Assembly (NCBI RefSeq): GCF_000027005.1
Contig: NC_012965.1
Span: 1,475,001-1,539,000, forward strand
Source: Komagataella phaffii GS115
Lineage: Eukaryota; Ascomycota; Pichiomycetes; Pichiales; Pichiaceae
Reading direction: 5' to 3'
Length of the DNA: 64,000 nucleotides
The notes below the pieces were generated by a model, which made no database searches, had not been told where the DNA came from, and worked only from the letters and a program-made list of their open reading frames with translations. A program made the translations under genes and the position numbers. Shown here in pieces: positions 1 through 64,000 of this stretch. Within the stretch, counting starts at the first letter, position 1; each line of letters opens with the position of its first letter.

Positions 1-1
1 T

Positions 2-433
2 CAGACGGAGTCGGTTTCATCTCTCAGTTTTAACAATTCTGCTAGTGTAGAACCATCTTCTGTCCAGCAGGGACTTCGAAAGTCATCCAATGCGTCGTCG
101 GCACAGGTGCCAGAGCATAAATATATGGCAGATGACGATAAGAGAAGAAGGAACACTGCAGCCTCTGCCAGGTTCCGTATAAAAAAGAAGATGAAAGAGC
201 AAGCTATGGAGCGCAATATAAAGGAGCTGACGGAGAATGCTGAAAAGTTGGAACTAAAAATCCAAAGGCTTGAAATGGAAAATAGATTATTACGCAACTT
301 GGTTGTGGAAAAAGGTGCCCAGAGGGACTCTCAAGATTTGGAGAGACTTCGTCGTAAGGCACAGCTGAAAACTGATAACTCCGAGTCCGGGGCTTCGAAT
401 TTGGAACCAGTGTTGAAGCAGGAACCAATATGA
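2..433 (+). CDS. bZIP transcription factor, Cys3/Met4/Zip1 type (5' end missing)
   Basis: The reading frame is open from the left edge of the window to a TGA at 431-433, so only the last 143 residues are present. The visible part starts with a Ser-rich segment. It continues into a basic region KRRRNTAASARFRIKKK, which fits the bZIP signature N-x7-R, and then a leucine-zipper-like helix with Leu/Ile spaced through LTENAEKLELKIQRLEMENRLL. The NTAASARFR core is typical of fungal sulfur-metabolism regulators (Neurospora CYS-3, S. pombe Zip1, S. cerevisiae Met4/Met28) rather than Gcn4 or Yap proteins, so a role in sulfur-assimilation control is inferred. A C-terminal bZIP is usual for this group. 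Which paralogue it is cannot be told without the missing 5' part. Confidence 0.85.
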   Translation, partial: QTESVSSLSFNNSASVEPSSVQQGLRKSSNASSAQVPEHKYMADDDKRRRNTAASARFRIKKKMKEQAMERNIKELTENAEKLELKIQRLEMENRLLRNLVVEKGAQRDSQDLERLRRKAQLKTDNSESGASNLEPVLKQEPI

Positions 434-1019
434 GTCTTAAGGCGATGGGGTGAAATAGTCGTTCGTTTTTGTATACTACCCTTTGAAAGGGATTTATTGA
501 ATATTTAGTTTAAGTCTGATGATTAGATGCTCAGTTTGTGCTACTATGGATCCAGGACGAGGTAGTAAGGAATGCTAGAGACTTGCCGGTCTTAGGAAGC
601 CCATCCATGGGAGGGAGCCGTCTACCACATATTATTTCTAGTGTCGTTCAGGATCCCGGAAGTGGAACCTCTCTGAAAGAAGCGAAAAAAAAACTAGAAC
701 TATTTCAACGCTCGTAAATTAGACAATCGCTTGGAAGAGATAATGCCCATCAGTTTATCATCCGTTGTTGGCTTTTGTAGGGTCCCCAATGGCGTCATTA
801 AGGGTCTACCTCATGAGTCCCTCGTAGCATCGACCTGGCCCTCTCGGCCCAGATGTTCCTTGCAGTGTTCCGACATGCTTCAGGTTTTTTCGCGCGAGCT
901 TGTTTACACATCTCCTAAACAAGACATATCAGACAGCATTCTCATTTGGTTCATAATATCCAACTCAAACCATTGTTTCACCTCCGTCTATCAATCCTGA
1001 CCCTGAGTCTTCTGGTCAC
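434..1019. other. Intergenic region, 586 bp
   Basis: This stretch holds the 3' flank of the bZIP gene and the 5' flank of the next gene. It contains an 85-codon ATG reading frame (743-1000) that resembles no family I know and ends 19 bases before the downstream ATG. I treat it as leader or promoter sequence. No RNA gene or clear TATA box was seen. Confidence 0.5.
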
Positions 1020-2756
1020 ATGATTGCGTCAGTCAAGGATCTACCAGATATACCAGATGACTTACAAAGCATCAGCTCTCAGCTACCCTCCTTGCCCTCT
1101 ACAGTGATATCAAACGTCTCTGGGACCAGCAACACATCACAGGAAAAAAGGGGAAGGAAGGCTGTGTACCCGCCTCTAAGTAGGACTCCCTCTCCCTTGA
1201 AGAGCGTCCAAAGCAGGGATTCGTCAATTTTTAGTGCAAGTTTAGGACCATCTCCTAGGAAGAAACTGGATGTGTACGTCAGACCTGATGATGTTAACCT
1301 TTCAGATAAATACCAGTTACCTGTTCCTTTGGAAATAAAGTTCCCGGACAAACTCAGCAAACAGAATCGAAAACGACAATCTGACACATTCATCTTAACG
1401 GGCGATGGGTATCAGGCTGTCGAATCTGTAAATCCTACTCCTGGTATTTCACGAGACTCATCTTTAGAGAGAAAACTTCCCAAATCACATTTGCTGTCGA
1501 AAGCTGACTGTTTGCATCCAGAGAAAGTAACTGCTGTTCGAGATCCGTCTCCATTGAGACACCAGACTAGGTTGGATAGTGGCCAGTCGGCGCATTCTAA
1601 AGCTTCCTCTCAAGGGAATAGCATGTCTGGTGAGCAACAATCTGCTAGGAAGACTCCCTCCCGTCGTGGTCATCAAAGTGAGCTTAGTCAGAGTGATAGA
1701 ATTTCGTTGAGAAATAACATTTTTACCGATGACAACGACGAGAACTCACTCCAAATTGAAGCTACAAGAACACCTTCTGCTAGAAATATCGATGAATCTA
1801 GTCTGGCATCGATAACTTTTCATTCCGTTAACAATTCCATGGCTCACTCAAAGTCTCCTTCAAAATCAGATATTGAGTCCCGTCAATCATTGAGAGATGA
1901 TATATTCCAGCAACCTAATATTCAGCATGAAGACCCCTCATGTATGGGCTCAACCAATATGGGGGAAGAAAATTATACTATAGAATCCGATCAGGCTGAT
2001 AAGCAAGTAAACATTTTGATAGATCTTTCTGGAAAGGAAGACACTATCTCATTGGTTAGCAGTCCGTCACTTAACACTAATGGGTCGATTATCAGAAGAA
2101 GAATCGCAAATGGAAAGGTAGTGGATGTTGTTTTGGTTGATGATGAACCCAGCTCTCTTGCTAGAGCAGACTCAACCATCTCAGATCATGAATTAAATCG
2201 TATTTATTCATTGTATTATAATGGCGGTCGAAACTTTTCAAACAAACAACCCACTCTTAGAAGCGTGTCTAATGCCAGCGCCAGATCAGAATTAAGTTTT
2301 GTTCCTGGAGATGAAACCGAGATTTTACAGAAACGAACGGTAAGTGGACTAAATCGTGTCACATATAGCGATTTCGGCTCTGATACAGATTTATTGCATC
2401 AATCAGCAACTTACCACTGTTTGGATGATGATACGGATACATCCATAATAACAAATATAAACGAAACTGCCATTCCCAATAATGAAATGGAAGATGAAGA
2501 TAAAGAAGTCAATTTCCTCGCAGACGATCTTAGTGCACTTGGAAGTGCTTTAAAAGACAACGACTACAAACCTCAGTTCAATTTGCCATACTTAGTTTTT
2601 CCTAAAGACAAAGTCAACTCTACAGTTTTGAAGACAACTAAGATTAGGACGCCTTATCAACCCCAATATCAGCCTCCTGTGGTCAGGCAAGATGAAAACT
2701 TTAGCTTTGAGGCTGCAAACACAAATTTTCACACTTGGAAACGTCAAGAGAAATGA
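1020..2756 (+). CDS. Hypothetical Ser-rich, largely disordered protein
   Basis: A 578-residue protein that I do not recognise. Most of it is Ser/Thr/Asn/Asp-rich with many SP and TP sites (SRTPSPLKS, KTPSRRG, SKSPSKS), so it is probably disordered and phosphorylated by proline-directed kinases. Two stretches look more constrained. One is near residues 87-130 (LPVPLEIKFPDKLSKQNRKR). The other is the C-terminal ~90 residues, where an acidic patch precedes a segment containing FLADDLSALG and FNLPYLVF. This layout resembles yeast cortical or bud-neck scaffold proteins, but that is only an impression. ATG 1020 is the first ATG in this frame after an in-frame stop at 954-956. The gene is convergent with the next one, with 47 bp between their stops. 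Confidence 0.7.
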   Translation: MIASVKDLPDIPDDLQSISSQLPSLPSTVISNVSGTSNTSQEKRGRKAVYPPLSRTPSPLKSVQSRDSSIFSASLGPSPRKKLDVYVRPDDVNLSDKYQLPVPLEIKFPDKLSKQNRKRQSDTFILTGDGYQAVESVNPTPGISRDSSLERKLPKSHLLSKADCLHPEKVTAVRDPSPLRHQTRLDSGQSAHSKASSQGNSMSGEQQSARKTPSRRGHQSELSQSDRISLRNNIFTDDNDENSLQIEATRTPSARNIDESSLASITFHSVNNSMAHSKSPSKSDIESRQSLRDDIFQQPNIQHEDPSCMGSTNMGEENYTIESDQADKQVNILIDLSGKEDTISLVSSPSLNTNGSIIRRRIANGKVVDVVLVDDEPSSLARADSTISDHELNRIYSLYYNGGRNFSNKQPTLRSVSNASARSELSFVPGDETEILQKRTVSGLNRVTYSDFGSDTDLLHQSATYHCLDDDTDTSIITNINETAIPNNEMEDEDKEVNFLADDLSALGSALKDNDYKPQFNLPYLVFPKDKVNSTVLKTTKIRTPYQPQYQPPVVRQDENFSFEAANTNFHTWKRQEK

Positions 2757-2803
2757 TAAATTAATGCTTCAATTATTTTCAACTAGTATGCATGCTACTC
2801 AAC

Positions 2804-5029
2804 CTAAAAATTACTGATATGTGTTTCCAACGGAGACTGTGTGCCGTCGTAAGAACCTTCACTGATTGTAGTTAAAGGAGAATCTGGATGATTCTTAAAC
2901 CCAAGAAAGGGTGGCATTTCATTAAATGTGATTGGAGTTATCAGTTCTCCGTTTGTGTTTTTGAATGAATCGTCCGACTCTCTAGAAGATGACGATGAAT
3001 CGGAGCCAAGGCCATGAATTGTTTGCAAAGTTGGAACTTGATGATGGAAAAGGGTCACAGTTTTATTGTTCTGTTCAAATCGATTAGACCTGGGTTTTAC
3101 GGACCCCAGAATGGGGACTCCGTTTCTCTTATTTGGTTTATTGATCATTGATTTGAATCTCCGGAAACCTTCACATTCTTTTATATCATACTCACTTGGG
3201 GTCTGTACTCCTTGAAATGATCTGCTTCTTCGACACTCTGAGACATTGATATCCTCCGGAATCCTATTAACTTCATCCAAATACAAATCTTCTGAAGTTG
3301 GTACCCTTAGCTGACCGGATAGAAGTGTACTTTCGGATTTATCATCATCTGGGAACCACGAATATCGACTAGTAAAACTAGTGTCTTCTGTAGTAGCAAG
3401 CTGATGATACTTGATACTTTTACCGGGGTACAAGAACGTGTTGGGCTTGATGGTAACTGGTGGTGCTTTGGCCTTCTCTTGAGTCAATTTCTCCTCCTCT
3501 TTATTCTCTGCTTTTGCTAATAACGATAAGATGTTATTTGTTGGCTGTGTATCCGATGGAGATGGTGATGGAGATTGAGATGATGGTTGTGTGTTGAGTC
3601 GTTCTTGCGATTGCTTAGCTTCAGCATTCTGCAAAAAATCAAAAAGTCCTTTGGGAGGTTCACTGGTAGGGACTTTGAGGTTTTCCTTGGGGCGACCTAG
3701 TTCATTAAACAGATCATGCTCCTTCGTGTCTTTATTGGCAGTTTCTTGATCTTTCTTCGGAGGTGGCTGGACACCTGCTTGAGCTTCAGCTTTATCCAGA
3801 TACCCAAACAAGTCCATGCTAGGTTTCTCAGGTGTCAGTGAGTCCCTTTCCAAACTAGTAGATAAAGGGGGTTCAATCTTGGATTGGCTAATATTGACCG
3901 CTTCCCACTTCTCCTTGCAATCGTCCTGGCACACAGGTTCATTCTCCTCTTCGTCCTCATCTTCAAATAGATTTCTATTGAACAATTCTTCAGTATCATC
4001 CCCTAAATCATCATCATCATAATTAAAGTCTTCTTGAAAGTCTTCCATATTGAAGTCAGATCCCAGGAAATTCTTTTGTAACTGAGCCTCATGTTTAGAC
4101 TTTATTTTATCTTCCTCTACTTGTAGCTGTGCTTGGCTCTTGTAATACCGAATGGAGGTGTTTCTACAGCTTTTCCAGTTCTCCTCGAAAGAAAAGTCAG
4201 AAACGGACGATAAATCACTTGGGGGATCTTCGTCATGCTGGGGTGGTTGATCGTAGAACTCTGAAGAAATCTGCTGATCTATGGGAGTGACAGGCACAAT
4301 GTTCTCATCCGCTTCATCCTTGAATATGTCAACTTTCAGGTTTAATGCAGGCACTGACTGCTTCGTGGGCTCTTTTCGGGATGAATAAATTGAAGATGAA
4401 CTCTTGTCGAAGGAGAACTGTGAATCATTTGAATTGGGATCTTCCTTCGATCTCGCAGGCTTTGAAGCACCCGGGTCTAGAGCAACCGTCCCCACGCTCT
4501 TGTAGCGTGGCCAAAAGGGGTTCTCGATCAAATCGTTACTCGACCTTGAAAAATCATTATTGATTCTATCAACTATTTCAGGTTTAATTTCATTCTTTTT
4601 GGAAGTGCCTGGTTTGCTTCCCCAGTCATACGTTCGGGTACCGACGATGGTCGGCCTTATATTATCGGAACTCATGGATGCTTTCAGTCTTGGAATGCTC
4701 TCGGGCGAACTATTTTGTTTGTTCAATTTGCCCAGCTTGGTGCCCAACAACGGCAGGCCGTGTGGGCTTTCATGGGTGGAAATCTTTACCGTTGGTGAAA
4801 CTGGAGACAGATTGGAGGAAGATCTCTTGTGTTTCATGAACACCTTGATGGGGTTTTTGCTCTTCCTCTCTGTAGTGATAGATGACGGAGAAGACGGGGC
4901 AGTGACAGATGGTTTTGGCACAAATTCTCCATGAAGTTCGGCATATCTGCTCGGTATCTGAGGGGGAGCCAGCCCGGATTCACTTCCGAGAGAAGACTCT
5001 CTCTTGTGTGATCTCATAAATGACCTCAT
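2804..5029 (-). CDS. Hypothetical Ser-rich/acidic protein with a thrice-repeated short motif
   Basis: A 741-residue protein that I do not recognise. The N-terminus is basic and Ser-rich (MRSFMRSHKRESS, then FMKHKRSSS near residue 64). Residues ~326-372 are strongly acidic. Residues ~406-510 carry three copies of a short hydrophobic/AEA motif: DLFGYLDKAEA at 406-416, LFDFLQNAEAK at 462-472 and ILSLLAKAENK at 500-510. They are separated by Pro/Gln/Ser linkers, which suggests repeated docking sites for a partner. A C-terminal block, EGFRRFKSMINKP near 620-632 followed by GVPILGSV, looks conserved. The protein is probably cytosolic or cortical with no enzymatic fold. The gene is convergent with the preceding one and is followed upstream by NIP1 on the same strand. 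Confidence 0.7.
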   Translation of the reverse strand: MRSFMRSHKRESSLGSESGLAPPQIPSRYAELHGEFVPKPSVTAPSSPSSITTERKSKNPIKVFMKHKRSSSNLSPVSPTVKISTHESPHGLPLLGTKLGKLNKQNSSPESIPRLKASMSSDNIRPTIVGTRTYDWGSKPGTSKKNEIKPEIVDRINNDFSRSSNDLIENPFWPRYKSVGTVALDPGASKPARSKEDPNSNDSQFSFDKSSSSIYSSRKEPTKQSVPALNLKVDIFKDEADENIVPVTPIDQQISSEFYDQPPQHDEDPPSDLSSVSDFSFEENWKSCRNTSIRYYKSQAQLQVEEDKIKSKHEAQLQKNFLGSDFNMEDFQEDFNYDDDDLGDDTEELFNRNLFEDEDEEENEPVCQDDCKEKWEAVNISQSKIEPPLSTSLERDSLTPEKPSMDLFGYLDKAEAQAGVQPPPKKDQETANKDTKEHDLFNELGRPKENLKVPTSEPPKGLFDFLQNAEAKQSQERLNTQPSSQSPSPSPSDTQPTNNILSLLAKAENKEEEKLTQEKAKAPPVTIKPNTFLYPGKSIKYHQLATTEDTSFTSRYSWFPDDDKSESTLLSGQLRVPTSEDLYLDEVNRIPEDINVSECRRSRSFQGVQTPSEYDIKECEGFRRFKSMINKPNKRNGVPILGSVKPRSNRFEQNNKTVTLFHHQVPTLQTIHGLGSDSSSSSRESDDSFKNTNGELITPITFNEMPPFLGFKNHPDSPLTTISEGSYDGTQSPLETHISNF

Positions 5030-5268
5030 ACTGGAGTTTTATAGTTAGAAACTTCTAACTGGAGGTGAGATGGCGCTGTAACGTAAGAGGGATGACGCCG
5101 TACTCAGATTTAGACACAGGGCAGGGCTGAAGAAGAATAAAGATTTCAAAGGTAGGGTCGCTAAAAGGGTACTTAATGCATGTCAAGCACAATTTCCCGT
5201 TTGGGAATGATTATGCAAGGTTGCCTCTTTCGGAACTGAAAAGCGTTCGATAAAACTCGGGTTTCTAC

Positions 5269-7701
5269 TTATTTACTATAGATCTTCTTTTGGTCTTTGA
5301 CATTGGAAGACTGGCTTTGATGTCCACCAGATGCAAGTCTTTCGTTTCGCTCAGCCAGCTGTTGGCATCTGTCGGCTAAGGAAAGGGCAAGTTCGTGGAG
5401 CTTGGAAAACTCGTAATCCTTGGAAAGATCAATCGACTGGTTGAACTGGTCTAAAGATGCACTGATCTCGTCGTTGTAGATCATCTTGGATACAACAGCA
5501 AGAACTTTGGCTTCGGGGAGTTTGAACAAACTTGCAAGTTGCTTGACAGACAACTTCTCATAGAAGAATATGTTGGCAAAGATGTAGCTTCTCAGTCCCT
5601 CAGTCTGAAACTTCTCATACAACATCTCCTTGATGCCAGTAGCATTGTTGAACAGACTCCAGATGTTAATAGATGAAATGAAGTTGATTGCCTGTTCCCA
5701 TTTTCCAGCCTGCAAGGAAGAGGCTGCCCTCATGATGTAATCCTTCGTCGACTCAGGAGGTCCAATGAAAACTTGTCTGTTGTAGTAATCTAGCGTACGT
5801 CTGAAAGATTTCGTAGCTTGTAGTTTGTTTGAAACTTTTCTGCCAGAACTCTGCTGGATAATTTGAGGAATCTCCAACAAAAGAGACGCTGTAAGGTACA
5901 CACAATCTAAAAGCTCCAAATTAATGTGCATGTGGAAAGGAACCAATCTCTGTTTGTCAATTTGAGAGGCAGGCTGTTGTCTTTGGTTGGATCCCTGACC
6001 AAGTAGCTCCTTCTGTTTTTGAGAAGTGCAAATCTCTTGCAAAATCTGCTGACTTTCAGTTAGCAAGCCTGCTCTGAAAGCACACAATCCCAATTGAACT
6101 AAAGCTCTATTGAAAAGTACTTGCAATGGAATATCAGAAGTGTGAATGGTAGATTGTAAATGGGACATTAAGAACATGTCTCGTGCCTTGTAATACTGGT
6201 CATTGAACGAATAGTAGTAGATTTGACATAACATGGCTTTTTTCCTGAAAATGGAGTTTGTTTGTTTGTATAGCAAAGATGAAAGATGGTTTATAAGTCC
6301 ATTGCAGTACTCCAGCTCATCGTCTGACTCTTCGAACTTAGGGTAGATCAACGATTGCTTGTTCGTCAGCTTAGACCATCCGACCTTCTCACTGATGATA
6401 ATCAGCTTGGTAGGCTTGTAATAAAGATTCTCTAATCTCTTTAACACGACCCTAGCTAGCTGTTCACCCTCCTTCTGTGAGTAGGCAGCAGGCTCGATTA
6501 TGGATTCCAAGTACAATTGGTTGGCTAGGAGTAGTTGATAAACAGTTGACTGGTCCTTTAATCTGTCAACATATTCGGTAGCATGAGGATCTGTCGATTG
6601 CAAAGACTTGGTCAGCTCATCATCCAATCTCTCAACCAAAGCTGTCACAGATCCCAAAATGTGTTTGACACCATTCTTATCAGCTTCTGGCTCTTGACCC
6701 AATTCGTCTGTTGCGGTAGCCAGCTCTGTGACAACGTACTCATTACGGACCTTCTCCAAAATTTTCAGAAGGGCGATAATTTCATTCTTGGCCTTTGTCC
6801 ATTGGTCGATTGGCATAGATTGGACAAGAGAGGAACTTTCAAATCTCAGTGGAATTAACATCAAATACACCAAAATGGAATGGAAATCGTTTCCCTTTGC
6901 ATCTTGAACTAACTCTTCCAAAGTGGCTATTTGCTCGTCTCTATCTACGTTCTTCTTACCACGAGTTTCTTGAATGGTTCTCAGGGAAGTGATAAGCTCG
7001 TCGATAAGAGCCTTGGAAGGCTTGGGAGTATTCTCTTCTGATTGCTCGTCCAACTCTTTCTCAAATGTCTCGGGGTTGGCTCTGTACTGCTCGATTGCAG
7101 CGGCGTGTTCTTTAACAAACCTTCTCGTTCTTTGCTTAGTTGTGTTGAAAGCTCTGGAACTATCAGCCTTCAAGGCTTTGATCTCCTCATTACCAATTTC
7201 AGAAATAGTGCTGTCCAACTCTGCGATCATGCTGATATACAGTCTTGGGATACCTAAGTTCTGTTGACGAGCCTTGGTTAAAAGCTTATTCAACTTGTCA
7301 AACTCAGCTAACAACCCGATCCATTCCTTGACATCTCTTCTGATTTCGATCTTGTCTACGAGACTTCTCATTTCATCTAAAAGTTTATCCTTTGAACTTT
7401 TCACCACTTTCTTACCCTCTCCTTCGCTTTCACTGTCCTCATCGCTGTAATTGTTCTTAGCAAAAGAGCTCTTCAAGAAGTAGGAGGGCCCGCGAGCTCT
7501 AGCTCCATAATCGTCGTCACTGGAGTCGTCAGACTCTTCTTCAGTGGCGAACACTGAATCACTACTTTCGTCATTGTCTTGCTCTGCCTCTTGCTCATCA
7601 GCACTGGAATTGATGAGCTCCTCTTCGGAAGTTGACAAGAGCTCTTCGTCCGATGACGATAGATCCGAGTCTGAATAACCTGACGCAAAGAAACGGGACA
7701 T
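5269..7701 (-). CDS. NIP1: eIF3 subunit c (NIP1)
   Basis: An 810-residue protein, about the length of S. cerevisiae Nip1. The N-terminus MSRFFASGYSDSDLSSSDEE is the characteristic start of eIF3c, followed by a very acidic, Ser-rich segment to about residue 95. In the family this segment binds eIF1 and eIF5 in the multifactor complex. The central part is helical. The C-terminal third carries the PCI domain (around EKLSVKQLASLFKLPEAKV), which joins eIF3a and eIF3b in the scaffold. It acts in the cytoplasm, in 43S recruitment and start-codon selection. The ATG complement at 7699-7701 is the only sensible start. It is divergent from NCS6, with 357 bp shared. Confidence 0.97.
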   Translation of the reverse strand: MSRFFASGYSDSDLSSSDEELLSTSEEELINSSADEQEAEQDNDESSDSVFATEEESDDSSDDDYGARARGPSYFLKSSFAKNNYSDEDSESEGEGKKVVKSSKDKLLDEMRSLVDKIEIRRDVKEWIGLLAEFDKLNKLLTKARQQNLGIPRLYISMIAELDSTISEIGNEEIKALKADSSRAFNTTKQRTRRFVKEHAAAIEQYRANPETFEKELDEQSEENTPKPSKALIDELITSLRTIQETRGKKNVDRDEQIATLEELVQDAKGNDFHSILVYLMLIPLRFESSSLVQSMPIDQWTKAKNEIIALLKILEKVRNEYVVTELATATDELGQEPEADKNGVKHILGSVTALVERLDDELTKSLQSTDPHATEYVDRLKDQSTVYQLLLANQLYLESIIEPAAYSQKEGEQLARVVLKRLENLYYKPTKLIIISEKVGWSKLTNKQSLIYPKFEESDDELEYCNGLINHLSSLLYKQTNSIFRKKAMLCQIYYYSFNDQYYKARDMFLMSHLQSTIHTSDIPLQVLFNRALVQLGLCAFRAGLLTESQQILQEICTSQKQKELLGQGSNQRQQPASQIDKQRLVPFHMHINLELLDCVYLTASLLLEIPQIIQQSSGRKVSNKLQATKSFRRTLDYYNRQVFIGPPESTKDYIMRAASSLQAGKWEQAINFISSINIWSLFNNATGIKEMLYEKFQTEGLRSYIFANIFFYEKLSVKQLASLFKLPEAKVLAVVSKMIYNDEISASLDQFNQSIDLSKDYEFSKLHELALSLADRCQQLAERNERLASGGHQSQSSNVKDQKKIYSK

Positions 7702-8058
7702 CTCTGTTTAATGTTTGGCTGGTGGAAAAGAAAAAAAAATTTGCTTACCTCGAGTGAGATCAAATGCTGCGTAAACTTTAGTCTGATTATGTAAGCTGCT
7801 AGAATATGAAGTGAAGTGAAAAATTGAGTTGAAACGGCTGTTTAGCGTTTCAAAAGCTTAGATTATGGAATAAATGGTTCCCCTAACATGCGTGTCATTG
7901 TAAAAAGCATACTTTAGCACGTAAAGGTCAGCAAAACGGGAGTTAATCAACTCATCATTTTCCCCACCAACCTCTCTCTATCTAGCGAACGTTCTGAAAT
8001 TATTTTTTTTTATCTCTTTGAATACTATCCTGGCTGGAATCATCAAACTGCTCTTGCA
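7702..8058. promoter_or_regulatory. Divergent promoter region NIP1 / NCS6
   Basis: 357 bp between two divergent start codons. It holds A/T-rich stretches (an A tract near 7730, a T tract near 8002-8010) typical of yeast promoters. No specific factor site was recognised with confidence. Confidence 0.6.
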
Positions 8059-9147
8059 ATGGCTTTCAACCCAAAGACTGCCTGTCATTTATGTCATAGC
8101 CGTAAGGCTGTTATGAAAAGACCAAAAACGCTTCAGAAACTATGCAAGGAATGCTTTTACAATGTCTTTGAGACCGAAATTCATAATACTATCATCAGCG
8201 CAAATCTCTTTCACAAGGGGGAAAGAGTTGCCATAGGTGCATCCGGTGGTAAAGACAGCACTGTGCTTGCCCACATTTTAAAAACGTTGAATGAAAGGTA
8301 TGACTATGGCTTGGAACTGGTTCTCTTGTCTATCGATGAAGGAATCGTTGGCTATCGAGATGACAGTCTTGCCACTGTTAAAAGAAACAAAGAACAATAC
8401 CAGATGCCGCTAGAGATCGTATCATATAAAGAACTCTATTCTTGGTCTATGGACGAAATTGTGGCCTGTGCTGGGATACGGAGTAGTTGTACCTATTGTG
8501 GGGTTTTAAGAAGGCAAGCGCTAGATAGGGGTGCTGCTAGGTTAGGTATAGCACATGTGGTCACTGGTCACAACGCGGACGATATGGCAGAGACAGTACT
8601 TATGAATCTTCTCAGAGGAGATGTGAACAGATTAGAGTCCAGCACCAACATTATTACACAGTCTTCGGGATCTCCTATCAAGAGATCGAAACCATTCAAG
8701 TACACATACGAAAAGGAAATTGTGCTTTATGCACACTACAAAAAACTGGATTATTTCTCTACAGAATGCACATACGCTCCAGAAGCATTTAGAGGAACGG
8801 CTAGAACTCTTTTGAAATCGTTAGAAGCCATTAAACCGTCCTGTATAATAGACATCATTCAAAGTGGAGAAAATTTCAAACTTAAGCCCAAGAAACAGCG
8901 TAAGAACGTTGTCAAGAGAAACACTGCCCAAGAGATTGAAGTGCGAGGAGATGGCTCCGTTTCACTGAACAAAGATGGCAATAAGTGTGAAAGCTGTGGT
9001 TATCTATCTACAAACAAAATTTGTAAAGCCTGCATTTTACTAAAGGGCTTGGAGTCATCCAGGGCTAAGGTACCTATCGAAGGTGGTAATATAGCTATCG
9101 ATGGGGCTGCCCAGGTGACGAAGAAGCTGGAAACTTTAAGCTTTTAA
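8059..9147 (+). CDS. NCS6: Cytoplasmic tRNA 2-thiolation protein 1 (NCS6/TUC1)
   Basis: A 362-residue protein of the TtcA/CTU1 family. With Ncs2 it makes the 2-thio group of mcm5s2U34 in tRNA-Lys(UUU), -Gln(UUG) and -Glu(UUC), taking sulfur from the Urm1 relay. Visible features are an N-terminal zinc-binding pair (C9xxC12 and C29xxC32), a PP-loop ATP-pyrophosphatase motif SGGKDS at residues 62-67, the catalytic-type CxxC in SSCTYCG near residue 150, the GHNADD motif, and a C-terminal zinc ribbon (CESCGY and CKAC). All expected motifs are present. A tRNA-Lys(UUU) gene, one of its substrates, lies 24 kb downstream; that is probably coincidence. Confidence 0.97.
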
Positions 9148-9224
9148 ATTGCAATTAGAAAGTGCAGTCTAAAGCACATGTATCATAATACGCATTATAT
9201 TTATTGTATTTATTTTTCATCTTT

Positions 9225-12200
9225 TCATATGAAATAGCTTTTCCAAAGAACACCTTCCAAGTCTTCTAGTTGATCTTGGCCAAAGAACTTACTGTCTATA
9301 TGCCATGTATCTTGTCTAGTCTTCTTAAATGTGCTCAAAAGATCTTTGGCAGTTTTCCCAACGATACCTTCGACACTCACTGAATTGTTAGCAAGAATCG
9401 ATAAACTTTGAGGAATCCATGGAGGAATTGGCGAGATATAAGGAAAAGCTTGCAAATAACTTCCGATTCCAAGGGTGTAGCCGTGCAACTCGTTTAATAG
9501 TAATGGTAGATCCTTCTTCGGATCTTCAGACTTCGAGCTTTTGGGCTTTGTTTTTAGTTTCAAATACTTTTTCTTGTCAGCAGTAAGCCCCTTCAGATAA
9601 TCGGCTAAATTATTGGAAATGAGATACTCTACCTCGCTATCACTCAACGTTTGAATCATACCTGATAGAACTTTTGCAGCAGATGTTCGGACTTCAGAAT
9701 TCCCATGGAATAGAAACTTTGCAACAAAATTGACCAGCTCCATGTGCTGTTCAGTATTCAATATTAGGTATTTCAAATAGAAAATAGATTTGGTAAAGTC
9801 CAAAATTGACAGAATCTGATGCCACAGAGGATCTTGGGAAATATCATGTAGGTTCAATAAACTTTGAAGGACAAGTTGCAGTGGTTTGCCGTTGCTCAAC
9901 GAGAATGGTAACAATAGGTATGACTGCATTGGTGAAATCTGTGAGAGATAACAAACATCCTTTCTTTCATCTAGCTTGAATAGAAACTGGATATATGGCA
10001 CAATAGACTTGGCTTGAATGGCAGCTGATTCTTGGGTGAAAAATAAAGAATCCATATACTTAATGAACGTCTTGGAAACGTAGATATAATCATTTCTTGC
10101 AACGTCTTGAGAATTCATATCAATTGTTGCTTTCCTCAATGATTCTATCCTCTCAAAACATGAAGAGAGTGCTGACTTATAAGGTTCCACAATCCCCAAA
10201 TGAGTTTCAACATTTTCCTCATCATTCTTAACGTTCACTAAAAACTCCTGAAAAGTTGAGCTTGGATTCCTTGCTATTCCAATAAATGTGAGCATCGACA
10301 AAATCAACGAGACTTGAATTCTAACTTTGGAAAAGGAACTGTTCATATTACCAATCAAATTGTCGAACGTAGTTTCGTTTAAGGGATATCTTTTTCCCAA
10401 ACTGCTAATAAAATACTTGAGCAGCCCTAAACGGGAATGTGTCCCAAAGCTGCTTCGTTCATCGGTATTCTCAAATTTAAAATCCGTAAAGAACTTAAAT
10501 ATCTTGGGATACCGCCTGACATCCAAATGTTGCGGTAGCCACCAGGATAAAATACTCCATACCGGATACGTGTCGGGAGACAAATCATTGCAAATGATCT
10601 TTTCAAAGCGTCCAAGAACTTGCTCACACACAATGTCTTTATACTTCTGATCAGCGATCTTGTACCCTAATATCAGTCCGATAATGAGCTCCATTGTCAA
10701 AACATGTGTGGCTTTCTCATCCTTAACATATATCAGGTCAATGAGATCGATGATGTCCTGAACACATAACTTAGATGCGGGGACATAGTTGTTCACAATC
10801 ATCTGAATGACGTTAACTGTGAAATAGACATGCGACGATCGAAAGTTGGGATTCTGTTCCAATCCCTGGACCATAGTTTTGAAAATATTGTAGAACCATT
10901 CTTTGCTCATCACATTCTGTCCTAAACGTCTGAAGAGTTCTTGTTCTTTTGGAGTTAGATCTAGCTCATTTGATGAAAGATTGTCGCCTTTTATAGCAAT
11001 CAAGTCTCGACTCCAAAATAAGGAATTAGTGCCTATTTTGTTGTCAAAAAAGTATTTTGGACTTTCAAGATTGTGGACTTCAGCTAAATATTCATTAATA
11101 TAATTATTCCCGTTTTCTTTCTTGGGGGTAGTATCAATACGAGTGAATTCTTTAACCAAGTAATCAACATCATGCATATTCGATAAGTTGTGCTCATATA
11201 ATGAAAGATTGACAAATTTGTTCACAATGCTTACTGAAGAACAAAGACACAAATCACTCAGTAGAGGATGCTCATTGCTACAGTTGTTGATGATCAACTC
11301 TATAACATCAGAACTGAAATCTTTGTGTTCATATTCGTTTTCGATCTGAATAAGCAGTTTCAAAATTAGGTACTGTATCTGCCATGATTTATCATTCTCC
11401 CAATATGAGTTATAAAGCTCTGTTTCAAGTTTGTGGATGTGGAATGCATTAATCTTGCGCTTACTCTCCTTAGCAATTCTGAGTATATTGATTTGGCTTT
11501 CAACAAAAAGATCCGACGGGGGCTTAATGCTGTTGATCAACTCAAAGTCTAAATTGCATACGGATGAAGGTAAACTCCAGGCTGACACAACTGCCTTGAA
11601 AAGGTGTGTCGCTTTGTCATATATAATAGAGTTGCTTCGCTTCAAACATAATAACAATAACTTGATATATCGTGTCAGCTCAACGTAGTTAGATTGTATC
11701 TTGTTTCGGACTCCTTTGAGGTAGAAAAAAGAAAGAGACCTTTCAATCTTCAGGTCATCGTTATCATCAATTGCCTTGCTCACAATGTTTAACCCTGAAA
11801 CAATAGTACCCAGAGTTCCTATCAACTTCTTATTGACCAACAGGAGACAATTCTGTGCCATAAGTCCAATATCAGAGTACACGCTCATGGAAAGGCGTAC
11901 CAGATCATGAACCAACTGCTTTTCTATAGAATTGACTATTCTTGTACCACCAAATGTTGATAACCGTTGCTGATGGAACAATTCTATCCTTTCTCCGATT
12001 ATCGGTCTTGAATACGGTTTTCTAAGTCTTGGTAGATTATATAACGAGGTCAAAAATCGATATGAATCCTTCGTTTTACCAGTTTGAATATAGGTGTCCA
12101 CGCCTACATCACAAATATAGACAGCAAACAGGCTTGAAAGTGATTTGAAAGCGGCTACGTCAGCTTCATGATATTGGATCAAAAAGTTGCAAATGTCGTG

Positions 12201-15200
12201 AAGTGACTCACCAATTGACAGTCTTATTTGATGAATCTTATGATACAAAGGACTGCTTTCCTTAGTAAACTTGGAATCTCCAAAAAAGTAGTTGCATCTG
12301 TATAGCTTACTATCCCTTGATGTCAATGACGGGCAAATACCCGAAGGCGAATCTTCTAAAGATGTTTCGTTTTCAGGGGTGACAGAGTTTTCCTTAGAAA
12401 ACACTTCATATTCTGAACCCTCTTCATCCTCGTCGGCCTCTTTGCTCCCCTCCTTGTACGAGCTAATGGGTACGTTCTCAAAACAGTCTAAGTTGGAATC
12501 TTCGTCCTTGGCATTTGAGCCAGTTGGTGAGCTTCCAACTGGCGTTTCATTTCTGCTAACTGTGATAGGTGTTTCTCTTCCTTTAAAATTTTCCAGCTTA
12601 TCATCGGATTCATTGCTGAAAGCAGGGTCAAACAATTCTGCCACACCAAACAATGCCCAACCAATGTAGGAAACGTTTCGCCGAAATTCATTCTGGAAAA
12701 CTGTTGACTGATGTGTTTCTTTTAAATTTTCAAGGTTCTTCAATGCCTTTTGCACGTGTATTTCCAATAATTTAACTGCAAATTCAACGGTTTCTTCTGT
12801 GGGCAGGAACCATTTGAAAGTCGTGAAATTTTTGTCCTCTAGGTACTTCATTTTGTAGTCAAATTGAAATGCACCCCAATACGATTCGTCAATTTTATCG
12901 AGCAAATAAGCTGGTATCAAAAGTTTTTCGGTCATAGACGATTTGGTTAACGTCGATAAGATCGAAGTTAACAAGTTGGGACCAAAAACAAGGGCAGCAC
13001 TTCCAGTGCATTCGTCCATTATAAATTCAGTAATTTCCAGCACATCGTCAGCCAATTTTAATAGTTCTTCGTGAGCATTTTCCATCGTTGCTCCGAGCAA
13101 AGAAACATACCATGCAAGAGCACGATCTCGTGAAGAAATATCGTCTGAAGAGCCAATGATTTTACCAGCTCCATTTTCATTTATTTCTAGCTTGATTCTT
13201 GGAATCAAATTGTGATAGAACTTTGGTACCTGATACTCAGCATCTCGATTAATGATACAAGCAAGGATGTTCAAGTACACGTCAGTAATTTCATGATTGA
13301 TGTTCTCCAAAATGTATTCAAGGAACTCTTTAGCAAAAATTCTAAAAAGGTCTATGGACAGGGAATTAAATATAATACCAATTGCAACTGGAATGAAGTT
13401 TACAATTTTCAGCTCAATATTGTCTGTGTTTGGATCAGGTTTGGGTAAGTTCTCCAGCAATTTCGTTAGCTGTGAAAAGAACTGTTTGATAAATAAGGTG
13501 AAGGAAGATGTTGCAGACTTCACTGCCAAGCTTTCTAACTCTTTGTCGATCGGAAACTCTTCATGGTCGCCTGGAGAAAAGAAACATGATTCTAAGTAGG
13601 AAACATGTTGCGATGTTAATTCCATTGCTAGCATACCTCCATCGGATGCTTCAGACTGCCCACTCAAGTCATGAAAAGGAACCGATAAAGATGTTGCCGC
13701 AAAAAACTGAAGTGCCAAGTAGGATTTACTCAAGTCGTTAGAATCAATTGCCTCCAAAAACAACGACATCAGTCTGATCAAATGTAAGCGATAAACCGGA
13801 GTGATTGCCATATATCTGGCCAGAACAGTGCACTGTTTGAGTGCCACAGCCAATCTGTGCGAGGAATTGACAGTATCAAAGGACGTGTAAATATCTGTGA
13901 TGACGTTATCAAGTACAACATTAGGATTGATGAATCCCAACAACGAAAGACAAGCAGTATACGTTTTCACGACCTCGTTGTTCCGTGATTGGGTTCCAAT
14001 CGTTATAACCTTCATGAGCTTCACGATTATCTTGTCAGTAATGACACCGTTGAGTTTGATGGACGAAGGAAGAGCTGTCAAAGATTTCATTTTATGAGGA
14101 TATTTATTCGTTTCTTGAAGATGACGCCGATAAAGTTGTAAGCACAATGCATGGCACAATTTTGCAATTGAAGAAGACCAAACGCCAGGATTTGAAGGAT
14201 GTGCATAATTAGCCATAACGGACAGTATTGTTGACAGTTTATCAAGAATGAATTCGTAATTATCCTTGGTAATTGAGTTGATGATTATTTGAGCGTATGC
14301 TTTGAATAGTGTGTTAGACTTGGAGCTCTTAGAATGCATTATACTAGTAGATTGGGGATAAATCTTGAGGCTAGGAACCAAGTGATACATGATAGTTTCA
14401 AACTGCTTCTGGGTAAACACACCATAGAGTCCCAAACTCTGCTTATCTTCTTGGGCAATAGCCACCAAAGCTTCTTCCGTAACTTTACCTAATATTGAAA
14501 CAAGCTCGGTCGTCGACTTTGAAGGTGGGATTCTCTCCCAAATGAAAAACAATGTGGGGATATATTCTCTTTCTACTTTGATGGGCAACATGCTGTTTAA
14601 AACAACAAGAACCGTATGGTGAGTTTGACTGGTAAAGTTCGATAGGATTCGTTCTGTAATTTCAGGAATGTCTTTCTCATCAAAAAAGGGGTTAGCATAA
14701 GTGGCTAGTTTCAGTAGCTTATTGAACTGTTTGCGATCTCCTGAGTCATAGTTAAAATCGGCATGAGGGTAGTAATTCTCTAACTGTTTCATCAATTGCA
14801 ACCAGGGCAAATGCAGATTTTTAAGCATCTTTTGATCCTTGCAAAGTACTTTGAATAAATGCAGATAAAGATTTAGTTGAAGATTTTGACCCTGAACCAA
14901 GTTTATTCCGTAAAACGTCCTGATGAGCTTGATTCTAAGGTCTAAGGGTATAATTCCTTTCATCTTGATGAATGACAGCAATTCTATAGTCCAATTCTTC
15001 AAGCTCACTATCGAAGCAGATTTTGGTTGAACTTGTGATGCAGGAGTAGAGGAACCTAGCAAATGTTCTTCAATGCATTCATCAATGTCACCGTTGTCGT
15101 CCTCAAAGTCATCTTCTTCGTTGTCCACGAAATTCTCTTCATCTCTGTACTCTAATTGACTTTCTTGGGCAATTGAAGAGGAATTGTGCAAATCTTTGGC

Positions 15201-15554
15201 TGTGAGAGGAATTGCATTCCGAAAATCTAAAGTATTGATGGCAATGAATAAATGCTTAACGATATGGCTCAGATACCGGGCTTGATCGTGGACTGATTCT
15301 ATAGCATAAGGCAACTTCTTTGGTAGATACAAAGTGGGTGGTTTATCTAAAGCGAAATAGGGTGATCCTTTATCTGTGAAATCGACATTGTTAGGGTAGT
15401 CAAGGTGGTAGAATTCCAAATCTGATAGTATCTTCACAGAATCATCCTGGTCTTCTTCCGACGGCAAGTCAACAGACGAAAAGACGGTCTTCAATGGCGA
15501 GCCCACCGCAGGGTTATTGAAGCTCAGTGGTTTGGGGTGCTTCAACTTAGGCAT
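9225..15554 (-). CDS. BLM10: Proteasome activator BLM10/PA200
   Basis: A 2109-residue HEAT-repeat protein, close to S. cerevisiae Blm10 (about 2140). It caps the 20S proteasome core and helps its assembly and gate opening. The N-terminal third has acidic insertions (around EDDFEDDNGDIDE), and another low-complexity acidic insertion lies near residue 1000. The start was set at the ATG complement at 15552-15554; the frame runs two codons further only through a TTG. The C-terminus is KSYFI: the gate-opening HbYX motif of the family is expected to have Tyr as the penultimate residue, but here it is Phe. The upstream region carries an exact PACE element (15629-15637). The gene is convergent with NCS6, with 77 bp between them. 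Confidence 0.95.
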   Translation of the reverse strand: MPKLKHPKPLSFNNPAVGSPLKTVFSSVDLPSEEDQDDSVKILSDLEFYHLDYPNNVDFTDKGSPYFALDKPPTLYLPKKLPYAIESVHDQARYLSHIVKHLFIAINTLDFRNAIPLTAKDLHNSSSIAQESQLEYRDEENFVDNEEDDFEDDNGDIDECIEEHLLGSSTPASQVQPKSASIVSLKNWTIELLSFIKMKGIIPLDLRIKLIRTFYGINLVQGQNLQLNLYLHLFKVLCKDQKMLKNLHLPWLQLMKQLENYYPHADFNYDSGDRKQFNKLLKLATYANPFFDEKDIPEITERILSNFTSQTHHTVLVVLNSMLPIKVEREYIPTLFFIWERIPPSKSTTELVSILGKVTEEALVAIAQEDKQSLGLYGVFTQKQFETIMYHLVPSLKIYPQSTSIMHSKSSKSNTLFKAYAQIIINSITKDNYEFILDKLSTILSVMANYAHPSNPGVWSSSIAKLCHALCLQLYRRHLQETNKYPHKMKSLTALPSSIKLNGVITDKIIVKLMKVITIGTQSRNNEVVKTYTACLSLLGFINPNVVLDNVITDIYTSFDTVNSSHRLAVALKQCTVLARYMAITPVYRLHLIRLMSLFLEAIDSNDLSKSYLALQFFAATSLSVPFHDLSGQSEASDGGMLAMELTSQHVSYLESCFFSPGDHEEFPIDKELESLAVKSATSSFTLFIKQFFSQLTKLLENLPKPDPNTDNIELKIVNFIPVAIGIIFNSLSIDLFRIFAKEFLEYILENINHEITDVYLNILACIINRDAEYQVPKFYHNLIPRIKLEINENGAGKIIGSSDDISSRDRALAWYVSLLGATMENAHEELLKLADDVLEITEFIMDECTGSAALVFGPNLLTSILSTLTKSSMTEKLLIPAYLLDKIDESYWGAFQFDYKMKYLEDKNFTTFKWFLPTEETVEFAVKLLEIHVQKALKNLENLKETHQSTVFQNEFRRNVSYIGWALFGVAELFDPAFSNESDDKLENFKGRETPITVSRNETPVGSSPTGSNAKDEDSNLDCFENVPISSYKEGSKEADEDEEGSEYEVFSKENSVTPENETSLEDSPSGICPSLTSRDSKLYRCNYFFGDSKFTKESSPLYHKIHQIRLSIGESLHDICNFLIQYHEADVAAFKSLSSLFAVYICDVGVDTYIQTGKTKDSYRFLTSLYNLPRLRKPYSRPIIGERIELFHQQRLSTFGGTRIVNSIEKQLVHDLVRLSMSVYSDIGLMAQNCLLLVNKKLIGTLGTIVSGLNIVSKAIDDNDDLKIERSLSFFYLKGVRNKIQSNYVELTRYIKLLLLCLKRSNSIIYDKATHLFKAVVSAWSLPSSVCNLDFELINSIKPPSDLFVESQINILRIAKESKRKINAFHIHKLETELYNSYWENDKSWQIQYLILKLLIQIENEYEHKDFSSDVIELIINNCSNEHPLLSDLCLCSSVSIVNKFVNLSLYEHNLSNMHDVDYLVKEFTRIDTTPKKENGNNYINEYLAEVHNLESPKYFFDNKIGTNSLFWSRDLIAIKGDNLSSNELDLTPKEQELFRRLGQNVMSKEWFYNIFKTMVQGLEQNPNFRSSHVYFTVNVIQMIVNNYVPASKLCVQDIIDLIDLIYVKDEKATHVLTMELIIGLILGYKIADQKYKDIVCEQVLGRFEKIICNDLSPDTYPVWSILSWWLPQHLDVRRYPKIFKFFTDFKFENTDERSSFGTHSRLGLLKYFISSLGKRYPLNETTFDNLIGNMNSSFSKVRIQVSLILSMLTFIGIARNPSSTFQEFLVNVKNDEENVETHLGIVEPYKSALSSCFERIESLRKATIDMNSQDVARNDYIYVSKTFIKYMDSLFFTQESAAIQAKSIVPYIQFLFKLDERKDVCYLSQISPMQSYLLLPFSLSNGKPLQLVLQSLLNLHDISQDPLWHQILSILDFTKSIFYLKYLILNTEQHMELVNFVAKFLFHGNSEVRTSAAKVLSGMIQTLSDSEVEYLISNNLADYLKGLTADKKKYLKLKTKPKSSKSEDPKKDLPLLLNELHGYTLGIGSYLQAFPYISPIPPWIPQSLSILANNSVSVEGIVGKTAKDLLSTFKKTRQDTWHIDSKFFGQDQLEDLEGVLWKSYFI

Positions 15555-15628
15555 TACCAAGATTTGGAGACGTTAGTAAGAAAAGGAGATGCGCTACTGG
15601 CCTTAAGAGGTATATCATATGATATGGA

Positions 15629-15637
15629 GGTGGCAAA
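15629..15637 (+). promoter_or_regulatory. PACE element (Rpn4-type site), BLM10 promoter
   Basis: GGTGGCAAA is an exact match to the proteasome-associated control element bound by Rpn4 in yeasts. It lies 75 bp upstream of the BLM10 start, in the reverse orientation to the gene. The element is known to control proteasome subunit genes, so its place next to a proteasome activator supports function. Confidence 0.7.
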
Positions 15638-15658
15638 CTAGGGCCTCTATAAATACGT

Positions 15659-15664
15659 CACGTG
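15659..15664. promoter_or_regulatory. CACGTG E-box upstream of BLM10
   Basis: A palindromic CACGTG, the core site of Cbf1/Pho4-type bHLH factors, 105 bp upstream of the BLM10 ATG and 22 bp beyond the PACE element. Such a hexamer is common by chance, so function is only suggested. Confidence 0.35.
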
Positions 15665-15827
15665 AGTGGTCGCGTGATCGCCGTTTTTTTTATAGTGGGG
15701 TAAATAAGCTTCTATAATGGTTAGTTAGATAGTGGGTGGGATTGGGGAAAGACGTTGGGTGGATTCTATAGTTTTCCGATTTGCTTTTGTTGTTCTCCTT
15801 TGATTCCTAATTTCATTATTATCGAAT

Positions 15828-17477
15828 TCACATGGAATACACTTCTTTGGCAAAAAAGATTTTGTCGGAGTCAAGCTTTCCATCATTAGAGAGATCAACA
15901 GCATCCTCAACGTCGTCCACTAACGACTGAGGACCGCATGAAAACACCCATCTTTGGCTTGACGGTTGACAAGATGAGGAGTAGTTTTCGATTATGTCAA
16001 TGATTTTTGGACGCCCAAATGAATAAATAGTTTTTTCTGGAGTTTCTTCTTCTTTATGACCTTCAGAGGATGAGGAGACGTGTGGGTCTAAGTCGGTTTC
16101 CAAATCTCGCTTCAGTTCAGCTTCTAAATGGTCGTCAGGAAGGTTTGTTGCTGGATCCAAGTCTTGGAGCTCCGTATCATTCTTATCGGTAAGGAAATGT
16201 TCAAATTCTTCGTCTTGAACCACGTTAGATTGAGACTCTTCAGTTTCTTTGGTAATGTGAACATTGGCTCCTTTGACCCCAAATCTCTTTAAAATATAGA
16301 CGTCGGCCTTGTTTCGTAGAATCCAAACCAGCTGAATATTTGCCTCTGTATTCGAAGAAAGAAGATGGTACAGCGGAATACCCATTGAGATTCCTGAACC
16401 TGCCACTATGATGATTGCATTATTAATCGACTCTGCCATTGTTGGAGCAATTAGGGGGGAGGTGTAAAGGATTGTGGATAGATGGTACACTGGGGTAGCG
16501 TCCCATTGAAATCTGTTCTTATTGGACACGATAAGATGAAAATGGTCTTCATCGTAACTGGCGATCGTATAAGGATGGGATGGGTAAAGAATCTTATGAA
16601 ATTTCCGCCAAGAAGAGGTAAAATCTGCAGAGATTCTTAAATGCGGCAAAAGTTGATCCTCTGGTATTGGCAGTCCTCTTCTATCGATAGATATGACTGA
16701 GAGGTCGCCTCCGTTATCCTCAATTGAATCGGATTTTGTTCGGCATAAGTAGAAGAAGGTCACAAACAGCTGATAGGCCAACAGAATGGAGCATGCCACA
16801 ACGTACCACAATACTCCGGGTTTTGCATGAATCTGAATGAGGCCCACAAACATGCCCACGACGAGAGTGTGAACAATAAAGAAGGTTTTGTAGTTAGCCA
16901 CTCTAACGGGCTTGATAGAGACAACAAACAGAACCACAAAGGCAGCCAGTAATATATAGGCAATATCACATTTCAGCAACAAAAAATGGGGGTTACCTTC
17001 GACTATCCATTTGATGAAGAATCCGATACTGTGCAGAAAACTAAACAACAGGATGACCCTGCTCAACCAACGATGGACGCTAATCAGGTCCAGGTAGTTC
17101 TGAAAAAGCACGACACTAGGTCGGAATGCAATGATGATGTCCAATGGCAACAGGGCCACGGCCATTCTTCCCAAGCGTTTCAAGAACAGGCCAGGTTTAT
17201 CATGGTAGTGAAACACTCCAATCAGCTCCAAGACAGTCAATGCTACGAGCCAAACAAACACTTTCTTCAAGGGGGAAGCATAGTGAAGGATGGCCCAAAT
17301 GTTCCGCCGGTTACCGTTATCTTTCAGCGTTCGGGTAAACTTATAGCCAACAACAAGCTCGTAGACCAGATACAACAACGAGAGCAGAAGCACCACATAG
17401 CCGTATTTGAGGTTGGCAAAATGGAGGTCTCCGTGGCGCTTGAACAGGATACTAGTAGCTTCTTCCTGCTGATTCAT
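15828..17477 (-). CDS. AIM14: AIM14/YNO1-type ferric-reductase-like transmembrane oxidase
   Basis: A 549-residue membrane flavocytochrome of the FRE/NOX superfamily. The N-terminus (KRHGDLHFANLKYGY) matches Aim14/Yno1, an ER NADPH oxidase that makes superoxide in S. cerevisiae. Residues ~25-240 hold six to seven membrane segments, with candidate haem histidines in SVHRWLSR, FLHSIGFF, FIVHTLV and QIHAKPG. The cytosolic half has the FAD-binding motif HPYTIAS, the NADPH glycine motif GSGISMG, and the C-terminal WVFSCGPQSL. A long acidic Ser/Glu-rich insertion (~residues 400-490) interrupts the NADPH lobe; S. cerevisiae Aim14 has a comparable insertion. It may be an oxidase rather than a metalloreductase, but the sequence alone cannot settle this. 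Confidence 0.85.
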   Translation of the reverse strand: MNQQEEATSILFKRHGDLHFANLKYGYVVLLLSLLYLVYELVVGYKFTRTLKDNGNRRNIWAILHYASPLKKVFVWLVALTVLELIGVFHYHDKPGLFLKRLGRMAVALLPLDIIIAFRPSVVLFQNYLDLISVHRWLSRVILLFSFLHSIGFFIKWIVEGNPHFLLLKCDIAYILLAAFVVLFVVSIKPVRVANYKTFFIVHTLVVGMFVGLIQIHAKPGVLWYVVACSILLAYQLFVTFFYLCRTKSDSIEDNGGDLSVISIDRRGLPIPEDQLLPHLRISADFTSSWRKFHKILYPSHPYTIASYDEDHFHLIVSNKNRFQWDATPVYHLSTILYTSPLIAPTMAESINNAIIIVAGSGISMGIPLYHLLSSNTEANIQLVWILRNKADVYILKRFGVKGANVHITKETEESQSNVVQDEEFEHFLTDKNDTELQDLDPATNLPDDHLEAELKRDLETDLDPHVSSSSEGHKEEETPEKTIYSFGRPKIIDIIENYSSSCQPSSQRWVFSCGPQSLVDDVEDAVDLSNDGKLDSDKIFFAKEVYSM

Positions 17478-17894
17478 GGATAAGTAACAGTTTGACCATT
17501 GAAAATCTTTCCACTACAAAAATAAGACTATTTCCTGTACACTGCGTGGCAAGATAACGGTTATTAGCTGAGATAGATAAGAGGTGTACCAACCAGTTTT
17601 TTGCGTTAGTTGATAAGTGGAGGAAAAAATCAAAACGGGTAAAGAGCTGTAGGTTTCCTTTCTCGGGCTATGACCCCATTTTGGGCAATGGCGGGAATGC
17701 GTAAGGAAAAATTGTGTGAGATATTCGGGGGCGGGAAAAAAAGTCCAGTCCACTGGGCTGTGTGAGTCTGCGGAGACGGCGGCTAAGGAACCCACATAAA
17801 ATATGTCCCAAGAAGAGAGGGCGGCCATAAAACTTACTAATGTAATCGCGCAGTCCGAACTTTGTGTGTGGGTCGGCGTCTGGAGCAGAGGACA

Positions 17895-17940
17895 TTATGT
17901 AATTATGTAACTATGTGAACATAGTTATGTAATTATGTAC
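17895..17940. repeat. TTATGTAA octamer array with palindromic centre
   Basis: Two tandem octamers TTATGTAA (17895-17902, 17903-17910) are followed by a 14-bp palindrome CTATGTGAACATAG (17911-17924). A third TTATGTAA follows (17925-17932), then TTATGTAC (17933-17940). The whole unit is also an imperfect inverted repeat. TTATGTAA resembles the palindromic-type sites of PAR/E4BP4-like bZIP factors. It lies about 670-710 bp upstream of the regulator gene at 18605. Confidence 0.6.
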
Positions 17941-18494
17941 AACAGTAGTGTAATATTACGTAGTGACCGTTTCTCAGGGGAAGTCAACAGGCCAACAGGC
18001 CTACCGTAGACTTGGCGGGAAGAATGGCGCCCCGGAAGGCATTTAAAGGGGCAGTTACAATTGTTAAGCAGAATCTCCGCCTCGCTTGTCTAGACCGCTT
18101 TTTCTGGGCGGAATTTGGGATAACAATAAAAAATGAAAAAATCGTTCCATTCTTGAATCCCAAGTGTAGACCTTCCTCCTAGGGAAACAACTGTGCGGTT
18201 TTCCAAAAACAATACTTGAAAGGCACAGCGCTTTTGTGAGCTCTAAAACGACTACGTCATTTTCTCCGAAAGACGGACGGTGTTCCTCAAGATGAAATCC
18301 ATGTGCAGAAGAATTCCCCGCCGTGCATTAATTATGTGTATGTGGTGTGCACAACCGCTTATTTCTAGGGACGCCTCTCTATAATGTGCAGAAACCGGCA
18401 TTACTCTTACGAAATCGTCACCACTAAAGCATGTTCGAAAAGTTGAGTGTGTTCTCCCCCTCTTTTCGGAATTCTGACATCATCGATGCGCGGA

Positions 18495-18502
18495 TATATA
18501 AA
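18495..18502 (+). promoter_or_regulatory. TATA box of the Ada/AraC-type regulator gene
   Basis: TATATAAA, 103 bp upstream of the ATG at 18605 and on the coding strand, which is a normal yeast TATA-to-ATG distance. Confidence 0.6.
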
Positions 18503-18604
18503 AAATGCCTTCATCCCTTTCCTTACGCCATTATTATTTCTTAAGACTTCTGTCATTTTTGCAGTTCAAATTCATCTTCTCCAACCCGAATTTGCCTTTA
18601 AGAA

Positions 18605-20158
18605 ATGTCTTATCACACAGAAGCCAGCAGGTGGAATGCCTACCAATTTAACGACCCGTTCGCAGCGGACAAGTTCTTTGTTTGCAGCAGACGCACTAAC
18701 ACATGTTGCCGTCCGAACTGTGGACTGGGGTTCAACCATTCGAATGAGAAGAGCGATGTTTCTTTCGTCGATACCATAGAGGAAGCTGAGCAATTGGGCT
18801 TCTCTAAGTGCCGCTTTTGCATTGCCCCGAACCACGGGGGCGATATCAATACCCTGCAAGTGGATGTTAACCTCCTGGTCCGAACTGTGGAGCATGTCAA
18901 CCACCAAATCGGGTTCATGCCTCCATTGTTGGATGAAGAAGAGGAGAAGGAAAACACCATCAAGCACAGTTTCATCAAGAATAAGATTGTCGGCAGGAGG
19001 CAGAGCGTCCCCGACATCTCGGATTCTGGCAATGGGCTCAGCAAGAACGAAAACGATCATCTTAAGCTGATTGACCTGGCATGTCGTCACATCGCCTTGG
19101 CTGCCGCTTGTGCTCTGATGTCCTCCAAACATGCCTCTGCAGAGGAGGCTCTCATGTCCTCATCCAACGCCGATGAGAACCGAAAGAGGCGGAAGCGCAG
19201 AGGAGGAGTGTTGGGTTTCAAGGAGTTAGCTGCCAAATCCAAACTATCTCCATGGCACTTTCATCGTGTCTTCAAATCTGTTGCTGGTCTAACGCCGAAG
19301 GCGTACGGAGATCGTTGCTGCGAATATATCAGACAGCACGACGAGAAATACGGTGTATTAATTATGCCTGGAAGCACAGAGAGATCTAACTCAGTGATTG
19401 AGATTAACACACAAATTGCTAACCCATCTTCTCCCAAAATGCATAACAGCCAAGTCGAACAGGCGGAGTCTGCTTCGATGCGCCCTTCCTCAAGCGAAAG
19501 AAATCAGCATTCCCACAACGCTAACTTGGTGGCTCCTTCTACTGCAAACTCCACCACCAGCACCAGCACGAACACACAGACACTCCCAGCTTCTAACATC
19601 TCCAGCTCTCCAGCTAGCACTGCTGTATTTGAGATGGACCACAACACCATATTCGATGAAAGACCAGCTAGTGCTCCCACTTCTGGGTTCATCAGCCCGG
19701 TTTCTTACATTTCAAGCTCCGAGAAAATGCCGCAGGTGAATGTCGACTTCAACCAAATGGACTTTAACAACGACATATGGTCAATGCTGCAAAACGATCG
19801 TGCGCCCTCTCGCCAACGGGGACATTACCGTTCCTTTGCAGCACCTGAAACGATGATGGACGATTATTTAAAACAAGATAACTACGACATGAACTTTGAT
19901 TTTGGAACCGAGCCTTCGAGCCCTGTTGTGGGCCAGTCCCAGCCAGACTTTGTTTTTAACTCCAGTGTATTCCAGGTAAAGCCTCAAGCACAGCAGCATT
20001 CCATTTCCGAGGCACTCTCTCCTCGCTTAGAGACTTCACTGGGAGACGAAGATGATAATTACAACCCATTATCTTTAGAATTGGAGATACTGAATCAAAC
20101 GCAGCCGTTTCTGATGGAGGATCGCACCCCCGCTGTGGAAATTTCCACTCCCCAGTGA
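18605..20158 (+). CDS. Putative transcription factor: bacterial Ada-type zinc domain plus AraC helix-turn-helix
   Basis: A 517-residue protein. Residues ~9-76 match the Ada metal-binding domain: RWNAYQFNDPFAADKFF, then C35-x3-C39 (CRPNC) and C69-x2-C72 (CRFC). These four cysteines would bind zinc; in E. coli Ada one of them takes the methyl group from DNA phosphotriesters. Residues ~204-240 match the AraC recognition half (ELAAKSKLSPWHFHRVFK, GLTPKAYGDR). The helix before it (LIDLACRHIALAA, ~155-167) is split from it by a ~35-residue insert that carries a nuclear-signal-like RKRRKRR at 193-199. The second half is Ser/Thr/Asn-rich, then acidic and aromatic, as in activation domains. There is no methyltransferase (PCHR) domain, so it is a regulator only. 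The domain pair is bacterial in origin; the target genes are unknown. Confidence 0.88.
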   Translation: MSYHTEASRWNAYQFNDPFAADKFFVCSRRTNTCCRPNCGLGFNHSNEKSDVSFVDTIEEAEQLGFSKCRFCIAPNHGGDINTLQVDVNLLVRTVEHVNHQIGFMPPLLDEEEEKENTIKHSFIKNKIVGRRQSVPDISDSGNGLSKNENDHLKLIDLACRHIALAAACALMSSKHASAEEALMSSSNADENRKRRKRRGGVLGFKELAAKSKLSPWHFHRVFKSVAGLTPKAYGDRCCEYIRQHDEKYGVLIMPGSTERSNSVIEINTQIANPSSPKMHNSQVEQAESASMRPSSSERNQHSHNANLVAPSTANSTTSTSTNTQTLPASNISSSPASTAVFEMDHNTIFDERPASAPTSGFISPVSYISSSEKMPQVNVDFNQMDFNNDIWSMLQNDRAPSRQRGHYRSFAAPETMMDDYLKQDNYDMNFDFGTEPSSPVVGQSQPDFVFNSSVFQVKPQAQQHSISEALSPRLETSLGDEDDNYNPLSLELEILNQTQPFLMEDRTPAVEISTPQ

Positions 20159-20709
20159 ACATGATCCCATCCGAACTTACCATAAGTATTTTTTTATGTA
20201 ACTTAAACGCAGTCTCTATTGTTTAATAGATCGATCGACACCATGGTCTCAACCACTACAACTTCGTAAGATAAGCTTCGGACGAAGTTTCCATCATGCA
20301 AGAACACAAACCCGGTACTACGTAATTATGACCTATATAGGCAAATGCCGTTCCTGTCTTAAAACCCCGCTGAGTGCATATAGGCTTCCACGGAAAAGCC
20401 AAGTAATGTCCTATGGCGTCGTCATGAGCTCGGTGATAAACGTGGACATCCAGTATTGTTTTTGGAGCCATGTACGGCGGATATTCTTCAACTTTAACTC
20501 TAACTGCTTCTTAATAAATATCACATATGTTGGTAACGTTACTAGCTACCTCTGCTATCTGGAAAAAGGGCCGTTCTAGAACGTCTAAAAAGAAGTCGTG
20601 TCTTAGCTATATAGTACTCTTTAAATATTAGTTAAGTCGGGTGACATCGAAATAAGCCAGGGGGGTGTAAAATTAGCACACATCCATCCTGCCATTTGAC
20701 ATCCATGCT
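20159..20709. other. Convergent intergenic region with a perfect 8-bp hairpin
   Basis: 551 bp between two convergent stop codons. It contains AACTTCGT (20260-20267) and its perfect inverse ACGAAGTT (20282-20289) with a 14-nt spacer, about 100 nt after the upstream gene's stop. An 83-codon ATG frame (20328-20579) has no recognisable features. Otherwise A/T-rich 3' flank. Confidence 0.45.
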
Positions 20710-21294
20710 TTAGAGACCATCCATTGTACCCGCAATGTCATCGTCGTCATCCTCGTCACTGAGACTCCCTACACTGCTCAGGTCTTCGTCTTCGTCCTCG
20801 TCTTCGTCCGAACCGTTGCCGTTTGCGTGGCCGTTTTGGAACTGCTCTGCGCTGGCGTACTTCTTGACGTATTCTTTAACTTTCTCTGTGTAAGTCTTTT
20901 CACTTTTTAGGTACAAGGCAGAGGCGTCGCCATTCAATGGATCACTAGCGTTTGGGTAATGCAGCAGTTGTGGCAAGAATGTCTCAAAAATATTGAAGAT
21001 ATCGAACATAGGGCTCCATGTCTGGTTGATTACATCCAAGCAGACACTGCCACTGACCTCGTCGATATTTGGGTGGAATATTTTGTTTTGGAACCCGATA
21101 CTGGGTGATTTATATGGGTATTGATCAGGAAGCTCCACATGTATCTTCCAAACTCCTCCTTCGTAAGGGGATTCCTTCGGACCGTGGAAAGTTACGTAGA
21201 ACTCTTGCATGTTGTCGTTCACTAAATTCACTTCGTAGTCGCTCATCAGTAGCTTCATCACATCCGATTCGATGCGTCGCTTGGGAGAACTCAT
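20710..21294 (-). CDS. UBC8: Ubiquitin-conjugating enzyme E2 (UBC8)
   Basis: A 194-residue E2 of the Ubc8/UBE2H class, which in S. cerevisiae works with the GID/CTLH ligase to degrade gluconeogenic enzymes when glucose returns. The start [16 protein letters not shown] matches S. cerevisiae Ubc8. The catalytic cysteine is C85 in [10 protein letters not shown], preceded by the usual HPN (FHPNID). The C-terminal tail is highly acidic (runs of Asp/Glu and Ser), as in family members. The frame runs 17 codons further upstream only from a TTG, so the ATG complement at 21292-21294 was used. S. cerevisiae UBC8 has an intron near its 5' end; none is needed here. Confidence 0.95.
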
Positions 21295-21455
21295 AGTAGA
21301 TAGGCGGCTGTGTTGGAAAGCAAGTAGAGTCGACTCTTGAGACAAAGAGAAGATTATTTGAGTATGGGGTCAGCCTGAGACAGGACACCTCCGCGCGAAT
21401 ACTACGTTACTGAGCTATTATGTAAGCATTCTTTCTAATCTATTTCCGAGTTTGG

Positions 21456-22094
21456 CTAGAAAACTAAGCGTTTTTGAATCCGGTAGTATGTGTTGCTTGG
21501 ATACTCTTGGGGCGTTGTGTCTTCTACATCTTTATCCTCGTCCTCCTCTGGCTGTGTTGATTCCTGAACTTCGCCTTTGTCTGTGACGACCGTGACATGC
21601 GGTACGGTATTCAAGTCTCCCGTGACTTCGTAGACGTACTTGTGATATTTGGTTTGGAATCTTGTCAGTATCTGATCGTTGAGTGCGACCAGTTCCCGAA
21701 TAGGTTGTTTATCTTTGTCCTCCTCAAGTTTAGAATCAAGTTTGTATCTCGTGAGATATTCCCTTTCCAGATTGGCAATGTCATTGTCGAGAGATTCAAG
21801 CTCTTGGTAGGTGGAATCTGGTAGGTCTTGTTCCTTCTCCAGTGCATCAACTTGCTTCTGTAATATTTTGCTCCATTCTTCATAATGTTGGGGATCCGTT
21901 GCCAGGGAAGGATTGATCTTGGTAAAGTCAACGTTGGTGTCCCCGTTGAAAGATTCCTGCGTGAGATGCAATAAACCGGAAATTAACTCATTATTAAGCA
22001 CATATTTGGTTGCTATGTTTGATTTGAGAGACACTGCTGTCAGCTGATAGCCCTCTTGGACCCCAAACAAGATCGATGACGGATGAGGAGCCAT
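21456..22094 (-). CDS. Hypothetical acidic coiled-coil protein
   Basis: A 212-residue protein that I do not recognise. The N-terminal third is mixed (MAPHPSSILFGVQEGYQL). Residues ~85-145 are rich in Glu, Lys and Leu with heptad-like spacing (KILQKQVDALEKEQDL, ELESLDNDIANLERE), which suggests a coiled coil. The C-terminus has an acidic linker (QPEEDEDKDVED) and ends in a basic-hydrophobic tail. Small coiled-coil subunits of kinetochore or tethering complexes look like this, but no family motif was identified. It shares a 143-bp divergent promoter with the Sm-like gene to its right. Confidence 0.75.
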   Translation of the reverse strand: MAPHPSSILFGVQEGYQLTAVSLKSNIATKYVLNNELISGLLHLTQESFNGDTNVDFTKINPSLATDPQHYEEWSKILQKQVDALEKEQDLPDSTYQELESLDNDIANLEREYLTRYKLDSKLEEDKDKQPIRELVALNDQILTRFQTKYHKYVYEVTGDLNTVPHVTVVTDKGEVQESTQPEEDEDKDVEDTTPQEYPSNTYYRIQKRLVF

Positions 22095-22237
22095 TGGGTT
22101 TTGTTGTGTTAGGAGAAAAGGTTTGATAGAAATGTTGATCGCGCATACGGTTTTCTAGGCGGGGACCAAACAATTCACAATGGGGGCATCTCTCTTTCTC
22201 CACTGAACGATTTTCCTTCCGACAAGCACAACTCACC

Positions 22238-22528
22238 ATGCTCCATCCAACTGATCTGATATCCCTGCCACTCAGAGTTTCCATCACAGATGGAAGACAG
22301 ATCAAAGGGATACTGATAGCACTGGATGACGATTGCAACATACTTCTCTCAAACGCCGTGGAACTCAGAAATGAAAACGGAAAGTGGATGTCCAGAGAAC
22401 TCAGGCTCGTCAGCATTCGAAAATTCACAATATCCAAGATTGAAGCAGACTCTTCGTCCTACAATGATACAGTCAAGATGAGGGACCAGAATAAAACAGC
22501 CAATAAGAAGGGCGTAGTTATAATATAA
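22238..22528 (+). CDS. NAA38: Sm-like protein, NAA38/MAK31-type NatC auxiliary subunit
   Basis: A 96-residue protein with one Sm fold. Sm1 motif: LRVSITDGRQIKGILIALDDDCNILLSNA. Sm2-like strand pair: RLVSIRKFTISKIEAD. The DCNILL pattern and the absence of the canonical Sm2 RG dipeptide fit the LSMD1/Naa38/Mak31 branch, a subunit of the NatC N-terminal acetyltransferase, better than spliceosomal Sm or Lsm proteins. Lsm paralogues are the alternative. It is convergent with glycogen synthase, with 49 bp between stops, so the 3' ends probably overlap. Confidence 0.78.
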   Translation: MLHPTDLISLPLRVSITDGRQIKGILIALDDDCNILLSNAVELRNENGKWMSRELRLVSIRKFTISKIEADSSSYNDTVKMRDQNKTANKKGVVII

Positions 22529-22577
22529 AAGATGTCACAAAATCCGGTTAGAATATGGATACTACAAAATTCAGCTT

Positions 22578-24689
22578 TCAGGCATCAAATTCGTCACCAC
22601 TTTGCTCGGCACTTGGGGCGACACTGAGTCCACGAAGCGTTACATCTAGTCCATCTTCTTCAGTATCATTTCCTAATCTCCACGAGATATAGTCTGTGGA
22701 ATTGTTCTCTTGAAGTGTACCAAGGTCTCCAGGAGTCATGATGTTGGCACTGCTGGAGTACTTATCTCTTGGTGAACCTGGTACGGACAATGGTCGAGTG
22801 ATTTTGATACTGTTGGATTCGCTGAATGGGTTAGAGTGCTCATTGTTCTGGTTCTTGAACTCGTCAGGGTAAGCTCTGCGAAGAGCCAATGAACGACCCT
22901 TAACGTATTCCAATCCCATACGACGCCAGTCTAAGAGATCAGACAGACGCTCAACTCTGTTTCTCTGGTTGATACGTTGTCTTCTGGTCTTGTCGACGAA
23001 ATCGAACATGTAAGAAGTCAATTGGTCAATACTCTCATCGACAGATTTTAATCTTCTGTCCACAATGTAAATACCATAATCTGAAGAGTTTTCTATCAAG
23101 TCCTCCATGTAGCAGCCGAATCCGGATAAATTAGTGGTGATTGAAGGAATACCCATAACTGTGCACTCTGCTGGAGTGTAACCCCAAGGTTCATAATAGG
23201 ATGGAAACACTCCCAAATGACACCCTCTAACAAACTCATCGTAGTCCAAACTCAGAATTGGGTTGTTAGAGTTTAAGAATTCAGGATGAAAAATGATTTT
23301 GACCCGGTCCTCTGGTCTGTTGAACAGCTGAACATTTCTAATCTGGTTGAGAATAGGATCAGTACTATCGTCAGCCATGTTGTGTGTGACGATAGGTGGT
23401 AATCCCTCCCTTTTCATGGCGAACATTCGACGTTTGAGCAGGACTCTATCAGATGGCTTGAGCAAGTCGTCGATATCAGGCATTTCAATATGAGAGGAGT
23501 TGCTAGAAGTAGCTGGATGTTGACAGAACTCAAACAGCCGTTTTCCGACCAAAGCTTCAATATCGTTGATAGTGTTTTCCAACTGTTTGATAACGGCTTG
23601 GCCCTTAAGAGTCTCCACTGTGTAAGAGTTTGTCTTTGCAGGCATGATAATAAAGGCAACCACAGTCATGTTAGAATTGGATGCCTTAAGCCTGTGATTA
23701 AGTCTTGCCAATGATTCAATGAAGAAATCGACACCTTTATTACGATACTCGTATCTACCAGCAATAAAGAAATAAAGGGTGTTGTTGAGTTTAAAGTCCA
23801 ATTGTCCGTAGAAGTGACCACGAATGAACTCATTAATCTTCTCTTTTTTCTCAGCATGCAAGTTTTGGAACTCGTGAACAGCTTGGAACTTGATAACATT
23901 CAAACCATTTGGAAGCACACCGTCAGGCTTACGCTTGAGCAGGTGTTCTGCCTCGTAGGCCGTGATGTGTGACACTGTAGTGAACACATCGGCACTATGT
24001 GCGGCAGCTCTCTCGATACAGTACCGGTGGTAGATACCTCTCTTTCCAGCTTCAGCATCCACATCAAACTTGTCTAGATTGTTGTAGAAGTCAACGGAAC
24101 CAGCACACAGGTACCTGCCCAGTAAGGTAGCGTGCGTAGTAAAGACAGTGGTTACATCGATTTTTCTTTTGCGGCAAAGAGGCAAACAGACAGCGGCCAG
24201 CCATTCATGGGCATGACAAATAATTGCTCTCTTGTGGCCATCATTGTGAACCAACTCTCCCAAAAACCAAGCGACTAGGTATCCCAGAAGAATAGCATCG
24301 TTTGTCTCGACATCATGCTCTGGAGTGGGGACGCCAGCGATGTTCCACAGGTCGGATTTCCACTCATTCAAATAACCTGCGGCGCTACCAATATCGAAAA
24401 GAATTACTCTTGGGGCTCCTTCAATCAACCATCTACCGTAGAGATAACGAATGCCTCTCCCAGACATTGAGTCCAGAGTTCTCTTCAGAACTGGATCCAA
24501 TACAGGTAGCTCTTCCACTTCAACGTTAGCACTGTTGGCATTGAGAGGGCCAATTAGAGTGTATCTATCCTTATATTCAGCGACGGTCACCGGAGCCTTG
24601 GACTTCAGGACGGAGTAAATTCCTCCAACCCGATTGGCCACTTCGGTTGCAATTTCAAACAACAGGTGGTTAGTGATATCTTTTCCCAT
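22578..24689 (-). CDS. GSY1: Glycogen synthase (UDP-glucose-starch glucosyltransferase, GT3)
   Basis: A 703-residue enzyme that extends glycogen with alpha-1,4 glucose from UDP-glucose. It matches the eukaryotic GT3 family over its full length: [21 protein letters not shown] at the N-terminus, HEWLAA and [14 protein letters not shown] in the first Rossmann lobe, and [21 protein letters not shown] carrying the donor-site Glu. Arg-rich clusters ([16 protein letters not shown]) correspond to the glucose-6-phosphate allosteric site. The C-terminus has SP-rich segments ([14 protein letters not shown]) that are phospho-inhibitory in the family. One AGGGG stress element (24751-24755) lies upstream. 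GSY1 and GSY2 cannot be told apart here, so the symbol is by family. Confidence 0.96.
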
Positions 24690-25004
24690 TAGATATGATT
24701 ATTTTATCCTTGATAGACGAGAGTAATAAGAAAAGAAGGAAAAGGCAGGCAGGGGAAAAACAATATGCTGTCGATGCTGATGTATCATGTCACCGAGAAA
24801 TGACTTGCATCTGTTCTCGCGGGGTAACACGTTTCGGTTGGGGGAGTCCCGTGGGGAATAATGGGCTTCCTTCGCGACCAGCCATTTTTATCTCCCGCCG
24901 TCCAAGAGACATTTCCCTACCAAACCGATAAGCTTCATTGCTGAATTAACCTTGGTGAACTCGGCCCATTCCCAAGTAATTCAAATTGATTAAATCGAAC
25001 TTTT
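24690..25004. promoter_or_regulatory. Divergent promoter region glycogen synthase / UbiB-family gene
   Basis: 315 bp between divergent starts. It contains one AGGGG core (24751-24755), the Msn2/4-type stress element often found at glycogen genes, and A-rich stretches. Nothing else was recognised. Confidence 0.45.
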
Positions 25005-26771
25005 ATGATCCTTCCAGAAGCTCCAAGACTTCGGATACTTACCCGGATCCCGAGGGCGTCTTTTCGGGCCACCAATTTTGCTCCAGGGTACATCTCACGT
25101 TCCTTTTCAACGGCCTCATCAGGAAAACCTAAAGCCAAAGGCAAATTCGTCAAGTTCGTTGCATTCTTTTTGGCTACGGGCTCTTTTGCATACTATGCTG
25201 ACAACAAATGGGCGCATTCTGCTGTCACTAGGACCGTCCGTTCCCTTTCTGTCCTCACCAGCATTCTGATTGATTATAAGCTTCATTTCAATGTTGACGA
25301 TGATATATCTTCCCTTCATGAAAGATCCGCTACCAAGCTTCTGGAGCTCATCGTCTCTAACAAGGGTCTTTACGTCAAAGTCGGGCAAATAATGGCTCTC
25401 CAGTCGGCCATATTTCCCAAAGAATTTAGAGAAAAGTTTCGACATTTGTACGATCAAGCTCCACGGGATGATTGGAGCGAAGTCGATGGATTGCTGGCCA
25501 AAGAATTGGGAGATGATTATAGAGAGAAGTTTTCAAGCATAGAAAAAATTCCCATCGCCAGTGCTTCAATTGCTCAAGTTCATGAGGCAACGTTGCTGGA
25601 TGGCACAAAGGTGATACTCAAAGTTCAGCATCCTGCTATTGCACATCAGCTGGAATTAGATCTCTTTACTTTCAAGAATGTGCTCCGATTGTATGAATGG
25701 GTGTTTGAGGTACCCTTGAGTTTCAGTGCTGATTATATTATCGGTGAAATGCGTAAGGAGGTCGACTTCAAAGTGGAATACAATAACACTACCACTTTTG
25801 GAAATCTTGTAAATAATTCTGAGTTCAAGGGCATCATTTCAGTTCCCCAGTTGTATCCTGCTTTTTCCACGTCCAGGTTGATAACAATGGAGTACATTGA
25901 AGGTATTTCTTTAGTTAACAGTGAGGCTATCAGAGCGAGCAATTTCGATGTTCATCAGTTGTTGGAAGTTTTGATACGGTGCTATGCAAAACAGATTTAT
26001 TCATGGGGGTTCTTCCATGCGGATCCCCACCCGGGCAATTTCATAGTGAGAAGACTAGAAGATAATAGTCAGCAGTTGGTCGTCATTGACTTTGGGCTGT
26101 GCATTTCCTTGACTGATGATTTCAGAAGAACGTATAGTGATCTATGGAGAGCTATCTTAGAACTGGATTATGATAAATTGGCGGCTATCTCTAAGAAATG
26201 GGGAATTCAATCAACTGACATGTTTGTGGCCATGACTTCCATGTCTACCAGGGGAGTGAAAGACCTTGAAGAACGAGCTGAAAAGATCAAGAACCTCTCC
26301 AACTATGAGAAGCAACTTGTTATTAGGGACAATCTGGTTAATTTTTTTGAAAACTCGGACAAGTTCCCACAATGTCTATCATTCATTGCAAGATCAATGC
26401 GTATGATACAACTACTCAACTACAAATATGGAAGCACAGTCAACCGCTTGAAAATATTCAACGACGAACTCACAAAGGCACTGAAAGAAGACATAGTACT
26501 AAGTGTGAGAAGCAATTTGGATAAACCATCATTTCGATTATCCCTGCTTCAAGTCTATAGATATGCCGTTTTCACGATTGTCAAGCTGGTGATAAACCTG
26601 GTGTTCAACTTTTACAGACTTCGAAGTGCTATTTTTGCCAAGTTCAATAAACAAGCTAACACCTTCGAACAAGAACTTGAGACTCAGATGCTTAACATGG
26701 GAAACAACTTTGGGCTTCAATTGGAGAAAGGTGATTTATTCTTGGATAACGCCAATAACGACTGGAGATAA
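25005..26771 (+). CDS. MCP2: Mitochondrial UbiB/ADCK-family kinase-like protein (MCP2/CQD2-like)
   Basis: A 588-residue protein of the atypical UbiB/ABC1 kinase family. The N-terminus is Arg/Ser-rich without acids (RILTRIPRASFRATNF), a mitochondrial presequence. It is followed by a membrane segment near residues 49-65 (FVKFVAFFLATGSFAYYAD). The family-specific KxGQ helix is seen as YVKVGQIMALQS, then the Ala-rich loop ASIAQVHEA, the Lys in VILKVQHP, and the catalytic-type HADPHPGNF with VIDFGL. It is closest to ADCK1/Mcp2(Cqd2), which affects inner-membrane lipid and coenzyme Q distribution, rather than to Coq8. Cqd1 is the main alternative. Confidence 0.8.
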   Translation: MILPEAPRLRILTRIPRASFRATNFAPGYISRSFSTASSGKPKAKGKFVKFVAFFLATGSFAYYADNKWAHSAVTRTVRSLSVLTSILIDYKLHFNVDDDISSLHERSATKLLELIVSNKGLYVKVGQIMALQSAIFPKEFREKFRHLYDQAPRDDWSEVDGLLAKELGDDYREKFSSIEKIPIASASIAQVHEATLLDGTKVILKVQHPAIAHQLELDLFTFKNVLRLYEWVFEVPLSFSADYIIGEMRKEVDFKVEYNNTTTFGNLVNNSEFKGIISVPQLYPAFSTSRLITMEYIEGISLVNSEAIRASNFDVHQLLEVLIRCYAKQIYSWGFFHADPHPGNFIVRRLEDNSQQLVVIDFGLCISLTDDFRRTYSDLWRAILELDYDKLAAISKKWGIQSTDMFVAMTSMSTRGVKDLEERAEKIKNLSNYEKQLVIRDNLVNFFENSDKFPQCLSFIARSMRMIQLLNYKYGSTVNRLKIFNDELTKALKEDIVLSVRSNLDKPSFRLSLLQVYRYAVFTIVKLVINLVFNFYRLRSAIFAKFNKQANTFEQELETQMLNMGNNFGLQLEKGDLFLDNANNDWR

Positions 26772-26899
26772 TAGGGGTAACCACAGAGTGGTTGTTGTAT
26801 ATAGATTCAAATACCATCCCAACACCATGTAGGAATAATTTCAAAAATTTCAGTTCTCAAAAAAAAAATACGGTAACATCAGGTACTCCTTTAACATCG

Positions 26900-29281
26900 A
26901 TGAATAGTACAAGTTTGAGGTCTACATTTGCGGCCACCGATTTGGAGGCTATTTATGTAGGAGGATGTGCTGCCACGATGAACGAAGTCGGTACGATACT
27001 GGCTACCGCAGTCGAGGAAGATGTTGTGATCAGCAATGTCGAGACAAATACCGTACTTCACCGCTTGGAAGGGGATGGCGAGATAGTGACTGCCCTTCAG
27101 TTGACCCCCGATGGCAGATATTTGGGGGTTGTGTCCCAATCTCAACAGCTCAGAATTTTCAACTTAGAATCAGAACAGTTTGTCACAAATTTCAAGCTTT
27201 CTTCGCCAGCATACATCGCTGCCGTGGATCCCACCTCTACACTGTTTGCATTTGGAGGAAGTGACGGTATAATTACAGTATTTGATATCGAAAACGGATA
27301 TGTGACACATAGTCTGAAGGGACATGGTACGACTGTGTGCTCGCTAGTTTTTCACGGAGAGCTAAATGGAGGTAATTGGAGATTGGCAAGTGGAGATACT
27401 ACAGGAACTGTTAAGATCTGGGACCTGGTCAAGCGCAAGGCTATCAGAACAATCAATGAGCATAATGGCGCAGTTAGAGGTTTGGCGTTCAATGCTGATG
27501 GCGAACGTTTGTTGACCGGTGGAAGGGACAAAATTGTGATACTTTGGAATACTAAGACCTGGAAGCAGTTGTTGGTTTTACCAGTGAAGCACCAGGTAGA
27601 GAGCTGCCAATTCACAGACAATCATACAATTTTCACTGCTGGTGGCGATTGCATACTAAAACTATGGAGTCTCAATAATGGAAAAATGATAAACTCTACT
27701 GAGAAGCCACTAGAGACCAGCGAAGAGCTTATCATTACCGGAGTTTTAGCTGCTCAGCCAAAAGGGTCTCTTTATCTTGTCCTATCAGATCAAACGCTAG
27801 TAGAGATTGATGTTAGCATCATTAGTGAGGGTTCTCCACTAACAGAAATCAGGAGAATAGCGGGTAATCATGGAACCATTGCAGACATGAGATATGTTGG
27901 CCCTGAATTAAACCTTCTAGCACTGGCAACAAACTCCCCAGGTTTAAGAGTAATTGACCCTGTTAATAAATCGTTAGAGATGCAACTATACGAAGGGCAC
28001 AGAGATTTGTTGAATGCGCTGGATGTTAGTTTGGACGGTAACTGGGTTGTATCTGCTAGCAAAGACCATGACGCTCGGTTGTGGTTTTACAATGGCGGAC
28101 GATTTGTCAATGTGGCAGTTTTTATCGGCCATGCGGGGCCTGTCACGGCTGTTGCTCTATCCAGGACTTCGACTGGTGTACCCCACTTTATCGTAACAGC
28201 ATCTACTGACTTAACCATAAAGAAATGGAAGCTTCCCAAGCATTTTGAAAGAGACATAGAAGAACTGGAAGAACCATTTACTGTGAAGGTTTCTGAATTT
28301 ACCAGAAGAGCTCATGAAAAAGAAATCAATGCTATTGACGTTGCACCCAACGATCAGTTTTTTGCGACTGCAAGTTATGATAAGACCGCAAAGGTGTGGC
28401 ACATCGATACTGGAGAGACTGTTGGAATCCTCAAGGGTCATAAGCGAGGTCTTTGGGACATACGGTTCTGCCTCTACGACAAACTGATCGTTACGGCATC
28501 TGGAGATAAAACCTGTAAGGTGTGGTCCCTGCAGAATTTCACCTGTTTAAAAACTTTGGAGGGACATACCAACTCCGTCCAAAGGTGTCAATTCTTCAAC
28601 AAGAACAACCAGATAGTTACCACTGGTGCTGACGGACTGATCAAGATCTGGGATAAGTCATCCGGTGAATGTATCAAGACGCTTGACAATCATGACAATA
28701 GAATTTGGGCTTTATGTTTAAAGAATGACGGGTTTAATTTTGTTACAGCGGATGCAGATGGAAAGTTCAGTTTTTGGGAAGACGTTACCGATGCAACTTT
28801 GAAAGAGGAAGAGGAAAACCGTAAAGCCCGTGTTGAGCAGGAGCAGTCTTTGGCAAATTATGTTTCCAATAAAGACTGGAATAATGCTTTCCTTTTGGCG
28901 CTAACTTTAGATGAGCCTATCAAACTGTACAAAGTCTTGAAAGCATCCATTTCTACCAACGAAGACCCAGAATCTGTTCTTGGATCTTTTGCTTTGGAAA
29001 AGACTATTAAAGGTTTAGCGTTTGATCAGATTACCTTATTGTTCAAGAGAATCAGAGACTGGAACACCAATTCAAGATACTTTGAAGTAGCTCAAAAGCT
29101 GATCAAAGTTATCTTGAAGGGATGCAATTTGAAGGAGTTGATTGAAGTGCCTGGAGTTGTCAAGTTCATTGAAGGAATCATTCCGTATAGTGAACGTCAC
29201 TTCTCCAGAATAGATGACCTTTTGGAACAGACTTATACCTTGGATTACGCAATTCAAGAGATGGACAAATTAACAGTATAA
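26900..29281 (+). CDS. UTP13: U3 snoRNP / SSU processome WD40 protein UTP13
   Basis: A 793-residue protein with two tandem WD40 propellers (about a dozen repeats ending in WD/WN, e.g. VKIWDLVKRK, VILWNTKTW, AKVWHIDTGE, CKVWSLQNF, IKIWDKSSGE). They are followed by the helical C-terminal Utp13 domain (~residue 640 onward). Utp13 belongs to the UTP-B complex that binds pre-18S rRNA in the nucleolus. The open frame extends upstream to a TTG at 26792, but that part overlaps the leader, so the ATG at 26900 was chosen (MNSTSLRSTF). An AAAAATTT near 26843 could be a partial RRPE ribosome-biogenesis element. Convergent with GLO2, only 38 bp between stops. Confidence 0.95.
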   Translation: MNSTSLRSTFAATDLEAIYVGGCAATMNEVGTILATAVEEDVVISNVETNTVLHRLEGDGEIVTALQLTPDGRYLGVVSQSQQLRIFNLESEQFVTNFKLSSPAYIAAVDPTSTLFAFGGSDGIITVFDIENGYVTHSLKGHGTTVCSLVFHGELNGGNWRLASGDTTGTVKIWDLVKRKAIRTINEHNGAVRGLAFNADGERLLTGGRDKIVILWNTKTWKQLLVLPVKHQVESCQFTDNHTIFTAGGDCILKLWSLNNGKMINSTEKPLETSEELIITGVLAAQPKGSLYLVLSDQTLVEIDVSIISEGSPLTEIRRIAGNHGTIADMRYVGPELNLLALATNSPGLRVIDPVNKSLEMQLYEGHRDLLNALDVSLDGNWVVSASKDHDARLWFYNGGRFVNVAVFIGHAGPVTAVALSRTSTGVPHFIVTASTDLTIKKWKLPKHFERDIEELEEPFTVKVSEFTRRAHEKEINAIDVAPNDQFFATASYDKTAKVWHIDTGETVGILKGHKRGLWDIRFCLYDKLIVTASGDKTCKVWSLQNFTCLKTLEGHTNSVQRCQFFNKNNQIVTTGADGLIKIWDKSSGECIKTLDNHDNRIWALCLKNDGFNFVTADADGKFSFWEDVTDATLKEEEENRKARVEQEQSLANYVSNKDWNNAFLLALTLDEPIKLYKVLKASISTNEDPESVLGSFALEKTIKGLAFDQITLLFKRIRDWNTNSRYFEVAQKLIKVILKGCNLKELIEVPGVVKFIEGIIPYSERHFSRIDDLLEQTYTLDYAIQEMDKLTV

Positions 29282-29319
29282 ATAATAAATAGATAGATTG
29301 GAAATTGCATAATACCACC

Positions 29320-30093
29320 TTAGAAGTTGTTCTTCATTTTTCTTAAGACATCCATGACATCACTGTCAATGCCCGATGTTACACCAGTAGCTTTCACTAC
29401 AGCTTCATCACTAAGTTTCATAAATGGGTTGAACAACTTTTCATCGCCAATAGTGAATCTGCCTGTGGTGAACTCATTCTGAGAAGTAAATTGATCCAAT
29501 TTGGCCAAAGCATTGTTGTTGGGCATCACTGATTTAGAGAACTTGACATTGCTGGCAGTATACTCGTGACCTGGATAAACAACGGTATCATCTGGCAGGC
29601 TAGCAAGAACCTTATTCAAGGCAATGTCCATTTCTTCACCTGTTCCTTCAAAGAATCTCCCGCAGCCAGAAGTGAATAGGGTGTCGCCAGTGAAAACTGC
29701 CTTCTTTCCAGACTCTGAGTCCTCAACATACCAGCATATGGAATCTTGAGTATGACATGGCGTATGTAGAGCTGTTATTTTAAGGTTCTTGCCTAATTTC
29801 AGAGTTTCATTGCTCTTCGGCGTCTTAGTTACGAGAGGAGAGTCTTTGCCAGCAATCACAGGAAGGGAGGGGTATTTTTTGTGAAAAGTCGAGTTTCCTC
29901 CAGAGTGATCATAATGGTGATGAGTATTGACAATTGCCTTGAGCTCAATGTGAGCCAAAGGCTCCAATTCAGGAAGAACTTCATTAGGTTCGGCAGGATC
30001 AATTATCCAAGAATGTCCCGTGGGTTCATCGGTGAGCAAATAGCTGTAGTTATCACCGGTGCCCCATCTCATAGGAATTGACTTGATATGCAT
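29320..30093 (-). CDS. GLO2: Hydroxyacylglutathione hydrolase (glyoxalase II)
   Basis: A 257-residue metallo-beta-lactamase-fold enzyme that hydrolyses S-lactoylglutathione to lactate, the second step of methylglyoxal detoxification. The metal-binding motif THHHYDHSGG is intact. Further ligands are the His in HTPCHTQDS, the Asp in FTGDTLFTSGCGRFFEGT and the His in YPGHEYT. The C-terminal helical HAGH domain (EKLFNPFMKL) binds glutathione. The start MHIKSIPMRWG aligns with cytosolic Glo2 and has no presequence, so the cytosolic form is favoured over the mitochondrial Glo4. Confidence 0.95.
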   Translation of the reverse strand: MHIKSIPMRWGTGDNYSYLLTDEPTGHSWIIDPAEPNEVLPELEPLAHIELKAIVNTHHHYDHSGGNSTFHKKYPSLPVIAGKDSPLVTKTPKSNETLKLGKNLKITALHTPCHTQDSICWYVEDSESGKKAVFTGDTLFTSGCGRFFEGTGEEMDIALNKVLASLPDDTVVYPGHEYTASNVKFSKSVMPNNNALAKLDQFTSQNEFTTGRFTIGDEKLFNPFMKLSDEAVVKATGVTSGIDSDVMDVLRKMKNNF

Positions 30094-30476
30094 TTTTCTT
30101 TTGAATGAGCTCTTGATTAGAAGTTCTGTGTAGGTTATTGAGAAGTAGTTGGGTGTATTTCAAGGTTGTTCCTGGGAAGAACATATATATGGGGAGAAGC
30201 TGGAACTGCTCATTTCGAGGAAGTCTACAGGGAGCTTTTACCTGCTAGAAAGGCCCAAAGGGCACTATTAGTTTTATCCAAAGCTGAAAGGGGAATGGTT
30301 TTCCTGGCGACTGCCAACCTCGTCAATAAGCTTGATTTATTAACCATTGCCCCCATTGAGAGTTCATCAATAATTGAGGCAAACCTAGCACTACCATGAT
30401 TGATTATATAATCAGCATCAGTATCTCAATATTTCAATTCCCATAGTTCTTTCTCTATAGATGCCATCAAGGTTTT
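30094..30476. promoter_or_regulatory. Divergent promoter region GLO2 / 30477 gene
   Basis: 383 bp between divergent starts. It includes a short ATG frame at 30461-30490 that overlaps the downstream start out of frame. A 77-codon frame from a TTG (30166-30399) is regarded as chance. Confidence 0.4.
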
Positions 30477-32423
30477 ATGTTACGTGCTAGAATTCCCACA
30501 AAATTCAGGCTTTCTATGTATAGCAGGTACGCTATACCTTTGTCTATAGCCGGGTCGGCTCATCTCTTGCGTTTCAGCACGATCACAAAGAGAAATTCAC
30601 AGATTGAAAATACTTCTAGATTGAAACAAGTTCCTGTAGATGACTCTTTTGGCCCTTCGATACAAAAGCTAGATGCTCTCATCACAATCAAAAAATTTCA
30701 AAAAGCATTCAAGTCGTTTTGGGCGACGAAAAACTCAAAAAAACGTCTTGGTCTATACCATTCATTCATGGCCAACAAGGACATTTCCCTCTTGAACAAG
30801 ATTGCATTAAGTTATTTTGATTTGAACTTCTTCAAGTCCAGATCAAGTATAGCCACTAAGATTTTCACCGACCTTGTAGATAAAGATGCCACCTGCGAAC
30901 AGATACTTGAATTTCTTGAGTACTTGGCGTGGTTAAGAAGAGAATCGGGAATCCCCACGATGAAGTATACTATTAATGAGAACTTACTGCTCCAGGTAGT
31001 AAACAAATTTCCAAAAAGCCTTTATCATTTGTTATTCCATAGAGTCATATACTCAGGGCTGTTTATACCAGAAGAAACTGTTATGAATAAAGTGTTCAAA
31101 GACCTAAGAGAGGGAAACAACTTAGACAGATACGTGAGTGAGGTTTCGAATCTTCCCAAGTCCAACTATCTATTGGACAGTCATAAGCTGTCAACAGAGG
31201 AAATGGACAACATCCAGCACATTTATTCGTTCAACATGTGCTATAAGCTCATCAACAACATCATTAAAAGAGGGAACAGAGAAAAGAGTGAAACATATTT
31301 GGAACTGTACAATCAAAAACTCTTCGCATACCAAACGTCAAAGTCTGACACGAATTCCAAATATATCGACGTTACCAATAAGTACTATCTTTTGATTTTC
31401 AGATATACCCTAATGTTCAACCCAAGCCAGCGAGACATGGTTCTGAAGAGCATACAAGAAAAAGGATTGCCCATAACGGAGAAATATTTATTCTTGTACT
31501 TGGAGTACACTCAGAACATGGGAGACTCTCAAGAATTTATGGCTACTGTCAATCGAATACTCAAGTTTTATGGTGAAGATATCAGTGATACAGCAGTATC
31601 AACTGTGATCGACCAAATCTTCAAGTTAATGAGGCATCACAGAGTCTCAGACATCAAAGTTATAACGGGTTATTATTGCAGGTTTTTTAGAGAAGGGCAA
31701 GACCTTTTGACGAAACTAGGGATCCTTTCTTATATCTATGATAACTCGGTCTCCAGGGAAGTCTCTAATTTGCCTCAGATATCCAAGGACAATGACGATG
31801 AAATTATAGTAAAAACCCAGCTACAAAAACTACGATATGGAGCCATTTATACGTTAGCGGATGTATACATTGGACTATTTCGTTCTATCCATGAGACTCA
31901 CAGTTTAAGAGAAAGTACTCTCTGTGACTTGTTTGAATGTTACATTTCAACTGTGCGAGAGATCCAAAGTTGGGAGGATGATGCCAATTTGAAAGAGTTA
32001 GAGCTTCGAACACATCCGCTATCATCCAAAAGACTTCAAGACAAAATTCTGAAAATATTCATAGATGAAGCACTAAAACTCAAGAACCTTGAATTGGCCA
32101 ACTATTTCTTGGAACAATCAACAACCAACATAAAATACTGTCTACTAACGGCAACTCCTTTCAACATGGTAATAGAAGCCGGCCGACACTCTGATTTGGA
32201 GTTGTCTGTGCGTTGGTTCGTGTATCTTCAAGAACATGAGATGCAACTGAACTTCCATGCGGTTTCTGGTCTCATCAAGGAGTTAACCAAAATCGGTAGG
32301 ACTGACCAAGCTGAGGAATTGTACACCAAAATCCTGCTTAAAAACTGCTCACGTATTGATGACCGTAAGATCTTGGAGATTGCAGCTAACAGCTGTTGGG
32401 AACTGCCATCCCCAAGTAAATAA
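30477..32423 (+). CDS. Putative mitochondrial helical-repeat (PPR-like) RNA-processing or translation factor
   Basis: A 648-residue protein. The N-terminus is rich in Arg, Ser and hydrophobic residues with no acids for about 40 residues (MLRARIPTKFRLSMYSRYA), a strong mitochondrial presequence. The rest is Lys/Leu/Asn-rich and predicted all-helical. The C-terminal part has paired helices resembling degenerate PPR units (FNMVIEAGRHSDLELSVRWF and GLIKELTKIGRTDQAEELY). Fast-evolving yeast factors that act on single mitochondrial mRNAs (Atp22, Aep, Cbp1 types) look like this, but I cannot assign one. An internal ATG (codon 14, 30516) would still leave a presequence. An upstream ATG at 30461 overlaps the first start out of frame and could favour the second. 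Confidence 0.75.
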   Translation: MLRARIPTKFRLSMYSRYAIPLSIAGSAHLLRFSTITKRNSQIENTSRLKQVPVDDSFGPSIQKLDALITIKKFQKAFKSFWATKNSKKRLGLYHSFMANKDISLLNKIALSYFDLNFFKSRSSIATKIFTDLVDKDATCEQILEFLEYLAWLRRESGIPTMKYTINENLLLQVVNKFPKSLYHLLFHRVIYSGLFIPEETVMNKVFKDLREGNNLDRYVSEVSNLPKSNYLLDSHKLSTEEMDNIQHIYSFNMCYKLINNIIKRGNREKSETYLELYNQKLFAYQTSKSDTNSKYIDVTNKYYLLIFRYTLMFNPSQRDMVLKSIQEKGLPITEKYLFLYLEYTQNMGDSQEFMATVNRILKFYGEDISDTAVSTVIDQIFKLMRHHRVSDIKVITGYYCRFFREGQDLLTKLGILSYIYDNSVSREVSNLPQISKDNDDEIIVKTQLQKLRYGAIYTLADVYIGLFRSIHETHSLRESTLCDLFECYISTVREIQSWEDDANLKELELRTHPLSSKRLQDKILKIFIDEALKLKNLELANYFLEQSTTNIKYCLLTATPFNMVIEAGRHSDLELSVRWFVYLQEHEMQLNFHAVSGLIKELTKIGRTDQAEELYTKILLKNCSRIDDRKILEIAANSCWELPSPSK

Positions 32424-32573
32424 TGCATGTATATATCGTCCAGAACGGTTAATGAAGCACCGACGTGGATACAACACTCGCGATGTTGTCTCCCCAGATG
32501 AAAAAAAATAAAAATAAAATGAACTTCTTCTAGCTTGAGGCCTGATTGTAGGGGCGCAAGAACTTCTATCCAG

Positions 32574-33134
32574 ATGTCTAATAGGAAAGAAATAAAGTAC
32601 AAGAATGAACTGCAGGCAAAGTTTCAGTATGCCATAAGTCAATCAAACAGTAAGGTGGCTTCGTGGGTCATAACCCCTCAGAAAACTACAACTAGTGAGT
32701 CTGCGGACTATGCTAACGCATTTTTGAACCTACCGGTGATACGACAGGGATCTGGGCTGGGATCTGCTAATAATGACGATGCAGATGAAGAGAGTACTAT
32801 TGGCACCATAGGAGATTTTGTTAATGGTACCAAGAACCTTTCTACCATGACCAAAAAACAGAAGATGAAAAGTCAAGTGGATGACAAATTGGCCAGAATC
32901 AACAATCGCCACAGAGTTTCCAAAGATGACAGTAAGGTGATACAATCTTTGAAAAACAAGATGAGAAACGACGATAGAAGGAGGTTTCGTCAAGAAAACT
33001 TGGAGAAACAGAACTCACAACGAAATCAGAATGATGCCAGCGACTCGAGTGACGAAGAACAAATCTCAAGGTCGGTGAAGAAAGGAAGTAATCTTCTAAT
33101 TGAGGCTAAGATGGGCAAGAGAAAGGGTAAATAG
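32574..33134 (+). CDS. NOP19: SSU processome protein NOP19
   Basis: A 186-residue, very basic nucleolar protein. The pattern LPVIRQGSGLG, then TIGDFVNGTKNLSTMTKKQK, then HRVSKDDSKVIQSLKNKMR matches what I recall of S. cerevisiae Nop19, needed for 18S rRNA processing and for bringing Utp25 to the processome. The C-terminus mixes an acidic Ser stretch (DASDSSDEEQ) with basic clusters (KMGKRKGK). The frame continues upstream to a TTG at 32535, but the ATG at 32574 (MSNRKEIKYKNEL) is the natural start. Another processome gene, UTP13, lies 5 kb to the left. No co-regulation signal was seen. Confidence 0.8.
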   Translation: MSNRKEIKYKNELQAKFQYAISQSNSKVASWVITPQKTTTSESADYANAFLNLPVIRQGSGLGSANNDDADEESTIGTIGDFVNGTKNLSTMTKKQKMKSQVDDKLARINNRHRVSKDDSKVIQSLKNKMRNDDRRRFRQENLEKQNSQRNQNDASDSSDEEQISRSVKKGSNLLIEAKMGKRKGK

Positions 33135-33187
33135 GGAATAATATAATAGACGGCCCGTAATTGAAGTTTAAAAATTCAAAAAAGAAC

Positions 33188-33273
33188 TCCTCATCAGGGG
33201 CTCGAACCCTGGACATTTCGGTTCCTTGTGTTGACTTAAAAGCCGAACGCTCTACCAACTGAGCTAATAAGGA
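33188..33273 (-). tRNA. tRNA-Lys(UUU) with a 14-nt intron
   Basis: On the minus strand the gene starts TCCTTATTAGCTCAGTTGG and ends GATGAGGA. The acceptor stem pairs TCCTTAT with ATGAGGA (one G-U). The anticodon stem TTCGG/CCGAA closes a loop CTTTTAA with anticodon TTT, and the T arm contains GGTTCGAGCC. A 14-nt intron (GTCAACACAAGGAA or the equivalent register) sits just 3' of the anticodon, the standard eukaryotic position. The minus strand runs into a T tract right after the 3' end, a Pol III terminator. The mature length is 72 nt. Confidence 0.95.
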
Positions 33274-33377
33274 CGAGTTCGAAGACGAGTGTAGTTCTTA
33301 GCCTATACCCTAGGATATGAAATACGAATATACTTTTTTGGTGTGTAAATGTCATTACTCAACGTCCAGGAGACTTT

Positions 33378-33602
33378 CTACAACAATGATGATATGGCTG
33401 TTTGATTTTCCAGCTTTAACTCCGGTAATTTGAGGAACACGACAAATGGATCACCAGCGTAACGATTTGCGAGAATAACAAAACATGATAAAACACAGAC
33501 CAATACACTGTAAACTCCGATATTATACTTTCTAATCAACAAATAACTGGTTGTTGCAATGATATTGTCATAAATAGTGCAGGTAAAGTTTACAGTGCAC
33601 AT
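33378..33602 (-). CDS. Possible small membrane protein (74 aa)
   Basis: An ATG-initiated 74-codon frame alone in the gap between two tRNA genes. It encodes a plausible membrane segment (VYSVLVCVLSCFVILA, near residues 30-45) flanked by a basic RKY, and a second hydrophobic patch (PFVVFLKL). I know no family like it. It could be a real small gene, the last exon of a spliced gene, or chance. Confidence 0.25.
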   Translation of the reverse strand: MCTVNFTCTIYDNIIATTSYLLIRKYNIGVYSVLVCVLSCFVILANRYAGDPFVVFLKLPELKLENQTAISSLL

Positions 33603-33719
33603 TAAAGAAGGGCTGACTACATGGTAAGACCGTGTAACTCTGAATAAAACTTGAAGTATCCATCAAGAGAGTCATCTAATTTGAGTAAAAACAGAAAATA
33701 CAAATTCTAAAGAAAAATT

Positions 33720-33790
33720 GGTTGTATAGTGTAGTGGTTATCACTTTCGGTTCTGATCCGAACAACCCCGGTTCGAATCCGGGTACGACC
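33720..33790 (+). tRNA. tRNA-Gln(CUG)
   Basis: A 71-nt cloverleaf. The acceptor stem is GGTTGTA/TACGACC. The anticodon arm is TTCGG-TTCTGAT-CCGAA with anticodon CTG, and the T arm contains GGTTCGAATCC. Apart from parts of the acceptor stem it is nearly the same as yeast tRNA-Gln(CUG). A TCTTTTTTT tract directly follows (from 33791), the Pol III terminator. No intron. Confidence 0.96.
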
Positions 33791-33839
33791 TCTTTTTTTA
33801 TGAATATTCAATAATACTGGATTATATACATACTCTATG

Positions 33840-35579
33840 CTAATCCCCCGTGGAGCGTAAAAATCCCAACTGTTCCCTCATGAAACTCCCACAAAGAGCA
33901 TCTCTGTCCTTACCTTCAAAAATTTTGTATTGGATATTCTTGTCACAGATATATTGGTCAATTAGCTCCCAGATGTAAAGTTCCACATCATATCCAAACC
34001 GCACTCTATTCTTTCGTCCTCCATACCATCGTTGTTTAGCTTCTTTGTTCCTCCCAAGTGTCAAATCATCTTCCATTATCCTGTAAGGTTCAATCTTAGG
34101 GGTATGACAATGTAGGAACATTTCATCAGAGTTGGCTTTATTGAACGAGTCTCTGAAGAGCCGTCTATATGAGTATATTGAACCCTTGACATGAGTGGAA
34201 AGCCTTGTTTTGCTGTAAGACTTTGGTTTCGAACTTTTCTTCCTTGAATCTGGCTCGTGGTTTTTCAGTATAATCTCCGCTTTCGCCTTGACACTTTGGA
34301 GATTCTCATAGTCCACGATGGGATTGTACTGGACGATTGCAGAGTGTTCAATTCTTCCACTATTGGCATGATCAACCCAGCCATACAACATCTCACAGTT
34401 CTTATAAACTTGGTAATACGGGAGATTGTAGTAATGGGAAGCTGCAACGAATGTGTCTTTATCTCCCTCTCCGGCTCCACCTTGGGAGAGAAGAGGGTAG
34501 AAGCCCATCGGCCCGTTAAAGTTGTAGAAAAGACCTAGAAGAATTGCAGGAAAATGAACTTCTTTATTTATAACCAATTGTCCACTTTCTGTGGTCCAGT
34601 CAGGTATCGTGCCCTCCCTATCGTGAAACGGTATTTCTGATCTGGGATCCTCATCTCCGTAGTAATACTCGTTTGGATTCGTGTAGAAATCGTTAAAATA
34701 TCGTACTCTTTTATCACCAATAGGGGTCTTGGTGATGTTATGATAATAGTGCGGGCTGGTACTTCGAAGCCAAAAGTCTGGCCAAGTAATCATTGTCTTA
34801 TTCTTGTATAGTTCGCTTGAGAATATCTTATCCATCTTTCGCAAGGGTATATTATCTGAATCTAACAAAAAGCAGTTTTTGAATGAACTTGCTGCTATCG
34901 CAAATATTTTAAACTGGTAGCCTCCTAGTTGTAACCGGGGATAAACTTGGTCACCAAATCGTTCTTCTAAGATTACGCATCTTGCATTCAAAAGTGGAAA
35001 ATGATTTTCACAGAAATCTTCCTCATAGTCGTCGTAAGTTGGCAACACGACCTCAACTGGCAGTTTATTGCCTGCTCTTCTCAAAGCGTTGATATTCAGC
35101 AGTGCCAAAAAGGTGTGTCTGCCACCACCAACAATAACGTATCCATCTCCTCTGTACATGTTTTCGTAAGGCCATTTTGCTGGAATTTGTTCAACAATAT
35201 TGTCGAATTTGTCACTGGTATCCTCTATGAACTCAGGACTAAAATGAATCAGCTCCTGTAGCCTACTCTCCGAGAGCAATTCACCTATGCGATTGAAGAA
35301 TCTTACATTTGTAACTTCATGATTCCACCTTTCTGGTATCGGATACGACAGGTTATTCTCTAACAGGGCGTCTAAATAGCCGTTGAAGAACTGTTGAAAC
35401 TGCCAAGTATCGTTTGCGGGAGGAGTACTTAAGGTCACAGTGCGTTCCGGTATGGGGATTATGATCTGACCTCCAAAGTGGAAAAATAACACCACAGATG
35501 TCGCCGCTAACAGCACTACTGAGGCACAAAACACCTTAAGTAGTTTCTTCAACCTCATGGGTGCCAAGCTATTAAACAT
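33840..35579 (-). CDS. MNN2: Golgi alpha-1,2-mannosyltransferase, MNN2/MNN5 family (GT71)
   Basis: A 579-residue type II membrane protein. A short basic cytosolic tail (MRLKKLLK) is followed by one membrane anchor near residues 17-35 (FCASVVLLAATSVVLFFHF), then the GT71 catalytic domain. Family hallmarks are YVIVGGGRHTFLALLNINALRR, LPVEVVLP, FKIFAIAASSFKNCFLLDSDNIPL (with the metal-binding DSDN), ESGQLVINK and GAGEGDKDTF. It would add alpha-1,2-mannose to the outer chain of N-glycans in the Golgi. Mnn2 and Mnn5 roles cannot be separated from sequence. The stop lies 47 bp beyond the tRNA-Gln 3' end, on the opposite strand, so the two converge. Confidence 0.87.
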   Translation of the reverse strand: MFNSLAPMRLKKLLKVFCASVVLLAATSVVLFFHFGGQIIIPIPERTVTLSTPPANDTWQFQQFFNGYLDALLENNLSYPIPERWNHEVTNVRFFNRIGELLSESRLQELIHFSPEFIEDTSDKFDNIVEQIPAKWPYENMYRGDGYVIVGGGRHTFLALLNINALRRAGNKLPVEVVLPTYDDYEEDFCENHFPLLNARCVILEERFGDQVYPRLQLGGYQFKIFAIAASSFKNCFLLDSDNIPLRKMDKIFSSELYKNKTMITWPDFWLRSTSPHYYHNITKTPIGDKRVRYFNDFYTNPNEYYYGDEDPRSEIPFHDREGTIPDWTTESGQLVINKEVHFPAILLGLFYNFNGPMGFYPLLSQGGAGEGDKDTFVAASHYYNLPYYQVYKNCEMLYGWVDHANSGRIEHSAIVQYNPIVDYENLQSVKAKAEIILKNHEPDSRKKSSKPKSYSKTRLSTHVKGSIYSYRRLFRDSFNKANSDEMFLHCHTPKIEPYRIMEDDLTLGRNKEAKQRWYGGRKNRVRFGYDVELYIWELIDQYICDKNIQYKIFEGKDRDALCGSFMREQLGFLRSTGD

Positions 35580-35823
35580 TGAGTGGTCATGTGGGAACTT
35601 TCAACGAGCTGGTTGATGTGAGTACTAAGGTCATCTCAGCCCCGATCTGAAGTAGAAATTTCGCCGCGAAAATGCAGACCACAACAATAAGGCACAATCG
35701 GAGGCATTGAACTATTGTTCACACGACCGGTACCGACTATGTGGTAAACCAACTAAGATCTTATATTACTGATTGTTTTACTTAAATAAATACGGATTTC
35801 ACAGATGTAGACACCTTCCAGAC

Positions 35824-36498
35824 TCAGAAAAGAACACCCTTCGTACTTGGAATGTCGTCCGTGCCGTTGCTTGAAATGGCCTCTTTGATAGCTATAGCCA
35901 AAGCTTTGAATGCACTCTCGGCACGATGATGGTCGTTGAAACCTCGCAAACAATCTACGTGCATGGTTACATGGGCTCCTTGGGCAAAACTTTCCAAAAC
36001 ATGGGGAATCATCTCACACGATAGGTCTCCAATCTTCTCTCTTTTCAAACCCAGATCGACAACAGCATAGGGCCTGTTAGACATATCAATAACAGCCCGA
36101 CTGAGAGCTTCGTCTAGTGGAGCAAATCCGGACCCGAATCTTTTGATACCACGAACATGGCCCAAGGCTTCTTTGAATGCCATCCCCAATGCGATTCCAG
36201 TATCTTCTGCTGAATGATGGTCATCAATGTGCAAATCACCTACACATTCGATAATGACAGACCAGCCGCCGTGCTTAGCAAGTGCGTGTAACATATGGTC
36301 CAGGAATCCTATTCCTGTGTTCACAGAGATGAACTGGGATGATGTTGCCTGGGCTGCATGTTCTGCAGAATAGTCCTTATCTTTGAAAAGTGATTGAGCC
36401 AGACTCACAGGTCCACCGTCGAGACTGAGAGCTATTTGTATTTTGGTTTCGTTTGTGATCCTCTTAATGAGGGAACTTCGTTTATGTTCTCCTGTCAT
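35824..36498 (-). CDS. HIS3: Imidazoleglycerol-phosphate dehydratase
   Basis: A 224-residue enzyme of histidine synthesis (step 6, IGP to imidazole-acetol phosphate). Manganese-binding His/Glu motifs are intact: [41 protein letters not shown] and [13 protein letters not shown]. Its length fits the monofunctional fungal enzyme. The start [15 protein letters not shown] is normal. It shares a 158-bp divergent promoter with MRM1. A Gcn4-like ATGACTCCC lies 26-34 nt upstream of the HIS3 ATG, and its own ATG opens a short frame overlapping the HIS3 start. Confidence 0.98.
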
Positions 36499-36523
36499 TG
36501 TAGTCTGTTGGAAAGATGAGAGG

Positions 36524-36532
36524 GGGAGTCAT
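36524..36532 (-). promoter_or_regulatory. Gcn4-like site / upstream ATG in the HIS3 leader
   Basis: On the minus strand ATGACTCCC matches the Gcn4 consensus RTGACTCAY at 7 of 9 positions. It is only 26-34 nt from the HIS3 ATG and next to a TATA-like AATATAT. If transcribed, its ATG opens a 16-codon frame ending inside HIS3. The same nonamer occurs upstream of CPA2. Confidence 0.45.
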
Positions 36533-36656
36533 ATATTTTTTCGTTTTTTTCTTCGTCTTTCTCCTTCTGGAGCCAGAGTCTCGAGGGGATCCAGGTCCTT
36601 CCAGGACCTGCTTTCGCTAAAGAAAGAATTTCACTATCAGAAAGTAACTCTTCAGC

Positions 36657-37850
36657 ATGAATCGATTAGAGATACTCCGGCTAAATGGAGTTAGACGGTT
36701 CAGTTGGAGTGCATCCACGCTGATACGAGCACCTTTCAAGAATTTTGATAATGAAAGGATAGTTTCGGGTGGAAAATCCATCAGTTTCAACAGAAACATG
36801 CCGAATAATACCAGGATGAAGGCATGGGAAAAAGATGGCGAAGACAAGGACACTTGGTTTAAGAGGAAGTACGCTCATGTGCACGCCAAACAGAAGCAAG
36901 TAAGACTAGACAAAGAGGCTGCAAGGACCCAAAAATTTCCATCAAGAAATTCTGATTTGAGTCCAGATTCCAAGCAAATAAGGAGGAATAGACCCCCAAA
37001 GGAGAACCCATTAGAAGAACGGATATTTGGGGCCCAGGCAGTATTGGCAGCACTGAAGGCCAACAATAGAGAATTCTTGAGCACTTTATATGTTCATAAC
37101 CCAAAGGAGAAACACGAAGAAATAACTGAACTCTGTAAAGAGAGGGGAGTGGACATCAAGCTTGTGGACAGTAAAAACGACCTGAATCTGCTGTGCAACA
37201 ATAACGTCCACAACGGGTATGTTTTAAAGGCAGCTAAATTTCAAACTAGGGAGCTCGCAGCTTTATCTACGGTTACCTCTAAAGGTGTGTTCAGCTTGAC
37301 TTTACAGGATTATGGTGTAAGATCTGAAGAACAGTTCGAGGTTCAAAGGCTGAATGGCTCATTTCCCTTGGGAGTTTACATTGACGGAGTTTCAGATCCT
37401 CATAATTTAGGTGCAATTATTCGGTCTTCATATTACCTGGGCGCTGATTTTGTTGCCATTGCAGAGAAGAACTGTGCACCTTTGAATTCAGTGGCCTCTA
37501 AATCCTCCGCGGGATGTATGGAATTCTTACCTATTTTCAACGTGGTGAAACCTTTACAATTTCTAGAGGCAGCAAACGAGAACGGTTGGGCTACCGTATC
37601 CGCTGTTAGTTCTGTCCCTAAGAAGAATGCCAACAGAGAGTTATTGTCAGAGGAATTGTCCTCCACTCTGTCAGAACAGCCGTGCTTATTGATAGTCGGT
37701 TCAGAAGGTGACGGTATTAGAAAGTCACTGCTGGACAGAAGTTCGCATTTAGTTTCTTTGAAAAGTCAGCGAAAGAATTTAGATTCTTCTGTGGATAGTT
37801 TGAATGTCAGCGTAGCCACAGCTGTTCTACTCAGAGATTTTACTATGTGA
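36657..37850 (+). CDS. MRM1: Mitochondrial 21S rRNA 2'-O-ribose methyltransferase
   Basis: A 397-residue SpoU/TrmH-class (SPOUT) enzyme that in S. cerevisiae methylates the ribose of G2270 in mitochondrial large-subunit rRNA. The N-terminal ~50 residues are basic and suit mitochondrial import. The L30-like substrate domain begins at ERIFGAQAVLAALKANNREF. The three SpoU motifs follow: DPHNLGAIIRSSYYLGAD, PCLLIVGSEGDGI and LNVSVATAVLL, which form the knotted SAM site. The first ATG was used (MNRLEILRLNG). It is convergent with MRP51, so two mitochondrial ribosome genes sit side by side. Confidence 0.93.
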   Translation: MNRLEILRLNGVRRFSWSASTLIRAPFKNFDNERIVSGGKSISFNRNMPNNTRMKAWEKDGEDKDTWFKRKYAHVHAKQKQVRLDKEAARTQKFPSRNSDLSPDSKQIRRNRPPKENPLEERIFGAQAVLAALKANNREFLSTLYVHNPKEKHEEITELCKERGVDIKLVDSKNDLNLLCNNNVHNGYVLKAAKFQTRELAALSTVTSKGVFSLTLQDYGVRSEEQFEVQRLNGSFPLGVYIDGVSDPHNLGAIIRSSYYLGADFVAIAEKNCAPLNSVASKSSAGCMEFLPIFNVVKPLQFLEAANENGWATVSAVSSVPKKNANRELLSEELSSTLSEQPCLLIVGSEGDGIRKSLLDRSSHLVSLKSQRKNLDSSVDSLNVSVATAVLLRDFTM

Positions 37851-37922
37851 ATGTGCTTGTAAATTGTGCCTGTAAATACGTATGTACATGATAATATTCT
37901 TGATTTCACTCAATTGACAGCT

Positions 37923-38939
37923 TTAAGACTTGTGAATATCTCTAAGAAGGTTCAACAAACTCTCACCGTTAACACTGCTTGTGGTACGATCCCTGGATTT
38001 GCCCACGTCAATAGACAATCCATCATCGGATAGGATAGCATTGGTGACTTCAATCTTAAGTTTCTCCTGTCTAGCATGCTTATCTGTAGGAGCATTGAGT
38101 CGCCTGTAATAGTTGAAAGAAGTCCCAACAAAACCACCCACAGCGAACATGTTGTTTTCACTGTTAGATAACAGCCTAGCTGGCGCATGGTTCTTTGTAG
38201 AAATTCCATTGGGTGAGTTTGCTAGTCGGTTCTTCAAATTGTAAGAAAGGCCCCCGGTACCAGCAATTTTGGCTCTTCCATCTGCAAGTTTAGCCAATTC
38301 GCTCAACTGCTTCTTGACACCCACAACTGTGGAATTCTTGGACTCATATTCTTTCAAAAAGGTCACGGCATGTTCAATGTTACTTCTTCTCTTTTTGCTT
38401 TCATTAGGGGATAGCATTTCATGCAGGACCATAGGATGCTTCTCATATAGCCAGTTGAAAAAAGGTTTACGCAATTTCTCAACTTTGTTCAAAACTTCCT
38501 CCACTTTAGGTTTCGGCGTCGTACTATCCAGGTTCAGCAGACTAGCAAGTGGAAGCTTGTTTCTGTTGACAACAGTGTCGTTTCTAGTCTCTGTGTTTCC
38601 AGCAAATAATGGATGTCCATGTTCGCTCTTATTGGCAGGGACATTGACAGGGATATTGAGTTCCTGAAATCTTTGCTTCTTCCAGTAAAACGAAGAATCC
38701 TTTTCAAAACCAGTCATGTGTTCAATAGTATCCAGCTTGTCTAAAACAATGTACCTTGAATTCACCTTGGAGGGAAGATCGGCCTTCAATCCAAAGTTGT
38801 TTCTGAACAACGAGCTTGGGGTTGTTTGAATGATCTGATGTGTTGGATATATCTTCCCCGCGGCAATCTTCTTGCAAGTGTTTGGTCGTGCAACCTGGGC
38901 CAATCTTGACGACCTTAGGAGCTTGGACAGATCACTCAT
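37923..38939 (-). CDS. MRP51: Mitochondrial small-subunit ribosomal protein MRP51
   Basis: A 338-residue protein matching the fungal MRP51 family of the 37S mitoribosome. Recognisable features are the start MSDLSKLLRSSRLAQVARP, then SSLFRNNFGLKADLPSKVNSRY followed by LDKLDTIE, and a C-terminal GTGGLSYNLKNRLANSPNG with FAVGGFVG. In S. cerevisiae Mrp51 is needed to translate mitochondrial mRNAs through their 5' leaders. The basic N-terminus acts as presequence. It is divergent from KIC1, with 85 bp or 280 bp between starts depending on the KIC1 start used. Confidence 0.87.
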   Translation of the reverse strand: MSDLSKLLRSSRLAQVARPNTCKKIAAGKIYPTHQIIQTTPSSLFRNNFGLKADLPSKVNSRYIVLDKLDTIEHMTGFEKDSSFYWKKQRFQELNIPVNVPANKSEHGHPLFAGNTETRNDTVVNRNKLPLASLLNLDSTTPKPKVEEVLNKVEKLRKPFFNWLYEKHPMVLHEMLSPNESKKRRSNIEHAVTFLKEYESKNSTVVGVKKQLSELAKLADGRAKIAGTGGLSYNLKNRLANSPNGISTKNHAPARLLSNSENNMFAVGGFVGTSFNYYRRLNAPTDKHARQEKLKIEVTNAILSDDGLSIDVGKSRDRTTSSVNGESLLNLLRDIHKS

Positions 38940-39024
38940 TTAGGGAGTCAGATGGAGATTTGAACTGGAAGCACCAAAATTTCGATGGGCGAGAGAAAAC
39001 GTTGTTGATGAGACTTGCCCAATA

Positions 39025-41349
39025 ATGTGTGGTACACTCTCAAAACTAAAAGGCTATCGCTTGACACACGCGAGCCCGCAGGTTCGGTGGCTTACAATAG
39101 CTTCTGCTTCGCAGCTCGCTTCCTCTGAGGCCCCCTTCCAATCTGCCCTCGATCCTTTTCAGGTAAAAGAAAAATCTCACTACACTGATCGATTCCTATC
39201 GTCCGCATTTAACATTCCAATGGTTAAAGAGGACGCAGTTGTCAGTAAGCTGTTCAAACGGACTGAGGTCATTGGTAGGGGTCGATTTGGTGTGGTTTAC
39301 AAGGGGATCAACAGGCAAACGAACCGGGTTGTTGCCATCAAAGTCCTTAATCTTGACACAGGCGAGGATGAGGTGAAAGAAGTCCAACAGGAGATTCAGT
39401 TTCTCAGTCAGTTGAAACAGGCCCCTAATATCACACACTATCAGGGCTCCTATCTGAATGGTACGCGGTTGTGGATCATTATGGATTACTGCGCTGGAGG
39501 AGCATTGCGATCTCTTTTGAAAACAGGACCCATAGAAGAACGCTATTGCGCCGTAATCATGAGAGAGTTATTAATAGCGCTTCATTATGTCCACAAGGCT
39601 GGTGTTATCCATCGTGACTTGAAAGCAGCTAATATTTTGATCACCAAAGAGGGAAATATACAACTGTGCGATTTTGGAGTTGCAGCTCAGTTGACCAGTA
39701 CCAGCGTAAAGAGAACCACCATGGCTGGTACTCCATACTGGATGGCCCCGGAGGTCATCATGGAAGGAGCTTCCTATAATGCCAAGGTTGATGTATGGTC
39801 ACTGGGAATTACTGCATATGAAATCTCCACGGGAAATCCTCCCTACTCTGATAAGGATGCTATGAGAGCCATGCAACTGATAACAAAGTCTAAGCCCCCC
39901 AGATTGGAAGGAAGACAACACTCCACTGTGTTGAAGGAATTTGTAGCACTATGTCTGGATGAGAATCCGGAAGAACGCCCCACCGTGGAGGAGCTACTAG
40001 GTTGCAAGCTCGTTAAATCATCCAAAAATGTGCCAAACTCCATTCTAAAGGAGCTAATCGCCAGGTATTTGTTGTGGAGAGAAACGAAAGGATCAAGGGA
40101 AAGCATATACAACATTGATGATGAGCTTGAAAAAAATAAAGAAGCGGAGGAAGAAGGTTTGGAAATCAAATGGGATTTTGACAGTCTCAGTAGTGCAGAC
40201 TATTCAAACTATTACATGAATGAGGATTCAGACCACGAGTATCTTCCAGGCGAGGAAGCGACATATCAACCAACATATGGACAAACAACAGTCAACAAAA
40301 CAGTCACAGGTACTTTACGGGATACAGTCAAGAAAGAGACGCCAAAATCTTTGCTTCAACTATTTGACGAAGGTTCCGAGTCGAAACCCTCACCTGAGGA
40401 AATTGCACCAAGGCCTACGCAACAATCCCCTATAGTGGAGATTGAAATCCCTAACATGGACGACCTTTCGGTAAGTACACCCAGCGGAAGTAATGGACCG
40501 ACCAAATTAAGATCGTCAACCGTCTCCAGAGCCCAAAGTAACATTGAAGTGCCTCTCTCAACTAGGAGATCAAATACTATTTCCAATGCAAGGATACCAC
40601 TTGCTCACACAGCAAGTAATTTGTCGTCCGCATCCATTCAAGCAACCAGAAAGACACCGTCTCCTAAGAAAGCATTTCCAGATATGAATTCTCCCCCAAA
40701 GAAATCGATCAACACTCCCCCACAAATGAAGCCCATGCCTTCAACCACAAACATGCCCATGTTACAACCTATTAATAAAGCTGCATCCGGTCCTATTCCC
40801 CTATCACAACAACCACCTACCGGGGAATCAAAGGACAACAAAACTTTACGGAATAAAAGTTATCTTACATTACAAATGCCACAACCAACGTTACCTAGTC
40901 CTTTGCAAGAACAGCTGCAAGTACCAACATTTCCTGCCACCAATGGCAATTCTCCTAATAGTGAGACGTCTGATCAAATTAATCAGTTTGGTGTGAATGC
41001 CACTCAAGCCGCTCAAGTTCCATTAGCGATGACACCTCTCACGGAGAGATCCTTCAGCTCGATCATGGGTAGCGCAACTACTCCTGAGAAGATTAATGCT
41101 AGTCAGCCTACAACAGGTACCAAGCCCACCGATTCTTCATCAGGTTCCTTTGATGAGCACGATTCGAAGCCTGCACCATCGTCTACGACTGTCAATAGGC
41201 CTCCAATTGCATTGCCACAACTGGATAGCAAGCTATTCAGTGATATGACATCGAAGCAAGTCTTGGTAAATGAGATTGGAGCTTTACTGGATCAAATGAA
41301 CAACACATTGAGCACAATAGAAGATGATTTTGCAATGATGATGGAATGA
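39025..41349 (+). CDS. KIC1: GCK-type Ser/Thr kinase KIC1 (RAM network)
   Basis: Up to 774 residues. The kinase domain begins at SKLFKRTEVIGRGRFGVVYKG (from about residue 74), with AIKVL (ATP lysine), VIHRDLKAANIL, CDFGVAAQ and GTPYWMAPEV. It closely follows S. cerevisiae Kic1, which with Cdc31 feeds the Cbk1/RAM pathway for polarity and wall integrity. The C-terminal ~400 residues are Ser/Pro/Thr-rich, then end in a short helical segment (LVNEIGALLDQMNNTL). The first 65 residues have no counterpart I know. An internal ATG at codon 66 (39220) sits just before the conserved region and may be the true start. The stop is only 6 bp from that of the convergent NADH dehydrogenase gene. Confidence 0.9.
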   Translation: MCGTLSKLKGYRLTHASPQVRWLTIASASQLASSEAPFQSALDPFQVKEKSHYTDRFLSSAFNIPMVKEDAVVSKLFKRTEVIGRGRFGVVYKGINRQTNRVVAIKVLNLDTGEDEVKEVQQEIQFLSQLKQAPNITHYQGSYLNGTRLWIIMDYCAGGALRSLLKTGPIEERYCAVIMRELLIALHYVHKAGVIHRDLKAANILITKEGNIQLCDFGVAAQLTSTSVKRTTMAGTPYWMAPEVIMEGASYNAKVDVWSLGITAYEISTGNPPYSDKDAMRAMQLITKSKPPRLEGRQHSTVLKEFVALCLDENPEERPTVEELLGCKLVKSSKNVPNSILKELIARYLLWRETKGSRESIYNIDDELEKNKEAEEEGLEIKWDFDSLSSADYSNYYMNEDSDHEYLPGEEATYQPTYGQTTVNKTVTGTLRDTVKKETPKSLLQLFDEGSESKPSPEEIAPRPTQQSPIVEIEIPNMDDLSVSTPSGSNGPTKLRSSTVSRAQSNIEVPLSTRRSNTISNARIPLAHTASNLSSASIQATRKTPSPKKAFPDMNSPPKKSINTPPQMKPMPSTTNMPMLQPINKAASGPIPLSQQPPTGESKDNKTLRNKSYLTLQMPQPTLPSPLQEQLQVPTFPATNGNSPNSETSDQINQFGVNATQAAQVPLAMTPLTERSFSSIMGSATTPEKINASQPTTGTKPTDSSSGSFDEHDSKPAPSSTTVNRPPIALPQLDSKLFSDMTSKQVLVNEIGALLDQMNNTLSTIEDDFAMMME

Positions 41350-41355
41350 CAAACT

Positions 41356-43434
41356 CTAAATAGAAATACATGTTCTACCAAAAATACCTCTATTCAACCA
41401 ATCCATGAACAGCAGAACTCTGGTTCTCATACTAACAGACTGTGCAAAGTAGATACCTCTCCATAGGTACATGGCAACCAGACCTCCCACAAAAGAACGT
41501 CCTGGTAAGTCAAACACGGCAGAGTTCCCAATGTAAGCTAATGATCCTAGATGTTGATACTTGAACGGTTTAGCGATAGCATCGTCAATGTCTCCTTTCA
41601 TTATGGTGTCGATTGACAAAGTGGTGTTAGAAGAAGTTAATTTCGAAAGTTTCTTCCCAAGGTAAGTACCCTGTTGATGCGCCCTTTGAGCTGTGGCAGG
41701 TAGCGAAGTAACTTTGGAATCAATTTCTTTGAGGAGTCTTGTAATTTGATCAAACGACAATTTTCCGGTATTTCCAGTATCATATTTGGGGATTAGCTCA
41801 CTGATGAATTCTAAGCTCTCAGAGGCCAGTGGATGTTTAGTAGAAATATGACGCTTTAGTTCCATGAGCTCAGAGTGTGAGAGCAGAAGATGCATAATAT
41901 CGTCATCAGTGATGATTTGATTTCGCTGCGACCGTTGGTTAAAATACTTGTTGACCACGTAATGTCTAATGTACTCAACAGTGTGCTCAGCCAAATCTGT
42001 CTTTACCGTAGCACAATCGCCGATTGCGTAGACGTCACCTAAAGGTGCTCCAAGCACCCTCAAATGAGCATCAGTCTGTATGGCTCTCTTGTTGTGTTGG
42101 TGTTCAGATAGAGAGGCAGTGACACTTTGAGCCAATGGATTTTGAGAGACACCGGTAGACCAAACACATAATCCAAAGGGTACTGTTTTAGTTTCCAGTT
42201 CTCCAGTAATGGAGTTTTTCTGATTGAAAACAACTTCATTAGGCAAAATCTCATTTACACGAGCATTAGTGAGTAGATCTATGTTATCATTTTCGAATCG
42301 TTTCATGGCATATTCACTGATTGTTTTGTCGTAAGTATTGAGAACGTGACTTCGGGATTGGATTATGTGAATGGACACTTCCTGTTTAAGGATCTTGGGA
42401 TAAGTTGCGGTTAAATCCTCGTTTAACAGATCAAAAATCTCAGCAGCCAGTTCTACACCAGTGGGCCCTCCTCCACATACAACGAAGGAAAGTAATCTTT
42501 TACGCTCTTCGTCTGTTGTCGTTGGAAGACATGCCTTTTCCAGATTTCCTACAATCTGTCTCTTGATCTGTAAAGCATCAGCTGCTGTTTTCAACTGGTG
42601 ACAATATTGCAACCCTGTAACTCCATGGGTGTTGGACGTGGAGCCAACTGCAACAACTAACTTATCGTAAGGTAAATAGAATTTCTGATTGCTATCGTCA
42701 GAACCTTTACAGGATATCTGAACCAGTTTTTCATCAAATAAGATTTTATCAGCATATCCTTGTAGGTAATGTCCATTGACACTTCGAAGAATTGACCTAA
42801 TACTCTCCATTAGGGTCTTGATTTCCAAGGTTCCGACAGCGGCACATGGAAGCATCGGTGTAAACAGGAAATAATTGGTTGGGCTGACGACGGTAACATC
42901 ATAATCTGAAGGATTTAAATTGTTAAGGAGAGCAACACTACCCCATCCAGAGCCAAGAATGACTAGCTTTGGTTTGCGATAAGCTTGTTTCTTGGAGTCA
43001 GTATCCATGGCGTCTAACTGGGATCTGAGTATGGGTAAATTTTCAGGACCACCAGTTTCAGGATCTAGAGCAAACTTAGGGACCTGTAGATTCTCGTTGC
43101 AGCAATCTTGGTTGTAAGTTTGAGAGTCATAAATGAAGAATGCAACCAATAAAGTGACAACACTTGACGAAATGATTCCGGCACCAATGACTGTTCTTTT
43201 TACCAAAACACCAAGGAAAGTATTCCAAAAGGACTTCTTTTTGGGAACAATATCCTTAGCTTGAGAGTCAGGTTTAGAGGATGGTCCAGATGATCCGAAT
43301 GATCTTGCTAATCTAGCCTTTTGAACGAGAGATTCCGGCTTAAAATGGCATCTCGCAATGTATCGATGGGCAGCCAAAGGGAAATGGCCCGTCGATTTGG
43401 TCATTGCAAGGTGTCTAGCAGCAAAGAGAATCAT
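41356..43434 (-). CDS. NDE1: External alternative NADH dehydrogenase (type II, NDE-like)
   Basis: A 692-residue rotenone-insensitive NADH:ubiquinone oxidoreductase. A basic presequence is followed by a membrane anchor near residues 81-102 (TVIGAGIISSSVVTLLVAFF), as in enzymes facing the intermembrane space. The two Rossmann motifs are VILGSGWGSVALL (FAD) and VVCGGGPTGVELAAE (NADH). The quinone-side GDVYAIGDCA is present. An insertion near residue 570 (KYDTGNTGKLSFDQ) looks like a degenerate EF-hand, a feature of longer fungal NDEs; several ligand positions are poor, so calcium control is doubtful. The frame extends nine codons further from a TTG. NDE1 and NDE2 cannot be told apart. Confidence 0.9.
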   Translation of the reverse strand: MILFAARHLAMTKSTGHFPLAAHRYIARCHFKPESLVQKARLARSFGSSGPSSKPDSQAKDIVPKKKSFWNTFLGVLVKRTVIGAGIISSSVVTLLVAFFIYDSQTYNQDCCNENLQVPKFALDPETGGPENLPILRSQLDAMDTDSKKQAYRKPKLVILGSGWGSVALLNNLNPSDYDVTVVSPTNYFLFTPMLPCAAVGTLEIKTLMESIRSILRSVNGHYLQGYADKILFDEKLVQISCKGSDDSNQKFYLPYDKLVVAVGSTSNTHGVTGLQYCHQLKTAADALQIKRQIVGNLEKACLPTTTDEERKRLLSFVVCGGGPTGVELAAEIFDLLNEDLTATYPKILKQEVSIHIIQSRSHVLNTYDKTISEYAMKRFENDNIDLLTNARVNEILPNEVVFNQKNSITGELETKTVPFGLCVWSTGVSQNPLAQSVTASLSEHQHNKRAIQTDAHLRVLGAPLGDVYAIGDCATVKTDLAEHTVEYIRHYVVNKYFNQRSQRNQIITDDDIMHLLLSHSELMELKRHISTKHPLASESLEFISELIPKYDTGNTGKLSFDQITRLLKEIDSKVTSLPATAQRAHQQGTYLGKKLSKLTSSNTTLSIDTIMKGDIDDAIAKPFKYQHLGSLAYIGNSAVFDLPGRSFVGGLVAMYLWRGIYFAQSVSMRTRVLLFMDWLNRGIFGRTCISI

Positions 43435-44266
43435 GATATTAGAATAACTTTGGAAGACCAACTGATCAAGGACAGGGAAGGAAGGACGAAGAGGTAAAGG
43501 GGAAGAAAACGGATCTACGGTGGGTTCCTGAGAGATTAGGGAGCAGACATTTTTCGCTCAATCTCAGATATACCGCATAATTTATTCCGATGCCAAGATG
43601 CCTCGACTACTTTCTTTTCGAACTTGGTTTGAGAGAGAAGAGATGTAGATCCAGAGGCGGAAGGGATGCTGTATTGATTAGGGGGGCTTTTCAGGATGAA
43701 GTATTTTTGGGTTAGAGTTGGTGCGTTATCAGAGTATTATGTAAGGCACCTACTGTTACGGTTAGTCCGAAAGAATCCAACATGTAGACTAAACGGGACA
43801 TGAGGTTTACAAACTGAGGGACCATGCAAAAGGAAGATCGTTTGTGTGGAGTTCTCAAGACATAATAAAGCAGGAAGCCTTGCTCCATTATTGGACGATC
43901 CCAGACAAACCAACGGAACTGCTATGAAAACCAACACACCGGGCAACCCTGGTAGCTATCTCAAACCCAATTCGTTTGCTCAGAAGGCCCGTGTACAAAG
44001 TAAACACTTTCACAACCTTTTCAACATGGCATGACTTTCCAGTCCCCTTTCCTCTTAAACGTCCGGTGCTGTTGACATTCTCCAGAACCTCTATTATGCA
44101 CTGCTGCATAAAATGGAGCCGCGTTTGGGAGATCACACACACATATTTTTCGTATCATCTCGCTCCCCCATTCCAGATCAGTCTAATCCTTATCAGTCAA
44201 TTATATATAAGCCCTCTCCTTCCCTTCTCACCCCCCTCCATAATTCTAATCACCTGTACTAAATTG
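43435..44266. promoter_or_regulatory. Divergent promoter region NDE-like / LPL1-like
   Basis: 832 bp between divergent starts. A TATATATAA at 44202-44210 lies 57 bp before the ATG at 44267 and supports that start over an upstream in-frame one. Short frames in the rest show no protein features. No RNA gene was recognised. Confidence 0.5.
44202..44210 (+). promoter_or_regulatory. TATA box of the LPL1-like gene
   Basis: TATATATAA on the coding strand, followed by C/T-rich leader sequence and the ATG at 44267. Confidence 0.6.
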
Positions 44267-45871
44267 ATGGCAAACATTCACTTGATTTTACTAGTTCACG
44301 GTCTTTGGGGAAAGGCCGATCATTTGTCTTATATCCAATCAGAAATCGAGTCTGATCCAACTGTCTCCCTCCATTCCAAAGAGAAAATCGTCGTATACAG
44401 AACTGGATCCAATGAGGGTTACAAGACCTACGACGGAATTGACCTTTGTGGCAAAAGAGTGGGTGAAGAGGTGGAAAAGGAAATCGCACGGCTGAACAAT
44501 GGTGAAGACACAGTCACACATCTGTCTGTCATGGGGTACTCCTTAGGAGGGCTCATTGCCCGCTATGCAATCGGTGTTCTGTACATCAAAGGGTACTTTA
44601 AATCGATTGAACCAGTCAACTTCACCACCTTTTGCTCCCCTCATGTGGGGGTCTTGGCTCCTGGAGATGGTATGTCCGTTAAGATCTTTAATTGCTTGGT
44701 TCCTTATCTTCTGGCAAACAGTGGTAAACAGATGTTTTTGATGGATAAAGTCAGGGTGATTGATTATGTAAATCTTGGCGAAGAGGAAACACCTGCGTCG
44801 CCTCTGTTGAAAACAAACTATAACTATCAACCTCTTCTGCTCTTAATGGCCAATCCTGCTTCGGTTTTCCACAAGGCATTGAACGGCTTCAAGTACAAGT
44901 CATTGTATGCCAACGTGACAAATGACAAAAGGACATCGTGGTGGACTGCAGGAATCTCCACTATGAATCCCTTTGAAATATTGGACAAGAATCCCAACGT
45001 TCAGATCGATAAGAATGGTGCCATCAAGATGGAGAACGGGTCGAAAATGAGTTTCCACTTTATCAAGGACTTTGAACCTAACATTCTAGATGTCAAGAAA
45101 ACAATCACGGTATCCAAGACTACCCCCAAGGATACTATTTTAGAAGAGCAAGATGTGTTCGAGTCCACCGAACAGATTGCTGAAAATTTTTTCAAGAGAA
45201 AGGCCAAATGGTTTTTTGTCTTTTTCAACATAGTCATTTACGTTCCTTGCTGGGTTATAGCTTTTATTTTCACTAACTTAATTCAAAGATTTCAATCCAC
45301 TGTCAGAGTTATCAAAGCCTCAGCGGCAGAGACTGACTTTTGGAAGGATCTGTATCAACTTACAAACGAAGACGAGCAGAAGCCTGTTATTCGGAGAAGA
45401 CCATCTCTTTCAAGGCGCTTAAGCGAGTCTTATGATGAGTTTGAAAAATCGGTGCAGGATAATATCCAGAACCAAACAGAAGACCTGATCGAAAGTGTGT
45501 GGGATGCCATGACTTCTAAGAGATGGGATGAGCCCGTTCTGTTCGAAGATGGACAGCCTGAGGAAAGTCAGGATTCTTTATCCGTCACTTTGGAAGAACT
45601 ATCCACTCTTGAGTTCAAGGATTTCTCGTCCTCCAAAGACATGAACCAGGACTTAGAATTTTTCAGACCATTTCAACTGAAACTCTCTCCACCTCAAAAG
45701 GAAATCGTTCACAATCTCAACAAGCTAAATTGGAACAAATTTCCCGTTTACATTACCAAAACCACTTCATCTCACGCCGCGGTGATTGTCAGGCAGGAAG
45801 ACCCGGATTTTATAGAGGGCAAGGCAATTGTCCAACACTGGATAAGGAACGTACTCAAGTTTCCCAATTGA
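44267..45871 (+). CDS. LPL1: Putative lipase/phospholipase, DUF676 family (LPL1-like)
   Basis: A 534-residue alpha/beta-hydrolase. The start MANIHLILLVHGLWG gives the oxyanion HG motif at residues 11-12. The nucleophile elbow is VMGYSLGGLIARY (Ser92), and SPHVGVLAPG resembles the DUF676 signature. A hydrophobic segment (FFVFFNIVIYVPCWVIAFIF, near residue 315) could anchor it to membrane or a lipid droplet, as in S. cerevisiae Lpl1, a phospholipase. The Rog1/YDL109C group is the alternative. The frame is open for 97 codons upstream, but the TATA box at 44202 lies inside that part, so ATG 44267 was chosen. Confidence 0.78.
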   Translation: MANIHLILLVHGLWGKADHLSYIQSEIESDPTVSLHSKEKIVVYRTGSNEGYKTYDGIDLCGKRVGEEVEKEIARLNNGEDTVTHLSVMGYSLGGLIARYAIGVLYIKGYFKSIEPVNFTTFCSPHVGVLAPGDGMSVKIFNCLVPYLLANSGKQMFLMDKVRVIDYVNLGEEETPASPLLKTNYNYQPLLLLMANPASVFHKALNGFKYKSLYANVTNDKRTSWWTAGISTMNPFEILDKNPNVQIDKNGAIKMENGSKMSFHFIKDFEPNILDVKKTITVSKTTPKDTILEEQDVFESTEQIAENFFKRKAKWFFVFFNIVIYVPCWVIAFIFTNLIQRFQSTVRVIKASAAETDFWKDLYQLTNEDEQKPVIRRRPSLSRRLSESYDEFEKSVQDNIQNQTEDLIESVWDAMTSKRWDEPVLFEDGQPEESQDSLSVTLEELSTLEFKDFSSSKDMNQDLEFFRPFQLKLSPPQKEIVHNLNKLNWNKFPVYITKTTSSHAAVIVRQEDPDFIEGKAIVQHWIRNVLKFPN

Positions 45872-45931
45872 AGGTCTGCCACAACATAGGATGTTGTATC
45901 ACATTGACTTTTGTCATGCGGCTACTTTTTC

Positions 45932-45947
45932 TTTTTTTTTTTTTTTT
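45932..45947 (+). repeat. T16 homopolymer
   Basis: Sixteen uninterrupted T bases, preceded by TTTTTC and followed by AGT, in the 181-bp gap between the LPL1-like and PES4-like genes. Such tracts in yeast exclude nucleosomes and are common in promoters. It also looks like a splice acceptor tract, but no donor or matching exon was found. Confidence 0.6.
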
Positions 45948-46052
45948 AGTTTGCAAAGAGGTAGAGAACACAGAAAGAATACAGGGTCGGATTACAGAAA
46001 GAAATGGCTGGCCTCTCTTTTAACCATACAATTAAAGAAAACTGCCAGCGTC

Positions 46053-47573
46053 ATGTTGAATGAGGACTCAAATTCAAGCAACTCCACAGAGATCATTCCT
46101 CTGACGGCTCGATCAAACTTGTTTGTTCCAGACTTTGAAACTCCCAAGATAACTCTATCTGAGGTACTGAACAAAGTTTCCATGTATATTGGAGGGCTAC
46201 CCAAGTCGTACACAGAGTCTGATCTAATGAACCTGTTTCTCCCAATCACGAGAGTGGGTTCGGTCAAAGTGTGTACTGACAGACATACAGGCAAGTCATT
46301 AGGTTATGGATATCTTAACTTTTATTCGAAGAAAGAGGCTCTTCTTGCAAGGGATGTTTTGAATTACAAGAAGGTTCAAGGCCATGAAATTCGAATCCTC
46401 CCTGCAAATTACGATTGGCAGAATTGCGGAACCAATCTTTTTTTCATGAAGCTACCTGTCGAGTTTAAGAATACCCGACAACTTTACGAGTTTTTCAACA
46501 GAGATGGTGAAAATTTACTTCGTTGTAAACTAAACAAACCCCAAAACACAGCTTATGTCCAGTTCACTAAACCTGAAGAGGCTGCTGAAGTGATGAAGAT
46601 GTACGAAAAGGATGACAATGTCGTTTGTGTAGTTTATGAGTCAACTGTGAAAAAGTCGAGTGAGTTAAAGCAAGAAGTAAAACTGAAAAAGCAGCAACGT
46701 TTACTTACAAACAAGAAGGCGGTGTTCATAAAGAATCTTCCGTTTGTATACTCCGAAGCACAGGTCCGCAAAGATTTTGATGTTGCCGAAGCAAGCGACA
46801 CGATAATTGTAAGACAAGAACCAAGATATCAAAGTAGTTGGGCTATATTGTATTTCAAACTTAATCAGATAGCCAAATCATTCTTGGAGCTCAACAAAAA
46901 TAAAGTAATTGAGGGAAAACCAGCTATAATGACCTACGTTAAAGAAAAGGATCAAAGAAAGCCACGTAATTTAATCTTAATCAACAACATAGCCAACTAT
47001 ATTTCCGAAGAAATGATTCACAGCTGGTGTGGGAATTGTGGGGTTGTTGTCAGCATCAAACTGGAAGACGATTTTGGACATGTTGAAATGGCCCAAAAGG
47101 AAGCGTGTCTTCAGGCAATGAAAAGAATGAGAACTTATGGAATAGTTTCTTTTTTCGTCCAAGAGTATGCCAACACCACCTTTAAGAGACTAGTATCGGC
47201 AAGTCCGTCTCCAACACCTACAATTAATATGCCAGTGATGTACCCTATAGGGCTTCCCCCTTTATTGGAAGCAAGGCCTATTGCTTTCAATGTAACTAAC
47301 AATGGAAGGGTAATTCAAGTTCCCTGTGTTGCTCCCGACTATGCGGCAGTTCTGAGACAATTTGAAAGGATATATGAGCTGGTCTCAAAAATTATTAGCA
47401 CGGACCCAGAGTTCAAGTACTACAAATCCAAATTTGACACTGAATGGATCGCAAGAGAAATTTATGAGTCTTGCTATAAGCAAGACCCAGAGTTTCTTTA
47501 CAGGAAGATTGAAAAATACGATATAGAAGCGTTCAAACATCGCATCCAAAACCTTATTACAGGATGTTCATAA
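46053..47573 (+). CDS. PABP-like multi-RRM RNA-binding protein (PES4/MIP6-like)
   Basis: A 506-residue protein with RRM domains arranged as in poly(A)-binding proteins. RRM1 is clearest (SMYIGGLPKSYTESDLMNLF, then SLGYGYLNFYSKKEA). RRM2 (NLFFMKLPVEFKNTRQLYEFF), RRM3 (KAVFIKNLPFVYSEAQV) and a divergent RRM4 (LILINNIANYISEEMIHSW) follow. The C-terminal ~100 residues are helical but not a clear PABC domain. True Pab1 is more conserved and longer, so the diverged Pes4/Mip6 branch fits better. The frame extends to an ATG at 45891, only 20 nt after the previous stop and across a 16-T run, so ATG 46053 was preferred. Confidence 0.68.
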   Translation: MLNEDSNSSNSTEIIPLTARSNLFVPDFETPKITLSEVLNKVSMYIGGLPKSYTESDLMNLFLPITRVGSVKVCTDRHTGKSLGYGYLNFYSKKEALLARDVLNYKKVQGHEIRILPANYDWQNCGTNLFFMKLPVEFKNTRQLYEFFNRDGENLLRCKLNKPQNTAYVQFTKPEEAAEVMKMYEKDDNVVCVVYESTVKKSSELKQEVKLKKQQRLLTNKKAVFIKNLPFVYSEAQVRKDFDVAEASDTIIVRQEPRYQSSWAILYFKLNQIAKSFLELNKNKVIEGKPAIMTYVKEKDQRKPRNLILINNIANYISEEMIHSWCGNCGVVVSIKLEDDFGHVEMAQKEACLQAMKRMRTYGIVSFFVQEYANTTFKRLVSASPSPTPTINMPVMYPIGLPPLLEARPIAFNVTNNGRVIQVPCVAPDYAAVLRQFERIYELVSKIISTDPEFKYYKSKFDTEWIAREIYESCYKQDPEFLYRKIEKYDIEAFKHRIQNLITGCS

Positions 47574-47618
47574 ATAAAAGGAAACCAAAAAAGTTGATTT
47601 TAAACTATTAGGACATGA

Positions 47619-48960
47619 TCAAACCAACTCTACATAGTTGGCGGGGAAAATACCTTCTACCCCATTAGTACGGCCAGTCCACCAATCATCAGTTGAGTTG
47701 GACTTTTGGATGATAGTAATGACGTCTCCCTTTTTGAAAGGAAGATCTCCTGCCTGCTCACCCTGAAATGAATACAAAGCAATAGCTTTGTTGGCCCTCG
47801 ACGATGATGCTGTTTCGTTTCTGGACCTATTTCTGGAGGCACCAGAGCTGGATTTCTTCTCACTGAGGCTATGTTTCTTCACTCTTCCAGAAAGGTCACT
47901 ATCGTCATCATCTGAAAAGTTGTTATAAGTAGGTTTAGATGATCTGTCAGTAGGAGGTCTATCATATATGTCGTCCCGCCATTTGGAACTTGTTCTTGTA
48001 GACTTATCTCTAGAACGACTGTAGTAGTTATCGTCTTCCTCATCTGAGTAAATATCATCATTAGAACGGCCTCTCCCTCTACCTCCCCTTCTTGAACCTC
48101 CTGTTCTTGGCGAGTTATAACTTGAGTTGTCATCAGAGAAGGTGGAAGGTATATCGTTGTAGAACTCGTCATCACTATCGTAGTGGTCACCACTATAGTT
48201 GGGGTTGAAAACTCTGGAGTTTAAAACTCTCAACAAAGTGTCACAAGCCCTAGGAGGAGCTACATCACCGGCAAGAATATGCCTAGCTTTGCAGTTATCT
48301 CCATAGAACTTTCTATTAGCCTCTCTTCTCTCCACAATAACTGAACCTTCCAAGGAAACACCTGCAAACAAACCTTTAGTCTTTGAGTATGCAAAAACAG
48401 CACTGACAGCCTTCAAGGAAGCAGTCCCTGAAACTTCAGCGTTTCTTCCCAGTGGGCCAGCTGCCACCGAAACGTTACCACCCAGAGTTATTGATCCATA
48501 CTGTGCGAAAGAGTCCACTGCTGATTGGGTGTTCAAAATAAATACAAAGTCCGTCAATTCACCACCAATCTGACCACCAACACCTGCACCGGCGGTGGCG
48601 ATGGCAGAAGGAGCAGACCATTCTCCGTTAGGGAGTCTTGCCATTATCAGACCTGATCCCACTCTGGCACTGAATAGGAAGCCACCTTTCAAAACTGTCA
48701 TAACTGCGAGACCACGAGCATTTTGAAGAACTTCCTTTGGAATGACTTCGTCCGGGCCAAACACTTGGTTTGGTTTGATGAAGGAAGTTAGGATCTTAGC
48801 AACTTTTCTATTGATGTTAGTATTTGTCATTGAAGGGAGAGGGAGAGAGAAAGGACTGCAAAAAACAGGACAGAGCTCTCTAGCCACACCAAAATGTTTG
48901 GTAGTTTACTTACTTGCATTCACTACCAAGTGATCTTGGAATTGGATTGTTGATACCCAT
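47619..48960 (-). CDS. LSB3: SH3 and SYLF domain actin-patch protein LSB3/YSC84 (spliced)
   Basis: Two exons: 48914-48960 and 47619-48807, joined over a 106-bp intron, giving 411 residues. Exon 1 encodes MGINNPIPRSLGSEC and splicing restores the conserved SECKKVAKILTSF start of this family. The SYLF (lipid-binding) domain covers residues ~15-205 (GLIMARLPNGEWSAPSAI, GELTDFVFILN, ERREANRKFYG). A Ser/Asp/Arg-rich linker follows, and the C-terminal ~55 residues are an SH3 domain (ALYSFQGEQAGDLPFKKGD ending FPANYVELV). It bundles actin at endocytic patches with Las17. A longer single-exon frame to 48887 reads into the intron and is not the protein. Ysc84 and Lsb3 cannot be told apart. Confidence 0.95.
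48808..48913 (-). other. Spliceosomal intron of LSB3/YSC84
   Basis: On the minus strand the intron begins GTAAGTAAAC, has the branch site TACTAAC at 48816-48822 and ends CAATAG. Removing it joins TGC-AA to AAAAGTTGCT and gives a continuous conserved N-terminus. S. cerevisiae YSC84 and LSB3 have, as I recall, an intron near the same place. Confidence 0.95.
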
Positions 48961-50095
48961 GATTGACTCCTTATGATGTTACACCGTTGTGTTTTGGATG
49001 CAGAGTTTAGACCGCTCTTTCCGAAATTTCGAGAGACACCGGAATTGGCAATCTGCCGAGACTCAAAAAATGTACTGGCAGAATGGAGAATGGCGCAATA
49101 GGCTGCTCACAGAGTGAATGAAGAGTGGGAAGAGAAGTCAGATGAAGTGTTACGAGGAGGTTTTATGAGACCCTACGTTAGTGTGTTTTGAAGAGAAGTC
49201 ACTTGCATGTGAATATCTGGGGTTCCAGTCGAATCAGAGGCTGAGCAAACATTCGGGAAACTTACGAGGGTCAATACGGTAATTCGGAGTTACCATGACA
49301 TTTATTTCAGCTACCTAGTTAACGCTGACTGGAAGGTAATGTGTGCTGATTCTAAGTGCAATGGTTGCAGGAGACATTAAATGGGGCCTTCGGACAACCC
49401 AAAAACTGTTGATGATTTTCCTGCCCCTTAATCAGTGGGCAATGCAATTGTTTTTGGATGGACATCTTAGGGCTATAATGTGATGCCAATTGGTGTACAG
49501 AGCCAGTTCACAGTGTTTTTGCTCAGCTGTAGTTAATAGGCGGGGCTTTGTACATGAAGAGTCTCCTTACACTGTAATCTCGTGATAGAATTTCCCTGTT
49601 TTCTAAGCACGGCTTCGAATGAGTAGTAGAAAGATGTCATTTTATATTGAAGTGGATTTGATCAAAGCGGCCCAATTTCGTAAAGCCAGCACATATAAAC
49701 ATTCAGCTCCAAATTGAAAATTAAAAGGTCATTGGCTTTTATCAAAAAGTAGCATCCTCAAATCTTATAACTGGGGGAGACTACTAATCGTCTTGTGTGC
49801 AGAACAACACGCCCTCAGTTGCGTACACTACACCCCGAAGAATGGACGTGGCATACTGCCCACATTTCAAGTTTGGCATCGTCCATCATCGACTTTTAAA
49901 ACCTAATAGTAATAGAGCAGCCATTTATGATCAACCACAACGAAAGTACTAATGACATGAAATTCATGGCTGTTCCTGATAACTACTATCAAATATACTT
50001 TCTGAGGTTAGGATCTCACATGATTTTCTTATCTCAGATGGTCTCCTCCCCTTCTAACCTATCCTTCTGTTTGCCGACTCTTCCTTCTCCACACT
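48961..50095. other. Long gene-free region, 1135 bp
   Basis: Lies between the LSB3 first exon (minus) and the DUF1776-like gene (plus). The only ATG frame above 60 codons (49927-50115) overlaps the next gene's start out of frame and has no features. No tRNA B box, snRNA or clear snoRNA boxes were seen. Its length is unusual for this region, so an unannotated non-coding transcript or a complex promoter is possible. Confidence 0.5.
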
Positions 50096-51496
50096 ATGAC
50101 ACAACTGATCGATAAAACCTTTGAGAATACTTGGGGAGCCATATTGCAGGCCCAGGATTATGCGCAGGAATCCATCAGGTATATTCAAGAAAAAAGGTCG
50201 GAGTTCAACTCCGTCTTTGAAGACTCGGTCGAGTCCATCAAGGACATAACCCATCAGGCCAACCTGAACATCACAGTGGACAAAGCTCCAGTGCCCTCTG
50301 GGAACATAATGACCAACTTTCTTTATAAACACAAATGCAGTATATGGGGCGTTTGTGGTGTTGCCGCAACTTGTTTGCTCTGCTACAGTTATTCCCAGAT
50401 GCCAAATAAACGGGCACGATCCAAAGCAGCCCGTCTTCCGAATGGAGGTAGATATGAAGTTGTACTGATTATTGGTTCTCCAAGTAACATCAACGTTCAG
50501 AATCTGGCTCGAGATCTGAACCAAAAAGGGTTTATCATCTACATCACTAGCTTCAACGAAAAGGATATAAATTCAATTGAATCAGAAGACTCTCAGGATA
50601 TCAGATGTCTCCCAGTCTTCAGCAGATCAAACAAAGAAATCAAGGACAGTGTGTTAGCGTTTAAACGTATATTGGACAGCAATGTCAATATGTTTGACGA
50701 CGCCTTGGATTCCGCCTCCTCGCTGGACTCTGAGTCAGGAGTTCATCTTTTGAACCTAAAGAGCATCATTGTTTTCAATGACTACTCCAATACGATATAT
50801 CCTCGGGGAGATGTTCTTGAGGTGGATATGCAAGAAATTGATCGAAGCATCCACCAACATTGTATTACCAGTTTGAGCCTACTCAATAATGGACTATTGG
50901 ATCTTTTAAGAATCAATAATGACAAACAATTACATTTACAACAGGTGAATGGCTTAAAAAATAGGAAGAATGCAGCTTCGAGTTCAATTTTCAGCAACTT
51001 CCTTAACGTTGATCCTGATTCTGCGAAAAGGATCGGAGGGGATTCGAAGCTGATATTTTTAGACGTTTTACCTGCAAACAAGTTCCCTCGTGTTAGTCCC
51101 AACATGTCTTTAAGATTGATAAAGTCTATAAACGATCAGCTTTTTGAGTCGTTATACTCTGAACTCAGTCATCCGTCATTCCTCAAAAGATTAGGTTCAG
51201 CAGTTTATCATTGGTGGAAAAAAACTCCTCCTTATTTCACCTCACAAAAGATCAACATCACGAAGCTCTCTGTTCGGATCTTGGATTCCTCTCTTTCAAG
51301 AAATGAAGTTTTTATTGATAGAAGCAAGAACCTCTTATCCAACATTAAGCTTGATAGATGGTACCAAAAGCTATTGAAGACGGTCTATCCAGTCCTGAAC
51401 CATTTCGTTCAATTGACGCACCAATCTTCTGCAGAACTAAGTAGTTACCTGTTCACCATCTTGTACTGCAACACTTATTTGCCCAAGTGGACATGA
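50096..51496 (+). CDS. DUF1776-family membrane protein, short-chain-dehydrogenase-like
   Basis: A 466-residue protein. The N-terminal ~70 residues are helical and charged. One membrane segment follows near residues 82-98 (IWGVCGVAATCLLCYSY). After a basic stretch comes a Rossmann-like unit, VVLIIGSPSNINVQNLARDLNQKGFIIYIT. This GSP-N-LARDL-GFI arrangement is what I recall of fungal DUF1776 proteins, which resemble short-chain dehydrogenases but lack the usual YxxxK active site. None is obvious here, so it is probably not a working dehydrogenase. The function is unknown. The ATG at 50096 is the first in frame. Confidence 0.75.
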   Translation: MTQLIDKTFENTWGAILQAQDYAQESIRYIQEKRSEFNSVFEDSVESIKDITHQANLNITVDKAPVPSGNIMTNFLYKHKCSIWGVCGVAATCLLCYSYSQMPNKRARSKAARLPNGGRYEVVLIIGSPSNINVQNLARDLNQKGFIIYITSFNEKDINSIESEDSQDIRCLPVFSRSNKEIKDSVLAFKRILDSNVNMFDDALDSASSLDSESGVHLLNLKSIIVFNDYSNTIYPRGDVLEVDMQEIDRSIHQHCITSLSLLNNGLLDLLRINNDKQLHLQQVNGLKNRKNAASSSIFSNFLNVDPDSAKRIGGDSKLIFLDVLPANKFPRVSPNMSLRLIKSINDQLFESLYSELSHPSFLKRLGSAVYHWWKKTPPYFTSQKINITKLSVRILDSSLSRNEVFIDRSKNLLSNIKLDRWYQKLLKTVYPVLNHFVQLTHQSSAELSSYLFTILYCNTYLPKWT

Positions 51497-51636
51497 ACAG
51501 TGTGTATTATTGTATTACCTAATCTCAATCATATGAGGCACTATTATTTACTATGAGCAACCTCACCTGGTTGGTCTCTCCTACAAATTAGGCTTGCTCC
51601 AGATGGAATTGCTGGCGTCATCCAAGATCTATTGAT

Positions 51637-53328
51637 ATGGAACCGTCACAATTGTTTAAGGGCTATAACTTTTTGCTTGTTCCTTTTTTGAGAACTAAGT
51701 TGGCCAGTTTCAGGCACAATTTGTACACGAAGAATGGTGCAACTCTATACCCCACAATAAACCAATTTGCAAAGCAAGTAAAAAAGTTCAATTCTGAGCT
51801 GATTCCAGATTACTATGATTCAGAAGAAGCTCTTCACTACACTACGATTATTGTAGTTGAAGACGAAGAGAAATTGACTGATATGACCAGTTTATCTAGT
51901 TATCTGAAGGTTCCCAAGTCTGGTTTTCCTCTGGACGAGTATAAAGTTCTAAGACTTGCCTGGGTGACAGATAGTCTGGAAGAGAAGAAACTGCTTCCGT
52001 ACTCCAAGTATTTGTTTTCGTTCCCAGAACAGAAAGGAAAAGTCAAACGGGAGAGAGAGTCTGAGAGTCTGAGCGATGTCAAGGAGGAAAAAGAACCATC
52101 AAAAAAACGGAAAAGGAAGAGCGTAGACGAGGAACATAGCCTGATTTTTGAAAAACTTGCTTCGCCGCCTAAGATAGAAGATATCAAGAAAAAGGTGCTA
52201 GCAGATTCTGAATCTCTCCGAGCATCGACACCCGAGTCGGATGAGGAGGACCTGAAGAATATGTCCAACAATGAGCTAATCATACACTATTTCTCACAAA
52301 TGGCTAAAGAGAGAAAAGTTGAAGGTCTGCAGTTCAAATCTTTGAGCTATCTGCGAGCCATTAATGCAATCAAAAATGCGCCCAAGGAAATAGAATGTCG
52401 AGAAGACGCACTTAGCATTCCCAAAATTGGAAAGAGTCTAGCAGATCATTGCGTGGAAATTATTGAGACCAGAAAGTTTGGTCAGTTAAAGAGACAGCAA
52501 GAATCAACGGAAGCTCATGTGATGAAAGAGCTCCAGAAAATACATGGTGTTGGAGCTGTGATATCAGAGAAATGGTTCAATCATTATGGGGTTCGAAGCA
52601 TACCCGATATCTTTGAAAAAGTCCCTGAATCTGAATTTACAGACGCAATTAAACTTGGTCTGTACTACTATTACGACTGGAACCAAAAAATCCCCCGAGA
52701 AGAAGTAACTGCTCATTCTGAGTTTGTAAGCGACGTAGGCAAGAAAATTGATCCAAAGTTTATAGTCCAAACCGTCGGATCTTACAGAAGAGAAACAAAA
52801 ACCTGTGGGGATGTAGATTTTTTCATCATGAAAGAGGACTGCAACGACGAAACCAAATTGTCTCAGTTTCTCACAACTTTGGTGAAGGAGCTGTTCAAGT
52901 CTGGTTATCTGAAATGTTCTCTATTCCCAGCTCATGATCAGCTTCTCAAATTCCTTACCGGAGGACAGCTGACAGATAAAAAGTTTTGTCGAAGGGTGGA
53001 TTTTTTGGCTGTTAAATGGAAATATAGAGCTGGTGCTCTGATTTATTTTACAGGAAACGACATTCTAAATAGGTACATGAGGACCCTTGCTAACAATAAA
53101 GGGTTACGTCTGAATAATGAAGGGTTATTCAAGCCCAAACGACGTGTGATCGATGAAGCTAATAAGATGGGAATTCGGTTATCTAAAATGCATTTCAAGG
53201 AAGATGATTGGACACTTGTTGAAGGAGAAGATGAGGAGAAAATATTCAACTTGCTGGGGTTACGATACTTGGAGCCAAAAGACAGGAACATAGGAAATTT
53301 GTCTGAAATAGGAGGATTCAGACTGTAA
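51637..53328 (+). CDS. POL4: DNA polymerase IV, family X (POL4)
   Basis: A 563-residue polymerase for gap filling in non-homologous end joining. It has an N-terminal BRCT-like region (~residues 5-125, with the aromatic LAWVTDSLEEKKLLPY), then a Ser/Glu-rich linker with a nuclear signal KKRKRK at 156-161. The 8-kDa domain begins near residue 212 (FKSLSYLRAINAIKN). A helix-hairpin-helix follows near 300 (LQKIHGVGAVISEKW). The palm has GSYRRETKTCGDVDFF with metal-binding D392 and D394, and RRVDFLAV with D455. The C-terminal thumb ends near LGLRYLEPKDR. All catalytic residues are present. Confidence 0.95.
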   Translation: MEPSQLFKGYNFLLVPFLRTKLASFRHNLYTKNGATLYPTINQFAKQVKKFNSELIPDYYDSEEALHYTTIIVVEDEEKLTDMTSLSSYLKVPKSGFPLDEYKVLRLAWVTDSLEEKKLLPYSKYLFSFPEQKGKVKRERESESLSDVKEEKEPSKKRKRKSVDEEHSLIFEKLASPPKIEDIKKKVLADSESLRASTPESDEEDLKNMSNNELIIHYFSQMAKERKVEGLQFKSLSYLRAINAIKNAPKEIECREDALSIPKIGKSLADHCVEIIETRKFGQLKRQQESTEAHVMKELQKIHGVGAVISEKWFNHYGVRSIPDIFEKVPESEFTDAIKLGLYYYYDWNQKIPREEVTAHSEFVSDVGKKIDPKFIVQTVGSYRRETKTCGDVDFFIMKEDCNDETKLSQFLTTLVKELFKSGYLKCSLFPAHDQLLKFLTGGQLTDKKFCRRVDFLAVKWKYRAGALIYFTGNDILNRYMRTLANNKGLRLNNEGLFKPKRRVIDEANKMGIRLSKMHFKEDDWTLVEGEDEEKIFNLLGLRYLEPKDRNIGNLSEIGGFRL

Positions 53329-53456
53329 CTAGGAGATTTTGTATTCGGTAATAAATGTAGTGTTATCGATGTTGGTAAAGGCTGTATAGTGGTCGTAGTG
53401 GACATTTGACTAATCAATCTGTTATATAAGGCCGGAATGTTTTCTGATCGTTGTAA

Positions 53457-53530
53457 GACTTCGTGGCCAAGTTGGTTAAGGCGTGCGACTGTTAATCGCA
53501 AGATCGTGAGTTCAACCCTCACCGAGGTCG
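53457..53530 (+). tRNA. tRNA-Asn(GUU)
   Basis: A 74-nt cloverleaf. Acceptor GACTTCG/CGAGGTC with discriminator G, D arm GGCCAAGTTGGTTAAGGC, anticodon arm GCGACTGTTAATCGC with anticodon GTT, T arm GTGAGTTCAACCCTCAC. It is almost the same as S. cerevisiae tRNA-Asn. TTTTTTT follows at once (53531-53537) as Pol III terminator. No intron. Confidence 0.97.
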
Positions 53531-53744
53531 TTTTTTTGAGTTTTTTTCTTCACTGTTTGTACAAAAAGTCGTCCAATAGAGGCCTGATCTTTCCAGCTAT
53601 CGCCGTACGACGTATTCCTGGTAGTCTAATAAGCTCCCATCGTGATCAAACCCAATCCTTCGGATGATGTTTGCAACCGCCGCACCGACCCCACCTCAGA
53701 CCCAGTGTTGTATACCACCCCATTTGCATGTCTCTGTGTCTCAG

Positions 53745-53752
53745 TATAAATA
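53745..53752 (+). promoter_or_regulatory. TATA box of the 53808 gene
   Basis: TATAAATA on the coding strand, 56 bp before the ATG at 53808. Confidence 0.6.
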
Positions 53753-53807
53753 CCCTTACAACTGCCATTCCAGTCTCCAGTCTTAACAAGCTTCTTCTTG
53801 CCATAAA

Positions 53808-54554
53808 ATGCCTATTGAACTAGTTCTGTCTCCAATAATGAGACCAGTGGTGGTGGCCAAATCTTTGGTGTTCCATCCGCATCGACGAGCATCTCGGTAC
53901 GTGCCCAGGGTTGTCGAACTTACAGACACCCCTTCTGAGTATGCTATTAGAAAAAGATTTGGAACCGGTTCAAAGGTGTTTGATGTGTTTGATACCCAAG
54001 CCGAAGGATCAGGCCCAATTGGTCCTACAGATGCTTCTCAGAGGATATTCTGGTTTGTCCGTTCTAGATCTGTCAAGGGAGCTTACAAGATGTATTCATC
54101 TAGCATCACAAACACAGGACCTAATGGTGAAGACGAACCCGTTGCCGCTGTTAGAGCTGGATTGAGATCCAATGTTCTGTTGATCAGAGCCCCAGACGTG
54201 CCTGCGGCAGAACTAGGATGGCATGTTATCAACCACCGTGTGGATGCCAATGACAGTTATAGAATGTTCACATTAGCTGATGGAGTAACTTATCAATGGA
54301 CTTATAAGGGCAAATGGTTAGAGAGAGTCACCAATGTAGGAGAGAAAGAATCTGAAATCAGGGAAAGGATAGGCCAAGTTGTGCCTGCTGCAGGAGCAGG
54401 ATTCACCTTGAGGGTAGACGAGACTAAAATTCCAAGAGAGCTGGCCATATCCACTGCTTTATGCTCATACATTGATCAATGGAACACTCAACTAGAAGTT
54501 GGTGGTATATACTATGCTTCTCAACCATACCAAGTGAGATGGAAGAGAGATTAG
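53808..54554 (+). CDS. Hypothetical conserved-looking fungal protein, possibly tubby/LOR-like
   Basis: A 248-residue protein without signal or membrane segment. It has alternating beta-like stretches with aromatic and hydrophobic positions (RIFWFVRSRSVKGAYKMYSS, SYRMFTLADGVTYQWTYKGK, RELAISTALCSYIDQW). The order, a strand-rich body followed by a hydrophobic helix, resembles tubby-C-terminal/LURP-one folds, but I have no motif that proves it. The even composition and the TATA box close upstream argue for a real expressed gene. A tRNA-Asn lies 278 bp upstream on the same strand. The function is unknown. Confidence 0.75.
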   Translation: MPIELVLSPIMRPVVVAKSLVFHPHRRASRYVPRVVELTDTPSEYAIRKRFGTGSKVFDVFDTQAEGSGPIGPTDASQRIFWFVRSRSVKGAYKMYSSSITNTGPNGEDEPVAAVRAGLRSNVLLIRAPDVPAAELGWHVINHRVDANDSYRMFTLADGVTYQWTYKGKWLERVTNVGEKESEIRERIGQVVPAAGAGFTLRVDETKIPRELAISTALCSYIDQWNTQLEVGGIYYASQPYQVRWKRD

Positions 54555-55064
54555 GATGAAAAAAAATTCAACAACTACAACAGTTCAGAATGGAACTAAG
54601 GGCTTATATCCTGGGACTGCTATTTCAGGCTACCAATGTCGTCTTTTAGATATGTAGATCTCTTATAAGAAAGCCCCCGTAATCCTTCTGGAAAATGATC
54701 TAATACCTCCGTACACCTGATCACAGACCGCGCTTAAGTGAAAAATTTCCCAATTAGTCAATCCTTAGTGACAACCGATTTTTAAAGCTGTAAAGCAGCC
54801 AAATGAGTGTATAACCTGGATAAACCTGTTACAGAGCAGCCTACCTGTAGGAACTATCTAGTAAGATGTTCTCGTATGAACTTGACTCTCATAAGTCCTC
54901 TCTATTCCTTGAGAATGTAACTTTTTTTTCTGGTTCGTCACCTGCAACAAACGTTATGTCATACACCCGCCGCGCATTCGCATTATGACTCCCTCCCGTT
55001 TTTTTTCGCCCTTTTTCAGAATTTTTTTCCTTTCCCTCTCTACTCTTCCCCTTACTGTCTCAAA
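54555..55064. promoter_or_regulatory. Intergenic region and CPA2 promoter
   Basis: 510 bp. Near the CPA2 end it carries ATGACTCCC (54985-54993) and a strongly T/C-rich stretch, typical of yeast initiation regions, up to the ATG. No gene was seen in the rest. Confidence 0.55.
54985..54993 (+). promoter_or_regulatory. Gcn4-like site / upstream ATG before CPA2
   Basis: ATGACTCCC, 72-80 bp before the CPA2 ATG, on the coding strand; 7 of 9 match to the Gcn4 consensus RTGACTCAY. Its ATG opens a 38-codon frame that overlaps the CPA2 start out of frame and stops at TAG inside CPA2. The same nonamer lies upstream of HIS3. Confidence 0.45.
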
Positions 55065-58000
55065 ATGTTCAAAGGATTACAATCTCTTGGTTGGAATCTA
55101 GCCAGAAGATCGATCCCCGTCAGAGGTAGATCAGTTCCTCTGATCAGATTCAACTCGAGTATCATTGAGAAGGCAGCCACCTACGCAGGGGCTGGAGTTC
55201 TCAAGGGATTTACAGACGAAAATGCTCACAAATTGGTCGACGTTTCCAAGGTCCTCGTTATTGGATCCGGTGGTCTTTCTATTGGCCAGGCTGGTGAGTT
55301 TGACTACTCTGGATCTCAGGCAATTAAGGCCTTGAAAGAAGCTAATAAAACTTCGATCCTAATCAACCCCAACATTGCAACTAACCAGACATCTCACGCT
55401 CTGGCTGACGAAATTTACTACCTGCCTGTTACTGCTGAATACATTACCTACATCATTGAGAGAGAAAAGCCAGACGGTATATTGTTGACCTTTGGTGGAC
55501 AGACTGGTTTGAACGTCGGTGTCCAATTGGACAAGATGGGTGTCTTCGACAGATATGGAGTTAAAGTTTTGGGAACTCCAATCAAGACTCTTGAAACCTC
55601 CGAAGACAGAGATTTGTTTGCTCAGGCTTTGAATGAAATCAACATCCCGATTGCTGAATCCATTGCCGTCAATACTATCGATGAAGCATTGGATGCAGCT
55701 GAAAGCGTGGGATACCCAATCATTGTTCGTTCTGCTTACGCCCTGGGTGGTCTGGGATCTGGTTTTGCCAACAACAAGGAAGAATTGAAGAACCTGGCTT
55801 CTCAATCCCTTTCATTGGCCCCCCAGATTTTGGTTGAAAAATCCTTGAAGGGATGGAAAGAAGTTGAGTATGAGGTCGTCAGAGATCGTGTTGGTAACTG
55901 TATCACCGTTTGTAACATGGAGAACTTTGACCCTCTCGGTATTCACACTGGTGATTCTATTGTTGTCGCTCCTTCGCAAACCTTATCTGATGAAGAGTAC
56001 CACATGTTGAGATCTGCCGCCATCAAGATTATTCGTCACTTGGGTGTTGTTGGTGAATGTAACGTTCAGTATGCCTTACAGCCTGATGGACTAGACTACA
56101 GAGTCATCGAGGTTAATGCCAGATTATCGAGATCTTCTGCGTTGGCCTCGAAAGCCACTGGATACCCCTTGGCCTACACTGCTGCAAAGATTGCTCTAGG
56201 CCATACCCTTCCTGAACTTCCAAACCCTGTCACAAAGACTACTTCTGCTAACTTTGAGCCATCTCTTGACTACATGGTTACCAAGATCCCCCGATGGGAT
56301 TTGGCCAAGTTCCAACATGTCAAAAGAGATATTGGATCTTCAATGAAGTCTGTTGGAGAAGTTATGGCTATTGGTAGAACTTTTGAAGAATCGTTCCAAA
56401 AAGCCATTAGACAGATCGACCCATCATTTGTAGGTCTACAAGGTGGAAAGTTTGAGAATTTGGACGAAGAACTTGCCAACCCTACCGATCGTAGATGGTT
56501 GGCTGTTGGACAAGCTCTCTTGCACGAGAATTACACCGTAGAAAGAGTCCACGAGCTTACCAAGATTGATAATTGGTTCTTGTACAAGATTATGAACATT
56601 GTCGAACAACAGAGGGAGCTAGAAGCTATTGGTTCTCTGTTTGGATTGACCCATGACGTTCTCACCAGAGCTAAGAAACTTGGATTTTCTGATAAGCAGA
56701 TTGCTCTTGCAGTCGGATCTACCGAATTGGAAGTCCGTGCTAGAAGGAAGTCTTTTGGAATTGTCCCCTTCGTCAAGAAGATTGACACTTTAGCTGCCGA
56801 ATTCCCCGCCAATACCAACTATTTGTACACAACCTACAATGCTAGTGAAAGTGATGTCACCTTCGATGAGCATGGAACCTTAGTTTTGGGATCTGGTGTG
56901 TACAGAATTGGATCTTCCGTCGAATTTGACTGGTGTGCTGTTTCTACTGCACGTGCTCTTAGAGAAAGCGGCAAGAAGACTATCATGATTAACTATAACC
57001 CAGAAACAGTCTCTACTGACTTTGATGAAGTCGACAGATTGTACTTTGAAGAACTTTCCTTCGAGAGAGTTTTGGATATCTATGAACTGGAGCATGCCCA
57101 AGGTGTTGTTGTATCTGTTGGAGGTCAGCTTCCCCAGAACATTGCCCTTCCTCTTCAAGAGAACGGTGCCAAGGTACTTGGTACTGATCCTCTGAACATC
57201 GACAAAGCCGAAGACAGACACAAGTTCTCTTCCATCTTGGACTCTATTGAAGTTGACCAGCCAGCATGGAAAGAATTAACCTCCCTGGAGGCTGCTGAAA
57301 AGTTTGCCAACAACGTTGGGTACCCAGTGTTGGTTCGTCCATCCTACGTTTTAAGTGGTGCCGCCATGTCTGTTATTCGTGACCAGTCCGAGTTGGACGA
57401 AAAGTTGGGTAATGCAGCCGAAGTTTCAGCTGAACATCCCGTCGTTATTTCTAAGTTTATTGAAGGCGCAGAAGAGATTGATATCGATGCCGTTGCTTCT
57501 AATGGTAAGGTTTTGGTTCATGCTGTGTCTGAACACGTTGAAAATGCTGGTATCCATTCTGGTGATGCTACCTTGGTCTTACCTCCCCAAAAGTTGGAGC
57601 CTGAAATTATGGCTAGACTTAAGGAGATTGCTGACAAGGTTGCTGCTGCCTGGGAGATTACAGGTCCTTTCAACATGCAAATCATCAAGGCTGAGAACCC
57701 AGAAACTGGTAAGCCTGATCTGAAGGTTATTGAATGTAACATTCGTGCTTCTCGTTCGTTCCCATTTGTCTCCAAGGTTCTAGGTGTCAACTTCATTGAT
57801 GTTGCAGCCAAGGCTTTGCTCAATAAGAATGTTCCTGCTCCTGTGGATCTGATGGCAAAGAGCTACGAGTACGTTGCTACCAAGGTTCCTCAGTTCTCAT
57901 TCACCAGATTGGCTGGTGCTGACCCATTCCTAGGAGTTGAGATGGCTTCCACAGGAGAAGTCGCTTGTTTTGGTAGGGATGTTCAAGAAGCATACTGGAC

Positions 58001-58496
58001 CTCTATCCAGGCAACCATGAATTTCCATTTACCAAAGCCACCTTCAGGAATTTTGTTTGGTGGTGACTTGACCAAGGAATACTTAGCCACCGTCGCCAAG
58101 ACAATTGAATCTCTAGGTTACCACTACTACACTGCTTCTGAGGAGGTCGCCGACTACTTAAGAAAGAATGTCTCGATCCCAGTGGAAGTCATTGAATTCC
58201 CCAAGACTGACAAGAGAAAGCTGAGAGAAGTTTTCCAGAAGTACGATATTAAGTGTGTCTTCAACCTCGCTCGTGCTCGCGCAGAGTCTTTACTGGACGA
58301 GGACTACGTCATGAGAAGAAATGCCATTGACTTTGCCATCCCATTGTTCAATGAGCCCCAAACTTCCATTCTATTCGCCCAAGCTCTGAAGGAGAAGTTG
58401 CACACCAAGCCCCAAGAGCAATCTACTGAGGGACCTCTCGAAATCCCCGAAGAAGTCCGCAGATGGAGTGAGTTTATTGGAGGAAAACCTGTGTAG
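55065..58496 (+). CDS. CPA2: Carbamoyl-phosphate synthase, arginine-specific, large subunit
   Basis: A 1143-residue synthetase subunit that makes carbamoyl phosphate for arginine using ammonia from the Cpa1 glutaminase. It follows S. cerevisiae Cpa2 closely. The first ATP-grasp half starts VLVIGSGGLSIGQAGEFDYSG and includes ALGGLGSGFA and EVNARLSRSSALASK. The second half has LGSGVYRIGSSVEFDWC, RPSYVLSGAAM and ECNIRASRSFPFVSK. The allosteric MGS-like domain follows from about residue 1000. Unlike the cytosolic S. cerevisiae protein, it has ~40 extra N-terminal residues (MFKGLQSLGWNLARRSIPVR and on), rich in Arg/Ser with no acids, which looks like a mitochondrial presequence. Confidence 0.97.
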   Translation: MFKGLQSLGWNLARRSIPVRGRSVPLIRFNSSIIEKAATYAGAGVLKGFTDENAHKLVDVSKVLVIGSGGLSIGQAGEFDYSGSQAIKALKEANKTSILINPNIATNQTSHALADEIYYLPVTAEYITYIIEREKPDGILLTFGGQTGLNVGVQLDKMGVFDRYGVKVLGTPIKTLETSEDRDLFAQALNEINIPIAESIAVNTIDEALDAAESVGYPIIVRSAYALGGLGSGFANNKEELKNLASQSLSLAPQILVEKSLKGWKEVEYEVVRDRVGNCITVCNMENFDPLGIHTGDSIVVAPSQTLSDEEYHMLRSAAIKIIRHLGVVGECNVQYALQPDGLDYRVIEVNARLSRSSALASKATGYPLAYTAAKIALGHTLPELPNPVTKTTSANFEPSLDYMVTKIPRWDLAKFQHVKRDIGSSMKSVGEVMAIGRTFEESFQKAIRQIDPSFVGLQGGKFENLDEELANPTDRRWLAVGQALLHENYTVERVHELTKIDNWFLYKIMNIVEQQRELEAIGSLFGLTHDVLTRAKKLGFSDKQIALAVGSTELEVRARRKSFGIVPFVKKIDTLAAEFPANTNYLYTTYNASESDVTFDEHGTLVLGSGVYRIGSSVEFDWCAVSTARALRESGKKTIMINYNPETVSTDFDEVDRLYFEELSFERVLDIYELEHAQGVVVSVGGQLPQNIALPLQENGAKVLGTDPLNIDKAEDRHKFSSILDSIEVDQPAWKELTSLEAAEKFANNVGYPVLVRPSYVLSGAAMSVIRDQSELDEKLGNAAEVSAEHPVVISKFIEGAEEIDIDAVASNGKVLVHAVSEHVENAGIHSGDATLVLPPQKLEPEIMARLKEIADKVAAAWEITGPFNMQIIKAENPETGKPDLKVIECNIRASRSFPFVSKVLGVNFIDVAAKALLNKNVPAPVDLMAKSYEYVATKVPQFSFTRLAGADPFLGVEMASTGEVACFGRDVQEAYWTSIQATMNFHLPKPPSGILFGGDLTKEYLATVAKTIESLGYHYYTASEEVADYLRKNVSIPVEVIEFPKTDKRKLREVFQKYDIKCVFNLARARAESLLDEDYVMRRNAIDFAIPLFNEPQTSILFAQALKEKLHTKPQEQSTEGPLEIPEEVRRWSEFIGGKPV

Positions 58497-58784
58497 TTTA
58501 ACGAATAGAAGCAGATTATGATATTTAATACAGTCTTAGTAAACCCTGTAGTAGCTTAGTCAGGCTTCTCGGAATGTCCTGGTTGTCCTTTCTTCCGTGA
58601 GGGTTTACGATTCGCGAAATGCCCTATGAAGATCCTCTGCAAGGGATGGGACCCAATTTCCCGCTCCTGCTCACTCTCTATTCATCAGACGATCATCCCC
58701 AAACTGCAACCCCAAAAAAAAATATCTCAGATCAAGCAATTACCACCTATCAAAAAGGAGGACCAATAATTCAACCTAGCAATC

Positions 58785-59936
58785 ATGGGAATTTGTGCCT
58801 CCAAAGAGCAGGATGGCAGCCACAACAAGAGGGGGTCGGCGGATACGCAATCCACAAAGAACAGTCTCACAATCAAAGGGGCTGCCTCAAGCAGAGGTGG
58901 GTCAGGAGGCAGTCCTGGCAATGCTGTGACGAGAAGCACCAAACCCAAGGTTAATAAGACCGCCAAAATGCTACTACTGGGATCTGGGGAGAGCGGCAAA
59001 AGCACCATATTAAAGCAAATTAAAATCATTCATCAGAACGGATTTACCAACGATGAGCTAATCAAGTACAAAAAGGTCGTCTTTCAGAATATTTTAGACG
59101 TTTGCCAAGAGTTAATCAAAGGAATCCGTCAATTCGAGTTGGAAAACGAGCTGACTAATCTGACTACCGATGAGTTGAGCTTTATTAATGATTATGTCCT
59201 GTCTGTCAGCGATGACCATGAATCATTCAACCAGGAGTTGGCTGAAAAAATTACCAAGTTGTTTAACGAACCAGCTACTCTCAAACTATTATCCGATTTA
59301 AGGCACAAATTTTACCTCATGGATTCTGCCCAGTATTTCATCGATAATTCGCCAAGAATAATGGCTCCGGATTATTTCCCATCAGTTTCCGATATTCTAA
59401 GAATGAGACAACAGACTTCTGGTATTTTGGAGATCAATTTCCAACTGGAAGATCTCAACATCAACTTGTATGATGTCGGTGGGCAACGTTCAGAAAGAAA
59501 AAAATGGATTCATTGCTTCGACAATGTGAACTTGATAGTTTTTTGCGTTTCGTTATCGGAGTACGATCAGACTTTGAGTGAAAATGATGAGCAGAACAGG
59601 TTAACTGAGTCTCTAGTGCTATTTGATTCGGTTGTCAACTCCAGATGGTTTACACGCTCTTCGATCTTGTTATGTCTGAATAAGATTGACATCCTTATCG
59701 ACAAGTTGCCTGCCTCACCCCTGGAAAATTTTTTCCCCGATTACACTGGTGGGAATGACGTTGGAAAGGCTGTCAAGTATATTTTGTGGAGATTTAAACA
59801 GCTGAATCGATCTAATTTGCCAATCTCGGCTTCACTGACCAACGCAACTGACACATCTAACATTGAAGAAACGCTAAATCGAGAAGTTAAGGCTTCGTTA
59901 CTGGATAACATGGTCACTGACATTGGTATCAGCTGA
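58785..59936 (+). CDS. GPA2: Heterotrimeric G-protein alpha subunit, GPA2-like
   Basis: A 383-residue Galpha. MGICASK gives the myristoylation Gly2 and palmitoylation Cys4. The P-loop GSGESGKST is at 66-74. Switch I has the catalytic-type Arg208 and Thr211 (RQQTSGI). Switch II is DVGGQRSERKKW at 230-241 with Gln234. LNKID is the guanine motif and TNATDTSNI the last base contact. It resembles S. cerevisiae Gpa2 (glucose-cAMP signalling through Gpr1) more than the pheromone Galpha Gpa1, which carries a long insertion. The Ser/Gly-rich N-terminal extension (residues 8-58) is shorter than in S. cerevisiae. An upstream out-of-frame ATG at 58619 opens a frame overlapping the start, if transcribed. 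Confidence 0.92.
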   Translation: MGICASKEQDGSHNKRGSADTQSTKNSLTIKGAASSRGGSGGSPGNAVTRSTKPKVNKTAKMLLLGSGESGKSTILKQIKIIHQNGFTNDELIKYKKVVFQNILDVCQELIKGIRQFELENELTNLTTDELSFINDYVLSVSDDHESFNQELAEKITKLFNEPATLKLLSDLRHKFYLMDSAQYFIDNSPRIMAPDYFPSVSDILRMRQQTSGILEINFQLEDLNINLYDVGGQRSERKKWIHCFDNVNLIVFCVSLSEYDQTLSENDEQNRLTESLVLFDSVVNSRWFTRSSILLCLNKIDILIDKLPASPLENFFPDYTGGNDVGKAVKYILWRFKQLNRSNLPISASLTNATDTSNIEETLNREVKASLLDNMVTDIGIS

Positions 59937-60137
59937 TCATAATGTACTTCAGGAAACTCTTCGTCAAACTTCCTATTCACCTTTTGTAATTTTATGTATC
60001 GATAGGACACTCCCTAGTGAGATCACCTAAGTAATGAATTTCGTGTGCTGATGTAAGCATTGGCACATAACTAATCCCGCACCTTTGGAGCTGCGAGCCA
60101 AACGCAGCTGTCTTTCTTCCGTGACAGACTGCACAAC

Positions 60138-63100
60138 ATGGATCAATACCGCATATTTATTGGACTTACCACAGCGGTCCTAATTTGGTGCAAAGTTGTC
60201 CCATGGCTGATTGGATTTATAATACCGTCAATTTCCATTCGGTCCTTTTACTTCTCAAGTGTTTCTGGAATCGAGATTGAGACTTCAAGCTTTAGTCTGA
60301 CGATAGAGCACTTCAAGTTTAATTTACTGAACAAACAGTCAAAGTTGTTCGAGTTATATGGAGTCAAGGTCCATAGGAAGAAACTTCCCCCTGGCTCGGT
60401 TAAGCAGTCCTCCGTTCCAACCAAAGAAAAGAATGGTTCTCTGCTGAAAAAATACGTTCCGGTAGTCTCCAAATTTTTGAGCCGGTCAAAAGCTTTCAAT
60501 TCGATTCGACTAATTGGATTGACGTTTAATGATGATGCTGGCAATGAATTGACAGTCGAGAAGATAAGATTGTATTTTGCCAACGATCATGGAGGTTTTA
60601 TTGTCAGGTTTCTCCTAGATGATGGCTCTCTCAATGGCGATTTATTTAAATCCAATACGATCATATTGGAAGCCAATTCCACTGTAGACTTTGAATTGAG
60701 CGGATTCAGGCTGTATTTGATGAATATTGGCGTCGATCTAGACAGAATTCCACTTTCAAAGGGAAAAACTTCAGGTAAAGACGAATCCAAAAGCAGTTCA
60801 AAGAGTAACCCATTAAGCTTCATTTCAAAACTCAAAAACTTTAACGTCCAATTGGATAATGTTAGAATCCATAAATCGGGACTGATTTTCAGCGTAGAAC
60901 AGATTACTACTACAGTTTACGACTCTCATGTGCTGAATGAGAACTATTTATATGAATTATTGCTTTCCTATACGAGTGTTGAAGTTGAGTATCATGATAA
61001 ATTGAAAAACATTGATCTACCAAGGCTATTCTACGTTCCCTTTGGTAACATTTTAAGCACAGTGAATTTTAGTAAGCCATTATTTGAATGTCTGTCCTTG
61101 AATGATCCCAACTCTATCAAGGCATTACAGAATGCATTCACTATAAACAATTTGAGAATAAGGCTGCCTCTTTTACAATTGAATGCAATTCAACAAATGC
61201 TCAAATCGACTGATAGTTATGAGACAGATGCAGAACATAGCAGCAAGAAAGAACTCGAACCACTTTTTAGCATTCTGGCAAGAACATCATTTAACATTTT
61301 ACTACTGAAGACCCAAGTTGATGTTATTCTTTTTGATGATATTAGTATGGGCTTTAAAGTAGCTTCTATTTCGTATACTTTGGATACACAAGATTTATCA
61401 AACTCGAATATTCTTCCAATGCTACTGAAAATACGACACATTGCTGCAAATATCAAGACCAATTCAGAAGTTATACCTATACTGGATCTTAACAAGTTGA
61501 ATAGCGAGTTCTCCTTATCTTTGAGCGACAAACTTTTCACTCCTAAAGTAGATACCTTTATTGGCACTGTTAAGTTGCAACTATCGAACATTAGTCATTT
61601 GCGGTATGTTGCGTTGCTTTTCCACAAGCTGGATTTAACATCAACAACAAACTTTGCTAGTTTATCGAAACCACCGAAGAACACATCTGTGCTTTTTGTC
61701 AACCTTTTTTGTTTTCAAGTTTGTTCTTTGAGCATAACTGTCGGAGCAACTGGAATACTTCCTTCATTTAAAATAGAAGGAAATGAGAAGGATCTTTCAG
61801 ACTATCATCATGGACTGACCCTCTGTTTTACGAAATTGATGCTGACCGTTGGTTCAGGACTTCAGAAACTGTCAATTAACTCTTTGACAAGTCACATTTC
61901 TAATAACGAAGCAAAGAAAAAATTCCTCATAGTTGACAAGATATTAGTCAAGAAGAGTTCTGCAAGAACGGTACTTGTAGTTTCTTCAATTGATTCCTTG
62001 ATGACAATTGAACACGTCTGGGTATTGCTTCTCCTGGCCAGAGCATCTATTTGTTTTGTCAAAGAGATCATTCCCACCAAGAAAAGAAATCCTGACGTTG
62101 ACAAATCTGTTGAAATTTCATCAAAATCTGCTGCTATCGAAATTCAAGTGGGTACAGTACTTGTATTATTTTCGTTACCATACGATGAAAAACTATTGTG
62201 CGCATTCGATCTTGTGCAAATTGTGAAAAAACAAGATGAGCCTGATTTTTCTATGAGTGCTTTCACGATGCGACTATTTGTCCCTAATCCTTTGGTAATG
62301 GAGTCTTGGATAAGTATAGTCCAGCTCAAGGAGAATTTCATCAGTACGTGTTTCAAAGAAGAGGACCAGCCGCTGGTCACAATAGAGACATCGTCTGTGG
62401 ATATCTCAGTTCCCGAATATTTCCTAGTTTATAAACTCTTGGACAATGCTGTCAACTTTTTCAAGTCTGCTTTGCAAATAAATTTGAATTTCAAAGGATT
62501 CGAACTTGACGATTTCAAGCTGAAACTATTAGAGATGCCGAAATTATTACCACATCCCAAGAAGCCACTCAGAATGCCAAAAGTGAGGTTGAAATCTAAA
62601 GCCTTTGGCCTATTCCTTCTCGATGATCCTTTTGAAGCCGAGATTACGATAATCTATAAAATTGGACTTATGGAAAGTAGATCACGAATACTTAAAATGA
62701 AAAAGTATGAAGAAATGAGAAATCAACTATGGTCCGAGTTCAATTCTAAATGTGAACGAGAAAGGAGAGAATTCGAAGAACTGGGTAACTCACATGATGA
62801 AGACTCACAGGCAAATATAAATCAGGTGAATGAAGCTCTCGAATTGGAATCTCGTCTTGAAAAGATCAAGATGAAATTGCTGGCCAATATAAGTAAATCT
62901 TGGATCGACAGAATCAGCAAATGCAAACGAGATAGGGAAAAATCTGCTTCATCCAAGATGTACCAATTTAACGTCAATAGTTCTGAAGTCTCTAACGAAC
63001 TACTTGAAAGGTACAATATCATGAGTTCACCAAGTATGCTACCTTTGTTTGCTTTAGCTTTTGCAGAATTGGACTTGGTCATTGGAAAGCCAAAAGGGTT

Positions 63101-64000
63101 TGAGCTTGATGACTACGCTGATTTCCTTTACAAAACAGGCAAAGGAATACCACTGGACACTCAATACTCAACATTAATACCGTTAAATATTGACTTAAAA
63201 AGCTCCAACATATCTATCAGGCTACGGGATTTTCCCCTACCTATGCTACTGTTGGACTGTGATGAAGACGATCCAATTCAAATAGAAGGAGATTGCATCA
63301 TTGGTGAGCAAATGAATACCCCTGACGAGTTTAGATGGGTAAAAGTTCCCTTCGTTGAGGAGCTCAAGTGTGATATTGTTTCTGACTCTGCGTATGGAAT
63401 TAAAGTACCAAGAACTCTAACAAATATCAAGACCTATACGAATTTGAAGGTGAAAGTGAATAGTAACAGGCCTTCTATTCTCACTTGGGGAAAATCACAT
63501 CAACCTGCACTTTCGTATGCAATGTCTATTTTTGAGGTGTTTACCAAGCCTCCGATTGATATCTCTCCTAAGATTGGATTTTGGGATAAGATGAGGCTGT
63601 CACTGCATGGAATGGTGGATTTTGATTTCAAAGGAGATTTGAGTTTGATTATTAAGGGCTCTTTGAGTCCATATAGTTTGGTTGGGAGTGGTGCAGGTTT
63701 TGCCTTTACGTGGTCTAAAAACGTAAACTTGAAAATCAATCATTCTCCTCTGCCCGAAGAATTGGTCGTTGTGACTAGTAAGGAGTTCAAGATTGGTGTT
63801 CCCAACTTTGCCATTGTCCAATGCGACGAGTGGTCAAATAGGTTGAGCAGAAGGTCTACACCATTTACCTTTGACAAGGTAATTATCAAAATGAGCAGTG
63901 ATGAAGTTAAGTGGAATTGGGGACTAATGTTTGAACAGGAAGCAGATTCTAGTTTCTACTCCATCCCCGGGTTCAAACAAAGAACAACTGTTTTTAAGCC
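60138..64000 (+). CDS. FMP27: Hobbit-type bridge-like lipid-transfer protein FMP27/YPR117W (3' end missing)
   Basis: The frame is open from ATG 60138 to the right edge: 1287 residues, about half of the ~2600 expected. The N-terminus has one hydrophobic anchor (residues ~6-30, IFIGLTTAVLIWCKVVPWLI) and then beta-rich RBG repeats (SGIEIETSSFSLTIEHFKFN and on), as in ER-anchored lipid channels at membrane contacts. Family signatures are the SW motif around Trp922 (SKSWIDRISKCKRDREK) and the GFWDK motif at residues 1147-1151 (KIGFWDKMRLSLHG). A charged, probably coiled-coil insert lies at ~855-900. This N-terminal half is in order. Fmp27 (Hob1) and Ypr117w (Hob2) cannot be separated. Confidence 0.93.
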   Translation, partial: MDQYRIFIGLTTAVLIWCKVVPWLIGFIIPSISIRSFYFSSVSGIEIETSSFSLTIEHFKFNLLNKQSKLFELYGVKVHRKKLPPGSVKQSSVPTKEKNGSLLKKYVPVVSKFLSRSKAFNSIRLIGLTFNDDAGNELTVEKIRLYFANDHGGFIVRFLLDDGSLNGDLFKSNTIILEANSTVDFELSGFRLYLMNIGVDLDRIPLSKGKTSGKDESKSSSKSNPLSFISKLKNFNVQLDNVRIHKSGLIFSVEQITTTVYDSHVLNENYLYELLLSYTSVEVEYHDKLKNIDLPRLFYVPFGNILSTVNFSKPLFECLSLNDPNSIKALQNAFTINNLRIRLPLLQLNAIQQMLKSTDSYETDAEHSSKKELEPLFSILARTSFNILLLKTQVDVILFDDISMGFKVASISYTLDTQDLSNSNILPMLLKIRHIAANIKTNSEVIPILDLNKLNSEFSLSLSDKLFTPKVDTFIGTVKLQLSNISHLRYVALLFHKLDLTSTTNFASLSKPPKNTSVLFVNLFCFQVCSLSITVGATGILPSFKIEGNEKDLSDYHHGLTLCFTKLMLTVGSGLQKLSINSLTSHISNNEAKKKFLIVDKILVKKSSARTVLVVSSIDSLMTIEHVWVLLLLARASICFVKEIIPTKKRNPDVDKSVEISSKSAAIEIQVGTVLVLFSLPYDEKLLCAFDLVQIVKKQDEPDFSMSAFTMRLFVPNPLVMESWISIVQLKENFISTCFKEEDQPLVTIETSSVDISVPEYFLVYKLLDNAVNFFKSALQINLNFKGFELDDFKLKLLEMPKLLPHPKKPLRMPKVRLKSKAFGLFLLDDPFEAEITIIYKIGLMESRSRILKMKKYEEMRNQLWSEFNSKCERERREFEELGNSHDEDSQANINQVNEALELESRLEKIKMKLLANISKSWIDRISKCKRDREKSASSKMYQFNVNSSEVSNELLERYNIMSSPSMLPLFALAFAELDLVIGKPKGFELDDYADFLYKTGKGIPLDTQYSTLIPLNIDLKSSNISIRLRDFPLPMLLLDCDEDDPIQIEGDCIIGEQMNTPDEFRWVKVPFVEELKCDIVSDSAYGIKVPRTLTNIKTYTNLKVKVNSNRPSILTWGKSHQPALSYAMSIFEVFTKPPIDISPKIGFWDKMRLSLHGMVDFDFKGDLSLIIKGSLSPYSLVGSGAGFAFTWSKNVNLKINHSPLPEELVVVTSKEFKIGVPNFAIVQCDEWSNRLSRRSTPFTFDKVIIKMSSDEVKWNWGLMFEQEADSSFYSIPGFKQRTTVFK

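Follow-up and report, generated by a model that had tools for sequence, protein, structure and literature searches.

Bacterial AdaA proteins combine the Ada zinc domain with AraC domains and lack the transferase. In E. coli Ada, according to the part of a review that deals with this protein, the zinc half uses R45 and R71 to bond with the A box, the B-box contacts are made by F114, H115 and R118, and methylation of C38 abolishes a charge clash with the backbone (PMC4437013). Among fungi, the AraC-type HTH (IPR000005) is included in Table 1 of Shelest 2017, which covers DNA-binding domains typical of fungi (PMC5415576), and AraC-type factors are called abundant in a passage on Ascochyta rabiei (PMC5470089). 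SaraC of Stereum hirsutum, described in 2022, is a bifunctional regulator and O6-methylguanine transferase for which DNA binding and demethylation were reported; in the available portion of that paper, the authors state that the function of this category was unreported in any eukaryote, and the same paragraph calls Ada a fungal transcriptional regulator, with two references (PMC9769804). The available portion of Shelest 2017 gives no account of the yeast Ada-type family (PMC5415576), and our searches of the open-licence literature, some of them blunt, found no functional account of it. AraC-type and Ada-like proteins of fungi are already known as classes. The new point made here is the zinc half of the yeast proteins, in which, as judged from alignments, the cysteines are kept and the bacterial DNA-side residues are mostly lost.

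The window, the whole 64,000-nucleotide stretch of Komagataella phaffii GS115 DNA that we analysed, lies on contig C3 of the 9.2 Mb, four-contig genome, and it contains a gene with the following features.

18605..20158, + strand: whole gene, one open frame of 517 aa (ORF and translation)
18626..18826, + strand: Ada-type zinc domain, aa 8-74 (PF02805; 1zgw superposition)
18860..18937, + strand: yeast-specific conserved stretch with a helix, aa 86-111, VDVNLLVRTVEHVNHQIGFMPPLLDE (model; alignment A1)
18995..19012, + strand: linker motif RRQSVP, aa 131-136 (RRxS count against shuffles)
19055..19120, + strand: AraC helix 1, aa 151-172, ..LACRHIALAAA.. (invariant residues in A1; model helix 147-184)
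19181..19207, + strand: basic stretch RKRRKRRGG, aa 193-201, candidate nuclear localisation or DNA-backbone patch
19217..19318, + strand: single AraC-type HTH and the start of the next helix, aa 205-238 (HTH_AraC 4.2e-4; model)
19370..20155, + strand: tail, aa 256-517, candidate activation domain (composition)

Alignment A1 consists of 25 orthologues hand-picked from the listed matches plus the K. phaffii protein, and in it the gene start lines up with orthologue starts of type MxYSTE. A reading of the DNA made without database searches (the sequence-only reading) had proposed an Ada zinc domain with four cysteines joined to an AraC half. Profile searches recovered both, the second below its cut-off: Ada_Zn_binding (PF02805) matches residues 8-72 at 5.5e-16 (58.8 bits against a Pfam cut-off of 23), which places the protein in that superfamily, and HTH_AraC matches residues 206-234 at 4.2e-4 (20.8 bits, cut-off 26.6). 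We regard the AraC half as sound despite its sub-cut-off score because phmmer against solved structures at E<=1 returned matches to four E. coli Ada sequences alone, and in 1wpk, 1zgw and 1u8b the alignment takes in both stretches, zinc and HTH; because, in alignment A2, HTH_AraC is recognised at E<=0.01 in 92 of the 94 rows; and because the best structural match of the predicted fold, which covers residues 1-255 of the 517-aa protein, is DNA-bound E. coli N-Ada, 1u8b. The next matches are 1zgw, which superposes on the model over 72 residues at 2.3 A, and 1wpk; the rows below these N-Ada entries, mostly AraC proteins or helical bundles, were left out. In NCBIfam the bifunctional Ada model comes first, but its 54.2 bits fall far short of the cut-off of 345. 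Going by these matches, the protein is related to the N-terminal half of bacterial Ada.

The zinc ligands are C35, C39, C69 and C72, C35 being equivalent to the E. coli methyl acceptor C38. The claim that they are spaced as in E. coli Ada holds within the two pairs (CX3C and CX2C) but not between them, where the gap is 29 residues (C39-C69) rather than 26 (C42-C69, numbered through the phmmer alignment). Similarly, the proposed AraC recognition helices were recovered for the first HTH by Pfam below its cut-off and by phmmer, A2 and the N-Ada fold, but a second AraC HTH was found neither by Pfam on the whole protein nor in the model of residues 1-255, which has one HTH and one helix. The transferase part had been called absent, and indeed Pfam finds no PF01035 (the O6-methylguanine transferase domain) in the 517-aa protein; the genome's single match to this domain lies in a separate gene, MGT1-like, on contig C2, with a PCHR motif. 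A profile search of the genome found just one Ada zinc domain, the one described here, and a search with HTH_18 gave no match at E<=0.001, the half-length HTH of this protein included.

E. coli Ada (1u8b, 1zgw, 1wpk) has PF02805 and an AraC HTH; the K. phaffii protein differs from it in having no detected second HTH or O6-methylguanine transferase, no equivalents of R45, R67 and R71 in its zinc half, where T34 is kept as T31, and a long S/P/N-rich tail. The protein is longer than the bacterial Ada P0147 by 69 residues from the last zinc ligand to the conserved ACR of helix 1, and by a further 33 from that ACR to the HTH. Bacterial AdaA has the same two domains and likewise no transferase, yet an AdaA-like ORF of 247 aa (L116) keeps the threonine and the Arg residues at 45, 67 and 71, whereas the yeast protein is without those arginines. 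SaraC is, by its published description, a basidiomycete protein with the transferase that the K. phaffii protein lacks (PMC9769804, in part). The AraC-type HTH factors of fungi belong to class IPR000005 (PMC5415576, in part).

Part of the family's importance lies in its conservation in many yeasts, among them Candida-type species and the industrial host lineage. A search with the full protein found 206 relatives at E<=0.001, the best 120 of which include Kuraishia, Ogataea, Pachysolen, Candida, Metschnikowia, Brettanomyces and Pichia; a search with residues 1-245 found 42, including Wickerhamomyces and Yarrowia; and a search with the divergent member P0136 found 126, the best 120 of which add Saccharomycopsis, Blastobotrys and Trichomonascus. 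From these searches we gathered 185 proteins, nine bacterial-type (P0147-P0154 and P0185) and 176 yeast-type by resemblance, a number that sits poorly with the earlier statement that AraC folds are rare in yeasts, as does the listing of the class as typical of fungi (PMC5415576, in part). The suggested link to methanol or formaldehyde also fared poorly, since the named relatives include many Candida-type and Metschnikowia yeasts and not only methylotrophs. PF01035 is present on none of the 176 yeast-type proteins, going by the precomputed Pfam column; a direct scan of 94 aligned rows, which does not give row identities, found 8 matches, and 8 of the rows are bacterial. P0133, filed under the basidiomycete Cerrena zonata, resembles a Candida-type yeast member, possibly through contamination or mislabelling.

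In line with the sequence-only reading, the nearest non-fungal relatives found with residues 1-245 are bacterial Ada proteins, those with a transferase domain being matched at 2e-11 and weaker, and in a tree (LG+G4) the yeasts stand apart from the sampled bacterial Ada with 100% ultrafast bootstrap, on a branch of 0.58. The tree was built from the zinc and HTH pieces, 104 columns for 62 bacterial and 39 yeast rows, 19 of the latter chosen and 20 picked at random. Motif patterns decided which bacterial sequences entered, and 25 of 80 loci and one of 8 proteins (P0150) did not fit them and were left out. Since other fungal Ada proteins stand outside it, this tree describes one yeast group against bacterial Ada rather than the route into yeasts. 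None of the 13 pattern matches in viral contigs encodes a relative, and the plasmid records hold two Azospirillum ada genes, related through the zinc half only at 35-38% identity.

The two groups differ sharply in the residues of the zinc half that face the DNA in bacteria. For this comparison we left out rows that did not fit the four-cysteine pattern, namely 5 of 80 bacterial loci, P0185 and 18 of the 176 yeast-type proteins. In the bacterial Ada rows, which were partly gathered through an HTH pattern, T34, R67 and R71 are each present in 83 of 83 and R45 in 80, with K in the other three; hence all four residues are kept in 80 rows and three of them in 3. Because of the HTH pattern, we used the zinc-domain profile to draw a second bacterial sample. 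It covers 60 genomes from the phylum to which L004, an Acidobacteria-type contig, belongs, and 30 of them had a match; among the 30 of 38 matches that were read, T34 and R67 are again present in 30 of 30, R71 in 25 and R45 in 24, and 11 of the 30 ORFs lack the PCHR transferase motif. Going by this conservation only, T34 and R67 may serve DNA contact as well. In the 158 yeast rows, by contrast, position 71 is R in one and H in 39, position 67 is R in 5 and K in a further 24, and T34 is T in 23 and lost in 135. R45 is still R in 56 of the 158, 43 times within a CDAR sequence, so that some yeasts keep one A-box reader. None of the four residues is kept in 77 yeast rows, one in 77, two in 4, and three or four in none. 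The K. phaffii protein keeps one, T31 (T34 of E. coli), and has G42, S67 and F71 at the R45, R67 and R71 positions; with G42 and F71, it is missing both of the arginines by which the methyl-phosphotriester sensor reads the A box. Net charge of the core follows the same division, with a mean of +6.0 (range 3 to 9) in bacteria and -0.83 (range -7 to 4) in the 158 yeast rows; the K. phaffii core, at 0, is less acidic than the yeast family mean. Given that it has lost most of the residues by which the bacterial version touches DNA, the zinc part is probably no longer a DNA-damage sensor.

Three of the five left-out bacterial loci (L038, L071 and L075) are, like P0185, Ada-transferase proteins; of the others, L055 gave no frame with both motifs and L057 was left without assignment. 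In L038, L071, L075 and P0185 the later zinc cysteines are replaced (CRPSS/CRASS, RPSRRA-type) and arginines 67 and 71 stay, which on sequence comparison makes them a mirror case, the reverse of the yeast pattern. A further set of bacterial zinc-domain ORFs (L092, L094, L095, L098, L103, L104, L108 and L112-L114), 458-543 aa long, has neither PCHR nor the Ada-type HTH pattern; we assume that these may be Ada-AlkA fusions.

The AraC half is, in comparison, almost unchanged. The model places the HTH helices at 205-211, 216-227 and 231-249, and W217, H218 and R221 correspond to E. coli F114, H115 and R118. The His and Arg readers are kept at H218 and R221, but both were built into our search pattern; only position 114 was left free, among W, F and Y, and all 175 matched yeast-type proteins have W there. 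Much of GGVLGFKELAAKS.LS.WHFHR.FK..G.TPK.YGD is invariant across A1, together with C35, C39, C69 and C72, as are D157, A159, C160, R161 and H162 of helix 1. Ahead of the HTH, a [KR]3GG motif is found in 174 of the 176 yeast-type proteins.

Other parts appear to have been added. The stretch at 86-111 sits within the 69 residues by which the protein exceeds P0147; it includes a model helix at 88-102 (pLDDT 96 for the block 91-100), and its L91, N99, F104 and P107 are invariant in A1. The linker motif RRQSVP, which we take to be PKA-like or 14-3-3-like, belongs to a class that is enriched in this position: RRxS occurs in 66 of 158 linkers and is absent from 92, compared with a shuffled mean of 3.2 and a maximum of 9 in 200 shuffles, and RxxSxP occurs in 59 of 158 compared with a shuffled mean of 2.4, both counts being inflated by shared descent. 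A looser pattern, [RK][RK]x[ST], is found in 81 of 158 linkers but also in 49 of 158 tails. The tail has a high content of S, P, N, Q and T (composition over aa 251-517), and at about aa 475-507 it carries an acidic-hydrophobic stretch.

We propose that the protein is a sequence-specific yeast transcription factor that would contact DNA through its AraC half, with the zinc module decommissioned as a sensor, and we judge this reading to be on balance probable. The AraC half is likely the DNA reader, with the HTH and the adjoining basic patch carrying DNA binding and a target that is probably B-box-like, with a GCAA-type core. From its composition, the protein may be expected to enter the nucleus, and the C-terminal tail may activate transcription; the RRxS(x)P site in the linker could be an input for a kinase such as PKA. 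The zinc module would persist as a folded ZnCys4 core that stabilises the protein or provides a protein or regulatory contact, and would not act as a methyl-phosphotriester repair sensor. This would be an example from nature of a DNA-damage sensor in which the sensing half appears to have been detached from DNA and the DNA-reading half has barely changed, and the family permits direct mutational tests of which half carries specificity.

An alternative possibility, which we consider unlikely, is that the zinc thiolates are a direct chemical sensor, for an electrophile, an oxidant, a methylating agent, an aldehyde or a metal, with no need to touch DNA: modification of C35 would change the protein, and the AraC half would report to target genes. 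Consistent with this, the four-cysteine pattern is present in 158 of the 176 yeast-type proteins, several of the other 18, six Yarrowia-type models included, have their start beyond the zinc domain, and an extra cysteine, C34, adjoins C35 in the K. phaffii protein as in 21 of the 158 yeast rows. However, strict conservation of the four cysteines fits a structural centre as well as a reactive one, P0179 has S at the fourth ligand yet keeps its HTH, and the six Yarrowia-type models have no zinc part. In its fullest and equally doubtful form, this possibility would have an early budding yeast capture a bacterial suicide repair sensor and strip it of its repair half and its zinc DNA contacts, leaving a kinase-regulated activator whose ZnCys4 thiolates sense a chemical off DNA; if true, this would be a new eukaryotic use of the Ada domain.

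Several members of the family depart from the common architecture. The six models from Yarrowia and similar species (P0137-P0142) start just downstream of where the zinc domain would be and keep the linker RRAS and the HTH; their missing zinc part could be either a domain loss or a missed first exon. P0177 has the four cysteines and no P37, and P0169 lacks part of the zinc domain. P0179, in addition to S for its fourth ligand, has T for P37 and an intact HTH, and P0144 has no recognisable zinc site; on their sequences, these two are natural separations of the zinc and HTH halves.

The sequence-only reading had suggested that the protein may respond to DNA methylation damage through methylation of a cysteine; as in Ada, a methyl group would pass from the lesion to C35 and switch on DNA binding. 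We consider it improbable that this activity of Ada was retained. CRPxC, CxxC and C35 are kept, the K. phaffii protein has the T34 equivalent, and its fold matches the methylated N-Ada/DNA complex 1u8b; nonetheless, R67 and R71 are lost in nearly all of the 158 yeast rows and T34 in 135, and mean core charge is down by about 7 units. A zinc module without the arginines and most of the positive charge, even with ZnCys4 kept, is a poor candidate for phosphotriester repair or for an electrostatic switch. The E. coli-type Ada site was taken as AATN6GCAA, and it is absent from the 1127 bases upstream of the gene, a result that is uninformative because only 0.2 sites are expected by chance, and from the 700 bases ahead of the MGT1-like gene; together these are a weak argument against a retained sensor. 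When spacings of 5-7 are allowed, there is one AAT/GCAA site upstream of the gene, at 18572 on the minus strand. Lastly, it is very improbable that the zinc module has newly turned into a DNA-binding domain, as was also suggested, and a constitutive one: it does share a protein with a DNA-binding HTH, and the yeast-specific residues Y3, A12, D17, P18 and F24 are invariant in A1 (D17 and F24 are common in bacteria too), but across the 158 yeast rows its core is near-neutral to acidic on average, ranging from -7 to +4.

The gene is located among a ferric-reductase-like gene, a ubiquitin-conjugating enzyme, an ORF with no Pfam match, an LSM protein, glycogen synthase and an ABC1-type kinase. Its GC content is 49.1%, compared with 41.7-46.7% in the five neighbouring ORFs that were checked; despite this difference, we reject recent transfer or contamination because orthologues occur across yeasts. 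Within 18431-18604, ATG frames begin at 18431, 18486 and 18505, the last two of which run past the main start, and it is possible that they exert translational control over the gene.
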